From assembly GCA_905234755.1 (NCBI GenBank), contig CAJOIT010000005.1, forward strand, positions 62,001-126,000: DNA of 64,000 nt. The letters run 5' to 3'. This DNA is from an uncultured Bacteroidales bacterium. Lineage in GTDB: Bacteria > Bacteroidota > Bacteroidia > Bacteroidales > ML635J-15. This document shows, piece after piece, positions 1-64,000 of this stretch (the first letter of the stretch is position 1; every line of letters begins with the position of its first letter). Below the pieces are notes generated by a model. That model searched no databases. It worked only from the letters and a program-made list of their open reading frames with translations, and was not told the DNA's origin. Both the position numbers and the translations under genes were made by a program.

Positions 1-1029
1 AAGTTTTTTCAGTTCATTAGGTTTTACAATGCCCTTTTCGGTTATTATTCCAGTAATCAGTTCAGCTGGTGTAACATCGAAGGCTGGATTCATGGCATGG
101 GATGTTGGATTTGCCATTCGGAACTCCTCCACTCTGCCCGATGCCGACAATCCCGAATATTTCAGGACTTCGTCCTCATCGCGCTCCTCAATGTTTATGT
201 GCTTTCCATCTGACGTTCCGAGGTCGATTGTTGACAATGGTGCTGCAACATAAAATGGTATGCCATAATATTTTGCTGCGATTGCTTTTTCCATTGTCCC
301 AATCTTATTGGCTGTATCTCCATTGGCTGCGATTCGATCAGCACCAACAATTACCATGTTTATCTTACCAAGAGACATATAGTGCGCACCGGCATTGTCG
401 GGAATAATTGCATGGTCGATACCAGCCGATGCCAATTCCCACGCTGTCAACCTTGCTCCCTGATTGCGAGGACGAGTTTCATCGGCATATACGAAAATCT
501 TTTTGCCAGCCGACTGCGCCGCATAAATCGGAGCCAATGCGCTTCCATAATCCACAAGTGCCAACCAGCCTGCATTGCAATGAGTCTCAATACCATAGCC
601 ATCCTTAATCAGCGTATTACCATATTCGCCAATCATACGACCAGCCTCGGCACACTCATCGGCAACAGCAAATGCCTCGCTAATGGCAAATTCCCGCGAA
701 ACTTTTGCAGCCTTCAACACCCTGTCGGTTGCATAAAAGAGATTTACTGCTGTTGGTCGTGTAGAATCAATCTTTTTCTTCGCAACGATAAGATTTTCAA
801 GCAAATTGACATCATCGGATGCACAAATTGCTTGATACATTCCGTAAGCGGCTGCGGCACCGATCGAACCTGCGCCTCGGGTTATCATTGTCTTGATAGC
901 CATACAAGTATCGTCCAATGTTTCTGCTCTGAAAATCTTAAAATCAAATGGTAACAGATTCTGCTCAATCATGCATACGGTTGAATCCTCCAACCAAATA
1001 GCCCTATAATGTATTCCGTTTACATTCAT
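1..1029 (-). CDS. mtnA: S-methyl-5-thioribose-1-phosphate isomerase (MtnA), 3' end cut by window edge
   Basis: Likely converts methylthioribose-1-phosphate to methylthioribulose-1-phosphate in the methionine salvage pathway (cytoplasm). The minus-strand translation begins MNVNGIHYRAIWLEDSTV and carries RGAGSIGAAAAYGM at about residues 51-64, the THCNAGWLA segment with the presumed catalytic Cys, and VGADRIAANGDTANKIGT with the presumed catalytic Asp. It runs open to the first base of the window, ending in NPAFDVTPAELITGII..., which is typical of the family C-terminus, so only a few residues should be missing (343 codons visible). The ATG overlaps the stop of the upstream LytTR gene as TAATG, implying translational coupling. 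Family membership is firm. Whether this paralogue works in methionine salvage or is a general aIF2B-like sugar-phosphate isomerase cannot be told from sequence alone, since no other mtn gene is visible. Confidence 0.9.
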   Translation of the reverse strand, partial: MNVNGIHYRAIWLEDSTVCMIEQNLLPFDFKIFRAETLDDTCMAIKTMITRGAGSIGAAAAYGMYQAICASDDVNLLENLIVAKKKIDSTRPTAVNLFYATDRVLKAAKVSREFAISEAFAVADECAEAGRMIGEYGNTLIKDGYGIETHCNAGWLALVDYGSALAPIYAAQSAGKKIFVYADETRPRNQGARLTAWELASAGIDHAIIPDNAGAHYMSLGKINMVIVGADRIAANGDTANKIGTMEKAIAAKYYGIPFYVAAPLSTIDLGTSDGKHINIEERDEDEVLKYSGLSASGRVEEFRMANPTSHAMNPAFDVTPAELITGIITEKGIVKPNELKKL

Positions 1030-1955
1030 TACAATAGCGAATGTTTTGAAAAATGTCCTATCACAGATTCGGCGTATGTCTTCGAAACTGGTATTTCGGG
1101 CGAATTGGCAAAATCGAGGTCAATAAACAAGCCCATCTTTTCCTTTCGCAGCACCTTAACCTTATTAAAGTTAACGACATACGAACGATGGCAACGCACG
1201 AGGTCACATTCCGAAAATGTGTCTTCTATGGATTTCAGAGTCGACCTGAGCATAAAACGCGAAAACTTTCCCTTGTTGGAATAGTATATGTTGACATAGT
1301 TGTCTGCCGATTCAATATATAGCAAGTTGTCAATATCAACCGAAAGCTTCAACTGCCCCTTGTCATCGCTGAAGTTTACAATATTATGTTTGGTTTCCGG
1401 CTGTTCCTTCAAAAGCAATTCGGTTTCGGAAATCGACTTCGACATATCAGACTTGTTGTCATCAACTTCTGTCGCTTTCGACGGCACAACAGCATCATCC
1501 TCAACATCACGCTTTACTTTCAGTGCAACATACATCCACGAAATGATATATGGGACCAAAAGCAACAGTGCCACATACATGAAAATTCTCGGGAAAATGT
1601 CGAAATATCCCTGTCCTATATACTTAGGGTCGTATTCGTGCGTGAAGTATGTGTAGAATGCCGACAATACAGCAAGTTCACATGCAACCCAAATCAAGAA
1701 ACCCTTGAATTTCAAGACCACCTTGTTTCTGAGAATATACATCAACGAACGGCTTGCAAGCAAAACGAAGAAACCGATTCCTACAACAGACAAAACAGTC
1801 ATAACATAGTCATCTGTATCCTTCCAGTCTGACCATGACTTTACATTAAATGGATTCACAAGGAAGATAAATCCAATAGCAAAAGCATAAACAAAAACCA
1901 AGAAAGCGGCTATATTCCTTTTGCGGTTGAAGTATTTTATTATCGTATCTTTCAA
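1029..1955 (-). CDS. Membrane-anchored LytTR-family transcriptional regulator
   Basis: A one-component regulator, inferred to sense at the membrane. Residues from about 15 onward form several hydrophobic segments (for example NIAAFLVFVYAFAIGFIFLV and further helices up to about residue 160), followed by a polar linker. A LytTR DNA-binding domain occupies the last 100 residues (motifs LYIESADNYVNIYY, CHRSYVVNFNKV). There is no receiver domain, so it is not a classical LytR/AlgR response regulator. No in-frame ATG exists before the first membrane helices. A TTG at 1955 preceded by AAAAAGGA at a 6-nt distance is the best start; a TTG at 1985 overlaps the -7 promoter element and is unlikely. The stop overlaps the mtnA start, so the two genes form an operon. 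The target genes are unknown. Confidence 0.85.
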   Translation of the reverse strand: MKDTIIKYFNRKRNIAAFLVFVYAFAIGFIFLVNPFNVKSWSDWKDTDDYVMTVLSVVGIGFFVLLASRSLMYILRNKVVLKFKGFLIWVACELAVLSAFYTYFTHEYDPKYIGQGYFDIFPRIFMYVALLLLVPYIISWMYVALKVKRDVEDDAVVPSKATEVDDNKSDMSKSISETELLLKEQPETKHNIVNFSDDKGQLKLSVDIDNLLYIESADNYVNIYYSNKGKFSRFMLRSTLKSIEDTFSECDLVRCHRSYVVNFNKVKVLRKEKMGLFIDLDFANSPEIPVSKTYAESVIGHFSKHSLL

Positions 1956-1982
1956 ATCAAATCCTTTTTCAAAAATAAGGTG

Positions 1983-1990
1983 CAAAGGTA
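1983..1990 (-). promoter_or_regulatory. -7 promoter element for the LytTR-mtnA operon
   Basis: TACCTTTG on the minus strand matches the Bacteroidetes -7 consensus TAnnTTTG. Its position forces the LytTR start codon downstream of about 1976, which supports the TTG at 1955. Confidence 0.6.
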
Positions 1991-2101
1991 CACTTTTTTG
2001 TCAAAAGCAAGAAAACAAATAATCAACAAGATTTATTTTTATGTTAAAATACTAATTATCAAACCAATATACCCTATTGGCAATTACATCACAAACAAAG
2101 T

Positions 2102-3121
2102 TTACTCCCTTATAAACTTATTAGAAAACACATGATTTCGTTTCCACATTTCGAACCTTTCCTTCTCAATCTGCTTTTCTTCTGCATCACTTTTTTTACC
2201 TGATATTATACTGAGATTCAGTTCAAATCCGAGAATCAACGAAATTGATGTGAGGTATAAAAGCATCAGCACTATGATTATAGTACCAAGCGAACCATAT
2301 ATCTTGTTGTAGTTGGCGAAGTTATTTAGGTAAAACGAGAATCCCGATGAGCAGAGAATCTGTACTATTGTTGCCAGAATTGCACCTGGCGATATGAACT
2401 TGTAGCGACTTTTCTTCGATGGGGCAAGGTAATAGAGGAACGATATTGCCATAAAATATAGCAATACGATTATCAACCACTTGGCAATGTGCAAACATAC
2501 ATACCAGAATGTACTATCGGCTATTTTCGTGTGGTGGGTTACCAAATGGTCAATGTATTTTGAACCGCCTATTATCACCGTCATTGCAGCAACTATCAGT
2601 GTGCATAAAATCAGGACCATTGCTATGGAAATCAATCTCTTGCTGATAAGATTTCGTCTATCTACATGATGGAACGATGCGTTAAAAGCCTCTATGATAG
2701 CCAGTATGCCGTTAGAAGCGAAGAACAGCGATGTTATGATACCGAACGACAGCAATGTGCCGCTAGGATTGAGTATTGTGTCGGATATGGTATCGAAGAA
2801 TACCTCGTAGATTGCTGGTGGCATCATTTCGGTTATTACTCCCATCAGCGTATCCTGAAAACCAGGAATCGGGACAAATGGAATCAAACTGAATCCGAAA
2901 ATCAGCAAAGGGAAAATCGCAGAAAACAGACTGTAAGTCACACTTTTAGCCCTAATGGTAAAAGAGCCTTTAGAAAGTCCGTTCACAAAAAAGTTACCTA
3001 TGTAGTACAAGGAGAATCCGCCGAAGCCCGGTATGACAATCTTGTCGCCAATGATTTTTATCATGGCATCGAGCCTTTCGAGAAAACCGAATAGCAGGGC
3101 GCGAAAATTCAACTTTTTCAT
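2102..3121 (-). CDS. YihY/UPF0761 family inner-membrane protein
   Basis: A 339-residue polytopic membrane protein of the YihY/BrkB family (often misnamed ribonuclease BN). Recognisable family segments are the amphipathic start of the domain with TYSLFSAIFPLLIFGFSLIP, the GIITSLFFASNGILAIIEAFNASF stretch, and the C-terminal SPGAILATIVQILCSSGFSFYLNNF and YGSLGTIIIVLMLLYLTS helices. The family function is not established; roles in envelope integrity or transport have been suggested. The start ATG lies 2 nt beyond the nadC stop, so it is the third gene of the DUF4783-nadC-yihY unit. The C-terminal tail after the last helix is charged and probably cytoplasmic. Confidence 0.85.
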   Translation of the reverse strand: MKKLNFRALLFGFLERLDAMIKIIGDKIVIPGFGGFSLYYIGNFFVNGLSKGSFTIRAKSVTYSLFSAIFPLLIFGFSLIPFVPIPGFQDTLMGVITEMMPPAIYEVFFDTISDTILNPSGTLLSFGIITSLFFASNGILAIIEAFNASFHHVDRRNLISKRLISIAMVLILCTLIVAAMTVIIGGSKYIDHLVTHHTKIADSTFWYVCLHIAKWLIIVLLYFMAISFLYYLAPSKKSRYKFISPGAILATIVQILCSSGFSFYLNNFANYNKIYGSLGTIIIVLMLLYLTSISLILGFELNLSIISGKKSDAEEKQIEKERFEMWKRNHVFSNKFIRE

Positions 3122-3122
3122 T

Positions 3123-3971
3123 TTATTTTACAGCCTTGAGACTGAGGTCCAGACTTTTAATCTGGTGAGTAAGTGCGCCTATCGACACGAAATCGACACC
3201 ACATTCGGCATATTGTCTTATGTTGCTGAGAGTTATTCCTCCACTCGATTCGGTTTCGACCTTTCCATCGATAATTTTCACAGCTTCGCGTGTGGTTGGT
3301 ATATCGAAGTTGTCAAGCATAATGCGGTCAACGCCACCAATGCGCAATACCTCGCGCACATCGTCAAGATTACGGGTTTCGACTTCGATTTTCAGGTTGC
3401 GACCAGTATCTTTCAAGTATTTGCGAGCCTTGGCAACTGCCTTTTCTATTCCACCGGCATAGTCGATATGGTTATCCTTGAGCATAATCATGTCGTACAA
3501 ACCGATACGATGGTTGGTTCCGCCGCCAATTTTCACAGCTTCCTTCTCAATTAGACGAAGCCCCGGAGTGGTCTTGCGGGTATCAAGAACCTTGGTATGC
3601 AGACCTTTCAACTCCTTGACATATTCGGCTGTAACCGTAGCGATTCCGCTCATGCGTTGCATGAAGTTGAGGATTGTGCGTTCGGCACGGAGAATGTCGT
3701 GCTGCGGACCGCTGAGTTCAAATACGATGTCGCCCTTTTTAATCGGAGTGCCATCCTGTATGAAGATGTCAAGTTTCAAGTCTTTTGACAAGTAGTTGCA
3801 AACGGCTTTTGCAACCTCAACGCCTGCAATTATGCCGTCCTGCTTGACGAGCAACTTTGCCTTTCCCTGTTCCGACTTGTCGATGCACGAAAGCGTGGAA
3901 TGGTCGCCATCGCCCAAATCCTCCTCAAAAGCCCTTGCGATGAGCGAGGTTAAATATTTTTCCGGAATCAT
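3123..3971 (-). CDS. nadC: Nicotinate-nucleotide pyrophosphorylase (carboxylating), NadC
   Basis: Quinolinate phosphoribosyltransferase: quinolinate plus PRPP gives nicotinate mononucleotide in de novo NAD synthesis. The 282-residue length is normal for the family. Visible signatures are ILNFMQRMSGIAT, the DTRKTTPGLR substrate-binding motif, GGGTNHRIGLYDMIMLKDNH, EVETRNLDDV and IMLDNFDIP, and the closing SSGGITLSNIRQYAECGVDFVSIG phosphate-binding region. The gene overlaps the end of the DUF4783 gene by an ATGA junction and abuts yihY, giving a three-gene operon that is common in Bacteroidetes. nadA and nadB are not in the window. Confidence 0.96.
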   Translation of the reverse strand: MIPEKYLTSLIARAFEEDLGDGDHSTLSCIDKSEQGKAKLLVKQDGIIAGVEVAKAVCNYLSKDLKLDIFIQDGTPIKKGDIVFELSGPQHDILRAERTILNFMQRMSGIATVTAEYVKELKGLHTKVLDTRKTTPGLRLIEKEAVKIGGGTNHRIGLYDMIMLKDNHIDYAGGIEKAVAKARKYLKDTGRNLKIEVETRNLDDVREVLRIGGVDRIMLDNFDIPTTREAVKIIDGKVETESSGGITLSNIRQYAECGVDFVSIGALTHQIKSLDLSLKAVK

Positions 3972-4357
3972 TGTTCTTCCTCTATTCTAAGTTGGTGAAT
4001 TAACGGAGTTCCCGACTGTTCCTTCACAAGGAAGTAAACTCGGAATTTCTTGCCGTTTGTTATTTCGAGAGTTCCGATTGCATATTGAGCTTCGCTTTTT
4101 CCGCCCTGATGCAACAATGTGAAATTCTTCGGAGAATTTTTGTCGAAGAAATTCTTTACCACTTGTTCAGCTTGCTGGCGACTATAAACTGCCTCAGTTT
4201 CAAGAATTGCCACTTCGACCGAGTTATTAAAATACTTCGACAGTTCGGTTGAATTACCGACTTTCATTGCATCAAAAACCTTCGGTGGTATTGCCGAAAA
4301 TGCCAGCGTTGTTATCAGCATAGCCAACGCAGTGAATATTAACCTTATGTGTTTCAT
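3968..4357 (-). CDS. DUF4783 domain secreted protein
   Basis: A small exported protein of about 129 residues with a clear signal peptide (MKHIRLIFTALAMLITTLAFS, cleaved near FSA-IPP). The mature part resembles the DUF4783/NTF2-like fold seen next to nadC in many Bacteroidetes: an N-terminal helix, FFDKNSPKNFTLLHQGGK, and a closing strand pair KFRVYFLVKE and HQLRIEEE. An upstream in-frame ATG at 4384 would add nine residues before the signal peptide; 4357 is preferred because the signal peptide starts there. Function is unknown. The stop overlaps the nadC start (ATGA). A TAnnTTTG element at 4418 would serve the whole operon. Confidence 0.8.
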   Translation of the reverse strand: MKHIRLIFTALAMLITTLAFSAIPPKVFDAMKVGNSTELSKYFNNSVEVAILETEAVYSRQQAEQVVKNFFDKNSPKNFTLLHQGGKSEAQYAIGTLEITNGKKFRVYFLVKEQSGTPLIHQLRIEEEQ

Positions 4358-4417
4358 CTTAATGTGCGTTAAAAAATTCAACATTCACATGCAAAAATTA
4401 AACCAATTTTTACAATG

Positions 4418-4425
4418 CAAAGTTA
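4418..4425 (-). promoter_or_regulatory. -7 promoter element for the DUF4783-nadC-yihY operon
   Basis: TAACTTTG on the minus strand matches TAnnTTTG, about 60 nt before the preferred start at 4357. Confidence 0.55.
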
Positions 4426-4489
4426 CCAATAATTTGATAAGGAATAGTGTCGGCTGCAGACTTTTATTCATAAATTATGAACAACGAAA

Positions 4490-4860
4490 GAAAATGGCTG
4501 CGCCGTTTGATGGGCTGACGCCCGTTTATACGCTTCGCTGTTTCTGGGTTTGAATGGCTGGCGCCGTTTCTGCGCTTCGCTGTTTCTAAGTTTCTTGGCC
4601 TCCTCTAATGTCACCCTGAACTTGTTTCAGGGTCTGAGGGTACCCGTTTCTGTGGGCTGACGCCCGTTTCTCGCTTCGCTGTTTCAATGCCTACGGCGTT
4701 TGACAGTTTCTAGGTTTCTTCGCTATTTCTTAAAAAGCGGAATGTCATACTGAACTGCTCCCTGAGCATGTCGAAGGGCAGCATCTGATTCCGCTTTTTT
4801 GTTTCTATGGTTCAATGGCTTCGCCATTTCTAGGTTTCTATGGTTCAAGTTATAATAGAT
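4490..4860. repeat. Array of intergenic micro-palindromes joined by GTTTCTAGGTTTC-like linkers
   Basis: This 560-bp gap between the DUF4783 gene and the AraC gene has no plausible gene. It contains many 12-16 bp palindromes such as GGGCTGACGCCC (twice), ATGGCTTCGCCAT and ATGCCTACGGCGTT, separated by GTTTCTGGGTTT/GTTTCTAGGTTTC spacers. It also has two longer elements: CCCTGAACTTGTTTCAGGG near 4605-4625, and CCCTGAGCATGTCGAAGGG with flanking arms near 4741-4795. Related pieces recur at 25493-25560, 40141-40180 and 40270-40290. These look like dispersed intergenic repeats; their function is unknown. Confidence 0.6.
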
Positions 4861-4946
4861 TGGTTCTAATATTAGAATTTCAAACAATTAACTTATAAAC
4901 CATTTTAAACCCATAAACAACCATAAACTTTGAAACCAGAAACCAT

Positions 4947-5879
4947 TTACCTGATTGTTGCATATTCTTCCCTATATCGCATAGGCGTCATCTGTACCTC
5001 CTGTCTGAAATAACGGCAGAAAAACGAATCGTTTGGGAAATTCAAAGCATCGGCTATCTGCTGTATGCTCATGTCGGTTGAATTCAACAGTACTTTTGCT
5101 TCGATGATCACCCTTTCGCGTATGAGTTGTAACGGTGTCTTGCCTGATGCCTGATGAATCATTTTTGAGAAATACTTTGGCGAAACACAACATCTATCGG
5201 CATAAAACGATACAGTTCGTTCCTTGCCAGCAAAAAGCTGAAGGTCATCCATGAACTGAATGTATAGTTCATGCTCGCGTCTGTTGTCAGAACCAATTTC
5301 GTTGCCTAGTGAGTTCTTTTTCATGACGCTAAGGAAAGCACCAGTTGCCACCTGCAGATAACCTTTTACAATATCGCCCCTGTATGCCGGGTCGGTTGAC
5401 ATATAAAAATTGTGTATGCTCTTGTACAGTTCAATTTGCATCCGCATTTCGGCATCGTCAAGATGAATGAGCAATGGAACCGAACGGTGCATTATGTACG
5501 AACCTACATTGATTGCAGAGGCTCCCAAATTGTCCTCCCTGCCGCTGTCTTCGAAAGCCATACCAATGACACGCATGTCGGCGCTGCTCGAAATCATTTC
5601 CACTATCGAACCGGCCTGCACCACCAGCACATCGTTGCGCCCCACAAGAAATTCATTGCTATTTATAATTGTTCTCACGCTACCTTCTTTGCATAATAAT
5701 GCAGATGTAAAAGCCAGTTTCAGCGGAAAAGAAAAGGGAAGCGAATATGAATTCGCAAAATCGAGCATATTATAGTCGTTCTCAAGATTGTCGCCAATGA
5801 ATATGGACTCGCCATACGACATGCTCTCGTTAGCTCGGTAAAAAAACCTCAAGAGAATTTGGTCAATAGGTGCTTGCAT
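4947..5879 (-). CDS. AraC family transcriptional regulator
   Basis: A DNA-binding regulator with a C-terminal AraC/XylS double helix-turn-helix domain (about residues 200-310). The first HTH contains VSPKYFSKMIHQASGKTPLQ. The second contains SIQQIADALNFPNDSFFCRYF, followed by the family-typical MTPMRYRE. The N-terminal 190 residues are likely a cupin-like ligand or sensor region (PFSFPLKLAFTSALLCKEGS...) of unknown ligand. The longer frame starts with TTG at 5891; ATG at 5879 fits better and lies about 20 nt from a -7 element. It is divergently transcribed from the MMPL exporter at 6124, so it may control that gene (inference from position only). Confidence 0.88.
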   Translation of the reverse strand: MQAPIDQILLRFFYRANESMSYGESIFIGDNLENDYNMLDFANSYSLPFSFPLKLAFTSALLCKEGSVRTIINSNEFLVGRNDVLVVQAGSIVEMISSSADMRVIGMAFEDSGREDNLGASAINVGSYIMHRSVPLLIHLDDAEMRMQIELYKSIHNFYMSTDPAYRGDIVKGYLQVATGAFLSVMKKNSLGNEIGSDNRREHELYIQFMDDLQLFAGKERTVSFYADRCCVSPKYFSKMIHQASGKTPLQLIRERVIIEAKVLLNSTDMSIQQIADALNFPNDSFFCRYFRQEVQMTPMRYREEYATIR

Positions 5880-5898
5880 GTTGGTTGCCAATTTTTCA

Positions 5899-5906
5899 CA
5901 AAGGTA
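5899..5906 (-). promoter_or_regulatory. -7 promoter element for the AraC gene
   Basis: TACCTTTG on the minus strand (TAnnTTTG consensus), about 20 nt before the ATG at 5879. Confidence 0.55.
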
Positions 5907-5993
5907 AATAATTTTCGTCTATAAGCAACACAAAAGCGAAAAATAGAACATTGATAACGAACAATAAGAAACAAGCAAGAAAACGACTTGGTG

Positions 5994-6091
5994 TAATTTT
6001 GCACCCCGAAATTGACATATTATGGCCATGTGCCAACATTACATATTGAAAATTACGCAGGAGAGAATGCATAGTACGCCAAAAGCGTACT
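5994..6091 (+). promoter_or_regulatory. -7 element and 5'-UTR hairpin upstream of the MMPL exporter
   Basis: TAATTTTG at 5994-6001 fits TAnnTTTG, giving a 5' UTR of about 115 nt. Within it, AGTACGC-caaaa-GCGTACT (6073-6091) is a perfect 7-bp inverted repeat that could be an operator or an RNA hairpin. AAGGAG at 6109-6114, nine nt before the ATG, is a strong Shine-Dalgarno sequence, unusual for this phylum, and it fixes the start. Confidence 0.5.
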
Positions 6092-6123
6092 GCAGAGTAT
6101 TGATGTAGAAGGAGAAAGTGTGA

Positions 6124-9100
6124 ATGGCTAAAATCAACTTGTCTGAATTTATTGTAAGGAAACGACTTTGGTTTCTTGTCGCAGCGGTTGCTATTGCTCT
6201 TGCCAGCGTATTTATGATTCCGCATACCAACATAAATTCCGACATGACACGCTATCTGCCCGATGACTCGCAGATGAAGCAAGGCATTGACCAGATGACT
6301 GACGAATTTGGCGAAGACGGCGTTGGCGCAGGCATAGTCAGGGTGATGTTTACATCGCTTCCCGACAGCCTACGGACAGCAACCAAAGATGACCTTTCAA
6401 ACATTGATGGGGTTTCCAATATTTTGTATCAGGACGGCAGCGAAGACTACAACCACGGAGAAAAGGTTCTGTACGAACTTTTATGCAGCAGTCAGCGCAG
6501 CCAGTACGAAATAGCACATGAGATTTCGGACAAATACGGAGACCGAGTTGTTGTTGAGACAAGCGAAAAGGATACAACGGCTCCTATTGGAGTAATGCTG
6601 ATAGCCTTTGCTTTGCTTCTTGCCGTACTTGTAATCATGTGCGAGTCGTGGCTCGAACCACCGATATTCCTCACCGCCATTGGCGTAGCCGTCGCAATCA
6701 ACATGGGAACAAACGCCCTGCTCGAAAGCGTGTCGGCAACCACAAACTCGATTGCATCGATTCTACAGCTTGTCCTTTCCATCGACTATTCCATAATTCT
6801 GATGAACCGCTACAGGCAGGAAAAACAGTCTGGAAATAGCGACAAATTCGCAGCAATGACCAATGCCCTCAAAAAGGCATCCTCATCGATTGTCAGCAGT
6901 GCCTTTACCACCATAGTCGGACTTATGGCGCTTGTTTTCATGAAACTGAAAATCGGTGCCGACATGGGTATAGTTCTGGCAAAAGGTGTTCTTTGCAGCC
7001 TCGTGTCTATTTTCACCGTATTGCCATCAGTAATATTGGCATTGGATAATGCCATCACAAAATCGACCAAAAAGGTTTTGAAATTCAGAACAGACCGCCT
7101 CGCAGGTTTCAGCATGAAATTCCGCATTCCTCTTGCAATAGTTTTCGTTGCAATATTTGCAGGCTCGTACTACCTGCACAAAAAGACCGATATTTCATTT
7201 TCGCCAGAACAAAAATCTGAGATTGCAAAGTACTTCCCGCAGAAAAACATTATCGTGCTATTGTACGAAAATTCCGACTCGGCAAGAATGATAGAGCTAG
7301 CTGACAGCTTGGCTACAAATCAAAATGTCAAGTCCTTCATTTCATATCCGTCATTAATGCAAAAGCAACATACTGCATCCGATATTAAAGGTATGGTAAG
7401 CGATTTCTCGTCAATGGCAGGTGCGAATGACTACGACATGGCAGACTTTGACATAAATACGATTATTGATGCGATATACTACATTGGCACAAAGAATCCA
7501 AGCGAAGAACGGATGAGCCTTCATGACTTCGCCTCGCTTGCCGCGGAATTCAGCAACGACAGCACACTCTCGGCAAATTTGGGAACACAACAGGACTCCA
7601 GCGAATTTCAATACCTTAACATCCTTGTCTCTCTTACAGACACATGCCTAATAAACAGCAAGTTGACCTCCGAGGAAATTTCAGATATTATTGGTATTGA
7701 CAAGGATTTAATCTCGCTCATCTGCCCCGACAACCAAAAGACAAGCATTCGCGAAATTATCAAATCATCCAAAGAACTACTATACACAAGTATGATTCCA
7801 AGACATACGAAAGTCAAAACTCCAGAACCTCAACACATTGAAAAACAAACCAATATTACCGCAGAAAACGATTCCATAGATACAACTGAAAATATAGTTT
7901 TTGACGAAAACACTGACATTCCTGACGATGAAGACTTGATTTACAAGGATTCGACAATTTTCATGAGCCAGCATTCCGCAGCCGAAATTGCCGAGTTCAT
8001 AGGAATGAAGGAAAAAAGCGCATCGATAATATTCAACCTCTACGGACGAAGCAAAGGACAAAAAACAAAAACCATGTCGCTGTTCGACTTTATACATTTC
8101 ATCAACAGCGACCTCTCAAATAGGAAAATGTTCGCATCACAGATTGATGCAGAAAGCCGCCAATGGCTTAAGCACAAGGAAAATGTTATGTTAGCGGCAC
8201 TTCAGTCCAATAAAGATGACAGCTCTGTTGAAGAGACTTTTGACGAATTTGAGGAGAATTCAACGGAAACAATACCAGATGTTGTCGAGACGCAAGAAGA
8301 GCCAGAGTTTACCTTTGCGATGCCAAAAATTGACAAGGAGAACATTGAAAAACTCAACAAGGCAGAAAAAATAATGGCTATCGCCACAGAAGGAAGGCTT
8401 TTTGATGGCTCAGAAATGCTCGCATTGCTCGATTCCCTTGGCGCAGAAACGCAAATGAGTGACATAGAACTTGCCTACTTATACAACGGCATTACCCATT
8501 TCGATGACGACAGCGTAAAAATGTCGGCAGAAGAAATTATCGGAACGCTAAACGATTCAATAATTGAAAATCCACGCTTTGAATCAATTATAAATGAAGA
8601 AATGAAGTCTGGAATGGACAATATAAATTCCATGATAGATGACAATCTCAGCAAATTGCGTGGTAATAATTTCTCACAGGCAATAATATTCTCCAATTTG
8701 CCAAAAGAATCTGATGAAACCAGCGACTTTGTTGAAAATCTTACCGCAAAATGCAACACAAAACTTAATGGAACTCATTACCTTATAGGAGAGTCGGTAA
8801 TGATGAACGAAATGCGCAACCAGTTCGGCAGCGAAATGCTTCTTGTTACGCTAATAACCATATTGTCGATTTTCCTCATTGTGGCAATTACCTTCCGTTC
8901 AATAGCAGTACCAGCCATACTTGTAATGACGGTAATGTCGGCCGTGTATATCAATGTGACCGTGAGCGGAATCAACGGCAACTTGCTTTACTTGGCATAC
9001 CTCATAATGCAGAGCATACTTATGGGTGCGACAATCGACTATGGCATACTTTTCACAAACAACTACCGCGAAGCCCGCGCATCGATGAGCAAGATAAATT

Positions 9101-9336
9101 CAATCCGCAAGGCGTATATGTCGTCCACACACACCATTTTCACATCTGGAATGATAATGACGCTTGCTCCGCTTGCGATGTCGCTCATGCTCGATGATCC
9201 GACCACTATAATGATACTGCAATGCATAGCTGCAGGCGCATTCGCTGCCGTATTGCTGATTATTTTCGTTCTTCCCGGACTTCTTGCAGCATTCGACAGG
9301 TTTGTTGTAAAGGCAAAAGCAAAAACGGAAAAATAA
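6124..9336 (+). CDS. MMPL/RND superfamily exporter with large extracytoplasmic insertions
   Basis: A 1070-residue polytopic membrane protein of the MMPL/RND type, probably exporting a lipid or hydrophobic compound by proton motive force. It has the two-fold repeat: TM1 near residues 14-32, TM2-6 at about 155-315 (APIGVMLIAFALLLAVLVIM, SATTNSIASILQLVLSIDYSIILMNRYR) and the second half at about 900-1055 (LLVTLITILSIFLIVAITFR, LMGATIDYGILFTNNYREAR). The SIDYSIILMNRY and TIDYGILFTNNY motifs place acidic residues in TM4 and TM10, as expected for proton relay. The second periplasmic loop (about residues 360-880) is very long and acidic. It is transcribed alone, divergent from the AraC regulator and convergent with the gene at 9378. 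Confidence 0.9.
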   Translation: MAKINLSEFIVRKRLWFLVAAVAIALASVFMIPHTNINSDMTRYLPDDSQMKQGIDQMTDEFGEDGVGAGIVRVMFTSLPDSLRTATKDDLSNIDGVSNILYQDGSEDYNHGEKVLYELLCSSQRSQYEIAHEISDKYGDRVVVETSEKDTTAPIGVMLIAFALLLAVLVIMCESWLEPPIFLTAIGVAVAINMGTNALLESVSATTNSIASILQLVLSIDYSIILMNRYRQEKQSGNSDKFAAMTNALKKASSSIVSSAFTTIVGLMALVFMKLKIGADMGIVLAKGVLCSLVSIFTVLPSVILALDNAITKSTKKVLKFRTDRLAGFSMKFRIPLAIVFVAIFAGSYYLHKKTDISFSPEQKSEIAKYFPQKNIIVLLYENSDSARMIELADSLATNQNVKSFISYPSLMQKQHTASDIKGMVSDFSSMAGANDYDMADFDINTIIDAIYYIGTKNPSEERMSLHDFASLAAEFSNDSTLSANLGTQQDSSEFQYLNILVSLTDTCLINSKLTSEEISDIIGIDKDLISLICPDNQKTSIREIIKSSKELLYTSMIPRHTKVKTPEPQHIEKQTNITAENDSIDTTENIVFDENTDIPDDEDLIYKDSTIFMSQHSAAEIAEFIGMKEKSASIIFNLYGRSKGQKTKTMSLFDFIHFINSDLSNRKMFASQIDAESRQWLKHKENVMLAALQSNKDDSSVEETFDEFEENSTETIPDVVETQEEPEFTFAMPKIDKENIEKLNKAEKIMAIATEGRLFDGSEMLALLDSLGAETQMSDIELAYLYNGITHFDDDSVKMSAEEIIGTLNDSIIENPRFESIINEEMKSGMDNINSMIDDNLSKLRGNNFSQAIIFSNLPKESDETSDFVENLTAKCNTKLNGTHYLIGESVMMNEMRNQFGSEMLLVTLITILSIFLIVAITFRSIAVPAILVMTVMSAVYINVTVSGINGNLLYLAYLIMQSILMGATIDYGILFTNNYREARASMSKINSIRKAYMSSTHTIFTSGMIMTLAPLAMSLMLDDPTTIMILQCIAAGAFAAVLLIIFVLPGLLAAFDRFVVKAKAKTEK

Positions 9337-9341
9337 TTGCC

Positions 9342-9371
9342 AATTATTGTCAATTGTCAATTGTCAATTTT
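9342..9371. repeat. Short tandem repeat between convergent genes
   Basis: About three tandem copies of the 7-mer TGTCAAT fill the 41-bp gap between the convergent MMPL gene and the secreted YD-like protein gene. Confidence 0.6.
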
Positions 9372-9377
9372 CCATTA

Positions 9378-10070
9378 TCAATTACCCACATACTTGTATT
9401 CCCTCTCCTTCCATTCCGTCATCATTCCCGACTGGTCAAAGCATTTCTTTACAATCCAGTTGCCGTATGGGTCGTACTCGTATTCGTAACGGAGCATATA
9501 GTTTGAGGATGGATTGTAGGATGCATCGCGAGTGCTTGAAATGTATTCGCCGTTGACTTCGATTTGCGAAATGTAGCTTGTGACTTTCACCACATTGCCC
9601 TGCTTGTCGTATTTGAAAATTGCGGTGCGACCTTCCTGCCTGCGGCACCCACGACATGGATAGTATTTTGCCGAGGTGGGTCGATGAATGCTTTCCTTGT
9701 ATGTGCATACGAATCTTGCATCGGCACGGTCGATTGTGAAGGTGTGCTTGCGGTCGTTGATTGTAATTCTGCCTGTTGGCTGATAAACAAAAGTTGTCGT
9801 CTGATGGCTTGCGTTGGTGCTGTAAGCAAAAGTAAAGTCGTTGGTCGGAGCAGTGGCTATATTGCCATCGCTGTCGAAGTAAACAGTGGTATTGCGCAAA
9901 CATTCGCCTTTTGTGTAACCATCTGACGTATAGTTTATTTTGTAGTTGCTTTCTGTGTATGACTCGACATTGCCTTTTATGTTGCGACGGCTTCTGTCAT
10001 CGGTTTGTGCAAACGATGTTGTCGTGAAAACAATCAGCATAAAAAACAATATGATCACATTTGTTCTCAT
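9378..10070 (-). CDS. Secreted protein with YD-like repeats, function unknown
   Basis: A 230-residue exported protein. The signal peptide is MRTNVIILFFMLIVFTTTSFAQ, with cleavage after FAQ. The mature part has tyrosine-rich beta-strand repeats resembling RHS/YD units (VYFDSDGNIAT, IFKYDKQGNVVKVTSY, YEYEYDPYGNWIVKKC) and a CRGC pair. It is far too short to be a polymorphic toxin and has no toxin domain. Its ATG overlaps the stop of the upstream paralogue gene at 10067 (ATGA), so the two are co-translated. I do not recognise a specific family. Confidence 0.65.
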   Translation of the reverse strand: MRTNVIILFFMLIVFTTTSFAQTDDRSRRNIKGNVESYTESNYKINYTSDGYTKGECLRNTTVYFDSDGNIATAPTNDFTFAYSTNASHQTTTFVYQPTGRITINDRKHTFTIDRADARFVCTYKESIHRPTSAKYYPCRGCRRQEGRTAIFKYDKQGNVVKVTSYISQIEVNGEYISSTRDASYNPSSNYMLRYEYEYDPYGNWIVKKCFDQSGMMTEWKEREYKYVGN

Positions 10071-10801
10071 AATGTTTCCCAGTCGTCGTGGGTATTGGTG
10101 GAAATGCTGATGCCGTCTGGAATTTGCCGAAAAAGTTCGGTAGTGCGTTGTATTGTTTCGGGAAGCGAGGCAATGGTCGCGGCTATATTGTCGTGCGGGA
10201 TTGTGAGTGTAATCTGACGGTTGTTTTCCACGAGTAGAGAAAGCTTTGATTCGGTGGCAAAATGTTCCAAAACGAATGGAAAACCGCTACCTTTCAGTTT
10301 GTTGCGCACAATAGCGCCAATCGAGAGAATGGAAATGTCGATGTTTTTTGTCAATTTGCTAACCTCTATGAATATTTCGTTCCATTCCTGTTCCCACTGC
10401 GGATACAAGTCGTTTATTTCGAAGAACATGCGTGCAATAGCATTTTCCTCGTTACGGGTAACATCGAAAAGGTTTCCTCCGACATAAAAGCCGATTTTTA
10501 CGCCCAATCGATACGCTTCCGACTTGCGAATTGAAAAGTCCACATTCGACATTTTCACAACAATCTGCTTGCCATCTTCCACAATGTTGTCTTGCGTAAC
10601 GCCCAATTCGACAAGATGCTCAATTAGTTGCGTGATGCTTATGTCCTTGCGTTTCCAAATGGAGTGGTAAATCATTTCGGTGATTTTCGCGCTGATATAA
10701 TCGTCCTTGCCACGCTCGATAATCGGTGCGTAGTCGTATCCGTGTGCAATGCAGTCGCTAATGCGTTCGGAAAGGATGTCGGTATATTCTTGGGCGGTCA
10801 T
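10067..10801 (-). CDS. Unknown protein, paralogue of the 13.0-15.2 kb cluster (copy 0)
   Basis: A 244-residue soluble protein without a signal peptide or membrane helix; no known family recognised. It aligns by eye with the protein at 13755-14501: both have an N-terminal helical segment with YISAKITEM / YISNCISQL, a WEQEWNEI / WNSEWDSI motif near the middle, and a shared C-terminal block (SIGAIVRNKLKGSGFPFVLEH versus SLEALVASKLNGSGLEYRIEH). The fold appears mixed alpha/beta. It is co-transcribed with the YD-like secreted protein and has its own -7 element at 10831. It is separated from its three paralogues by the repeat-flanked ATPase-nuclease on the opposite strand. Confidence 0.7.
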   Translation of the reverse strand: MTAQEYTDILSERISDCIAHGYDYAPIIERGKDDYISAKITEMIYHSIWKRKDISITQLIEHLVELGVTQDNIVEDGKQIVVKMSNVDFSIRKSEAYRLGVKIGFYVGGNLFDVTRNEENAIARMFFEINDLYPQWEQEWNEIFIEVSKLTKNIDISILSIGAIVRNKLKGSGFPFVLEHFATESKLSLLVENNRQITLTIPHDNIAATIASLPETIQRTTELFRQIPDGISISTNTHDDWETL

Positions 10802-10830
10802 TGGGTGATAATGAACTTTCCTTAGTTTCG

Positions 10831-10838
10831 CAAAAATA
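10831..10838 (-). promoter_or_regulatory. -7 promoter element for the copy-0 paralogue gene
   Basis: TATTTTTG on the minus strand, 30 nt from the ATG at 10801. It shows that this gene need not depend on the upstream paralogue operon. Confidence 0.55.
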
Positions 10839-10997
10839 CAATATTTTCGATATTTGGATTTTTCCTTCTAACAATTTCATAATATTCCCACAAAATAATT
10901 GAAATTCTCTTTTGAAAAAAGTAAACAATAAAATTATGATTAATGATAGCTGGCACTATCCGTTGCTGTTTTTTGTCCAATAGTGAATATTATTATT

Positions 10998-11028
10998 AAA
11001 AATCATATTAAAATACAATATGATTTTT
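10998..11028. repeat. AT-rich 12-bp inverted repeat
   Basis: AAAAATCATATT (10998-11009) and AATATGATTTTT (11017-11028) are perfect inverted arms with a 7-nt loop. They lie in the 644-bp AT-rich gene-free stretch 10802-11445, which otherwise holds only hairpin-repeat copies A and B and promoter elements. Confidence 0.6.
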
Positions 11029-11085
11029 CAAATCAAAAATTTTATAAAATTATGTGATATAATTATTTATGTAAAATAGAGTGCT

Positions 11086-11139
11086 TTTCAAGTGTGCGAA
11101 AGTTGCTGTTTTTAGCATAGTTTTCGCACAGTTGAGAAC
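11086..11139 (+). repeat. Hairpin repeat copy A (54 bp)
   Basis: First of three near-identical same-orientation copies. The core begins TTTCAAGTGTGCGAAA and ends TTTCGCACAGTTGAGA; these arms pair over 16 positions with one G-G mismatch and one T-G wobble. An inner TGCTG-TTTT-TAGCA hairpin sits at the tip. The G in the inner arm keeps pairing only as a G-U wobble. Confidence 0.85.
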
Positions 11140-11353
11140 GATAGATTTGTTTGTAATATGCAAAATAAATTTTATATTATTATTAACAATGCGTTTATAA
11201 TCAATAAATTACTATTAAATTAGAATATATTTCTGGCGAGCGTGCCGTATTTTGTATATGATTTGATGCTGAAAAAACCATAAAAAATTAATGATATTTT
11301 TTTAAAATTATTTAATATGCTTATATACAATACATTACAAAAGTTATACCACC

Positions 11354-11406
11354 TTTCAAGTGTGCGAAAGTTGCTATTTTTAGAGTAGTTTTCGCACAGT
11401 TGAAAC
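11354..11406 (+). repeat. Hairpin repeat copy B (53 bp), just upstream of the ATPase-nuclease gene
   Basis: Same outer arms as copy A. The inner tip is altered (TGCTATTTTTAGAG), which disrupts the small inner stem, and the end is one base shorter (GTTGAAAC). It ends 39 bp before the ATG of the gene at 11446, so it lies in or next to its promoter. Confidence 0.85.
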
Positions 11407-11417
11407 AAAAAAAAATA

Positions 11418-11425
11418 TTATTTTT
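11418..11425 (+). promoter_or_regulatory. -7 promoter element for the ATPase-nuclease gene
   Basis: TATTTTTG, 20 nt before the ATG. A TTG at 11400-11402, inside repeat copy B, is a possible but closely spaced -33 element. Confidence 0.5.
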
Positions 11426-11445
11426 GCGGAGTAAAAATATTCGTT

Positions 11446-12867
11446 ATGGATAAACTTATAGGTCGCGAACGGGAAACTGAACTGCTGCAAAAATATTATG
11501 ATAGTCAAAAGGCTGAGTTTATAGCAGTTTACGGAAGACGCAGGGTCGGAAAGACTTTTATGGTGCGTAAGTTCTTCAAGGACAAGTTCGATTTTTACGC
11601 CACTGGAATAATCGACGGTTCGTACGAAGAGGAATTGAAGGCTTTCAATACCGCCCTTACTGCATACGGACACAAGGGCAAAACTGCTAGCAACTGGCTT
11701 GATGCTTTCGCTTATTTGGCGGATTTGCTTAAAGAAAAGGCAAAAAACAAGAAACGATGCGTGGTGTTTATTGACGAACTGCCGTGCATGGATACCCAAA
11801 ATTCGGGGTTCATACATGCTTTCGACTACTTTTGGAATAGCCGAGCATCGTGGATTAACAATATTTTCCTTGTGATTTGCGGTTCGGCAACTTCTTGGAT
11901 GATTCGCAATGTGATAAATAATCGTGGTGGTCTTCACAACCGCCTTACCCACGAAATTCATCTGCGACCGCTCGACCTGTGCAATGTAGAAAAGTATTGC
12001 GCGGCTTGTAAATCCAAATGGGATAGGCTTTCCATGCTTCAGGCATACACTGTATTGGGGGGAGTGCCGTACTATTGGGGACTGCTCGATTTTACTAAAA
12101 GCGTTGCCGAAAACATTGACACTTTGTTTTTCTCTGAAAACGGCGAACTTGCAGGCGAGTACAAGCGGCTTTTCGGCTCGCTGTTCCGCAATCCAAACGC
12201 TTACATTGATATAATTGCTTTGTTGTCAAGCAATAAGCAAGGGCTCACACGCAGGCAGATTGCCGAAAAGCTGAAAGTGTCCGACAATGGTTATCTAGGC
12301 AACAAACTAGAAGACCTTGTAAACTGCGATTTCATAAGAGTTTACAACAACGGTAGTAAAATGAATGGTGGCATTTACCAGCTTATAGACTTTTATACGC
12401 TATTCTACAATCAGTTCTGCCGTCGCCGTCCATCCGACATTCACTATTGGCGCAACCATATAGGCACGCCAAAGCAAAACAATTGGTACGGCTTGGCTTA
12501 CGAAAGAGTTTGCTTGTTCCATATAAATCACATTATAAAGGTGCTGCATTTAGATGCCATAAGCACTGAATTTTACTCTTGGCGTAGCAAAAAGTCCGAC
12601 CCAGCAGCACAAATCGACATTATAATCGACCGTGCTGATGGTCTGATTACTATTTGCGAGGTAAAATATTCGCAAACAAAATACAGTGTGTCAAAATCGG
12701 AATACGACAAACTTTTAAATCGCATCGAAGCATTTAGCAGTGAGACAAATTCTGTAAAAGGCATTCAAACGGTTCTAATCACAACGCAGGGTTTAAAGTC
12801 GAACACATATTCTGGAATATCGGATTTTTCAATATCAATGAACGATATTTTTAGCGCGGAAATTTGA
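11446..12867 (+). CDS. AAA ATPase fused to a PD-(D/E)XK nuclease-like domain (ATPase_2/DUF234 type)
   Basis: A 473-residue protein. The N-terminal P-loop ATPase of the archaeal-type ATPase_2/AAA family has Walker A GRRRVGKT at residues 30-37, Walker B VVFIDE at 106-111 and a sensor-like ICGSATS. A winged-helix-like segment follows (about 235-300, LTRRQIAEKLKVSDNGYLGNKL). The C-terminal DUF234-type domain has an intact PD-(D/E)XK core: Asp391 in QIDIIID, then Glu405-Val-Lys407 in ICEVKYS. The family is widespread in archaea and Bacteroidetes with no settled function. It is the only plus-strand gene in a minus-strand neighbourhood and is directly bracketed by hairpin repeats B and C, suggesting a mobile or self-associated unit (inference). 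Confidence 0.88.
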   Translation: MDKLIGRERETELLQKYYDSQKAEFIAVYGRRRVGKTFMVRKFFKDKFDFYATGIIDGSYEEELKAFNTALTAYGHKGKTASNWLDAFAYLADLLKEKAKNKKRCVVFIDELPCMDTQNSGFIHAFDYFWNSRASWINNIFLVICGSATSWMIRNVINNRGGLHNRLTHEIHLRPLDLCNVEKYCAACKSKWDRLSMLQAYTVLGGVPYYWGLLDFTKSVAENIDTLFFSENGELAGEYKRLFGSLFRNPNAYIDIIALLSSNKQGLTRRQIAEKLKVSDNGYLGNKLEDLVNCDFIRVYNNGSKMNGGIYQLIDFYTLFYNQFCRRRPSDIHYWRNHIGTPKQNNWYGLAYERVCLFHINHIIKVLHLDAISTEFYSWRSKKSDPAAQIDIIIDRADGLITICEVKYSQTKYSVSKSEYDKLLNRIEAFSSETNSVKGIQTVLITTQGLKSNTYSGISDFSISMNDIFSAEI

Positions 12868-12895
12868 TACACTTTTTTTGACTGTCGTTTTTTTT

Positions 12896-12910
12896 AACAT
12901 ACTGTATGTT
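12896..12910. repeat. Small palindrome downstream of the ATPase-nuclease gene
   Basis: AACATAC-T-GTATGTT is a perfect 7-bp palindrome with a 1-nt centre, between the stop codon (12867) and repeat copy C. It could be an operator or a weak hairpin. Confidence 0.5.
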
Positions 12911-12935
12911 AATCAATTATCGTTATATTACTACC

Positions 12936-12989
12936 TTTCAAGTGTGCGAAAGTTGCTATTTTTAGCATGGTTTTCGCACAGTTGAGAAC
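12936..12989 (+). repeat. Hairpin repeat copy C (54 bp), just downstream of the ATPase-nuclease gene
   Basis: Same orientation and length as copy A, with the outer arms unchanged and the inner TGCTA-TTTT-TAGCA stem intact; the junction reads ATGG instead of ATAG. Together with copy B it brackets the gene as a direct repeat. Confidence 0.85.
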
Positions 12990-13038
12990 CATAATTTACC
13001 ATTAAAACAAACTTGCAAAATCGGAAATTGTGCAATAA

Positions 13039-13749
13039 TTATTTTTCCTTGTTCTCTATCGTCGCATTCGCAAATTTCTCCGAGAAATCTTTTGCTGTGC
13101 GTACTAATTCCGAAACTTTGCCTATTTCATTGGCGAAATTGCTGTCTGTTACGCTAATGTGAAGTTGCTTGCCGTTTGCAAGGTCGATGTCAATTTCGCT
13201 ACGGTCGGAAAGGTGCTCAATGCTATAGGTAACATCCAACTTGTTGAGAATACTTTCGAGGAGAGTTTTTGTGGATATGCGGCTGATTTTCTGCTGTTTC
13301 AACAATTTCTGCGCTTGCACTTTGGCGGACTCGTAATCTTGCGAGAGCCAATTTTCGATTAGCATTGGCAGGTCGGCAATGAAATCAACCAGTTTTTCCT
13401 CGACAATTCCGACTTTGTATTCGGCGGATTTTTCCCCGTGCATCGTCAGACGGAGATAACCGCTTCCAACATAGTCGTGCCTGTAAATTTCAATGCTAGC
13501 CTTTCCGAAATCAAGGTTTATTATGCTGTTGCCCTTGCTTTGCTTAGGTATTGTAATGTTTTTTGTTTTAAGCAGTTCCGAAAGGTTATCAATGTCAAGA
13601 TAGATAGTTTGGGTAGCCTCCCCCGATACGCTTTCGGCAACCTTATGCTGGACAAAATGCGCCTGAGCCAACGATTCGTCGTTGCTGCAAAGCCTTGCAA
13701 TTTCAAGGTCTTCGACTAGTTGGGCGATTATTGGTTCGGATGTCTGCAT
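13039..13749 (-). CDS. Unknown protein, paralogue copy 1
   Basis: About 236 residues, soluble, no recognised family. Its C-terminal half (TLLESILNKLDVTYSIEHLSDRSEIDI) follows the same pattern as the C-terminal block of the three related proteins here: helix, then (x)YxIEH, then alternating strands. The frame is open from a TTG at 13770, which overlaps the upstream gene. The ATG at 13749, just after the TAA of the preceding gene, is taken as the more likely start. It is the last gene of the SGNH hydrolase-copy 3-copy 2-copy 1 operon and ends about 50 bp from repeat copy C. Confidence 0.65.
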   Translation of the reverse strand: MQTSEPIIAQLVEDLEIARLCSNDESLAQAHFVQHKVAESVSGEATQTIYLDIDNLSELLKTKNITIPKQSKGNSIINLDFGKASIEIYRHDYVGSGYLRLTMHGEKSAEYKVGIVEEKLVDFIADLPMLIENWLSQDYESAKVQAQKLLKQQKISRISTKTLLESILNKLDVTYSIEHLSDRSEIDIDLANGKQLHISVTDSNFANEIGKVSELVRTAKDFSEKFANATIENKEK

Positions 13750-13754
13750 TTCGG

Positions 13755-14501
13755 TTACGATTTTGTCCAAGTTTCGTTTCTGGAAATATTGTCAATCTCC
13801 ACATCGGCAGGGATTTTCTCAAGGTTTGCAATGATTTCCTTCAATTCTGGCAACAGATTCCAGCATGTTTCTACAAGCCGCCTATGGCTTATGCCGATGC
13901 TTACCTTGCGATGTCCAACCTTTACTATTAATGTCGATTTTGATTTGCCGTGTTCTATCCTGTATTCGAGTCCGCTGCCGTTAAGTTTTGATGCGACAAG
14001 CGCTTCAAGCGACATTCGTTCAATGTCCTGCTGCTTCGACTGCCTCATTGCTTCATCGGCTATGCTGTCCCATTCGCTGTTCCAGTCGGCGTACGAGTTG
14101 CCAATTGCAATGATTATGTCGGCAACGTCCTCTGGGGTTTTGTCGGCAATGCCTATTTCGTCGAATTGGTCTTGCAAAACCATCTTTGAAATCTGTCCGT
14201 AACGGCTGTCGAAACGCATTTTTATTGTAATTTTTGTCTCTCCGAGGTCTATTTCGTACTCGCGGCGCGGTTTTATGGTAATTTTATCATCAGCAACGCC
14301 TTGACTTTTCATTCGTTCGATCATCGGATCAATGGAAAATCCCTCGTGAGCGTATGGCTTTTCGTACATAAGCTGACTGATGCAGTTGCTGATGTATTTT
14401 CGTCTGCCGATGCGAATTTCCGCTGCGGGGTCAGTGCCGTTTTCGCGGCATCGTCTGATATCTTCGGCGAGGCGTGATATGTAGTACTGGCGTTTCAGCA
14501 T
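13755..14501 (-). CDS. Unknown protein, paralogue copy 2
   Basis: A 248-residue soluble protein, no recognised family. It is the closest relative in the window of the protein at 10067-10801 (KLNGSGLEYRIEH versus KLKGSGFPFVLEH, and matching YISN/YISA helices). The N-terminus is basic and helical (RLAEDIRRCRENG); the centre has alternating strands (YEIDLGETKITIKMRF). Its ATG overlaps the stop of the gene at 14495 (ATGCTGA), so translation is coupled. Confidence 0.7.
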   Translation of the reverse strand: MLKRQYYISRLAEDIRRCRENGTDPAAEIRIGRRKYISNCISQLMYEKPYAHEGFSIDPMIERMKSQGVADDKITIKPRREYEIDLGETKITIKMRFDSRYGQISKMVLQDQFDEIGIADKTPEDVADIIIAIGNSYADWNSEWDSIADEAMRQSKQQDIERMSLEALVASKLNGSGLEYRIEHGKSKSTLIVKVGHRKVSIGISHRRLVETCWNLLPELKEIIANLEKIPADVEIDNISRNETWTKS

Positions 14502-15178
14502 CTTACGGTTATCATTTCGGCAAAGTTCGCAATTTTTTCCATTTCTGCCTTGCTGTCGGTGGCAAAAGAGTTATGGTCGATGACAATGCTTTGTCCACCA
14601 AGCGATAAGATGGATTTCCCGATGTGGTGAACTATATCGTAATTCATGTCAAGCAACGAACCGACAATTGCATCTATCGTCCTGCAATCCACGCTGAATT
14701 TCTTCGCGGTCTTTGATATTAGTGTGTATGTTTCTGGCCATTGTCGTTCCCATTCGGGAAATTGCTTGTCGGCAGCAATGAGAATGTCGGCGGTGGTTGT
14801 TGTCGGACAGCTTGTTATGTTTATGCTGCCATCCTTGTTATGGTCGGTGGAGATGTGGTAGGCGTTTTGCGAAAAGAATGTTATGAATTCCGTACAAAAA
14901 AGGCAAAAAGTGTGATTTTTCATTCGTATTTCGTAACAATGCTGTGTATTGTCGTACGGAAAATCATCGGGCGTAAGCCCTTGACGGCGAAGCTCGGTAA
15001 GAAAATTATCCTCCGAAAAGTTTTCCACGCCACGCGGAGCCTTGTCAAACAATTCGGAAAGTCTGTCCTGCATGAAACAATGCCTTGCAAGTTCCTCGCT
15101 TATGGCATTGACGGCAACTTTTTCGGCAAGTTGGCAAATGCTTGCTTCGTAGCTTTCCGTTGTGTCAAATTCCAACAT
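14495..15178 (-). CDS. Unknown protein, paralogue copy 3
   Basis: A 227-residue soluble protein without recognised domains. It shares the W-x-x-x-W spacing motif (FPEWERQWPETY versus YPQWEQEWNEIF in copy 0) and the C-terminal block (TIDAIVGSLLDMNYDIVHHIG) with its neighbours, so the four proteins appear to be one divergent family. It contains several cysteines near residue 110 (FCLFC) not shared with the others. The start codon overlaps the stop of the SGNH hydrolase gene (TAATG). Confidence 0.68.
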   Translation of the reverse strand: MLEFDTTESYEASICQLAEKVAVNAISEELARHCFMQDRLSELFDKAPRGVENFSEDNFLTELRRQGLTPDDFPYDNTQHCYEIRMKNHTFCLFCTEFITFFSQNAYHISTDHNKDGSINITSCPTTTTADILIAADKQFPEWERQWPETYTLISKTAKKFSVDCRTIDAIVGSLLDMNYDIVHHIGKSILSLGGQSIVIDHNSFATDSKAEMEKIANFAEMITVRC

Positions 15179-15900
15179 TATTCCTTTGGCTTTAAGGCAT
15201 TTCCAACTTGTTCTGCAATTTGTCTCATTCCTTCAACTGTAGGATGGCTGGTTTTCTTGGCGATGTTTTTCAACTCGATAACCGAAATGCCATAATGATT
15301 GCAGACTTCGCGGATAGTTGATGTAATTTCATCTTTAAGGCAATCGTTTACAATGAAATATATTTTTGCCTCTGGATGATTTTCGCACAAAAATGAGGCA
15401 AGGTAAGTCATTGCCGGGCAGAAGAAATACAAATCTTCTTCAGTCCAATCTTCGTATTTCGGAGTTCCGAGTGGTGCGCCTGCCCAGTCGTCGTTTGTAG
15501 CGCCGAAGACGAGAATTATGTCGGGATTGCCGATGTTTGGCGCACGAGTTATGAAAGAGCGGTCCTTGTAGTCGCGACCGTAATATCCGCTGTAACTTAT
15601 TGTTGATCCGCTGTACGAATTGTTGATGTCGAGCTGTAGTCCGTTTTCCTCGCAAAGAATCCACCACCATGTCTGTTCAACCTTCTCCACATCGGTGCGG
15701 TCGTGTTTGGTCTTGAAGTACCATTGTTCGTTTTCCAACGGTGTAGTGTAGCCTTCGAAGGTGCTGTACGAGTCGCCGAGAATGGAGATGGTGGGCTTGT
15801 TTTGTGCAAAAGCGGATGTAACAAAAGAGCCTATGACAATTGCCAGCAAAACCGCAATTGTTCTAACTGACTGCAAAATCGGTAATGAGTTCCGTCTCAT
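15178..15900 (-). CDS. Secreted SGNH/GDSL-family hydrolase
   Basis: Predicted exported esterase or lipase-like enzyme of 240 residues. The N-terminal hydrophobic signal (RTIAVLLAIVIGSFVTSAFAQ) is followed at once by the block I motif ILGDSYSTFEGY carrying the nucleophilic Ser. Block III VFGATNDDW supplies the Asn, and a C-terminal SHPTVEGM the His; the usual Asp two residues before that His is replaced by Thr/Ser. Substrate unknown; relatives deacetylate glycans or lipids. It is the first gene of a four-gene overlapping operon with the three unknown paralogues, under a -7 element at 15926. Confidence 0.8.
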   Translation of the reverse strand: MRRNSLPILQSVRTIAVLLAIVIGSFVTSAFAQNKPTISILGDSYSTFEGYTTPLENEQWYFKTKHDRTDVEKVEQTWWWILCEENGLQLDINNSYSGSTISYSGYYGRDYKDRSFITRAPNIGNPDIILVFGATNDDWAGAPLGTPKYEDWTEEDLYFFCPAMTYLASFLCENHPEAKIYFIVNDCLKDEITSTIREVCNHYGISVIELKNIAKKTSHPTVEGMRQIAEQVGNALKPKE

Positions 15901-15925
15901 TTTAGTTATGCTAAAATTCTTAGCG

Positions 15926-15933
15926 CAAAAGTA
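15926..15933 (-). promoter_or_regulatory. -7 promoter element for the SGNH-paralogue operon
   Basis: TACTTTTG on the minus strand, 25 nt before the ATG at 15900. Confidence 0.55.
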
Positions 15934-15980
15934 CTCATTTTTTTCGGAAGGTGCGGAAATTATATAGTGAGGTTGATATA

Positions 15981-18164
15981 CTATCTTGTATTATCCAACT
16001 TTTTCTGCCTTTTTTTGCGGCATTTGCGACCTGCAAATATTCCTACTACAGATATAATGCCGAGTGCCACTACAATCCATATCCACAAACGAGTATCGCT
16101 TTTAGGATTCTCATCCGTCTTGGGAGCATCGATTTCTGCAAACGGATCCTTTTCGCTGAGGTATTTGCCTTCGGCAATCAGTTGTAGTGCGTACTCTAGC
16201 ATAACATCGGTTTCTCCATCAGCTCCCATTGTGATTTCGTTGTATGACAGCGGAAGTTCGTAATCGGGAAGCAAGCCTCGTCCCCAAGGGGTGCGTTCGC
16301 ATACGGTGGTGTCGAAAACAACCTTTACCATAGGAATGGCAACAGTGTTAAGAGAATTGGGCAATACAATGTTGGCTCGTTCTAGTGCTGTAATATAGTG
16401 GTAAGCGGAACCCGTTTCACGACCTACGCTTACTCCGCGGCGGTTGCGTACCAATACCGCAGGGAAAATCGTTGCTGCCGACATGGAACAGCCGTTTGTA
16501 AGCACATAAACTCGCCCTGTATACTGGTGACTGCTGTCGGGCATAACACAACAATTTGTTTGAATTGTGTCGAAACAATAGTAGCCTGGCTTGCCTTCAA
16601 TCCGTTGGTATTCAGGGAAAATTATTTCATCATCTTGGTGATTATCACCGTACCTTAAGTATTCGAAATTTCCCTGTTTGTTTACATACAGATGGCTTCC
16701 ACGTTGACGATTCATTGGTTGCTGCGCGAAGCATGACAGCAGTCGGTTTGTTACTTCAACGTCGCCCCCCTCGTTGTTGCGCAAGTCGATAATCATATTG
16801 GCAGTTTGGCATTCGCCTATCCATTGGACAAGCTGTTCCAATTTGGTGCTGTATATGTCGAATGTCCTGATTGACAGATATGCGGTTGAATCGTTAAGCT
16901 GGCGCGTTGTATATATGCTGTCGGTGCCATGCATGGTATTAATTGTTTTCCATTTCATTATTTCGTTTATTGGAGTATCTTTTACAACAAAACGACCAGG
17001 ATGCAAGCTGAACGGAATATCCACTTCCTCGCCATTATCAAAGACAATGTGACTTTTTGAATCTGCAGTGGCGCCTTGGTTCATTAGTACAGAGAACATG
17101 CTCAAAAATACACTAGTCTCTTCCATGTGACTTTGCACATTAAGATCGTATAAGTCGATGTATTGATATGCCTTTTTTGCATAATCGCGTGCAGAAACGC
17201 CATCTATGCTAGCTATTACCCGTCCTGCGTATTGTTCATAACCTCGGCATGTAACCAGCACGCGCAGAGTGTCGTTACACCACAAATAGAATAATACAGG
17301 AACATAGAAGTCGTATGGCTCTGTTTTTTGTCGGTCGGGCAGAAGTGTCAAGTGGCTGTCGTGTATCTGATGTACGAACCGTATCAGGGGTACTGGCAGA
17401 CGCAAGGGTATTGAATCTTTTACCGATTGGCGCAAGTCTTCCACAACCTTATGATATTCATCTTCGGACATCAGTCCGTTCAGCGAGGGATATATTTCCT
17501 TCACGGCATTTTCCAGTATGGTAAGGTCTTCGCGCATCTTTTCTGGTGAAATTGGATCTTCGCGTTCAATGATGTCGAGGTGAAACTTACTTTCCAATCC
17601 AAATGGTGTCATTGGATCATCTGCCATACCAGTTTTTGCTGTGACAGATATGCACAACGACGGTTGGTTTATTTTCCTGTACGACCAACCTAATTGTCCA
17701 AGAGTGTCGCCGGCAGCCACTTTCTGTCCACTTTTGAAACGATAGTTTCCGCGCAGACCATCAATAGTTATTCTTCGACCATCGGCGATGGTTATTGATA
17801 AATTCCCCGATAAATATTGGGGGTCAACATTATCAGGAGTGCCTATGCGTTGGATATTCTCGTCCCAATTTTTTTGTGGATCATAATAAAAAGAAGCTTC
17901 AAGCCCAAGTTTTTGCCTGTAAAGTATGTCTGCATAAGTAATTGTACCATCAGTAGGACAAATTACAAAATCGCCGATCTCACCACTTATGAATATGTCG
18001 CAGCAATTGTATTCTTTTCCAATATAGGAACTGGGCTGGCTAACTATATTTTCGCCAGCTTTGTGACCTGCCATAGGCCAAAGCCATGTCTGCGCAAATG
18101 CTACAGATGCTTGAAAAATGATGATTGTCAGCATGACGGCTGAACTTTGAAATATTCGTCTCAT
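15981..18164 (-). CDS. Membrane-anchored M23-like / S41 peptidase fusion
   Basis: About 727 residues. A signal peptide (MRRIFQSSAVMLTIIIFQASVAFAQ) is followed by a degenerate M23/LytM-like domain (about 25-195: PTDGTITYADILY, ITIDGLRGNYRFKSGQKVAAGDTLGQLGW); the metal ligands of active M23 enzymes are not evident, so it is probably non-catalytic. A C-terminal processing peptidase-type S41 domain covers about residues 230-660, with NMIIDLRNNEGGD and VLTNGCSMSAATIF, where the Ser is the likely nucleophile. It ends in one transmembrane helix (LWIWIVVALGIISVVGIFAG) and a basic tail. A TTG at 18173 is in frame, but ATG 18164 matches the signal peptide. Inferred role in periplasmic or surface proteolysis; targets unknown. 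Confidence 0.85.
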   Translation of the reverse strand: MRRIFQSSAVMLTIIIFQASVAFAQTWLWPMAGHKAGENIVSQPSSYIGKEYNCCDIFISGEIGDFVICPTDGTITYADILYRQKLGLEASFYYDPQKNWDENIQRIGTPDNVDPQYLSGNLSITIADGRRITIDGLRGNYRFKSGQKVAAGDTLGQLGWSYRKINQPSLCISVTAKTGMADDPMTPFGLESKFHLDIIEREDPISPEKMREDLTILENAVKEIYPSLNGLMSEDEYHKVVEDLRQSVKDSIPLRLPVPLIRFVHQIHDSHLTLLPDRQKTEPYDFYVPVLFYLWCNDTLRVLVTCRGYEQYAGRVIASIDGVSARDYAKKAYQYIDLYDLNVQSHMEETSVFLSMFSVLMNQGATADSKSHIVFDNGEEVDIPFSLHPGRFVVKDTPINEIMKWKTINTMHGTDSIYTTRQLNDSTAYLSIRTFDIYSTKLEQLVQWIGECQTANMIIDLRNNEGGDVEVTNRLLSCFAQQPMNRQRGSHLYVNKQGNFEYLRYGDNHQDDEIIFPEYQRIEGKPGYYCFDTIQTNCCVMPDSSHQYTGRVYVLTNGCSMSAATIFPAVLVRNRRGVSVGRETGSAYHYITALERANIVLPNSLNTVAIPMVKVVFDTTVCERTPWGRGLLPDYELPLSYNEITMGADGETDVMLEYALQLIAEGKYLSEKDPFAEIDAPKTDENPKSDTRLWIWIVVALGIISVVGIFAGRKCRKKRQKKLDNTR

Positions 18165-18192
18165 ATTATGCAATTATATTATTATCAAGATG

Positions 18193-18200
18193 CAAATATA
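18193..18200 (-). promoter_or_regulatory. -7 promoter element for the S41 peptidase gene
   Basis: TATATTTG on the minus strand, about 30 nt before the ATG at 18164. Confidence 0.55.
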
Positions 18201-18340
18201 AAATATTATTTCATTCGATGTAGAAAAATGCAAAAAGAATATTAGGCACCATATAAAGATATGACTATCCTTTATATTTAGAGACCTTGCAAATGAAGAT
18301 TTATAAATGAAAACTGCAAGCGTCTATGCCTTTTGCATTT

Positions 18341-18817
18341 CTACCACTCCTTATACGGCTTCTTGCAAAGTTGAGAATTATTGTATTTCTTGTCGCCTGT
18401 AACTTCCTTGTCAATCCATTCGGGAAGCGAGAAGGTTGTATCTTCGGTAGGAACTTCGATTTCGGCAACTATAAGTCCAGCGTTGTCTCCAAGAAATTCA
18501 TCGACTTCCCATTTTAAACCATCTTCCTTCGCTGGAATAACATAGCGGTACTTTTCGATTTGTGGTTTGTCGCACATGGTGTCGAGCATTTGCCTGGCTT
18601 CCTGCACGGGGATTTCGTATTCAAATTCGTTGCGGCTCATGCCTACAGTTTTGTCCTTGAATGTTACGAATCCCTTTTCGCCGGCAATGCGCACCCTTAC
18701 CGTCATTCCATTTTGCGTTGGAATGTAGCCCTGCCTGTATAGCGTGGGAGCAGCAAGCGACTTGTATTTGTCGCTCTTGACGGTGAATTTATGTTCAATT
18801 TCCTTCGACATGTGCAT
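18341..18817 (-). CDS. CYTH domain protein (triphosphate tunnel metalloenzyme)
   Basis: A 158-residue cytoplasmic protein with the CYTH/TTM signature ExExK near the N-terminus (KEIEHKFTV). Alternating charged strands follow: VRVRIAGEKGFVTFK, EFEYEIP, KYRYVIP, WEVDEFLG, LIVAEIEVP. Bacterial members of this short class usually hydrolyse inorganic triphosphate or bind nucleotide triphosphates. A second ATG two codons inside (18811) is equally possible. It is a single-gene unit; downstream is the T9SS protein gene, also on the minus strand. Confidence 0.88.
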   Translation of the reverse strand: MHMSKEIEHKFTVKSDKYKSLAAPTLYRQGYIPTQNGMTVRVRIAGEKGFVTFKDKTVGMSRNEFEYEIPVQEARQMLDTMCDKPQIEKYRYVIPAKEDGLKWEVDEFLGDNAGLIVAEIEVPTEDTTFSLPEWIDKEVTGDKKYNNSQLCKKPYKEW

Positions 18818-18862
18818 TTACTTTATGACTAACATGTTCTTAGATGTCAACCGATTCGTCTT

Positions 18863-21800
18863 CTATTCCTTCACAAATTTTGTTATTCCAGTCTTACCGT
18901 TATCGTCATGCGCTATCACGAAGTATAATCCAGATGGAAAGTGCTTTATGTCGCAAGTCGCGTTCATTCCGTTGACATTCATTTGTAGCAGCGACTGCCC
19001 TGTAACCGAACATATTTCTATCAACGAAATTTCTTCGGATGAACTAATGTTAAGCATTGTTGTGGCAGGATTTGGAAATACGCAGAAATTTGGAATACCA
19101 TATTCAAATGTTGCTGTTAATCCATTATGATATACGATGTTAGACTGTGATACAATGCTGCTGTCGCTTGCATTAATGATTTGTATCTGATAGTAATAGT
19201 TCCCGTCTGCAACGCTGTCGGCAAATGAGTTTTGTTCGCTTGGAATTTCACCGATTACTTCCATTGAAAGCGGATTATTACCTCTTAATATTTTATAATT
19301 GTCGTATGAGAAACCTTCGTAGTGTGTCCAGTTTAGAGAGGTAGGACCATTTTGATTCGGTTCCATTTCAAGGTGCATCGACTGGTGATGGTTTGTCATT
19401 TCCGATTCTCCGCAGTTGTCATTTGAGGTAACAATGTAGCTATAGGGTTGTTGCGAGGGATTGGCTATCATGTCTGTCCATATTGCAGTGTTGGAAGGAA
19501 GTGTCACAGCGAATTCGTAATTGTCATTGTCAGCACTTCTGTAGATGTTGTATTGCGTAATGTGTTCATCGTTGTCAGGCATAAATTCTATCACATTCTG
19601 GTTCAGAACATTTGTGCTTACATATTTTATTTCTGGGACAGGAGTCGTGCGATATACATAAACATTGATTGAGGTATCGTACGAGCAACCAAAATTGTCG
19701 GTGCAGGAGAATGTGTATTCCTGAAGTCCTGTGGTTGATGATACTGGAATTGCAATTGCTTCTCCATTGTCGGTTGTATCCGTTGCTACACCGTTTCCAT
19801 TCCACGACAAGTTGCTGTTTTCGTATGAGTTCTGATATGACCATTCGTCTGATGCCTCATACATGTGAATTCCCCATTCGAACAGGTAGCCATTGTCACC
19901 TCGAAATCTATCGTTAATGCAAAGTTTCCAAGTACCATCAATTGGACATCCAATCAAAGATGTCATGCTTTCGTATGGTCCATATTGTCTTGGACTGGAT
20001 GATGGAAATGTGTCAATCGCCCACTTTGTATATTCTGTTCCACAGCTGTCGGTATATGTTATGGAATGATAAGGGCTGTTAGTTCCCCAAGGTACGGTTC
20101 CGTCTGGGTATATGCGATAAGTCCATCCTTCTCCAGGGGTAAGATAGCAAGGATCTGATGCAACAATCGGGTCAGGAGATATTCCTACCATTGTGTTACT
20201 TCCTGCCGAACTTGAACCTGCCAAATGTATTCCGCCAGTCAATGTCCAGTCCATTGGTGTCGGCGAGGTATAATGTGAATATGCATGCAACAGGCATTTT
20301 TGTCCATTGGGACATTCCAGCATAATGCTTAAATTTGCGAAATAAGAATGTTCAATGTTAATGTAAACATGGTCGATGTCGTCTATTGAATTCAAGATTG
20401 CTGACGAATCTTGTGCGTGAATCTCAATGGGTGCAATGTGAGTTAAACCATATGTATCGCCTTCTATTAGGTCTGTAGATGAGTATCTTCCGCTTACTGG
20501 CTTTCTCGATTGCCATTGCTCCGGATGTATTGTGCCGTTCAGAGTTATTTCCGAGCCGGAACAGATAGAATCTTGGCTTGCATTTGCTTCTATCTGCGGT
20601 CTTACAGAAACTTGAACATCAATTGTGTTGTCATTGCTATTGACTGAGTTGTATGTGTCGTGAGATAGGCATTTTATGCGGAATCCGCCACTAGTATCAA
20701 AAGTTCTGCTTACTTGTCTTCCTGCATCGTGTATCACAATTGTATCGTAACTTCCCGTTACTATTGTCCAGTCGTATGTGAGATTTTCATCGTTCTGCTC
20801 GTATGTGGCGTTGCCGTGGAATGTATTTGTAGCCGTGAATGTTATGCTTTGACCATTACAAATATTGGCGTATGTTATCCCTTCGCTAGTGGTTTGTGGC
20901 ACATCGGTTTCGATGATGGTTGTAAAATACATTGATTCCTTTGATTGGCTCATTGGTGTTTCACATTCTCCTGCAGCCGTTATGCAGTACCAGTACGGAC
21001 GAACAGAAAATTCTGTTGTTTCGTCTGTCCATGCGGTTGGTTCTGATGCTGGAATTGTTGCCACGAGGTCGTAGTTTGTACTGTCATCGCTGCGGTAGAT
21101 GCGGTATTCCTGTATTTCATCGTTGTCAATGGCTGTCCATGTAATTGTGTTGTGGTTGAGGCTGTCTGTTACAACCTGGTCAATTTCTGGCGTTTCGATG
21201 GCTCTGCCTACATATACATTTATTGTTGTGTCGTATGAGCACCCTAAATTGTCGGTGCAAGAAAATGTGTATTCTTGATTACCTACAGTAGGATTTGCTA
21301 ATGCCGTTGTTATTCCGTTTTCTGTAAAAACTGAATCAATGCCGTTTCCGCTCCACGAAAAATCGCCTAATGTGTAAGAGGACGGTGAAGATGATGGCGA
21401 AGACGTTGATGTGTTCATATAACTCCATTCATTAATGGAATTATTCATTACTATTCCCCAATCGAAAAGATATCCATTGTCAAGACTTATTTCATCTTTA
21501 ATGTGCAAAGACCAAGTTCCGTTTATTGGACATCCGATTAGAGAAGACATGCTCTCGTAAGGTCCATATTTTCCGTTTCGTGGTGCAGTGTCAACAATCT
21601 GAACGGTAGCATGTTCGTCATTGCAAGGATCGGATAGGTATGAATAATAGGTCGTTGTTGGACTTGAACTCCCGAACGGAATGGTTCCGTCGGGATAAAT
21701 GCGGTATGTCCAGCCTGTTCCAGGTGTTTCAAGACATGTAGATGTTCTTGTTAGGTCTATGGCCATTCCTAAAAAATGATTCATCCCACCTTTTGAACCT

Positions 21801-22675
21801 TCCAGATGTATTCCTCCTGTTAAAGTCCAATCCATAGCAGGTAAACTGGAAGTGTTTGTACTTCTTGAATGTAGCATACACTTTTGCCCGTTTGGACACT
21901 CGAGCATAATGTTCAAATCTCCGAAATATGAATGTTCGATATTCATATAAAAATGGTCTATTTCGCTAGTGGAATTAATTATTGCAAAAGAGTCTGGCGT
22001 ATGAACATCCATGTTAAATGATAAGTTGCAGCCGTCTGGCAGAAATTGTGTCGAGTCGGAGTAATTGCAGCTTACCAATGTATTTTCCTGACTTTCCTCT
22101 TGTGGTTGATGTGCTATGCCTGTTAGAGTTATTTCATAACCCGAACATACAGTGTCGAAATTTGCGGAAGCATCTAACTGAGGAACAGAAGATACTAGAA
22201 CTGTGAGTGTACTATTGTTTGTGTTAGTATTGCTGTTCGCGTTGCGCGCCATGCACTTGACCATAAAGTTGCCGCCAGTATTAAATGTATGGCTAATTTG
22301 GCTTCCTGCATTAGGCATGACAATTGTGTCAAACCTTCCGCTAATTGTCCATTCGTATGTTAGACTGTCTGCGTCCAGTATGTATGTTGTGTCGCCTTGG
22401 CAAGTGCTTGTAGCAGTGAATGTAACGCTTTGACCAATGCAAATCACAATAATAGAGTTATCGTCAGTGGTTTGGGAAACATCTGTTTCTATAATTGTAG
22501 TGAAATATGTTGCACGGGTGTTTCTATTCGCTCTTTCGTATTCTTCGATAGCCTCAGTTTTGTCATGCATGATGTTTTCCACATTGGTGCCTAATGGCTT
22601 GTTTTGCGCATAAATATCTGTACAAAGGCAACTTACAAATGCCATTGCTGAGAGTAGTAATAATTTTACTTTCAT
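18863..22675 (-). CDS. T9SS-secreted multidomain protein with two P-domain/PKD/FnIII modules
   Basis: About 1270 residues. The signal peptide is MKVKLLLLSAMAFVSCLCTDIYAQ; the longer frame to 22717 starts upstream of it at a non-ATG codon and is not used. The body is an internal duplication. Each half has a PKD-like segment (SVTFTATSTCQGD / SITFTATNTFHGN), a proprotein-convertase P-like jelly roll (YMNIEHSYFGDLNIMLECPN / YINIEHSYFANLSIMLECPN), a SCTDN(L/F)GCSYDT strand repeat and an FnIII-like domain. The C-terminus is a T9SS type A sorting domain (VFPNPATTMLNIS, FPSGLYFVIAHDD, KFVKE). No protease domain is visible, so it is probably a surface adhesin or scaffold. The same P-like module occurs in the protein at 40236. 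Confidence 0.88.
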   Translation of the reverse strand: MKVKLLLLSAMAFVSCLCTDIYAQNKPLGTNVENIMHDKTEAIEEYERANRNTRATYFTTIIETDVSQTTDDNSIIVICIGQSVTFTATSTCQGDTTYILDADSLTYEWTISGRFDTIVMPNAGSQISHTFNTGGNFMVKCMARNANSNTNTNNSTLTVLVSSVPQLDASANFDTVCSGYEITLTGIAHQPQEESQENTLVSCNYSDSTQFLPDGCNLSFNMDVHTPDSFAIINSTSEIDHFYMNIEHSYFGDLNIMLECPNGQKCMLHSRSTNTSSLPAMDWTLTGGIHLEGSKGGMNHFLGMAIDLTRTSTCLETPGTGWTYRIYPDGTIPFGSSSPTTTYYSYLSDPCNDEHATVQIVDTAPRNGKYGPYESMSSLIGCPINGTWSLHIKDEISLDNGYLFDWGIVMNNSINEWSYMNTSTSSPSSSPSSYTLGDFSWSGNGIDSVFTENGITTALANPTVGNQEYTFSCTDNLGCSYDTTINVYVGRAIETPEIDQVVTDSLNHNTITWTAIDNDEIQEYRIYRSDDSTNYDLVATIPASEPTAWTDETTEFSVRPYWYCITAAGECETPMSQSKESMYFTTIIETDVPQTTSEGITYANICNGQSITFTATNTFHGNATYEQNDENLTYDWTIVTGSYDTIVIHDAGRQVSRTFDTSGGFRIKCLSHDTYNSVNSNDNTIDVQVSVRPQIEANASQDSICSGSEITLNGTIHPEQWQSRKPVSGRYSSTDLIEGDTYGLTHIAPIEIHAQDSSAILNSIDDIDHVYINIEHSYFANLSIMLECPNGQKCLLHAYSHYTSPTPMDWTLTGGIHLAGSSSAGSNTMVGISPDPIVASDPCYLTPGEGWTYRIYPDGTVPWGTNSPYHSITYTDSCGTEYTKWAIDTFPSSSPRQYGPYESMTSLIGCPIDGTWKLCINDRFRGDNGYLFEWGIHMYEASDEWSYQNSYENSNLSWNGNGVATDTTDNGEAIAIPVSSTTGLQEYTFSCTDNFGCSYDTSINVYVYRTTPVPEIKYVSTNVLNQNVIEFMPDNDEHITQYNIYRSADNDNYEFAVTLPSNTAIWTDMIANPSQQPYSYIVTSNDNCGESEMTNHHQSMHLEMEPNQNGPTSLNWTHYEGFSYDNYKILRGNNPLSMEVIGEIPSEQNSFADSVADGNYYYQIQIINASDSSIVSQSNIVYHNGLTATFEYGIPNFCVFPNPATTMLNISSSEEISLIEICSVTGQSLLQMNVNGMNATCDIKHFPSGLYFVIAHDDNGKTGITKFVKE

Positions 22676-22714
22676 ATTACTAAAAGTGTTATTTCTCTTT
22701 TTTATTAAACTTTG

Positions 22715-22722
22715 CAAATATA
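22715..22722 (-). promoter_or_regulatory. -7 promoter element for the T9SS protein gene
   Basis: TATATTTG on the minus strand, 40 nt before the ATG at 22675. Confidence 0.55.
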
Positions 22723-22754
22723 TAACATTTTAGTTTGTCGACGAAAGCATTTAT

Positions 22755-22781
22755 AAAAAAATACCCGCCATTATGACGGGT
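22755..22781 (-). terminator. Rho-independent terminator after ffh
   Basis: On the minus strand ACCCGTC-ataat-GGCGGGT (7 bp with one wobble) is followed by ATTTTTTT, 23 nt past the ffh stop codon. Confidence 0.8.
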
Positions 22782-22803
22782 AGTATGTTTTTCTGTTTGG
22801 GTT

Positions 22804-24117
22804 TTACCTTCTTCCGAAGCGTTTTCCCTTGTTGGTGTACATTGTATGCATAACCTTCTTGGTGTCTTCGAATTGCTTCAGAATCCTGTTGACCTCGGCA
22901 ACGCTAGTTCCGCTACCATCAGCAATTCTCTTGCGACGGCTTCCGTTGATAATTTCCGGATTCTCGCGCTCGGCAGGTGTCATTGAGTGGATTATTGCCT
23001 CGATGCTCTTGAAAGCGTTGTCATCAATGTCGATGTCCTTTATTGCCTTGCCAAGTCCAGGAATCATGCTTGCAAGTTCCTTGATGTTACCCATCTTCTT
23101 GATTTGCTGAATCTGGGCAAGGAAATCGTTGAAATTGAATGTGTTCTTTGCAATTTTCTTCTGCAACTTGCGCGATTCCTCCTCATCGAACTGCTCTTGT
23201 GCGCGTTCAACGAGAGAACGGATATCACCCATGCCGAGAATTCTGTCGGCCATACGCTGCGGATGGAAAACATCGATTGCATCCATCTTTTCGCCAGTAC
23301 CAACGAACTTTATCGGCTTGTTTACCACGCTACGGATAGAAATTGCAGCACCACCACGAGTATCACCATCCAACTTGGTAAGGATAACACCATCGAAATC
23401 AAGCCTGTCGTTGAATTCCTTAGCAGTATTTACAGCATCCTGACCAGTCATCGAGTCAACTACGAAAAGAATTTCCTGCGGATTGATTGCCTTCTTGATG
23501 TTTTCGATTTCGTTCATCATTTCCTCGTCAACAGCCAAACGACCAGCGGTATCGACGATTACTACATCGTATCCGTATGTCTTTGCGTGCTTGATACCGT
23601 TTTGTGCAATCTGTACAGGATTCTTGTTGTCGTCCTCGCTGTAAACAGGAACATTTATCTGTTCGCCCAGTACCTTAATCTGCTCGATAGCAGCAGGACG
23701 GTAAACATCGCAGGCAACGAGCAAAGGTTTCTTGCTGCGCTTGGTTTTCAACATGTTTGCCAACTTACCGCTGAAGGTTGTCTTACCAGAACCTTGCAGA
23801 CCCGACATGAGGATTATTGCAGGATTGCCCTTGGTGTTTATATCAACGGCGTTTTCGCCCATGAGCTTGGCAAGCTCGTCGTGTGCAATCTTCACCATCA
23901 ACTGGCTTGGCTTGATGGACTTGATGACATTCTGTCCCATTGCCACTTCCTTCACAGTTTCGGTGAACTGCTTGGCTGTCTTGTAGTTGACATCGGCATC
24001 AAGCAATGCCTTGCGGACATCCTTTAATGTTTCGGCAACATTTATTTCGGTAATTTTACCTTCGCCCTTAAGTATCTTGAACGACCTCTCTAATCTTTCC
24101 GATAAACTTTCAAACAT
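22804..24117 (-). CDS. ffh: Signal recognition particle protein Ffh
   Basis: GTPase subunit of the signal recognition particle; binds signal sequences of membrane and secreted proteins and 4.5S RNA and docks with FtsY. The 437-residue length is normal. N-domain helices come first, then the G domain with GLQGSGKTTFSGKLA (Walker A), DVYRPAAIEQ, DTAGRLAVDE and TKLDGDTRGGAA, and FVGTGEKMDAIDVFHPQRMADRILGMGD. The methionine-rich M domain carries GSRRKRIADGSGTSVAEVN. It ends with an own terminator. Single-gene unit; tRNA-Thr lies just upstream on the same strand. The 4.5S RNA gene was not found here. Confidence 0.98.
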   Translation of the reverse strand: MFESLSERLERSFKILKGEGKITEINVAETLKDVRKALLDADVNYKTAKQFTETVKEVAMGQNVIKSIKPSQLMVKIAHDELAKLMGENAVDINTKGNPAIILMSGLQGSGKTTFSGKLANMLKTKRSKKPLLVACDVYRPAAIEQIKVLGEQINVPVYSEDDNKNPVQIAQNGIKHAKTYGYDVVIVDTAGRLAVDEEMMNEIENIKKAINPQEILFVVDSMTGQDAVNTAKEFNDRLDFDGVILTKLDGDTRGGAAISIRSVVNKPIKFVGTGEKMDAIDVFHPQRMADRILGMGDIRSLVERAQEQFDEEESRKLQKKIAKNTFNFNDFLAQIQQIKKMGNIKELASMIPGLGKAIKDIDIDDNAFKSIEAIIHSMTPAERENPEIINGSRRKRIADGSGTSVAEVNRILKQFEDTKKVMHTMYTNKGKRFGRR

Positions 24118-24157
24118 ACTGTTATTTCGTTAATTCAGACTATAATCAAAAAAAAAG

Positions 24158-24230
<73 letters not shown>

Positions 24231-24248
24231 ACTTAATATTAAGTGGTG

Positions 24249-24256
24249 CAAAAGTA
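24249..24256 (-). promoter_or_regulatory. -7 promoter element for tRNA-Thr
   Basis: TACTTTTG on the minus strand, about 20 nt upstream of the mature 5' end. A palindrome ACTTAATATTAAGT (24231-24244) lies between them. Confidence 0.5.
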
Positions 24257-24412
24257 TATCTTTTTTTCGGAACGCAAAAATTTATTTTTATTTTGATTTA
24301 CAAAACAAATCGTACTCATTGATTCATGAAAACCCATACTAGAAAACTCAAATCAGTAAAATTATCGTTATTATTGCGCAAAATTTTAGTTTGACAATTT
24401 TATATGCAACAC

Positions 24413-25492
24413 ATGAGAAAGATTCTTGCAATTTCAATACTATGCTTTTCATTATTGACAGCAACAGCACAAAATTTCACAAACATTGAAAAGATAAATG
24501 AAGGCTGGGACAAGAAAACAATCACAGGCGTAAAAGACGGCAGCATACTTTCGCTGGCAACCGCATTCAATAAGGTATGGCCTACCCGACCAACCACCGA
24601 CCTGCTGAAAAATCCTGTATCAAACGATGGAGAAGGCGACTACGAAATCATAGTGGACAGCCCAAACGGCTATGTATCTGCATTTGAACTTGGCGATGAC
24701 GGCGAATCATTCTCTGCCTGCGTGTGGAAACGCAACAACGGTCACCGACTTTTCGCATACGTATTCCAACGCATGCACGGACTGAGCATCAGCCAGATAA
24801 TACTGTTCTACGACTACGACCCAGCAAAGGCTACCCTCACGCCCGAGCGCAACGAACTTACAAACTTCGCCTCATCGTTCACCACCGACTACCATCCCCT
24901 AACCTACCAGTTGCCACAAAAGGGAAAAGATGTAGTCGTTAACGAATATTTCATGAACTGGTACTGCTCCATTGCACACAACTACAAATGGGATGGCATG
25001 AACCTTAAGTTTTCCGATGTAAAAATTGACAAGTTCGACCAGATGCGCAGGATGTACTCCGATGATTTCGATGAATTTGAAGATTCCGACTTCACAAAAT
25101 TCATGCTTTACGACTTTGACGACGACAACAACCCGGAAGTGTGGCTTTCATCACAAAATGAAGAGTATCAAGCAATTTACTCTATAGTTGCAGGCGAAGT
25201 TCAAATGCTTTCGGCAACCTATTTCAAAACAAATTTCAGTTTTTACGAAAATGGCATTTGCACATCTGGCGGTTGTGGCACAGGATGCTTTTACACTCAA
25301 GGCGTAATGCTAAATGAAAGCAAAGTCACCCGCACCTGCGAAGAATTCCAGTCGTATAATTTTGAGACTGACGGAATAGATGTTTCATACACAATTGACG
25401 GACAGGAAGTATCGGTAGAAGAAGGTGAAAAAATGTTCAAGTCGCTTGGTAATTCTATAGAAATCACGCCAAAGTTCAGAGCAATAAAGTAG
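24413..25492 (+). CDS. Secreted protein of unknown function
   Basis: A 359-residue exported protein with signal peptide MRKILAISILCFSLLTATAQ; ATG at 24404 is three codons upstream, but 24413 suits the signal better. The mature part is acidic (DDFDEFEDSD; KFMLYDFDDDNNPEVWLSS looks like a calcium-type DxDxDxxP loop or a repeat typical of VCBS-like secreted proteins). Near the C-terminus is the cysteine cluster GICTSGGCGTGCFY. I do not recognise a family. It is a monocistronic unit, divergent from tRNA-Thr and ffh. Confidence 0.65.
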   Translation: MRKILAISILCFSLLTATAQNFTNIEKINEGWDKKTITGVKDGSILSLATAFNKVWPTRPTTDLLKNPVSNDGEGDYEIIVDSPNGYVSAFELGDDGESFSACVWKRNNGHRLFAYVFQRMHGLSISQIILFYDYDPAKATLTPERNELTNFASSFTTDYHPLTYQLPQKGKDVVVNEYFMNWYCSIAHNYKWDGMNLKFSDVKIDKFDQMRRMYSDDFDEFEDSDFTKFMLYDFDDDNNPEVWLSSQNEEYQAIYSIVAGEVQMLSATYFKTNFSFYENGICTSGGCGTGCFYTQGVMLNESKVTRTCEEFQSYNFETDGIDVSYTIDGQEVSVEEGEKMFKSLGNSIEITPKFRAIK

Positions 25493-25560
25493 TTTCTGTG
25501 GGCTAAAGCCCGTTTCTAGGTTTCTGAGTTTCTGGTTGTTTGAAAGATTCGCCGTTTAAT
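25493..25560. repeat. Micro-palindrome repeat piece (same family as 4490-4860)
   Basis: GGGCTAAAGCCC followed by GTTTCTAGGTTTCTGAGTTTC, immediately after a stop codon. It has the same palindrome-plus-linker layout as the array at 4.5-4.86 kb. The rest of the 217-bp gap holds only the MoxR promoter. Confidence 0.5.
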
Positions 25561-25673
25561 AATTCTAAAATTTGATATTAAATTTTATTCTACGACACAT
25601 TTTGTCGCACCTATACATTTTCTTTGCAACAAAATTATAATAAACAATGCGCTGAAAAGTGAGTTTGATAAAC

Positions 25674-25681
25674 TATCTTTG
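25674..25681 (+). promoter_or_regulatory. -7 promoter element for the MoxR-VWA operon
   Basis: TATCTTTG, 29 nt before the ATG at 25710. Confidence 0.5.
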
Positions 25682-25709
25682 CGGTGCGAAAAATGAAACT
25701 TGAAACAAA

Positions 25710-26780
25710 ATGGCGACAAACATTAACACAAAGGAACTGAAGGAGATACTGGAAATAATGCCAGACAAACAAAACATTATGCTGGTTGGAAAACATGGCA
25801 TTGGCAAGTCGGAAATTCTTACTGAATTCTTCGAAGCCAAAGGCATGAAGGTTACTGCGCTTTTCCTCGGACAGATGAGCGACCCGGGCGACCTCATCGG
25901 ACTTCCGCGCTTGGACGAAAAAACAGGAAAAACTATGTTCATGCCCCCATACTGGTTTCCAACCGATGGCAAACCGATAGTCCTTTTCCTCGATGAACTC
26001 AACCGTGCTCGTCCCGAGGTGCTGCAGACAATAATGGACCTTGCCCTCAACCGCAAGCTTGCAGGACGCAGTCTGCCAGAAGGTAGCAGAATAGTCTCCG
26101 CCGTAAACGAAGGCGAGGAATATCAGCTTACCGACCTCGACCCTGCTTTGGTATCGCGTTTCAATATCTACAATTTCCGTCCAACCGTAGCAGAATGGCT
26201 GCTTTGGGCTGCAGAACAGAAAGTTGACGAGCGCGTGATAACCTTCATTCAGGAAAATCCACGTTTCCTCGACACCTGCGACCGCGCCGCCGATGAAACT
26301 GGTCTCGACAAAACTCCCGACCGCCGTGCATGGAAAAAGGTTTCCGACAACATAAAGGATTTCGCAGAACTTAAGCCAATACACAAGAAAATAATTTCCG
26401 GAATCGTCGGTGCGCAAGCGACTACAGCGTTCATGTCGTCCATTTCGCAAAACCGCATACTGAGTGCAAAGGAAATTCTTATGGACTACGAAAAGTACAA
26501 GTCAAAAATTGCAAAGTACATGCTTCACGAGACCGCAGTCGTAAACGAATCCATATTCCGTTTCCTTGAAACGCACGATTTTACTGATGATGAAAAGCCA
26601 ACTATCGCACAAAATCTGGCATTGTATGTAAAGGGACTGCAATCGCCCAAGAAAAAGGAGGAATTTGCTCATTTCGTGTCAATATATGAGAAAGGCGCAT
26701 ACACACAAGCGATAGTTTTCATTCTTACCGAAACGCCTGACCTTTACACTCAGATGACTAACTTCATCAAAAATCTGTAG
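25710..26780 (+). CDS. MoxR-type AAA+ ATPase
   Basis: A 356-residue ATPase of the MoxR class, thought to act as a chaperone with a VWA-domain partner. Walker A is GKHGIGKSE (about residues 28-36), Walker B is IVLFLDELNRA (about 89-99), followed by a sensor-1-type RIVSAVNEG and the LDPALVSRFNIY arginine-finger region. A helical C-terminal part extends to residue 356. The following VWA gene starts 2 nt after the stop, so the pair is co-transcribed and very likely acts together. The substrate protein or metal site they service is not apparent from the neighbourhood. Confidence 0.9.
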   Translation: MATNINTKELKEILEIMPDKQNIMLVGKHGIGKSEILTEFFEAKGMKVTALFLGQMSDPGDLIGLPRLDEKTGKTMFMPPYWFPTDGKPIVLFLDELNRARPEVLQTIMDLALNRKLAGRSLPEGSRIVSAVNEGEEYQLTDLDPALVSRFNIYNFRPTVAEWLLWAAEQKVDERVITFIQENPRFLDTCDRAADETGLDKTPDRRAWKKVSDNIKDFAELKPIHKKIISGIVGAQATTAFMSSISQNRILSAKEILMDYEKYKSKIAKYMLHETAVVNESIFRFLETHDFTDDEKPTIAQNLALYVKGLQSPKKKEEFAHFVSIYEKGAYTQAIVFILTETPDLYTQMTNFIKNL

Positions 26781-26782
26781 GA

Positions 26783-28183
26783 ATGGACGAGCGTATCCAG
26801 AAAATAAGCGAACGCTGGTTTCTTGTTGAACCTGCATTGTTCTCGATTTACTGCACCCACCAGTTATCGCCCAACACGCTGATGGACTGCCCTATCCGCT
26901 GCGGACAGGGAATGGTGGAGTACAATCCGAACATCATGGGCAGTTTCAACGATGCCGAACTCGAAGAAGCACTGCGTTCCGAAATGATACGCCTATTCCT
27001 TAAACACCCTTACGAGCGCCAGCCCGAAAACTCGCTACCAGAAGCACTTTCGTTCGGCAGCGACATGGTTTTGGGTCAACACTACAAGTTCAAAACCTTG
27101 CATTTCATTTCTGCCGACAATTTTCAACTTCCAGCAGGCGAATGCTTTGAATGGTATGTCGACAAGCTCAACGAAATTCTACGCAACAGTTCGCAGTCGC
27201 CCGAAAAAACAGAAGATGACAGCGACGAGCAAAGTCCCGAAAACGAACACAACGATTCCGACTCGCAAAACGACGACAACAACGATGGTGGCGGAAATTC
27301 GGGCAACGACAACAGTGAAGGCGAAAATTCCGATGCAGGCGACAGCGAAAACAACGACACCAATGATGGCAATGACGATGGAGACAACGATGGCAATGGC
27401 GAAAGTTCTGACGAAGAACAAGATGCATCGGCAGGTGACGATTCGCAAAACGAATTCGGCAATGGTCTTGGCGAGAGCAAGGACAAAAACGGTTTTACCC
27501 AGCAGGACTTGAAATCGGCTCGCGACCACTCGGCACTTTGGGAGGAAGATGAACTAAAGCAGCAGGAAATAAACGAAATAATTGCAAGTACCACCAACTG
27601 GGGAAGCATCCCCGGCAATATGGTTGAGCAGATAAAGGCCTCTCTGATAGTAAAGCTCGACTATCGCAAGGTGCTTTCGAGTTTCCACACAAGCATACTA
27701 TCGAGCCACAGGCACCTGACGCGAATGCGCCCTAACCGCCGCAGCGGATTCGACCAGATGGGAAGCATATACGAATTGGCATCGAAATTACTGGTTGCCG
27801 TCGATGTTAGCGGTTCGGTTACAAGCAAAACATTGCAAGCATTTTATTCGGTAATTGCCAGATTTTTCAAATACGGCATCGAAACAATAGACACCATCCA
27901 ATTCGACACTACCCTCAAAGAACTTGAGACTTTCAAGAAAGCATCCAAAGAAATAAAAATCACAGGGCGCGGCGGAACCAGCTTCCAACCAATCTTCGAC
28001 TACATCCGCGAACATCGCCAGTACGATGGACTTATCATCCTTACCGATGGCTACGCCCCTGCCCCACAAGTCGACTTTCCAATGCGCACAAAAGTGCTAT
28101 GGATATGCCAGGGCGAAAACGAATACAACGAGCACAAGGACTGGATGAAAAAAACAGGCAAAGTCTGCTGGATAAAATTCTGA
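26783..28183 (+). CDS. VWA-domain protein (DUF2201 / metallopeptidase-like) partner of MoxR
   Basis: A 466-residue cytoplasmic protein in three parts. The N-terminal putative metallopeptidase-like domain of DUF2201 proteins spans about 1-135 (FSIYCTHQLSPN, RLFLKHPYERQP; the zinc HExxH is not obvious). A strongly acidic Asn/Asp/Glu/Ser-rich low-complexity linker covers about 135-240. The C-terminal VWA-like domain has a MIDAS motif DVSGSVTS and a later GGTSFQPIFDYI and ILTDGYAP. This matches the bacterial MoxR-VWA gene pairs. The linker is rich in GAC/AAC repeats at DNA level, which also produces long shadow frames. It likely recruits a target through the VWA domain. Confidence 0.88.
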   Translation: MDERIQKISERWFLVEPALFSIYCTHQLSPNTLMDCPIRCGQGMVEYNPNIMGSFNDAELEEALRSEMIRLFLKHPYERQPENSLPEALSFGSDMVLGQHYKFKTLHFISADNFQLPAGECFEWYVDKLNEILRNSSQSPEKTEDDSDEQSPENEHNDSDSQNDDNNDGGGNSGNDNSEGENSDAGDSENNDTNDGNDDGDNDGNGESSDEEQDASAGDDSQNEFGNGLGESKDKNGFTQQDLKSARDHSALWEEDELKQQEINEIIASTTNWGSIPGNMVEQIKASLIVKLDYRKVLSSFHTSILSSHRHLTRMRPNRRSGFDQMGSIYELASKLLVAVDVSGSVTSKTLQAFYSVIARFFKYGIETIDTIQFDTTLKELETFKKASKEIKITGRGGTSFQPIFDYIREHRQYDGLIILTDGYAPAPQVDFPMRTKVLWICQGENEYNEHKDWMKKTGKVCWIKF

Positions 28184-28286
28184 CGAACATCTAGTTAATG
28201 ATATATATTTCAGTCTTGCAAAGTTAATTGTGCCTGCCCCGATGTCTGGATCAAAGTTGATTTTGAACAAAATGTCAATTAATTTG

Positions 28287-28319
28287 TTTGGCACAGTGCA
28301 GAAAATTTGTGTATATTTG
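28287..28319 (+). promoter_or_regulatory. Promoter of the PIN toxin-antitoxin operon
   Basis: TTTG (28287-28290), 21-nt spacer, TATATTTG (28312-28319): a full match to the Bacteroidetes -33/-7 consensus, 20 nt before the ATG at 28339. Confidence 0.65.
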
Positions 28320-28338
28320 CATTCGAAAAGCAATAGCT

Positions 28339-28629
28339 ATGACGACAGCAATAACAAAAAAAATACAGACCACTCCTATGGCTCCGTATATAGGAGTCAT
28401 GAAAGACATGAATCTTGATGACATGTACATCGTCATGGAATTCTTGAATGAAGCAATCAGTGAAGCGGAAGAAGCTAAACGCAAAGCCGAAGACGAGTTT
28501 TTGGAGAAAAAAATGTCTGAAATTAAAATCTCACCAAGAGTCAAAAAACTAATAGAAGACACTCGGCTTACAAATGAGGATGCCGAGGATGAACGAACTA
28601 GATATATTTTAGGACTTGACAGAAGATGA
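28339..28629 (+). CDS. Antitoxin-like protein of a PIN-domain TA pair
   Basis: About 96 residues. ATG 28339 (MTTAITKKIQ) lies 20 nt after a well-formed promoter; an upstream frame extension to 28288 crosses that promoter and is rejected. The central part is a charged helix (EFLNEAISEAEEAKRKAEDEFLEKKM). The C-terminus is basic and mixed (SPRVKKLIEDTRLTNEDAEDERTRYILGL), as in antitoxins that wrap around their toxin. It overlaps the PIN gene by ATGA. No DNA-binding fold is recognised with certainty; the assignment rests on position and layout. Confidence 0.65.
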   Translation: MTTAITKKIQTTPMAPYIGVMKDMNLDDMYIVMEFLNEAISEAEEAKRKAEDEFLEKKMSEIKISPRVKKLIEDTRLTNEDAEDERTRYILGLDRR

Positions 28630-29045
28630 GAGTTTTTCTTGATACCAATATACTTGTTGACTTGGCAGAGAACCGTAAAGAATCTGCTCAAGCGGCAATT
28701 ATACTACAACTTGGCGAAGATGGACATATCCAACTATGTGCATCATATTTGTCGTATGCAAATATGGGTTATCTATGGCGTAAAGTTCCTCAGCATCAAC
28801 GCTACGAAATGATAAGAGAGCTTTGTGTTGGCATTGACATTCTCCCAATGGATGTATCTCAGCTCAATGCTGCTTTAACTCAGGAAGTCAAGGACTATGA
28901 AGATATGCTTCAGTACCAATGCGCTGTTGCAGGCGATTGTGATGTTATTGTTACCAACAACATACGAGACTACAATGAGTTTTGTCAAATCCCATATATG
29001 TCTTCGCGCGACTTCCTACTTAAATATTTCAAAGAACAAGAATAA
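28626..29045 (+). CDS. PIN-domain ribonuclease toxin (VapC-like)
   Basis: A 139-residue PIN-domain protein. The first acidic residue is in VFLDTNILVDL (residues 3-13), a central ALTQEVKDYEDMLQYQCAV carries the second acidic pair, and GDCDVIVTNNIRDY holds the third conserved Asp. This fits an Mg-dependent RNase toxin. It is translationally coupled to the upstream antitoxin-like gene. The target RNA is unknown. Members of this class in Bacteroidetes are often annotated simply as PIN-domain proteins. Confidence 0.85.
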   Translation: MRVFLDTNILVDLAENRKESAQAAIILQLGEDGHIQLCASYLSYANMGYLWRKVPQHQRYEMIRELCVGIDILPMDVSQLNAALTQEVKDYEDMLQYQCAVAGDCDVIVTNNIRDYNEFCQIPYMSSRDFLLKYFKEQE

Positions 29046-29205
29046 AGATTGTGATTTGACTAAAAATACCTACGCATTTTCTCAAAATACAATATAAACT
29101 CTTTGAAACAAAAACAGCAGCCGACTATTTGCCGACCGCTGTAAATCGCAAATCTTGTATTTTGCTCCAGCCCACGGAAACCTTGCCCTGCGGTGCCTTT
29201 GTATG

Positions 29206-29234
29206 CACTGCCGCGCACACTCCGCACGGCAATG
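29206..29234. other. Hairpin in the GC-rich segment after the second FISUMP gene
   Basis: CACTGCCG / CGGCAATG (8 bp, one mismatch) around CGCACACTCCGCA. The 225-bp gap 29046-29270 has no gene. Its GC-rich part shares the short string GCACACTCCG with the hairpin region after the other FISUMP gene (44046-44055). Confidence 0.45.
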
Positions 29235-29270
29235 TTCCCGCTCCTCTGTATGTTTCGGAGGGAGAACAGG

Positions 29271-30845
29271 TTAGTTCTGGGACTGGCAAACAGCGCGAAC
29301 GGATTGCCCGTTGAAACGGCTGCTGCCGTTCACGCCGAAAGTGCCAGAATTGAAGTAGAGGTCCCTCGCGTCGGTCGGGTCGCCCGTGCCGAGCGAACTC
29401 GACCAGTAGTAGCCGTAGGAACCGGCATTGCCGAGACTACTGTCGTAGCGGCGGCCAGCAGCGGGCAGGAAGATTGAGTTGCCACTGTAACGACCAGTGA
29501 ACAACTTTCCTGCTACGCCGTTCTGGGTTGTCCATATTACCGTGCAGTTATGATACAGTTCCTGAAAATCTTCTGCAGTAGGCATTCTCCAGCCTGCACC
29601 CCAGTTGGCTGTTGCAGCATCATCGCATGCTTCAAGAATAGTCAAATTGTCAGTAAATAACAGATTATAACCATAATTTGCATTGTTGCAATATTTTGTG
29701 AGTCCGTAGTATTCCCAACCATTAGAATACCAAGAACGACAATATCTATAGGTGGTTTTGTCATATTTTTCCTTTGCTGTTGTTTCGCCCCAAGCGAAAT
29801 AATCGCCATATTCATCTGGACTATTTGCTCCTACATTGCAGGTTGCCCATAGTGTTCTACTTGGCAGTCCAAGGTCAACCCACTCGTAACCGTTTAAAAT
29901 ACCACTTGTTGTAAACGACACAATGTCACCATATGCCGTTCCTAACGAATTGGTAGCGTATGCTTTATAATAATAGGTTGTACTTGCGAAAAGACCTGTC
30001 AATGCCTTTGTAAAACTGCCAGTTCCACTACCGCTCTGCACATTCTGCGACAAATCGCTTGCACTTGTACCATAAACAAATCCACACTCGGTTACGGCTG
30101 TACCACCTCCATCAGAAATAAATCCAACTAGAGTAGCCGTAGAACTTGCAACATTTGTTGCATTTCTTGTCTGCACATTTGGTGCTCCAATGCCTGTGGT
30201 AAACTGCATAATCTCACCCTCCGCCGTTCCAAATGCATTCTTCGCAAATGCCTTGTAGTAGTATGTTATATTACCACTCAAACCAGAAATAGGCACAGAG
30301 AAAAGGCTGTCTGGTGTACCTGTATATTGGGCGGTTTCCTTATTGCTCATTCTCTCCGAAGTGCTGTAATAGAATCCGCATAAGGTTATTTCGGAGCCAC
30401 CGTTGCTTGGTATGGCAGCATTAAGGGTTGCGCCATTTCCTGTCACATCGGAAGCAGGACGGGTTTCGACCGATGGTCCCGCCGCTTGCAAGGTAAATGT
30501 CAAGGTTTCGCCCTCTATCTGACCTGCACTACATTGGATATATGCCTTGAAATAGTAGGTTGTACCGGGCAAAAGTCCAGTGACCTTGGCAGAAAAGCGG
30601 GCGTTGGCATTAGCCTTTATTTCCTTGGGACTGCTCATTTCCGCCGATACATCGTAGAAGAATCCGCACTTGTAATCTTCTCCATCGCTCATATTTCTAA
30701 CCTCGCCATGCAGTGTAGCATAATCACCCTTAATTCCTGTAGCATCCTTGGTAACAACATTAGGCACTATTGGGTCTTCCTTGCAACTCGATAATAACGC
30801 CACCATCATAATAATTGTGGCAAAAATGTAAAATTTTGACTTCAT
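29271..30845 (-). CDS. FISUMP-domain lipoprotein with three FnIII-like domains; probable DGR target
   Basis: A 524-residue lipoprotein. The lipobox is LLSSC at about 17-21 of the signal MKSKFYIFATIIMMVALLSSC. Three FnIII-like repeats follow (about 30-310), each with a Y(Y/F)KA(Y/F) strand (TTYYFKAYIQ, ITYYYKAFAKN, TTYYYKAYATN). The C-terminal FISUMP (Fibrobacter succinogenes major paralogous) domain starts at GYEWVDLGLPSRTLWATCNVG and contains FAWGET and ANWGAGWRMPTAEDFQEL. The last 68 residues (from SIFLPAAG) match the variable region of the DGR target at 44124, with variable aromatic, Gly and Asp residues at template-Asn positions. It is probably surface-exposed with a ligand-binding C-terminus. 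It has a long structured leader and no nearby -7 element. Confidence 0.85.
   Translation of the reverse strand: MKSKFYIFATIIMMVALLSSCKEDPIVPNVVTKDATGIKGDYATLHGEVRNMSDGEDYKCGFFYDVSAEMSSPKEIKANANARFSAKVTGLLPGTTYYFKAYIQCSAGQIEGETLTFTLQAAGPSVETRPASDVTGNGATLNAAIPSNGGSEITLCGFYYSTSERMSNKETAQYTGTPDSLFSVPISGLSGNITYYYKAFAKNAFGTAEGEIMQFTTGIGAPNVQTRNATNVASSTATLVGFISDGGGTAVTECGFVYGTSASDLSQNVQSGSGTGSFTKALTGLFASTTYYYKAYATNSLGTAYGDIVSFTTSGILNGYEWVDLGLPSRTLWATCNVGANSPDEYGDYFAWGETTAKEKYDKTTYRYCRSWYSNGWEYYGLTKYCNNANYGYNLLFTDNLTILEACDDAATANWGAGWRMPTAEDFQELYHNCTVIWTTQNGVAGKLFTGRYSGNSIFLPAAGRRYDSSLGNAGSYGYYWSSSLGTGDPTDARDLYFNSGTFGVNGSSRFNGQSVRAVCQSQN
29277..29475 (-). other. Variable-region-like 3' segment (VR2)
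   Basis: Aligned by eye to the template at 43653-43855. Long stretches agree (GACCAGTAGT, GGAACC, GGCAGGAA on the plus strand) and many differences fall on template adenines, but there is a one-codon deletion and several non-adenine differences. So its donor is a related template outside this window, or the copy has drifted. Confidence 0.5.
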
Positions 30846-30902
30846 TTTATATACTTTTTTTTGCCCTAAGCCCCATACCAGCAGTTTTCAATAAACACAA
30901 AT

Positions 30903-31041
30903 AAAAAAGTGGGCTTCGTTAACTCTTATCTGCTCAAAAGTTTCTGGAATACCTGTTCTGTAAATAAGAAAAGCCCACGGATAGACCGCGAGCATTTTCA
31001 CTTTTTCTTACAGAACTAAATTTTTCCAGAATTTATGAGCA
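30903..31041 (-). ncRNA. Structured leader RNA or small RNA with alternative terminator
   Basis: Read on the minus strand, nested arms form one long rod: TGCTCA/TGAGCA (31041-31036 with 30936-30931), TTCTGGAA/TTCCAGAA (31031-31024 with 30949-30942), GTTCTGTAA/TTACAGAAC (31016-31008 with 30963-30955), and an apical GCTCGCGG-tctat-CCGTGGGC stem using two G-U pairs. The apical arm GTGGGCTT (30978-30971) can instead pair with AAGCCCAC (30916-30909), which is followed by TTTTTT, a terminator. The element lies in the 287-bp gap between the kinase gene and the FISUMP lipoprotein gene. It could be a cis-acting attenuator of the latter or an independent sRNA. Confidence 0.55.
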
Positions 31042-31132
31042 AGAACAAAAGCAAAAACGCTTTTTTATTTTAATATCAATTTGTTATGTTCTTTTTTATG
31101 TCATCAGTAAAATGTTTTTGTTACACTTCGAG

Positions 31133-34100
31133 TTAATTTTCGCAAATATAATGATATTTCTCAAAATACAAATTAAACTCTGTGCCAACCCCGACTTCCG
31201 TGTCGAAGTCGATTTCGACACCATTGCCAAACAATATATTCTTTACCATACTTAATCCCAAGCCCATACCCGATGATTTGGTGGTGAAATTGGGCTGGAA
31301 AATCTTTGCCTTAATGTCGTCGGGGATTCCACAGCCATTGTCGCGAACCGAAACGAAATAGCGGTCGCCATCATCGGAAATGGAAATCACAACTTCTCCC
31401 TTGCGGTCTTCTGGAATCGCCTGAATACTGTTCTTTACCAGATTGGTAAACACGCGCAAAATCTGCTCTCGGTCAACCATGACAACCGCCTTGCCATCCA
31501 CATTGCATTCCCTGCGAACCTCAACGCCGTTTGTTCCGTTGTGCAAATCGACAATGTTCTCAATCACCTCGCACAAATTGACTTCCTTTTTCTGCGGAAG
31601 CTGCATCTTGGCGAACTCGGAGAACTGCGAAGCCGTAGCATCAAGCACATCAATCTGCTCAATAAGCATCTGCGGAAGTTGCTCAAGCATCTTTTCCCAT
31701 CCGGGAGCATTCTCTTGGTAGGCGCGTTCAAGGTACTGGATGCGCAACTTCATAGGTGTTAGCGGATTACGGATTTCGTGAGCTATCTGCCTTGCCATTT
31801 CGCGCCAAGCTGATTCGCGCTCCGATGTCGCAAGTTTCTGTGCCGACTCCGCCAACTCGTCAACCTTACGGTTGTACTCATCAATAAGAAGACCTATTTC
31901 ATCGTTGCTACCGTAGTTTATCTTCATAGCGCGGTTAATCTCCATATTGCGGATGGAGTTCTGCAACATCGAAAGCGGAATAGTAACCCGCCTCGACACC
32001 AAAAGTCCTATTATCAACGCCAAGAAAACCACCAGCAGGAAAATGGAAGCGAACACCGAAATATAGTTCGACATCTCCTCCTCCACCTCGGCTTCGGCTG
32101 CAAAATACGGTAGATTAAGGTAGCCGACAACCTTGTTGCTCTTGTCCTTAAGTGGCAGATACACCGAAAGATATTCCACCTTGTCGATGCGCTCCTTGTG
32201 CGAAAATAGTTCGTCCTTGTTCATAATCAGATGCCTGTACGAACTTGGATCCATAAACATACCCTTCAGTCCCTTGTCGAAAAATTCGTGACGCGAAGAT
32301 GACATCAGCACACCGTGAACATCATAGATATTTATGTCAACATACAGGATATTAGACAGGTACACCAGCATATCGTTCACATACAGCGGGTCTTCGTTCT
32401 TAAGGTTTGCAAGGTCGAACGAATGTTCCAACTCAACGGCAACCGAATGTACCTTGTCGAGCACAAGTTCGTTCTGCCTGGTTTCGTATGTATCAATAAT
32501 AAAAATCACCGACACGACCATAGTAAGGAACAAACTTACAACCAGCACACTGATGAACGCCGCCCTGATACGCTGTCCTAGACTTGAAGTTACGACTTTC
32601 TTCCTGCGCCCGATTCTATATATTGCAAAAGCAAGCATATAGACTATGAATATTCCAAACAGGACAAAGAAAAACATTATGAAAGCGTTGGAGAATCCCG
32701 AATCGCGCTTGCTGAGAATCACAGTGTTCTCCTTGTCGGGACAATATTTGAAATGCCTGTAGCCGTTGCTTCGGCTTACCGAATATTCGCGGAAATCGTT
32801 TTCTGGCGCAAGCGAGAAAAGATACTTGTACGAACCACGGCTTGCCACCAGTACGCCCTTGCTATAACGGGCAAAATCGAACTTCTTGTCGCTGTGCTTC
32901 AACGCCATACGCTTGTCGAGAAGCAAATCGGGATAGCCAAGTCCCTCGCTGAAAATCTTGCTGTTGAACTCAATGTAGATTTTCACAAATTCCGACTGGC
33001 TCACCATTATGCTAAACACACCGAGATATGACTGGCGACCGTTATTATTGTCCAGGTAGTAGAAATTTGTATTGGGGATTACCACACCATATTCCAGGAG
33101 CATAGTCCTGAAATACTCGAAGCAACTTGCAGACGTCTCTTCATCATCAAAAATCAGGCTGTCGTTGTCGGCACATATAGTTATCTGGGCATCGTAGCGC
33201 TTCAGGTATTTTTTTGTAGAAATTATCTTGTCAATTATGCTGTCGGCTCGCGCAAAATTGTATTCCTTCACGGCTTCTGAAAGTTCCGTACTGCTGCGCA
33301 TTTCGCTGTCAAAACCAATAAAATTGAACTCAGCATCAAAATCGCGCTCGGCCGACATATTGTAAGCCAACACCTTGAATGCCTCAGACTCCTTGCGCAT
33401 CGAATCTGCTGAAATGGAATAAGCCACCAATAGCGACACAATTATTGCAAGCACAGTCCTAAAGAGGAAAGATGTTTTTCCCTTCTTTTGACAGAACAGC
33501 AGATACGACCAAAGCAACCAAAGCAAACCTGCCTGCATAATTATATTATTGTCAGAAATCCAACAAAATACAGCATAACCAGCAAACAACAGCAAGGTAA
33601 TTGGCAATATCCAACCAATTTCTAGAAGATTGCCACAAATACGAATAAATTTCCTAATGGTAAATATCGCAACGAAAATCACCACAGTAACAACTACCAA
33701 GGCAATATAACCATATATGTCGGGACTGGAAAGGTTGGCAAAATTGAACGGAATTGATGAATCGTACACTATTTCAGCTAGGAAATCAATAAGCAGCACC
33801 GAAAATGCCGACACAAAAATCGAAAATAAGATACTTGCAATACGCCTGTATGACTTTCGCGATGACAAATGACTTGCATCAACATTGAAATGGCGGCAGA
33901 AAAATATGCATCCGACACCGATGACGATCACTTTCAAAATCATATCGCCGAATGATGCCTGCATTGTCGATGTTGACAGCAGTTCCGGCGAAAACAATTT
34001 CAGGTTGCCCAAGTCGCTAAAAAATCCCGTTGTGAAAAGCAAGAATCTTATTGCCATCAGTATCAACAAAAACGCGATGGTAACAATCCACGACCGCGAC

Positions 34101-34819
34101 TTGTTTTTTTGCGCAATAGCCTCGAATACAGATGCCAGAAGCACAAGTGCCAGCAGCAAGAAAGTCAACCTCATTGCCTGCGGCAACGAAATTCTATCCT
34201 GAAGATAGCTATCATCGGCAACGCTGAAATAAATGTCCTTGTCGCTGGCTGGAAGTCGAACCGAGAGCGAATTGTCGCTACTATCGACTGACACAGAAAC
34301 CTTTGCAGGCAAGTCGATGCCACAACCATACGCCGAAACCAACATATCGTTTTCGTAGGAATATTCCTTGCGTATCTGGTATAGTCCGAGAACGGCATTG
34401 TTGTCAGTCAGCTTCATGCTGCACAGGTAAAGACCATTTTCCAACTTCACTATCCTATCGCCCAATGACGACTTGAACTCAACAGGCACGGGAATGTCGT
34501 TGGTTGACCAATGTTGCAAGCGTCCGCGCTCGTAGTGGAAAAATCCTATGCCCTTCTCGGAGAAGTCACCAGCCAGCGAATCGAAAAACTCCACATTCAC
34601 ACTGTCGGACCTTGTTGTTGCAATCTTGAGGGCATCCTCGCTCTTTTCCGACATATAATTATACTTGTCAGCAAAAAGTGATTCAAGAGCATCAGCGTCA
34701 ACAAGTTCGGAAATATCAGCATTACCACCGCCTCGAGGCATAAAGGCAAGCACTGCCGCTGCAATCGTCAGCAACGACAACAATGTGAAATACAATATGT
34801 AGCCAATCTTCCGCTTCAT
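31133..34819 (-). CDS. Large NtrY-like membrane sensor histidine kinase
   Basis: A 1228-residue membrane histidine kinase. It has an N-terminal helix and a periplasmic part (about 20-215), a block of about seven further membrane helices (about 215-480), a second extracytoplasmic sensor region (about 490-720), more membrane segments, and a dCache-like loop (about 790-920). A HAMP domain (SRRVTIPLSMLQNSI, about 935-985) follows. The catalytic core has the H-box AHEIRNPLTPMK (His about 1014), the N-box NLVKNSIQAIPED, and G-boxes DNGCGIPDDI and GMGLGLSMVKN. The layout resembles NtrY-type kinases. No response regulator is adjacent, so the partner is elsewhere. Transcribed after rlmH, one base apart. 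Confidence 0.9.
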   Translation of the reverse strand: MKRKIGYILYFTLLSLLTIAAAVLAFMPRGGGNADISELVDADALESLFADKYNYMSEKSEDALKIATTRSDSVNVEFFDSLAGDFSEKGIGFFHYERGRLQHWSTNDIPVPVEFKSSLGDRIVKLENGLYLCSMKLTDNNAVLGLYQIRKEYSYENDMLVSAYGCGIDLPAKVSVSVDSSDNSLSVRLPASDKDIYFSVADDSYLQDRISLPQAMRLTFLLLALVLLASVFEAIAQKNKSRSWIVTIAFLLILMAIRFLLFTTGFFSDLGNLKLFSPELLSTSTMQASFGDMILKVIVIGVGCIFFCRHFNVDASHLSSRKSYRRIASILFSIFVSAFSVLLIDFLAEIVYDSSIPFNFANLSSPDIYGYIALVVVTVVIFVAIFTIRKFIRICGNLLEIGWILPITLLLFAGYAVFCWISDNNIIMQAGLLWLLWSYLLFCQKKGKTSFLFRTVLAIIVSLLVAYSISADSMRKESEAFKVLAYNMSAERDFDAEFNFIGFDSEMRSSTELSEAVKEYNFARADSIIDKIISTKKYLKRYDAQITICADNDSLIFDDEETSASCFEYFRTMLLEYGVVIPNTNFYYLDNNNGRQSYLGVFSIMVSQSEFVKIYIEFNSKIFSEGLGYPDLLLDKRMALKHSDKKFDFARYSKGVLVASRGSYKYLFSLAPENDFREYSVSRSNGYRHFKYCPDKENTVILSKRDSGFSNAFIMFFFVLFGIFIVYMLAFAIYRIGRRKKVVTSSLGQRIRAAFISVLVVSLFLTMVVSVIFIIDTYETRQNELVLDKVHSVAVELEHSFDLANLKNEDPLYVNDMLVYLSNILYVDINIYDVHGVLMSSSRHEFFDKGLKGMFMDPSSYRHLIMNKDELFSHKERIDKVEYLSVYLPLKDKSNKVVGYLNLPYFAAEAEVEEEMSNYISVFASIFLLVVFLALIIGLLVSRRVTIPLSMLQNSIRNMEINRAMKINYGSNDEIGLLIDEYNRKVDELAESAQKLATSERESAWREMARQIAHEIRNPLTPMKLRIQYLERAYQENAPGWEKMLEQLPQMLIEQIDVLDATASQFSEFAKMQLPQKKEVNLCEVIENIVDLHNGTNGVEVRRECNVDGKAVVMVDREQILRVFTNLVKNSIQAIPEDRKGEVVISISDDGDRYFVSVRDNGCGIPDDIKAKIFQPNFTTKSSGMGLGLSMVKNILFGNGVEIDFDTEVGVGTEFNLYFEKYHYICEN
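31143..31150 (-). promoter_or_regulatory. -7 element inside the last codons of the kinase gene
   Basis: TATATTTG on the minus strand would start a transcript near 31136 and give a 290-nt leader for the FISUMP gene at 30845, covering the structured element. Confidence 0.45.
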
Positions 34820-34820
34820 G

Positions 34821-43652: not shown

Positions 43653-43855
43653 GGGCAGACACGCACACGGGCCGTACGGATTGTCCGTTGTTGCGGTTGT
43701 TGTTGTCATCCGTGTTGCATTCGTCCGAATTGAAGTTGAGTTTCCACGCGTTGTTCGGGTTGCTGGTGTTGAGCGACGACGACCAGTAGTTGCCGTTGGA
43801 ACCAGCATTGTTGAGCTCGTCATTGTTGCGGTTGCCGGCGGCAGGCAGGAAAATA
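43653..43855 (-). other. DGR template repeat (TR)
   Basis: A 203-bp copy of the variable region 44132-44334, same strand, no gaps. Thirty positions differ; 29 are adenines in the template (coding-strand sense) and one is a G (43821). The template holds 57 adenines, so about half are altered in the variable region. Translated in register it has 19 Asn (AAC/AAT) codons, and every one differs in the target. The 28 bp at the downstream end (43653-43680) are GC-rich and identical to the target, as expected of an IMH-type initiation site. It belongs to no plausible gene. Confidence 0.93.
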
Positions 43856-44006
43856 CAACTCGTTTGCGTCGGCGGTACTGTTGTTTTCGAGGGCAAAGGA
43901 ATGCCTTGTGCAAGCCAACGCCCCCATCGATGCTATCCCACACATTTGCCTTGTGGGCCGACCGCCTATGAACTTGCCTTTGTCTGTGTTTTTGCCATAT
44001 ATCGGA

Positions 44007-44093
44007 CGGCGGACAGCCGTGCAGATTGCCGTGTGCGGCTGGGTAGCACACTCCGTGTGCACCGCACCCGACACTCAGCCCCGCTGTCCGCCG
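44007..44093. other. Triple-nested hairpin between VR and TR
   Basis: The outer stem is CGGCGGACAGC/GCTGTCCGCCG (44007-44017, 44083-44093), the middle GTGCGG/CCGCAC (44033-44038, 44062-44067), and the inner GCACAC-tcc-GTGTGC (44046-44060). It starts about 30 bp after the stop of the DGR target gene. DGR variable regions are often followed by hairpins needed for efficient homing. The gap 43856-44123 has no gene. Confidence 0.7.
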
Positions 44094-44123
44094 ATTTTTG
44101 CCAGTTTGCGACAGACTGAAGGC

Positions 44124-45119
44124 CTAGTTCTGGGCAGACACGCACACGGGCCGTACGGATAGCCCGTAGTAGCGGTAGTAGTAGTCAACCGTGTAGCAAT
44201 CGTCCGAACGGAAGTAGAGTAGCCACGCGCCGATCGGGTAGCTGGTGAAGAGCGACGACGACCAGTAGTAGCCGAGGGAACCAGCACTGTAGAGCTCGTA
44301 ATCGTAGCGGTAGCCGGCGGCAGGCAGGAAAATAGAGTTGCCGTTGCTTCCCGTGAACTTTTCTCCGTTTACACCGTTCTGGGTTGTCCACTCGTGGGTG
44401 CAGTTGTCGTACAGTTCCTGCATTTCGGAGAGCGTTGGCATTCGCCAGCCTGCGCCCCAGTTGGCGGTGGCGGCATCGTCGGAGGCTTCCAAGGTGGTAA
44501 GCGCATCGGTAAAGCCATTGTTTCCATACTCTGCATTGTTGCAGTACTTGGTGAGGCTGTTCCATCCACTATAGTTTTCGTCATTTTCATTATACACACA
44601 ATACCTGTAGGTGCTCCAGTTGTAGGTTGTCTTGGGGGTGGTTTCGCCCCAGGCAAAATAGTCGCCGTAGCCTTCGGGGGTAGTTGAACCAACATTGCAG
44701 GTCGCCCACCTTATGCCGCTCGGCAATCCGAGGTCAACGAACTCGTGTCCGTTAAGGGTGTTTGGTGGAGTTGGTCCAGGTGTCGGACTTGGACTTGGCG
44801 AAGGATTAGTGCCGTTGCTTGTCCACTGCGCGTACAAGGTCATATCGGCGGTGGCGGTTAGGGTATATCCATCGGGATAAGATGCACCACTTCCGCCCTG
44901 CACGGTGTTCCATCCTGTAAAGGTGTAGCCATCATAGGTGAAGGCATTGCGTGTGAGTGCCTGTGCTTCGCCTTCGGTAAAGGTCTGTGGCTGCATTGTG
45001 CCTGTACCGCCGTTGGGATTAAATGTTACGGTGTAAGTCTCCTTTTTCTTACAACCGCTTATCGCCAACATTCCTGCCAAGGTAACAATGGCGAAAAATA
45101 AGAATATACTTCTTTTCAT
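44124..45119 (-). CDS. FISUMP-domain lipoprotein, target of the diversity-generating retroelement
   Basis: A 331-residue lipoprotein with lipobox AISGC (about residues 19-23). An InlB-type B-repeat follows (about 28-100: YTVTFNPNGGTGTM, YTFTGWNT, ADMTLYAQW), then a Pro-Ser linker (PSPSPSPTPGPTPP), then a FISUMP domain from NGHEFVDLGLPSGIRWATCNVG to the end, with YFAWGETTP and ANWGAGWRMPTLSEMQEL. The last 68 codons are the DGR variable region, rich in Tyr like an engineered binding surface. The likely role is a surface receptor whose ligand specificity is diversified by mutagenic retrohoming; the ligand is unknown. It has its own -7 element at 45158. No reverse transcriptase or Avd-type accessory gene lies nearby. 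Confidence 0.92.
   Translation of the reverse strand: MKRSIFLFFAIVTLAGMLAISGCKKKETYTVTFNPNGGTGTMQPQTFTEGEAQALTRNAFTYDGYTFTGWNTVQGGSGASYPDGYTLTATADMTLYAQWTSNGTNPSPSPSPTPGPTPPNTLNGHEFVDLGLPSGIRWATCNVGSTTPEGYGDYFAWGETTPKTTYNWSTYRYCVYNENDENYSGWNSLTKYCNNAEYGNNGFTDALTTLEASDDAATANWGAGWRMPTLSEMQELYDNCTHEWTTQNGVNGEKFTGSNGNSIFLPAAGYRYDYELYSAGSLGYYWSSSLFTSYPIGAWLLYFRSDDCYTVDYYYRYYGLSVRPVCVSAQN
44132..44334 (-). other. DGR variable region (VR) at the 3' end of the FISUMP gene
   Basis: Partner of the template 43653-43855, covering about residues 262-329 of the target protein from SIFLPAAG to the last residues. Compared with the template, Asn codons became Tyr (12 times), Asp, Ser, Leu, Phe, Ile, Gly and Arg; Lys became Leu, Gln became Leu and Asp became Val. 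The unchanged scaffold (GYYWSSSL, SVRPVCVSA) keeps the fold. It ends 5 bp before the stop codon TAG. Confidence 0.93.
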
Positions 45120-45157
45120 CCTGTTTTTTTTAAATTATACTTAAAACTAATATTTTG

Positions 45158-45165
45158 CAAATGTA
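45158..45165 (-). promoter_or_regulatory. -7 promoter element for the DGR target gene
   Basis: TACATTTG on the minus strand, about 39 nt before the ATG at 45119. Confidence 0.55.
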
Positions 45166-45200
45166 ATGATTTTCTGGGAATACATTATACGAAAATGATT

Positions 45201-45917
45201 TTACTGATATTTTGATAAGTAACCGCCATTAAGGAATTCATCAACGGTTACCGATTCGAGCTTTCTATCGTCGAGAAGCCAGATATGGGAACAATACTTG
45301 GCAGCAATTTCCAAATCGTGGCACGAGAAAATTATGCATCGGTTTTCCTCCGAGGCTATTTTCTTCAGGTCGGACAAAAGTTTGCGTTTTGCAAAGAAAT
45401 CAAGGAAAGCAGTCGGTTCATCGAGCAGAATCACAGGCGTTTGCTGAACCATAGCCCTGCAAATCATAGCCTTCTGCCGTTCACCATCGCTTATTTCTGC
45501 AATCATAGAATCGGCAATGTCCGACAAACCGAATTTCTGTATAAAGTCCTCAATGATAGCATTATCGGCTTTTGTCCTGCGGTCGAAAATGTTAGTATAT
45601 GGACTTCTGCCAACAGCAATAAGGTCTCGGATGCGCATATTCAGAACCGCCTCAACCTTTGACGGCACAAAACTTATAAATCGGGACTTTTCGCGTGCCG
45701 AAATCTTTCCAAGCGGCACACCACAAATGCTTATTTGTCCACCAAGAGGCTTTTTCACACCAATAAGCGTATTCAGCATAGTGGTCTTACCTGTACCATT
45801 TCGTCCGACAAGACAAATAAAGTCGCCTGCATTTGCCGACAAATCAACCGCTTGCGACACCAACGGACGCTTATGCCCGAAAACAAGGCCTTCAATATTT
45901 AGAACCACCTCTCCCAT
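45201..45917 (-). CDS. FecE/BtuD-type ABC transporter ATP-binding protein
   Basis: A 238-residue ATPase driving uptake of an iron-chelate, haem or corrinoid. Walker A is GRNGTGKTTML, the Q-loop region is FVPSKVEA, the signature is an ISDGERQKAMI variant of LSGGQ, Walker B is VILLDEPTAFLD, and a switch His is in FSCHDLEIA. The start overlaps the permease stop (TAATG). It is the last gene of a three-gene importer operon (binding protein-permease-ATPase). Confidence 0.93.
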   Translation of the reverse strand: MGEVVLNIEGLVFGHKRPLVSQAVDLSANAGDFICLVGRNGTGKTTMLNTLIGVKKPLGGQISICGVPLGKISAREKSRFISFVPSKVEAVLNMRIRDLIAVGRSPYTNIFDRRTKADNAIIEDFIQKFGLSDIADSMIAEISDGERQKAMICRAMVQQTPVILLDEPTAFLDFFAKRKLLSDLKKIASEENRCIIFSCHDLEIAAKYCSHIWLLDDRKLESVTVDEFLNGGYLSKYQ

Positions 45918-46942
45918 TATATCACTGTCCGCTGGTTTTTAAATACAATCCATATAATAAATGGTGCGCCGAGTATGGAAATCACCGCATTTATAGGCAA
46001 AACTCCTTGTGAATAAAGGCAATGCGAAAGTATATCGCCACAAAGCAGGAAAGCGGCTCCCAAAATCATCGATGCAGGAATAAGCACAAAATGATTTGAT
46101 GTATTGAAAATCCACCTCGAAATATGGGGCACGGCAAGTCCGATAAAACCTAACGGACCGCAGAAAGCAGTAACCGCGCCAGTCAAAGCACTTACACCGA
46201 CAAATACTACCACTCGCAACCACTTGATGTTCATACCCATGCTTACGGCAAACTGTTCACCCAGAAGTAGAATGTTTAGTTTTTTGGAAAATAGATACAG
46301 CACCGCACATACTACAATGCACACCGGCACAAGCACTATCGAATCGTTGAACGATACCGAATCGAGGCTTCCCATTGTCCACACCACATACGACTTTACA
46401 TTTACCTCGTTTGAGAAGAACTGCATGACATTTACCACCGAAGCCACCACGCCCGAAACGAGAATACCAACGATGAGTATGCTCAGAATGTCCTTCACAC
46501 GCATGCTTACTGCGAGAATCAGCATCAGCACGGCTGCCGAACCTACGCCAGCGGCAATAAGTATCGCCAAGTTTGACACATCCGCCGATGATGGCAGGAA
46601 AAGTCCGCTTCCAAGCACAATCACTGCCACGCCCAAACTTGCACCGTTGCTAATACCAAGCACATATGGACCAGCAAGCGGATTGCGGAAAACCGTCTGC
46701 ATCAGCAATCCCGACACAGACAAGGCAGCACCGGCAACCATAGCGGTTATCAGTCGTGCCAAACGGAATTCGCGTATCGTAAACTGGTAATCCACAGACA
46801 AATCCGAACCGCCAAAGATATAACCGAAGATGTCCGAAAGCGGAATTTTGTTTGAACCAGTGCATACATCAAGTATTGCCAGCGCTATCAGCGCGACAAT
46901 TATCAAAGCATACCTTATAATATATGACAGACTGCGGTTCAA
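45917..46942 (-). CDS. FecCD/BtuC-type ABC transporter permease
   Basis: A 341-residue inner-membrane permease with about ten helices. Family signatures: VDYQFTIREFRLARLITAMVAGAALSVSG, QTVFRNPLAGPYVLGISNGASLG, and the coupling-region FCGPLGFIGLAVPHISRW. The start appears to be TTG (46942), 3 nt after the binding-protein stop; no ATG occurs before the first helix. It forms the channel together with the ATPase encoded directly downstream. Confidence 0.93.
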   Translation of the reverse strand: MNRSLSYIIRYALIIVALIALAILDVCTGSNKIPLSDIFGYIFGGSDLSVDYQFTIREFRLARLITAMVAGAALSVSGLLMQTVFRNPLAGPYVLGISNGASLGVAVIVLGSGLFLPSSADVSNLAILIAAGVGSAAVLMLILAVSMRVKDILSILIVGILVSGVVASVVNVMQFFSNEVNVKSYVVWTMGSLDSVSFNDSIVLVPVCIVVCAVLYLFSKKLNILLLGEQFAVSMGMNIKWLRVVVFVGVSALTGAVTAFCGPLGFIGLAVPHISRWIFNTSNHFVLIPASMILGAAFLLCGDILSHCLYSQGVLPINAVISILGAPFIIWIVFKNQRTVI

Positions 46943-46945
46943 TGT

Positions 46946-48007
46946 TTACTCAAGCTCCTTGTAATAGTACAAATCCTTATCGTCGCCAATGAAAATCTTG
47001 TGCAAATCAAGCAAAATAATGTCGGGATGCACAATGCCGGACTCCCAGAAGTCGCTACCGCCATACTCACTGGTAATCTTGTTGTTATTGTATATGCGAG
47101 CGTTTTTGTAAGGCGAAAAGTTTTCAAGTCGCGAATCGACATCAAGTATCTGCGAGCGTTTGGTTTTCTCGTTGGTATTCAGCCACACATCAGCATCACT
47201 AGCCTGACCAAACACCTGTTCGAGCGAATATGGCAGACTTTCAGTCGATTCATTGTCGAATATATACTGACCTCCAGCTTCCTTGACGAAGTTTGCAAAG
47301 AAACTATTTCCTCCAGGAACCCACCATGTGCCTTTCCACGGAAGGCTTACAAGCACCTTTGGAGTTTTTTCCACTGGCATAGCCTTGACTTCGTTGTACC
47401 TGTTTTCGACACTATCAAAGTAGTTCTCAGCCATTTCAAGCTTGTCGTAAAAACAACCGAAAAACTTTATCCATTCGGTTCTACCCATAGGCTTAGGTTC
47501 AAGATAATCGTCAACAATTACGACGGGAATACCAATCTTCTCCAGCTTCTGAAATCCCGAAATCGACTCGTTGTCAATTCCGTATGCGAATACAACATCT
47601 GGCTTCAACGAGATAATACGCTCCATGTCGAGTTGCTTGTCGTAACCGATTTCGTAAATCTTTCCATCTTCAATCATCTTTGACACAACTGGGTCGCAGA
47701 CATACTTTGTTCCGCTGATACCAGTGATAGTTGATGCTTCGCCAAGTTGCGAAATAAAAGCAGTATGTGTTGTCGAGAAGCACACCGCACTGTGAATTGG
47801 GATTTGAATTGTCGAATCTGATTTTTCGCGCGATAGGTGCAACAATGTGCCATTTCGCGTAAGCGTTATGTCATAACCGGCATCTGTAGCCACAATTCCA
47901 AAATTCTGGGAATAGCGATTTCCCTCAACAGTCTCTCTTTCTTGCCTGTAATCCTTGCAAGAAGCAAAGAATACGAGAGCTAACAATATGTATACTAGTC
48001 TATTCAT
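46946..48007 (-). CDS. Periplasmic-binding lipoprotein of an Fe-chelate/haem/B12 importer
   Basis: A 353-residue BtuF/FecB-like substrate-binding protein with a lipoprotein signal (LVYILLALVFFASC, Cys about 17). Two lobes are joined by a long helix: the N-lobe has CDPVVSKMIEDGKIYEIGYDKQLDMERIISLKPDVVFAYG and GIPVVIVDDYLEPKPMGRTEW; the C-lobe has FFANFVKEAGGQYIFD, DADVWLNTN and WESGIVHPDIILLDLHKI. The substrate cannot be set by sequence; no TonB-dependent receptor is adjacent. The -7 element lies inside the terminator of the preceding gene. Confidence 0.9.
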   Translation of the reverse strand: MNRLVYILLALVFFASCKDYRQERETVEGNRYSQNFGIVATDAGYDITLTRNGTLLHLSREKSDSTIQIPIHSAVCFSTTHTAFISQLGEASTITGISGTKYVCDPVVSKMIEDGKIYEIGYDKQLDMERIISLKPDVVFAYGIDNESISGFQKLEKIGIPVVIVDDYLEPKPMGRTEWIKFFGCFYDKLEMAENYFDSVENRYNEVKAMPVEKTPKVLVSLPWKGTWWVPGGNSFFANFVKEAGGQYIFDNESTESLPYSLEQVFGQASDADVWLNTNEKTKRSQILDVDSRLENFSPYKNARIYNNNKITSEYGGSDFWESGIVHPDIILLDLHKIFIGDDKDLYYYKELE

Positions 48008-48044
48008 AAAAAAAACTTCCGACTACAAATATAATCGGAAGTTT
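48008..48044 (-). terminator. Rho-independent terminator after the T9SS PKD peptidase gene
   Basis: On the minus strand AAACTTCCGA / TCGGAAGTTT (10 bp, 12-nt loop) followed by T's, 23 nt past the stop at 48067. Confidence 0.8.
48026..48033 (-). promoter_or_regulatory. -7 promoter element embedded in a terminator loop
   Basis: TATATTTG on the minus strand occupies the loop of the terminator above, 19 nt before the ATG at 48007 of the importer operon. Confidence 0.55.
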
Positions 48045-48066
48045 TCAATTATTAACACTTTAAAAT

Positions 48067-51000
48067 TTATTTGGTCAACATAATCTTTTTGTTTGCGACA
48101 AATGTCGAGGTGCTTATCCTAATAATGTAAAGACCTTCTGGATACGAAGAAATGTCCATTGAATAATCGCCAGCACCACTTACCTTAACCGACGAAACCA
48201 ATCTGCCGAGTGCATCATACATTTCAATATCGTAGCCATTTACATCCTGATTTCCAAATGTGATATTCAGCAATCCTGATGTTGGGTTCGGGAATACATC
48301 AATTGTATTGTTTTCGGCCTCTAATTCCTCAATGTCGTTTTCCAGACAAGAAACTGGTTCTATCGGCAACGATGTGTTGAACGAAAGCAATTCCGGAGCC
48401 GAATACCAAACATTATTCTTCTGTACCGACATTGTATTCAAGCCATCGTATGGTCTGTTATTTACAACTGGCACAACAAACAAGTCATCGCTAACATCAT
48501 CGTTGTTATTGTCGGGATAACTTACCTTGAAACCAACATGGAATGGTCCGGGAACTTCAATTGGTCTGTCGAACCTCACAAGTGTTGTCTGTCCTGCAAT
48601 CAGGTCCCTAATATACATCTTCTTGGTTCCGAGTTCTTCGCCAGGTTTTCCATTGTCATCGTCCCATACACAGAATGTAACTCTCGAATTGTAGTCACCA
48701 TATGCCGACTGGCTTACTGGAACAAGCAAGCCACGAACCTGATTAAATGTATGAGTATAGAAATAATCGGCGTATGCTTTTATTTTCTTTCCATTCTGTC
48801 CAGCATAAAATCCCCATGTGCCAGAAACCGACTTAGCGCCCAAAACATCACCTGTAGAAATATTGCTCAAGGTATCGCAATACGAAGCCACATGTCCGTT
48901 ATATACTCGCACATAGTTTTCCTTTGTAATAGTTGAAGAACCGCAGGAATTAGAAACCATCAATGTCACGCTGTAAATACCAGGAGTAGAATACAAAACG
49001 CCATTTATTGGAGAATATTCTGTAGATGTACGCGGAGAGCCACCCTCGAAAGTCCACTGCGAGTATGCCGGATTGTTTGTCGAAAGGTTTTCAAACATTA
49101 CAACATCGCCGTATGCAACCAACCTGTCGGTTGCTTCGAAATTTGCTTGAGGAGCAGCCGTACATGGATCAGTCTCGGATACCACAATGTACAATTCCTT
49201 TGTAATTTCATCGGTACCAATATTATTCATTACAGTCAACTTTACATAATATGAGCCAGGCGTATTATACACTACCGATGGATTTGGCTGATTGCTGGTT
49301 GCCGGAGTTCCTCCTTCAAATTCCCATGTCCACCTATAAGGATATGCTGTACTGAGATCAACGAAATTTACAGTTTCACCAGGACGAACGAGAGTCTTGT
49401 TTGATGTAAAGTTTGCAACAGGACTTTCGTCTGAATGAGGAACCACCCTAATGTAATTTTCCTTCAGTTCAATATCCTGAACACCATTAGTCTTACGGCA
49501 TCTAAGTTCCACATTGTATGTTCCCACTTCGGTATATGCGATTACAGGAGGAACTGAATCTGAACAGTTTGCAGGTGTACCACCATCAAAATGCCAAGCC
49601 CACTGGTCGAACGGACCATTTTGCGACAAGTTTGTAAACCTTACCACACCGCCTACAGGAATAACAGTGATGTTTGCCTCGAAATCTGCAATTGGCTGAG
49701 AAGTGTTGTTTGCAACAACAATACAACCTTCGCAAACTTCAGAATCGTAATCACCATCTGCATTCAATACATAAAGTGTTACATTAAATGCACCAGGAGT
49801 ATTATAGCAAATGTTGGTTGGATTCTGCTGCGTAGAACTAACAGTTTCAGCACCTTGGAAAGTCCATGTCCACGAATTCGGCGACCCCGACGACATATCG
49901 GTAAAATTAATGCAGTCACCTATAGTAATGTTGTACGATGAAGCCACAAATGCCGCCCTCAATTCTCCGTTTGGATCTGGAGGAGGAACATCGCCACCAT
50001 TATTTGTCACTGTAATGTACGCATTCTTTGTCTCTGTATCATTATTAGTTCCATCTGATACAGTAAGTGTCACATTATAAGTTCCTGCTGTAGAATATAC
50101 TACACTTGGATTCTGTGATGTTGATGTACTTGGGTTTCCTCCTTGGAATGTCCATGACCACGATGTCGGGTTACCTGTTGAAGCATCACGGAAAGCTACT
50201 GTTCCACCAACGCCCAAAGTTGTAGGAGTACCTGTGAAATCAGCATTTAATGTAGTTGGATCAGGAGGATTTGTTCCAGAATTTGGATAACGACCTTCGC
50301 AGGTTTCTGCACCGGTATTGTTCGGGTCAAGCCATGGTTTCAAGCGGTTAGCATTTGAAGTTCCGCCATTTTCCCAGTGCAAGTCGAAACGACCATATAC
50401 ATCATACAACATACTTGCTGAAGATGAACAATTATAATATGGGCCACCCGACAATGTTCCCATTACAAGTTTATTAGCGTCTCTGAACAACGGGGAACCC
50501 GAAGAACCGCCCTCTGTAAAGCCAGTAGATGCACTCCAAGTTGTCCTCCAGTGTCCATTTTGCGTATTGGTCTGACCAAAAGTACTCAAAGTCAATTCAC
50601 TTGTAACTATAGATATCTTTTTAATATCACCACTAGGATGATGGATTCCTGTTGAATGCGGAGCTGCCACATCCGTTCTGTCCCAACCATTATAATAAGC
50701 ACCTATTTGCTCTAGATTATCCTCTGTAGTATTAAGCAGGAGAAGCAAGAAATCGGTTCCAGATGCCTGAGCACCAGAAGGACGAGCCTTCAAAGTACAC
50801 CCACTAACAACATCATAATTAGGCTCAGATGTTGGATTATTACAATTAGGAGATTCAAAATTAAAATAAAACTCCCATCTATTGAAATATCCATTTCCAT
50901 CAACACCTCCACAATGGTCTGCCGTTAGGAAATATGGCGTACCATCGTTAGCTGTGTTGTTTACAAGTGTTCCTGAACAGAATCCTCCGCCTTCGCTTGA

Positions 51001-51687
51001 AATAACAAATATTTCAGCTACTCCTTTTTTCTGATCCTGCCAGTCAGCTCCTGCAGGGCAATTTACATTAACCTCACAACTTAATGACTCGCCAAATCCG
51101 GTTTCACGCTTCTGTGCATAATATCCGACAAAAGCATCAACGCCACGATAGAAATAAGAGAGAGCGTCAATCTTTATTACTGGCGTTCCAGAAACTGATG
51201 CTGGCTGTACATATTCCATATACAAGACATCACCCTGAATCATCTTCGGCGAATAATATGTACCGAATTGAGGGTTATTATCTGCATCCACCTTTACAAC
51301 CTGACGTCTGTTTTCGTTATACAGATACAACTCAGCGCCTTTAGGAATATAAAATTCCGGGCACATAACCTTCAATGCTCTTGCGCCTTCGGAAGCTATG
51401 CGCACACGCCATACTTTTGTTCCATCGGCAAGCACATCGGTTGTACCGCAATTGTCCATATTCATATTTACATCAAGGATTCGTGCGACCTTGTACAGTT
51501 CGCCATTTTTCTCATCCGATGCATCCTCATTCATAATCTGAACCATATCGGGCGAAGCGACAACAACATTGTCGATTTCCGACAAAAGTTCCGAATGCTT
51601 AAAGCTAACTGGTTGATTCTGCGAATATACGGTTGCAGATACAAGCAATGCAGCTACACTTAAAACAAATAATACTATCTTCTTCAT
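48067..51687 (-). CDS. T9SS-secreted trypsin-like (lysyl endopeptidase-type) protease with five PKD domains
   Basis: A 1206-residue secreted protease. The signal peptide is KKIVLFVLSVAALLVSATVYSQ, with an N-terminal propeptide-like region up to about 200. A chymotrypsin-fold catalytic domain (about 205-470) follows with His in FLTADHCGG, Asp in SGTDFLLLLL and Ser in EGGSSGSPLF, as in lysyl endopeptidases. Five PKD domains come next (SWSWTFQGG, SWTWTFQGA, QWAWHFDGG, RWTWEFEGG, YSQWTFEGG). A further beta domain and a T9SS type A sorting domain (VFPNPTSGLLNITF, YPEGLYIIRISTST) close the protein. It would act at the cell surface or in the medium as a protein-degrading enzyme. Ends at a strong terminator. 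Confidence 0.92.
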   Translation of the reverse strand: MKKIVLFVLSVAALLVSATVYSQNQPVSFKHSELLSEIDNVVVASPDMVQIMNEDASDEKNGELYKVARILDVNMNMDNCGTTDVLADGTKVWRVRIASEGARALKVMCPEFYIPKGAELYLYNENRRQVVKVDADNNPQFGTYYSPKMIQGDVLYMEYVQPASVSGTPVIKIDALSYFYRGVDAFVGYYAQKRETGFGESLSCEVNVNCPAGADWQDQKKGVAEIFVISSEGGGFCSGTLVNNTANDGTPYFLTADHCGGVDGNGYFNRWEFYFNFESPNCNNPTSEPNYDVVSGCTLKARPSGAQASGTDFLLLLLNTTEDNLEQIGAYYNGWDRTDVAAPHSTGIHHPSGDIKKISIVTSELTLSTFGQTNTQNGHWRTTWSASTGFTEGGSSGSPLFRDANKLVMGTLSGGPYYNCSSSASMLYDVYGRFDLHWENGGTSNANRLKPWLDPNNTGAETCEGRYPNSGTNPPDPTTLNADFTGTPTTLGVGGTVAFRDASTGNPTSWSWTFQGGNPSTSTSQNPSVVYSTAGTYNVTLTVSDGTNNDTETKNAYITVTNNGGDVPPPDPNGELRAAFVASSYNITIGDCINFTDMSSGSPNSWTWTFQGAETVSSTQQNPTNICYNTPGAFNVTLYVLNADGDYDSEVCEGCIVVANNTSQPIADFEANITVIPVGGVVRFTNLSQNGPFDQWAWHFDGGTPANCSDSVPPVIAYTEVGTYNVELRCRKTNGVQDIELKENYIRVVPHSDESPVANFTSNKTLVRPGETVNFVDLSTAYPYRWTWEFEGGTPATSNQPNPSVVYNTPGSYYVKLTVMNNIGTDEITKELYIVVSETDPCTAAPQANFEATDRLVAYGDVVMFENLSTNNPAYSQWTFEGGSPRTSTEYSPINGVLYSTPGIYSVTLMVSNSCGSSTITKENYVRVYNGHVASYCDTLSNISTGDVLGAKSVSGTWGFYAGQNGKKIKAYADYFYTHTFNQVRGLLVPVSQSAYGDYNSRVTFCVWDDDNGKPGEELGTKKMYIRDLIAGQTTLVRFDRPIEVPGPFHVGFKVSYPDNNNDDVSDDLFVVPVVNNRPYDGLNTMSVQKNNVWYSAPELLSFNTSLPIEPVSCLENDIEELEAENNTIDVFPNPTSGLLNITFGNQDVNGYDIEMYDALGRLVSSVKVSGAGDYSMDISSYPEGLYIIRISTSTFVANKKIMLTK

Positions 51688-51877
51688 TTTAATAACTTTT
51701 ATGTTAGTAAAAAACGGTGCAATTTAAGAAAAAGTTTTTAAACATAATTCTCGCATGCTATTTTTTTCAACGATTTTTTTTTGTAAAAGGTTGCCTCATC
51801 GTTTCATTTTTTTAATCAACTTATTTTCAAAGACTTCCAACAGTATCGCATTTTTTTTCATTTTTTAGGCAAAAAAA

Positions 51878-51908
51878 TTTGCCGAACCAATTTTTTGCAG
51901 TACTTTTG
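51878..51908 (+). promoter_or_regulatory. Promoter of tRNA-Lys
   Basis: TTTG (51878-51881), 19-nt spacer, TACTTTTG (51901-51908): consensus -33/-7 promoter, 23 nt upstream of the mature tRNA. Confidence 0.7.
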
Positions 51909-51931
51909 CAGTCCCAAATATTGGGAGGAAT

Positions 51932-52004
51932 GACCAATTAGCTCAGCAGGTAGAGCACCTGCCTTTTAAGCAGGGGGTCTGGGGTTCAAGTCCCCAATTG
52001 GTCA
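51932..52004 (+). tRNA. tRNA-Lys(TTT)
   Basis: A 73-nt cloverleaf. The acceptor is GACCAAT/ATTGGTC with discriminator A, the D arm is AGCTCAGCAGGTAGAGC, the anticodon loop CTTTTAA (anticodon TTT) sits in a CCTGC/GCAGG stem, and the T arm is CTGGGGTTCAAGTCCCCA. CCA is not encoded. Confidence 0.97.
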
Positions 52005-52007
52005 CAG

Positions 52008-52035
52008 AAAGCACGATGAATGTCGTGCTTTTTTT
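52008..52035 (+). terminator. Rho-independent terminator of tRNA-Lys
   Basis: AAAGCACGA-tgaatg-TCGTGCTTT (9 bp) followed by TTTT, directly after the tRNA. Confidence 0.88.
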
Positions 52036-52042
52036 ATGCAAC

Positions 52043-52067
52043 AAAAAAAGGAAGCTACAAAGCTTCC
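52043..52067 (-). terminator. Rho-independent terminator of the DUF4290-murA-TlpA operon
   Basis: On the minus strand GGAAGCT-ttgt-AGCTTCC (7 bp) followed by TTTTTTT, 30 nt past the thioredoxin-like gene. Confidence 0.85.
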
Positions 52068-52097
52068 CTCATGAAAAAATATGAACAAAAAAAATGA

Positions 52098-52772
52098 TTA
52101 CTTTTCCAGTTTCTTCTTCATCCCATCAAGTAGCGACTGAATCTCATTTATATCCTTCTCCATTTTGGATATTTCCTTCGAAAACTCGTCCAACTGCTGT
52201 ATTTCCTTCATTGCATTCAGTTGTGTTCTAAGGGTCACCAATGCTTCCTCGAACGACTTTACCGGTCTGAAAATAAATTTCTCCAAAGCCGATTCAAGCG
52301 CCTCTCCGCGCAGATTCTTTCCGACAATCACGCCGTTGCCATCAATGAGAAAGTTGCACGGAATACTATTAACCTGATACAACCTTCCAGCTGCAGAATT
52401 CCAATACTGCAAATCGCTAACATTGGTCCATGTCAACTTATCCGACTCGATAGCTTTTGTCCAGTTTTCGGCTGACTTGTCAAGCGAAACGCCATACACG
52501 GTGAAACCATCGCCTGCCTGAAAATATTTGTCCTTGTACGCATTGTATGCCTTCACAACATTCGGATTCTCCTTGCGACAAGGGCCACACCACGATGCCC
52601 AAAAGTCAATCAAAACCATCTTGCCTCGCAACGACGACAACTTTACTGTATCGCCATTAGGATTCGGCAAACTAATTTCCGGAGCAATATCTCCTACATT
52701 AATGCCAATATTTTGCGCACTTGCAATGAATGATAAAATCACCGCTACCGTCAAAACAAATATTCTCTTCAT
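52098..52772 (-). CDS. TlpA-like thiol-disulfide oxidoreductase (exported)
   Basis: A 224-residue exported thioredoxin-fold protein. Start MKRIFVLTVAVILSFIASAQ (52772), the signal peptide; the longer frame overlaps murA and is rejected. The AhpC/TSA-like TlpA domain contains GDIAPEISLPNPNGDTVKLSSLRGK and the redox motif FWASWCGPCRKENP, then YGVSLDKSAENW, with cis-Pro in NSIPCNFLIDGNG. An unusual C-terminal helical coiled-coil tail (about residues 175-224: MKEIQQLDEFSKEISKMEKD) has no counterpart in minimal TlpA proteins. It probably reduces periplasmic disulfides. It follows murA by 4 bp in one operon. Confidence 0.88.
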   Translation of the reverse strand: MKRIFVLTVAVILSFIASAQNIGINVGDIAPEISLPNPNGDTVKLSSLRGKMVLIDFWASWCGPCRKENPNVVKAYNAYKDKYFQAGDGFTVYGVSLDKSAENWTKAIESDKLTWTNVSDLQYWNSAAGRLYQVNSIPCNFLIDGNGVIVGKNLRGEALESALEKFIFRPVKSFEEALVTLRTQLNAMKEIQQLDEFSKEISKMEKDINEIQSLLDGMKKKLEK

Positions 52773-52776
52773 AACA

Positions 52777-54087
52777 CTAATAATTAATTCTTTCAATTTT
52801 TGCACCTAACTTATTCAGGCGTACATCTATATTCTCGTATCCGCGGTCAATCTGCTCGATATTCCTTATAATGCTTGAGCCTTGCGCCGACATTGCCGCA
52901 ATCAGCAATGCCATACCAGCACGAATATCGGGCGAGTTCATAACAGTTCCCCTGAGCCTTATCTGGTTGTCGAGTCCGATTACAGTAGCTCTATGCGGGT
53001 CGCAAAGTATAATCTGAGCACCCATGTCAATCAGCTTATCAACAAAGAACAGACGGCTTTCGAACATCTTCTGGTGAATCAGCACGCTGCCCTTTGCCTG
53101 TGTTGCCACGACGAGGAAAACACTCAACAAGTCGGGCGTAAGTCCCGGCCATATTGCATCGGAAATATTCATTATGGAACCGTCGATGAAACTTTCAATC
53201 TGATAATGGTCGTGATGCGGTATGTAAATGTCATCGTTTATATGCTCAAGCTTGATACCCAGTCTCCTGAATGAATCGGGAATAATTCCCAGCATATCGT
53301 AACGCACATTCTTGATTGTGAGTTCAGAGCCTGTCATCGCAGCCATTCCAATGAAACTGCCGATTTCAATCATATCGGGCAAAATGGTATGTTCTGCTCC
53401 GTGGAATTCATCAACACCTTCGATATGCAACAAGTTAGAGCCGATTCCAGTTATTTTTGCCCCCATCCTATTCAGAAGTTTGCACAACTGCTGTATATAT
53501 GGTTCGCAGGCAGCGTTGTAAATGGTGGTCTCACCTTTTGCCCTTACTGCCGCCATAATGATGTTTGCAGTACCAGTTACAGATGCCTCTTCAAGATGTA
53601 TATATGTACCTTCAAGTTTTTCTGCTTCAAGGGTATAGAAATTTTCCTCGAAACTATAGTTGAATTTTGCACCAAGCTTTTGGAAACCAATAAAGTGTGT
53701 ATCCAAACGACGACGACCAATCTTGTCGCCTCCAGGCTTAGGCATCCATACCTTGCCGAAACGCGCCAAGAGTGGACCGAGAATCATTATCGAACCGCGG
53801 AGTGCAGCTCCATCGGCACGGAAAGCTTCGGATTCCAGGTATCCTAAGTTTACATCATCAGCCTTGAATGTGTAAACACCGTTTCCATGGCGAGTAACCT
53901 TCACGCCCATTGCAATCAGCAGGTCAATCAGTTTGTTTACATCCAAAATGTTTGGAATGTTGCTGATTTTTACGCTGTCGCTTGTAAGCAAGGTGGCGCA
54001 TATTACCTGCAAAGCTTCATTTTTTGCGCCTTGCGGTACTATTTCACCGCTTAGGACATGTCCGCCTTCTATCTTAAAAGTACCCAT
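52777..54087 (-). CDS. murA: UDP-N-acetylglucosamine 1-carboxyvinyltransferase (MurA), Asp-type active site
   Basis: First committed step of peptidoglycan synthesis: enolpyruvyl transfer from PEP to UDP-GlcNAc. The 436-residue length is normal. Signatures are QGAKNEALQVI, ADGAALRGSIMILGPLLARFG, SVTGTANIIMAA and HTILPDMIEIGSFIGMAAMTG, ending RGYENIDVRLNKLGAKI. The loop that carries the catalytic Cys in E. coli (PGGC) here reads MPKPGGDKIGRRR, with Asp at about residue 121. In known Asp-type MurA enzymes this makes the enzyme insensitive to fosfomycin. Encoded between the DUF4290 and TlpA-like genes. Confidence 0.96.
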   Translation of the reverse strand: MGTFKIEGGHVLSGEIVPQGAKNEALQVICATLLTSDSVKISNIPNILDVNKLIDLLIAMGVKVTRHGNGVYTFKADDVNLGYLESEAFRADGAALRGSIMILGPLLARFGKVWMPKPGGDKIGRRRLDTHFIGFQKLGAKFNYSFEENFYTLEAEKLEGTYIHLEEASVTGTANIIMAAVRAKGETTIYNAACEPYIQQLCKLLNRMGAKITGIGSNLLHIEGVDEFHGAEHTILPDMIEIGSFIGMAAMTGSELTIKNVRYDMLGIIPDSFRRLGIKLEHINDDIYIPHHDHYQIESFIDGSIMNISDAIWPGLTPDLLSVFLVVATQAKGSVLIHQKMFESRLFFVDKLIDMGAQIILCDPHRATVIGLDNQIRLRGTVMNSPDIRAGMALLIAAMSAQGSSIIRNIEQIDRGYENIDVRLNKLGAKIERINY

Positions 54088-54102
54088 GAATGCCTTATTT
54101 AA

Positions 54103-54750
54103 TCAATGTTTCTTCTTCTTTTTCTGTGGATTGCCAGTAGGTTGCGGTTGCGCAGCCTTTTTCTTCTTCTTGCCTGTCGCAGGAACTGCCTGAGCTTGCA
54201 AAAGTACATCCTTATAGTCGCCAAGCTTTATATTTTCGGGAACTTGCACGCGACCTTCGGTCATGAAAACTATTTCGCGGAATATAACATCATCCGGTAT
54301 CAATTCCTTTTTCCACTGGACATACGAACGCTTCATAAAGTTTGCAATGTCGGTAAACATTGCGCGATAGCATTCCTCATCTTTTTCCTCCTCCAACTTT
54401 GCGAGCATAGCCTCGACAATCTTACCATAATGCTTAAACATTATCGAGTTGTCGGAATAAGAAAGACGGTCGGGCTTCTGCGACTTTACATCCTCGGTGA
54501 TTACAGGGAAAGGCCAGTCGACATCCAACTTGAAGCCTGACAACTCCGACAGCTGGTCCCATAGTTTATGCTTGTAGTCGGCTTCCTCCCTTATTGCAGG
54601 ATTCATATTTTCCATGATTCCGACAATTGTTCTTGCTGCCTTATTGCGCTCGTTTCTATCTGGAATTGAGCAACAATGGTCAACCATCTCCTGTATGATG
54701 CGACCATACTCTGGAATCCTCAAACCCGTCCTCTGTGTATTATAGTCCAT
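54103..54750 (-). CDS. DUF4290 domain protein
   Basis: A 215-residue protein of the DUF4290 family, restricted to Bacteroidetes and commonly next to murA. It is helical, soluble and without a signal (MDYNTQRTGLRIPEYGRIIQEMVDHC; ERNKAARTIVGIMENMNP; DHKLWDQL-type motif YKHKLWDQLSELSGF). The C-terminus is a Lys-rich low-complexity tail (KKKKKAAQPQPTGNPQKKKKKH) that could bind nucleic acid or membrane. ATG 54750 is used rather than an upstream in-frame start at 54768 that overlaps the promoter. Function unknown. First gene of the murA operon. Confidence 0.88.
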   Translation of the reverse strand: MDYNTQRTGLRIPEYGRIIQEMVDHCCSIPDRNERNKAARTIVGIMENMNPAIREEADYKHKLWDQLSELSGFKLDVDWPFPVITEDVKSQKPDRLSYSDNSIMFKHYGKIVEAMLAKLEEEKDEECYRAMFTDIANFMKRSYVQWKKELIPDDVIFREIVFMTEGRVQVPENIKLGDYKDVLLQAQAVPATGKKKKKAAQPQPTGNPQKKKKKH

Positions 54751-54765
54751 ACAATATTTTTGTTG

Positions 54766-54773
54766 CAAAGTTA
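54766..54773 (-). promoter_or_regulatory. -7 promoter element for the DUF4290-murA-TlpA operon
   Basis: TAACTTTG on the minus strand, overlapping the uvrD stop codon, 16 nt before the ATG at 54750. Confidence 0.55.
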
Positions 54774-57104
54774 GTCCAATATTTGCAATTTAGCAAACTT
54801 TAATAATAATGTTTTAGTGTCGCCACTATCGAACTCGACAATAAGTTTTGTGTTCTCTCCATCGCCAATCCTGTCAACAATACGACCTTCGCCAAACATC
54901 TTGTGCTTAATCCTTACGCCCGCAACAAGCTGGCTCGCATCAGCAATTTCATCTGACTGCTTTGCCGAAACCTTTTTCAGCGGAACCAAATTCCTATGCG
55001 CAGGCTGCTGGACACTTGGTTGACTAACGGCTTTCTTTTGCATGAAGCCACCGTCGTATGATGGTTTTCTCTGGAAACTCGTATATCCTTCGAACTCGCT
55101 GTCGAACACGGCAGTAAACGGATTTACCGTAAGTCCGTGCCAATCGACATACGACACATCTATATCCTTGAGGAAACGGCTCGGCGCCATCGGCGTAAGC
55201 TTTCCGAATCGGAATCTATTCTCAGCATAATAGAGCATTATTCTTTTCCTCGCTCTCGTGATTGCCACATAAAACAAACGGCGCTCCTCTTCAAGATCGT
55301 TAGGATCCATAACAGTAAGCGCTCCCGGGAAAAGATTCTCCTCAACGCCCGTAACAAACACATTGTCATACTCTAGACCCTTTGACGAATGGATTGTCAT
55401 CAGCGACACGCGATTAAGGTCGCCATCATCAGGTTCTTCGAGGTCTGTAAGCACCGAAACATTCTCCAGATAATTCAATATGCCGTTGGGCTCTCCTGTT
55501 TCGCGATGAGTGTCGCAGAACATTTTCACACCATTCAGCAGTTCCTGAATGTTTTCGCGACGATTTTCCCCTTCGGGTGTCTTGTCAGACTGCAAGTCGC
55601 TGATAATTCCCGACTCCTTAAGCATCTCGTCAACAAACGAATAGGCATCGTATGAGTCAATCCTTTCGGAAAAACCGTTTATCATCGTCGCAAATTCTTT
55701 CAGGCGCATGCGCGTAGGCACATTCACATCCATCGGATATTTGTCAGGATTGAAAATTATGTCCCACACCGAAACCTGCAACGATTCGGCAGTAGCCACA
55801 ACCTTGTCGATTGTAGTCTGACCTATTTTCCTTGATGGATAGTTTACAATCCTCTTGAACGACTGCACATCATCATGGTTTACCGAGAATCTAACATACG
55901 CAAGCGCATCCTTGATTTCCTTCCTCTGATAGAACGACAATCCGCCGAAAACCTTGTAAGGAATACCCTGCGAACGCATAGCCTCCTCCAAGATTCGCGA
56001 CTGGGCGTTTGTCCTGTACAACACCGCAAAATCGGAATACTGCGCGCCTTCATCATGAAGTTCGATAATCTTCTTGGCGACCATTACGCCTTCCATATTG
56101 TCCGACACAGCCTTGTTTATCTGCACCTTGTCGCCAACCTCGTTTTCGGAGAAAACATTCTTGCGAATCTGACCTTTATTCTTCTTTATAAGCGAATTGG
56201 CAGCATCAACAATGTTCTGCGTACTACGATAGTTCTGCTCCAGCTTAAAAAGTTCATAGTCGGGATAGTCGTTCTTAAAATTCAGTATGTTTTGAATTTC
56301 AGCGCCTCGGAACGAATATATGCTCTGGGCATCATCACCTACGACAAACAGTCTGCGGTTCTTTTCCGACAAATTCTTGACAATAAGGTACTGTGCAAAG
56401 TTTGTATCTTGATACTCATCAACAAGGAAATAGTCGAACCGTTCCTGATACTTGGCAAGTGTCAGCGGGTCGACCTTGAAAAGAATATTGGTGTACAAAA
56501 GCAAATCGTCAAAATCCATGACATTGGAACGGCGACATCTTTGGTAATAAGTCTTGTAAATATTTCCAAATTCTGGACGATGCGCACCCCTGTCCTCTGC
56601 AGCGTATGTGTTGTTCGACAAGTACGGGTCGGGGAGAATAAGTCTGTTCTTGCATGCCGATATGCGACCAAATATACTCTTGTATTTGTAATGCTCCTCG
56701 TCAAGTTTCATTTCTTTTATTATATCCTTGACGAGATTCTGAGAATCAGCAGTATCGTATATGGTAAAATTGCTTGTGAAACCTATTTTGTCAGCCTCAA
56801 TCCTAAGCATACGACCGAAAATGGAATGGAAAGTTCCCATCCACAACGCCTGTGATGCATTGTAGCCCAATAGCGTATCGATACGCTCCTTCATTTCTGC
56901 CGCAGCCTTATTTGTAAAAGTAAGAGCCATAATCCTATGAGGGTCCATGCCCATAGAAATAAGGTAGGCAATCTTGTGCGTCAGCACCCTCGTCTTGCCG
57001 GAACCAGCTCCCGCAATGACCAGACTAGGACCATCGCAATATAAAACCGCTTGCTTCTGCGGTGAGTTTAAGCCTTTTACGAATATATTTTCCGTTTCCA
57101 TCAT
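54771..57104 (-). CDS. uvrD: ATP-dependent DNA helicase UvrD/PcrA
   Basis: A superfamily 1 3'-5' DNA helicase of about 777 residues, acting in nucleotide excision and mismatch repair. Motifs in order: GLNSPQKQAVLY (Q), AGAGSGKTRVL (I), MALTFTNKAA (Ia), LVDEYQDTNFAQY (II), VVGDDAQSIYSFRGAE (III), LEQNYRSTQNI (IV), SLMTIHSSKGLEYDNVFV (V) and LFYVAITRARKRIML (VI), then a C-terminal Tudor-like segment (VRIKHKMFGEGRIVDRIG). The first frame codon is TTG at 57107; ATG 57104 or 57101 is used in practice. Own promoter at 57121. Confidence 0.96.
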   Translation of the reverse strand: MMETENIFVKGLNSPQKQAVLYCDGPSLVIAGAGSGKTRVLTHKIAYLISMGMDPHRIMALTFTNKAAAEMKERIDTLLGYNASQALWMGTFHSIFGRMLRIEADKIGFTSNFTIYDTADSQNLVKDIIKEMKLDEEHYKYKSIFGRISACKNRLILPDPYLSNNTYAAEDRGAHRPEFGNIYKTYYQRCRRSNVMDFDDLLLYTNILFKVDPLTLAKYQERFDYFLVDEYQDTNFAQYLIVKNLSEKNRRLFVVGDDAQSIYSFRGAEIQNILNFKNDYPDYELFKLEQNYRSTQNIVDAANSLIKKNKGQIRKNVFSENEVGDKVQINKAVSDNMEGVMVAKKIIELHDEGAQYSDFAVLYRTNAQSRILEEAMRSQGIPYKVFGGLSFYQRKEIKDALAYVRFSVNHDDVQSFKRIVNYPSRKIGQTTIDKVVATAESLQVSVWDIIFNPDKYPMDVNVPTRMRLKEFATMINGFSERIDSYDAYSFVDEMLKESGIISDLQSDKTPEGENRRENIQELLNGVKMFCDTHRETGEPNGILNYLENVSVLTDLEEPDDGDLNRVSLMTIHSSKGLEYDNVFVTGVEENLFPGALTVMDPNDLEEERRLFYVAITRARKRIMLYYAENRFRFGKLTPMAPSRFLKDIDVSYVDWHGLTVNPFTAVFDSEFEGYTSFQRKPSYDGGFMQKKAVSQPSVQQPAHRNLVPLKKVSAKQSDEIADASQLVAGVRIKHKMFGEGRIVDRIGDGENTKLIVEFDSGDTKTLLLKFAKLQILD

Positions 57105-57120
57105 CAATTTTCTTCGATGA

Positions 57121-57128
57121 CAAAAATA
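57121..57128 (-). promoter_or_regulatory. -7 promoter element for uvrD
   Basis: TATTTTTG on the minus strand, 17 nt before the start. Confidence 0.55.
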
Positions 57129-57180
57129 GCAACGAAAAGCATTGCAACGCCACGAAGCGGAATAAACTTATCAACAAAAT

Positions 57181-58005
57181 TTACCTTTGGAGCTTGCGCT
57201 GTTCGCGCCTGTAGTCACGGTTGATATTCGGGTTGTACTTACGACCAAACTGATATGCAATATACATCGACCACATAAAGTTGTGCGGCTGATTATACAT
57301 TATAGTCACTGGGAAATAGTAGAAATCCACAATACCACCAACTTCGATTGCACTAACAATCATTGCATTTTGTGCAAAATCGAACGAAAAATCAAGTTTT
57401 ATGTAATTTCCGGGACGAACCTTCATCTCTTTAAATCCAGTCGAAAAAGGAGCCTTTGTTACTATATCCGACACTTTCCCCGTATAATAGTCCTCGAACC
57501 GATGCGGGCTACAATGGTAATTTGCAGTACTATTAAAGACAGTCACACTATCGACCATCTCATAGTACATAGGCTTCTCGAAGGCGAACGAAAATCCCGC
57601 ATTTGCCTGCAAATGTATGGACACACTATTTTTGTCGCGTTTTTCAAACAGCATCCAATTGTAACCATACCCAGCCCTAATATTGTGTACAGAATTATCC
57701 TTTCCGAAAATAAAACGCTTGACATTATTGCTATACGAAGCAAAATACGAATTTATCATCTTGACCTCCTTAGGACTGGACACATAATCGTATTCGACCT
57801 CATAATTGCGACGCAACCTATAGGTAACACGCTGGGCAAAAGTGTACATAAATCCAAATCCATTGGTATTGACCTTTGCTCCAAACTGATTCACATTATA
57901 CCGCAACGATTCTCTGTCTTCAGCAAACTCGCCCTGTGCATTTGCCAATTGACATACGCACACAATGAAAAAAAGCAGCACTATGAAATTCCTATACAAA
58001 GTCAT
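57181..58005 (-). CDS. Outer-membrane beta-barrel-like protein, unknown function
   Basis: A 274-residue exported protein with signal peptide NFIVLLFFIVCVCQLANAQ. The mature part alternates amphipathic strands rich in aromatic residues (GFGFMYTFAQRVTYRLRRNYEVEYDYV, HNIRAGYGYNWMLF, VSIHLQANAGFSFAF, YIKLDFSFDFAQ, FMWSMYIAYQFGRKYNP), which suggests a small outer-membrane barrel. The end is basic (RDYRREQRKLQR). It follows a small lipoprotein gene by 38 bp, probably in one transcript. Confidence 0.7.
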   Translation of the reverse strand: MTLYRNFIVLLFFIVCVCQLANAQGEFAEDRESLRYNVNQFGAKVNTNGFGFMYTFAQRVTYRLRRNYEVEYDYVSSPKEVKMINSYFASYSNNVKRFIFGKDNSVHNIRAGYGYNWMLFEKRDKNSVSIHLQANAGFSFAFEKPMYYEMVDSVTVFNSTANYHCSPHRFEDYYTGKVSDIVTKAPFSTGFKEMKVRPGNYIKLDFSFDFAQNAMIVSAIEVGGIVDFYYFPVTIMYNQPHNFMWSMYIAYQFGRKYNPNINRDYRREQRKLQR

Positions 58006-58043
58006 AATACCGCCCCAGATAAAAAGCCAAGTCCAGATTCAAA

Positions 58044-58178
58044 CTATGCGACATCTTCAGCAACGAGTTCCACCTGCGAAGCATCGCTATATGCTGGACA
58101 ATTTTCGACAGACCTACAAGATACGAGGAGTGCCATAGCAAACAATGCTGTTAATAGTACGACCAAGAACTTTTTCAT
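58044..58178 (-). CDS. Small lipoprotein (44 residues)
   Basis: MKKFLVVLLTALFAMALLVSC is a lipoprotein signal, with the lipidated Cys at about 21. The 24-residue mature part CRSVENCPAYSDASQVELVA is short and acidic at the end. The upstream frame extension to 58229 runs through the promoter and is ignored. Short lipoproteins with a CxxxxxCPAYS start occur in Bacteroidetes; the role is unknown. It leads a likely two-gene unit with the barrel-like protein. Confidence 0.7.
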   Translation of the reverse strand: MKKFLVVLLTALFAMALLVSCRSVENCPAYSDASQVELVAEDVA

Positions 58179-58198
58179 AATCGAAATATTTATTTCGG

Positions 58199-58206
58199 CA
58201 AAGTTA
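58199..58206 (-). promoter_or_regulatory. -7 promoter element for the small lipoprotein gene
   Basis: TAACTTTG on the minus strand, 21 nt before the ATG at 58178. Confidence 0.55.
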
Positions 58207-58270
58207 TAAACGAAATTTCTGATATACAACTAAATTGTTGTTTTTTATTAACATAATTTATCAACCATAA

Positions 58271-58307
58271 AAAAAAAGAGAAAGAACCTTTAGGATTCTT
58301 TCTCTTT
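58271..58307 (-). terminator. Rho-independent terminator after the T9SS repeat protein gene
   Basis: On the minus strand AAAGAGAAAGAA / TTCTTTCTCTTT (12 bp) is followed by TTTT, 21 nt past the stop at 58328. Confidence 0.85.
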
Positions 58308-58327
58308 CAGTTATGAAAAATATGTAC

Positions 58328-61279
58328 TTATTCCACTACAATCTTCCTTGCAGCCACCTTGTCTCCCGAGATTATTCTCAAGAAATATGTTCCAGCTGGC
58401 AATTCATTGTCGAAACTTACAGTCTGCTCGCCTGTGGTTATCTTTTCATTCAACAACGAACCACTTACACTATAAATCTGGAATGTAACATCGCCGTCAA
58501 AATCTTCTGAACTTACAGTAAACTGACCATTGTTTGGATTCGGGTAGATGCTAAGACCTGCGAACACTTCATCTTCTACAGAGTTGGGGAAGAATGATAT
58601 TGTTACATTGTGGTCTTCGTGAATATCGCGGAAGATAATTTCGTTTGAAGCATAGTTTGCAACCAAGTTTCCATCAATGTCAAGCTGTGAGATATGGTAA
58701 CCTGCGTTTGGAGTTACTCTAAGTGTAACATCCGAACCAACGACTACCGATGTATCATTTGGAGTAACACTTCCACCTGCTGTTGTAACCTCAACATGTA
58801 CATTGTAGTAAGGTCTTACATCCTTATACTTAACCGTAATATAATAGTTCTCTGTTATGCTATCGATTGTATAAACATTGTCGACAACATATTCAACCTG
58901 TGAAATAGTCGGGTATCTCATAATACCATTCACCATTACTGTATCAAGTGCATAGTTCTCGTCTGGAACAAATACAACATGCTGTTCTGTTCCTGCTTCA
59001 ACTACAATTGTTCCATTAGGTTCTACTGCTCCATGTCCGCCCAATACAACTGTTGTTATTGTGTGGATTGTAGCACCCGAAACATTTATGTCACCAACTA
59101 ATTCATATACTGATCTTGGATTTGAACATGTTTCAGCAACTCTGTCATAATGTGTCAAGTCATCACATCCAGGAGCAACATAATCTGAACCTAATGCATC
59201 GCCACCATTTGCACAGGTGTACAATGTTGTTTTGTACTGATAGTGTCCTGCTGTGGTAAACATCATTGTGTAGTCAATTGTTCTGTCCCTACCTGCCAAT
59301 TCGTCGAAAAGACCAAGTGTGAAAGCACCAACATTATAAGTAGCATCTTCCTGTTCCAATACATAGTTCAACATTCCGCTTCCGCTTTCAATTGTACTGG
59401 TAACGAAATCTTCATCTGTAACATTTACATTGTATGAGAAAACACCATATCTTGTTGCATCAGCTACTACAATGCTTGTTGTATCAGTATTCCAGTATAT
59501 GAGTTCGTATCCAACACCACAAAGGTTCTCAAGCATACAATTTGAATGCATCTTCAATGAGAAATCAATGGTATCACCTACTTCGTGATCCGAAGTGAAG
59601 TTAACATATTCAACATACGGACCTCTGAATTCTACAAATTCACCATGAATAGTATGGTCTGCATATACTGTCAATGTATAATTGTTACCACTAATTCCTT
59701 CTGTTACGGGTTCACCATCGAGAGAAACGGAACCGAGTCTATAACCCGATTCGGGAACGAAAGCTACTGTATATGTAGTACCGCAATCTACTTCAGCTTC
59801 TGATACTGCAACACTTCCATGTTCTCCTGCCGACAATGACAATGTGTATTTTATTTCAACATACGAAATAGTAATTGTTGTGTCGCTAACAACATTTGCC
59901 AAGGTGTAGTAACCTTCTCCGTCAGCCACAAGTTCAACATCATTTACCATTACACTTTCAATCTGATGGCATTCTGCAAGTCTAAATCCGAATACGAAAT
60001 CACTACCATTTTCAACAGAATCTATAACTGCAGATTCGTGTACATAGAGAGAATCAACATTTACTGGGATAACAATCGAATCGGTATCGTGCATGCCCAC
60101 GAATGTGATACCGAACTTGTCTGCTACAGGAGCATCCGGATCTACCTCAAAAGTTGCAGCAATTGTATGATCTGCTGTAACATTTGTGAATGTGTAACCG
60201 CCATTTTCATCAAGCTGTTCGGTAACATTTACTTCGTTTTCGGTTTCTGCATCAACAATTACACTTGCTACTTTGTATCCTGAATTAGCTGCAATTGTGA
60301 ATGTCTTGTCACCTCCTTCCGGAACAGCAACTTCTCCCGCAGGAGTAATTGTTCCGTTTTCTCCAGCAGTTGCTGTGATTGTGTAATTTGTAACAACTTG
60401 AACAGGTTCAAATGATACTGCGAGTGTATGATCTGCTGTTACTGCTGCAAAAGTGTAAACACCATTTTCATCAAGCTGTGCGGTAACATCTAGTTCATTT
60501 TCGGTTTCTGCATCTAATATTACGCTTGCCACTCTGTAATCAGTTTCTGGAGTGATTGTGAACGCAGGTGTTGCATTTTCGTCTACCGTAACTGTTGTGG
60601 TTACAACCTCGCCGTTGTAAGAAACGGTTCCGTGCTCACCTACTGTAAGAGTAATGGTGTATGTCGGTGCAGGTATTTCCTCGAAAGTAACATAAAGAGT
60701 ATGGTCTGCTGTTACTGCTGCAAAGGTGTATACGCCATTTTCATCAAGCTGTGCTGTAACATTTAGTTCGTTTTCAGTTTCTGCATCAACTATTACGCTT
60801 GCTACCCTGTAACCGGTTTCCGGAGTGATAGTGAACGCTGGTGTTGCGTCTTCTTCTACTGTAACTGATGTTGTCACAACCTCGCCATTGTAAGTAACAG
60901 TTCCATGCTCTCCTACTGTAAGAGTAATCGTGTAGGTATCTACAGGATCAGCCTCGAAAGTAACATCAATGGTATGGTTTGCTGTTACTGCTTCGAAGGT
61001 GTATACTCCGTTTTCGTCAAGCTGGTTGGTTACATTCGTGCCGCCTTCGTTTGCAATATCAACTATTACATTTGCAACATGAGAACCAGTTGCTGGAGTA
61101 ATTGTGAATGCCGGTGTTGCATTTTCGTCTACTGTAACCACTTGTGCATTTTCAAGAGCTTCGCTGTTGTATGAAACAGTTCCATTTCCTGTAATGTTAA
61201 CAGTGATTTCATAATTCTGGGCATTAGCAAACAACGACAGCAGCAATGCCACGCAAATCAAAATAAAACTTCTTCTCAT
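58328..61279 (-). CDS. T9SS-secreted repeat protein
   Basis: A 983-residue surface protein. The signal is RRSFILICVALLLSLFANAQ. Four tandem repeats of about 91 residues follow (about 22-388), each with Y(T/E)IT(L/V)...GTV(T/S)YN, TPAFTITP(E/A)TG, VASVIVDAE, TAQLDENGVYTFAAVTADHT; more divergent copies of the same beta unit lie at about 480-565 and 740-900. A central non-repeat domain (about 570-730) resembles a cohesin/ligand-binding sandwich. The end is a T9SS type A sorting domain (IYPNPNNGQFTVSSE, LPAGTYFLRIISGD, RKIVVE). No catalytic domain is visible; probably an adhesin or S-layer-like protein. Confidence 0.87.
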   Translation of the reverse strand: MRRSFILICVALLLSLFANAQNYEITVNITGNGTVSYNSEALENAQVVTVDENATPAFTITPATGSHVANVIVDIANEGGTNVTNQLDENGVYTFEAVTANHTIDVTFEADPVDTYTITLTVGEHGTVTYNGEVVTTSVTVEEDATPAFTITPETGYRVASVIVDAETENELNVTAQLDENGVYTFAAVTADHTLYVTFEEIPAPTYTITLTVGEHGTVSYNGEVVTTTVTVDENATPAFTITPETDYRVASVILDAETENELDVTAQLDENGVYTFAAVTADHTLAVSFEPVQVVTNYTITATAGENGTITPAGEVAVPEGGDKTFTIAANSGYKVASVIVDAETENEVNVTEQLDENGGYTFTNVTADHTIAATFEVDPDAPVADKFGITFVGMHDTDSIVIPVNVDSLYVHESAVIDSVENGSDFVFGFRLAECHQIESVMVNDVELVADGEGYYTLANVVSDTTITISYVEIKYTLSLSAGEHGSVAVSEAEVDCGTTYTVAFVPESGYRLGSVSLDGEPVTEGISGNNYTLTVYADHTIHGEFVEFRGPYVEYVNFTSDHEVGDTIDFSLKMHSNCMLENLCGVGYELIYWNTDTTSIVVADATRYGVFSYNVNVTDEDFVTSTIESGSGMLNYVLEQEDATYNVGAFTLGLFDELAGRDRTIDYTMMFTTAGHYQYKTTLYTCANGGDALGSDYVAPGCDDLTHYDRVAETCSNPRSVYELVGDINVSGATIHTITTVVLGGHGAVEPNGTIVVEAGTEQHVVFVPDENYALDTVMVNGIMRYPTISQVEYVVDNVYTIDSITENYYITVKYKDVRPYYNVHVEVTTAGGSVTPNDTSVVVGSDVTLRVTPNAGYHISQLDIDGNLVANYASNEIIFRDIHEDHNVTISFFPNSVEDEVFAGLSIYPNPNNGQFTVSSEDFDGDVTFQIYSVSGSLLNEKITTGEQTVSFDNELPAGTYFLRIISGDKVAARKIVVE
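60115..61216 (-). repeat. Tandem coding repeats of about 273 bp
   Basis: Four copies inside the T9SS repeat protein gene. Copies 2 and 3 are nearly identical in protein and DNA (GGAGTGAT, ATTTTCATCAAGCTGTGC and GTATGGTCTGCTGTTACTGC recur), indicating recent duplication or gene conversion. Confidence 0.75.
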
Positions 61280-61563
61280 AACTTTTCTGAATAATCGAAG
61301 ACATAAATTTCTCGCGAACGCGCACCGTCTTCGGTTAAATGCACGCTCATCGTTAAATTACAATTATGTTCTAAATATCTGTTATACATAAATTTATAAC
61401 CACAATCTTCTGCAATAAGGCCACAATTGCCTTCTTTACAAAAAACCAGACAAAGAAAATACTTTTTGTTGACAATGCAAAAAAAATATTAAGTGTTTCA
61501 AATAAATTTGTTAACAACACCGCCAAGCATTTTCTCTACAACACCTATTTAATAATTAGACAC
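61280..61563. other. Gene-free stretch of 284 bp
   Basis: Upstream region of the T9SS repeat protein gene. AT-rich, no convincing ORF, tRNA or TAnnTTTG element found; bounded on the right by the terminator at 61564. Confidence 0.5.
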
Positions 61564-61590
61564 AAAAAAGGGCTACCGATTCGGCAGCCC
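61564..61590 (-). terminator. Rho-independent terminator after the DPP IV gene
   Basis: On the minus strand GGGCTGCCG-aat-CGGTAGCCC (one wobble) followed by TTTTTT, 20 nt past the stop. Confidence 0.85.
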
Positions 61591-61609
61591 TATAATAGGA
61601 TGTAGAACA

Positions 61610-63763
61610 TTATTTCAGATGGTCGTCAAAATAGCGAGTGACAGTCCTCATAAGATGCACCCTATCAAGTCCGCGCACATTGTGTTCGTGGTTGGGGTAA
61701 ACGAAATAGTCAACTAGCACCTTGTTTTCAATGCACTTGTTGAGGAACTGCAAACTGTGCTGCCATACAACAACTGGGTCGATGCAACCATGAATTATCA
61801 TCAGGCGACCTTTCAACTTGTCGGTCTTGTTGAGCAGACTTGCCTTTTCGTAACCTTCTGGATTTTCCTGAGGAGTGTCCATGTAGCGTTCTCCATACAT
61901 TACCTCGTAGTATTTCCAGTCGATAACTGGACCTCCGGCAACACCCACCTTGAAAATGTCGGCGCAATCGGTCATAAGCGTAGTAGTCATAAATCCGCCG
62001 TAGCTCCATCCGTGAACGCCAAGCCTGTCCATATCGACATAGCCAAGCGACTTCAGGAACTCAACGCCAGTCAATTGGTCGCGAGTCTCAACCGAGCCCA
62101 CATGCCTATGAATTATACTTTCGAACTCGAAGCCTCGATTTGCAGAGCCTCTGTTATCGAGAGTAAACATAACATAACCATTCTGAGCCATATACATATC
62201 CCAGCCTGCAGCGCCACCGAAACGAGAATTTGTAATCATCTGTGCGTGAGGGCCTCCGTAAACATACACAATTGCAGGATATTTCTTGTTAGGGTCGAAA
62301 TCGGGCGGAGTTATAAGACGGTAATACAAATCCGTCTTACCATCATCGGCCTTAAGTGTTCCAATCTTCAATGTAGGCATCTTGTAGTTTGCAAGAGCAT
62401 TCTCTGCCGTCAACAAAGTTGAGATTGCCTTTCCCGTGGATGTTTGGTAGAGAATATATTCACGGGGAACAGTTGTCGATTCGTATGAATCAACCAAATA
62501 TTCACCATCGTTTGAAAGAATAGCATCATGTTTACCGCTATTGCCTGAAATCAAGGTCATTTTTCCTGATGCGATGTTCACCTTATATATTGTAAAGTCA
62601 ATAGGAGTTTCCTTGTTTGCATTGATAATCAAGTCCTGATTCTTGTTTGCGAATCCGTAAATTTCCTGAACTTCGAAATCGCCCTTTGTAATCTGAGAAA
62701 TCTGCTTGCCATCTATATTATATAGGTATAAGTGCCAGAATCCATCCTTGCGCGACCAGTAGATGAATTTTTCAGGGTCGTTGGGCAAGAAAGTAAGCGG
62801 ATGCTGAGGCTCGACATAGCGCTCATTCTTCTCCTCGAACAAAAGCTTTTCGAACTTACCAGTTGTAGCACTGTATCTACGCATCTGCAAATGGTTCTGC
62901 TCGCGGTTCAGCACCCCGACATATATCGACTTCTCATCGGGGCTCCAAGTTACCATGGAAAGGTACTGGTCTTTAGGTCCATCAACATCAAGATAAATTA
63001 TCTTCTGCGTTTTCATGTCGAAAACGCCAACGGTCACCTCTTCGCTGTCCATGCCTGCCATGCAATATTTTTCGGGTTTCAACTTTGCCACGCGCTCGTT
63101 GACATCAACAATAGGATAATCGGAGACCTTGCTGTTGTCCTTGCGGTAGAAAGCCAAGTAATTACCCTTTGGCGACCAGAAAATTCCGCCATCAATACCA
63201 AATTCGTTGCGATGAACAGTCTGACCGTAAACGATGTTGCAGTCCTTTTCATCGCTAACCTTCATAACCTTGTCGCCCGATTTTATCAGCAGGTTGTTGT
63301 CAACCGTATACGCAAAGCTTGAATTAGCCGCGCAATAGGTTGCATTCTCCACATCGTCGTCACACTTTGCAGCAGAAGTGATTTTTTTCTTTGCAACATC
63401 AAACACGCAGACTGAATTTCCAACGCGGACTTCCATTTCGTTCTTCGAAAGCCAGGTGTAACCCGGATAAGACATCGCTGGTGCTATGTCATTCTTCTTC
63501 AGCTCCGAAACCAACTCTTCAAGAGCGAACAAAGTCGTAGTCTTTTTCTTGTCGAAAGAAAATTCAACCAAGTTACGACCGTCCCACTTAGTGCAAGTCT
63601 TTGCATCAGGACGGATTTGCAGTCCATAAATCATTTCGTGATACAAGTTGCGCCATACGCCAACTACTGCATCGTCGATTGTTAAAGATTTTGTCTGCGC
63701 TCCCACATAAAACGGCAACACGCAAAGGATTGCCAAAAACACTAAAGTTATTCTCCTTATCAT
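61610..63763 (-). CDS. S9B dipeptidyl peptidase IV-like serine peptidase
   Basis: An exported serine peptidase of about 717 residues that removes N-terminal X-Pro/X-Ala dipeptides. Start MIRRITLVFLAILCVLPFYVGAQ (63763). The eight-bladed propeller (about 40-450) includes FWSPKGNYLAFYRKDNS, with VTWSPDEKSIYVGVLNR and WHLYLYNIDGK. The alpha/beta-hydrolase domain has YVYGGPHAQ, the nucleophile elbow HGWSYGGFM (Ser about 587), Asp in IIHGCIDPVV (about 662) and His in PNHEHNV. It likely works with the T9SS protease at 48067 in peptide utilisation (inference). Own -7 element. Confidence 0.93.
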   Translation of the reverse strand: MIRRITLVFLAILCVLPFYVGAQTKSLTIDDAVVGVWRNLYHEMIYGLQIRPDAKTCTKWDGRNLVEFSFDKKKTTTLFALEELVSELKKNDIAPAMSYPGYTWLSKNEMEVRVGNSVCVFDVAKKKITSAAKCDDDVENATYCAANSSFAYTVDNNLLIKSGDKVMKVSDEKDCNIVYGQTVHRNEFGIDGGIFWSPKGNYLAFYRKDNSKVSDYPIVDVNERVAKLKPEKYCMAGMDSEEVTVGVFDMKTQKIIYLDVDGPKDQYLSMVTWSPDEKSIYVGVLNREQNHLQMRRYSATTGKFEKLLFEEKNERYVEPQHPLTFLPNDPEKFIYWSRKDGFWHLYLYNIDGKQISQITKGDFEVQEIYGFANKNQDLIINANKETPIDFTIYKVNIASGKMTLISGNSGKHDAILSNDGEYLVDSYESTTVPREYILYQTSTGKAISTLLTAENALANYKMPTLKIGTLKADDGKTDLYYRLITPPDFDPNKKYPAIVYVYGGPHAQMITNSRFGGAAGWDMYMAQNGYVMFTLDNRGSANRGFEFESIIHRHVGSVETRDQLTGVEFLKSLGYVDMDRLGVHGWSYGGFMTTTLMTDCADIFKVGVAGGPVIDWKYYEVMYGERYMDTPQENPEGYEKASLLNKTDKLKGRLMIIHGCIDPVVVWQHSLQFLNKCIENKVLVDYFVYPNHEHNVRGLDRVHLMRTVTRYFDDHLK

Positions 63764-63784
63764 TTCTTTATTAATTTTATGCGA

Positions 63785-63792
63785 CAAATATA
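63785..63792 (-). promoter_or_regulatory. -7 promoter element for the DPP IV gene
   Basis: TATATTTG on the minus strand, 22 nt before the ATG at 63763. The remaining 200 bp to the window end show no gene. Confidence 0.55.
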
Positions 63793-64000
63793 CGGAATGT
63801 CGTGCGTTATCCCAAACGCATTATATATTTTTTAACACTATATGCATAAAATCGCACCTACACGCCATTCCTACATTTAGCAAACACGGCAAAAAGTCGC
63901 CGAAAAACAAAACTCATCAGAAATTTTTCACCGCCATCGCAACCTCCTAACAAACTAAACCAAAGAGAGTTATATCACCGCACAAACTAAAAGTCGCAAT

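Follow-up and report, generated by a model that had tools for sequence, protein, structure and literature searches.

A template repeat (TR2) and a variable repeat (VR2) at the 3' end of a predicted lipoprotein gene together form a true template/target pair of a diversity-generating retroelement (DGR), but neither an RT nor an accessory gene accompanies them, and the single DGR RT of the genome is encoded elsewhere. As far as sequence comparison can tell, it is probably the distant RT that diversifies this RT-less cassette, acting in trans. More tentatively, the locus may exemplify a naturally split DGR, in which a portable RT-less module, consisting of a hairpin, a 5' RNA element, the TR and a terminator, recruits a distant RT via an undescribed template RNA that recalls that of retrons. 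The DNA analyzed is a stretch of 64 kb (the window) on contig C5 (187 kb) of the genome of a rumen gut bacterium (G000; 3.31 Mb in 14 contigs, with an estimated completeness of 100% and an estimated contamination of 0.39%), and the distant RT locus lies on contig 3 (C3) of the same genome. The features of the locus are listed in Table 1.

Table 1. Features of the TR2 locus, with positions in the window.
Feature	Position	Strand	Evidence
Segment missing from sister species G022 at the orthologous position (TR2 with its 5' element and terminator, and the dispersed repeat next to it)	43505..44025	-	Locus comparison
Likely transcription terminator of TR2 (hairpin and subsequent TTTT)	43577..43620	-	Single-strand fold
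P1 3' arm (ACUUGCU), just 3' of TR2	43642..43648	-	Covariation and swap test
TR2, template repeat (invariant donor)	43653..43855	-	Repeat alignment; 19 Asn codons
5' structured element of TR2 RNA (P1 5' arm and helices P2-P4), ~117 nt	43862..43978	-	RNAalifold, pair counts, covariance model
P1 5' arm (GGCAAGU), pairs with 43642-43648	43972..43978	-	Covariation and swap test
VR-distal inverted repeat with arms of 32 nt and a gap of 23 nt; hairpin/cruciform 3' of VR2	44007..44093	-	Inverted-repeat search
VR2, variable repeat, 3' end of the lipoprotein gene	44132..44334	-	29/30 differences at TR2 adenines
Target gene, predicted lipoprotein, 331 aa	44124..45119	-	ORF; Pfam/NCBIfam matches to one List_Bact repeat and, at the C-terminus, to Lcl_C/FISUMP

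Pairwise alignment of TR2 and VR2 is ungapped over 203 nt and contains 30 mismatches. On the coding (minus) strand, 29 of these are located at an adenine of the template, which has 57 in total, and one at a template G (43821/44300); the probability that at least 29 of 30 mismatches fall on A by chance is 2e-15. The changes at template adenines comprise 20 A>T, six A>G and three A>C substitutions. Codon positions 1 or 2 take 28 of the 30 changes, and all 19 Asn codons of the template are altered, 12 of them to Tyr. The final 29 nt of the repeat are identical in TR2 and VR2, as in an IMH-like 3' end, and VR2 ends 5 nt ahead of the stop codon. The realignment and the strand-aware recount reproduce what a sequence-only reading of this DNA had reported, i.e., the gap-free 203-bp alignment, the 30 differences with only one of them off template A, and the alteration of every Asn codon. 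The adenine-specific transfer from TR to VR into the FISUMP tail of the lipoprotein that was proposed on this basis is further supported by the VR-distal inverted repeat, the conserved template RNA and the C-type-lectin-like model discussed below. The same reading had regarded the locus as a DGR; this stands for the TR/VR pair, but not for a complete element, since the window contains no RT or accessory gene and the sole DGR RT is on C3.

Both C-terminal domain matches of the lipoprotein score below the curated cut-offs of Pfam/NCBIfam, but the assignment is supported by a structure model. The FISUMP domain alone, modeled with 40 sequences, reached a pLDDT of 93.9. A VIA search with this model gave the C-terminal domain of Legionella Lcl as the best match (Z 7.1), and most other matches were C-type lectins with middling Z values of 5-7 and 3-21% identity; Foldseek gave no significant match for the same model. 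An earlier model of the full protein, based on nine sequences, was poor (pLDDT 51), which makes the fold search with it meaningless. Thus, the FISUMP domain is predicted by a high-confidence model to have a C-type-lectin-like fold, the usual scaffold of DGR targets, as judged from VIA Z values of 5-7 and the Lcl_C matches below cut-off, and the VR is located at the 3' end of a gene encoding such a fold. The lipoprotein may bind a ligand, as the sequence-only reading had also proposed. The inverted repeat 3' of VR2 has counterparts: a comparable long hairpin, with quite different arm sequences, is found downstream of every DGR target examined at the chromosomal loci of this RT lineage, and it is absent downstream of L031, a FISUMP gene without other signs of a DGR.

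No RT or accessory gene, Avd or other, was detected in the 64-kb window by inspection of ORFs and by tblastn, and hence the TR2 cassette has no DGR-type RT. Remnants of such genes adjoining TR2 can be rejected, as the best tblastn matches had E values of 2.0 and 0.19 and neither is near TR2. Searches of the whole genome with the RVT_1 and the DGR-RT profiles each gave a single RT, i.e., that on C3, which argues against a second RT; this count, like the linkage of C5 to C3, rests on a draft of 14 contigs that is 100% complete by estimate. The C3 RT retains the motifs IGNLTSQ and YVDD. It is preceded by a 178-aa MutS-domain-I-like gene and a template repeat (TR1), in this order, and TR1 and the RT ORF lie within one open frame (L052:9455-10975). 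The similarity to MutS domain I has an E value of 0.0058, which is under the Pfam cut-off, and neither NCBIfam nor PHROGs provides a name for the C3 protein. Such a gene adjoins the RT in all eight RT-linked chromosomal relatives tested, and the 178-aa protein is encoded just 5' of the template RNA at 8/8 chromosomal (L111-L118) and 22/23 phage loci (L175-L197). The targets of TR1 on C3 are two protein kinase-FISUMP fusion genes, whose VRs differ from TR1 at adenines in 24/24 and 24/26 cases. Besides these two genes, the RT locus (G000:C3; L052:27-8560) carries genes for a PP2C-like protein, two caspase-domain proteins and an FHA protein, a set that is reminiscent of the hypermutated conflict/sensor systems described in PMC10907252. 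The genome has ~30 matches to the FISUMP tail. Many congeners contain DGR-like FISUMP targets and no DGR RT. A fragment in G008 (G008:C208:2825-2935) matches the final 36 residues of the DGR RT and is perhaps a remnant.

VR2 differs from TR2 at one position that is not an adenine in the template and from TR1 at 23 such positions (out of 55 mismatches), so that TR1 is rejected as its template and VR2 was evidently written from TR2. TR1 and TR2 are 83% identical, flanks included, and judging from these comparisons the target of TR2 has kept pace with its template as TR2 diverged from TR1. Non-adenine divergence within the TR2-VR2 pair (1/146) is within the range of the RT-linked TR1 pairs (0/146 and 2/146), which suggests that the last transfer, i.e., homing, was recent, even if a count of a single site carries a wide error. 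In eight other genomes with the C3 RT lineage, one template each was found, always beside the RT. When 198 relatives and 393 Bacteroidales genomes were searched by covariance, no RT-less template besides TR2 was revealed; with the strict filters and the few candidates scored per genome, this absence is weak evidence. That TR2 is so far the single RT-less case counts against diversification in trans. The window contains a second FISUMP target gene (29274-30845, minus strand; VR about 29280-29486, hairpin about 29170-29245) without a matching template. Together with L025, L026 and L027, this gene forms a third VR group, in which 41 of the 54 variable columns coincide with adenines of TR1. The group differs from TR1 at 19 fixed positions, which points to a third template; such a template for the targets L025/26/27/33 was sought in the G000 assembly and not found.

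TR2 and TR1 were aligned with the templates of eight rumen/gut Bacteroidales genomes with related RTs, which show 60-91% identity to the C3 RT. Unaided, RNAalifold folded these ten templates into a stem, P1, that joins a segment ~120 nt 5' of the TR to the sequence immediately 3' of it, and into helices P2, P3 and P4 within the 5' element. For the 24 named pairs, 92.9% of the cells of the alignment pair, vs. 26-54% once the partners are slid by 1-3 columns. Both sides have changed in 16 of the 24 pairs, and 36 cells have changed on both sides where 12 are expected, a number not reached in any of 500 shuffles. When the nine RT-linked sequences were used to build a covariance model, with TR2 left out, this model matched positions 43978-43862 with 89.4 bits (E 1.1e-18), and the fold P1-P4 is common to all nine RT-linked chromosomal templates tested. 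In TR2 the P1 stem is complete, with one G-U among its seven pairs, and 151 of 182 P1 pairs form with the own partner vs. 131.6 when arms are swapped (0/5000). The sequence UUCAYAGG is conserved next to P1 and is the first candidate for the site at which cDNA synthesis is primed. Of 23 related phage RTs, most are likewise preceded by the 5' element in the position expected; when phage sequences are included (n = 25), 112 both-sided changes are counted vs. 31 expected, in an alignment that was fitted to the model and is therefore biased towards it. Rfam gave no family up to an E value of 1 for positions 43400-45300 of the window, and no description of the 5' element with its closing stem was found in the searchable literature, the scope of which excludes most subscription papers. 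Thus, the 5' template RNA element and the stem closing across the TR seem to constitute a conserved, hitherto undescribed fold. On the 3' side of TR2, the hairpin with TTTT is followed by a dispersed repeat and then by cinA (42171-43430). The promoter/terminator scan, which had a loop limit of 3-8 nt, does not include this hairpin. The repeat (43505-43577) is intergenic, has many copies in the genome, and adjoins cinA in several congeners.

In two congeners (G016 and G023), cinA abuts transporter genes with no lipoprotein gene in between. In the sister species G022, the orthologous lipoprotein gene and its hairpin are present and the TR2 segment is absent, and its VR is a clean copy of neither TR2 nor TR1. 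In another sister species, G007, the orthologous lipoprotein gene adjoins an RT, an accessory gene and a TR. From these arrangements it follows that lipoprotein, template and RT have, by sequence comparison, been shuffled among loci within one genus. The G007 locus also lends weight to the main alternative, i.e., that a formerly complete DGR produced VR2 in cis and was subsequently stripped of both RT and accessory gene, leaving TR2 and VR2 as recent fossils. Degenerate DGR loci, in which parts of the machinery are absent or broken, have been reported in Thiohalocapsa PB-PSB1 (PMC10907252), and partial DGRs in archaea (PMC4372165); the absence of the TR2 segment from G022 is in line with such decay, and a recent local loss of the RT would leave TR2 and VR2 equally similar. 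Still, we consider this course of events rather unlikely. No trace of an RT or accessory gene is left in the window, an intact RT is still present in the genome, and, with the RNA fold intact and only 1/146 non-adenine sites different, the loss must have been both very recent and clean.

Diversification of TR2 in trans by the C3 RT, in contrast, is consistent with a VR2 that fits TR2, one intact RT elsewhere, no local remnant, a preserved RNA fold and recent homing. In the mechanism proposed, the locus on C5 contributes the lipoprotein gene with VR2, the downstream hairpin and its own template. Transcription of TR2 would yield an RNA of ~400 nt, ending near 43573, whose helices P2-P4 and closing stem P1 correspond to the ones in RT-linked templates. 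The RT produced from C3, probably together with its MutS-N-like accessory protein, would bind this RNA and copy it in trans, making errors opposite adenines, and the resulting cDNA would replace VR2, thereby altering residues on the C-type-lectin-like surface, possibly up to the present.

It is very unlikely that the RT serving TR2 is encoded not on C3 but on a prophage, on a plasmid or in genomic DNA that is missing from the assembly. There are indeed related phage RTs that share the RNA element, and the third target group without a template in the assembly indicates that something is missing or lost; yet, the element of TR2 (89 bits) is closest to the C3/G007 type, with phage elements scoring 15-38 bits, TR1 and TR2 are similar including their flanks, and the assembly is complete by estimate. 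Least probable of all is an artefact of assembly or binning, with C5 and C3 stemming from different organisms or an RT beside TR2 having been dropped from the draft, as the estimated contamination is low, TR2 lies in the interior of a 187-kb contig in a cinA neighborhood common to congeners, and the dispersed repeat adjoining it has copies elsewhere in the genome, on other contigs.

If TR2 is indeed copied in trans by the C3 RT, the minimal unit of hypervariability would consist of a hairpin at the target and an RNA module a few hundred bases long, while the enzyme would come from elsewhere. One RT could then serve several independently evolving templates, which would account for a possible origin of remote targets with their own templates, show what RT-anchored surveys miss, and offer a compact design by which chosen targets could be diversified in trans.

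Mtd of Bordetella phage BPP-1 has a C-type-lectin-type scaffold, a feature it shares with the FISUMP target. The BPP-1 system further resembles TR2/VR2 in the adenine-specific transfer from TR to VR, the position of the VR at the 3' end of the gene and the stem-loop 3' of the VR, and the predominance of A>T and Asn-to-Tyr changes in VR2 is similar to the measured AAC bias of the BPP-1 enzyme (PMC12875486). The structured part of the BPP-1 RNA is the spacer on the 3' side of the TR (PMC12875486, PMC8867640), whereas the structure in TR2 RNA is 5' of the TR with a stem that closes across it. Also, BPP-1 has an adjacent RT and the accessory protein Avd, while TR2 has no adjacent RT and the C3 RT locus encodes a MutS-N-like accessory protein. 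The conserved RNA thus offers a testable account of how RTs of the C3 lineage recognize their template without a 3' spacer structure of the BPP-1 type.

In retron RNA, pairing of a1 and a2 forms a closing stem. The retron msr-msd RNA is similar to TR2 RNA in topology only, with a 5' structure, a template, paired flanks and an RT downstream (layout partly from PMC8867640). The products are different, i.e., msDNA in retrons and a mutagenized cDNA for homing in DGRs, and the C3 RT scores 34.7 with the retron St85 model, the cut-off of which is 235.

The closest systems are the FISUMP DGRs of rumen Bacteroidales and phages (L111-L118 and L175-L197), which share the RT lineage, the RNA element, the accessory protein, the FISUMP targets and, at the chromosomal loci, the VR-distal hairpin. 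Where RT, accessory gene and TR were all found, the three are together, and only TR2 lacks both RT and accessory gene. Remote targets of DGRs and proposed action in trans are already known (PMC10907252, PMC4891356, PMC7517822, PMC4372165). Like VR2, the remote targets in Treponema denticola, cyanobacteria and Thiohalocapsa PB-PSB1 are far from the RT, and action in trans was proposed for them. In the accessible text, these cases are VRs that use an RT-adjacent template, targets whose core components are gone, or loci in a degenerate state, whereas the TR2 locus brings its own diverged template, which VR2 follows. As far as could be checked, both the conserved 5' template RNA and a locus that lacks an RT but has a diverged template of its own, which its VR follows, are new.
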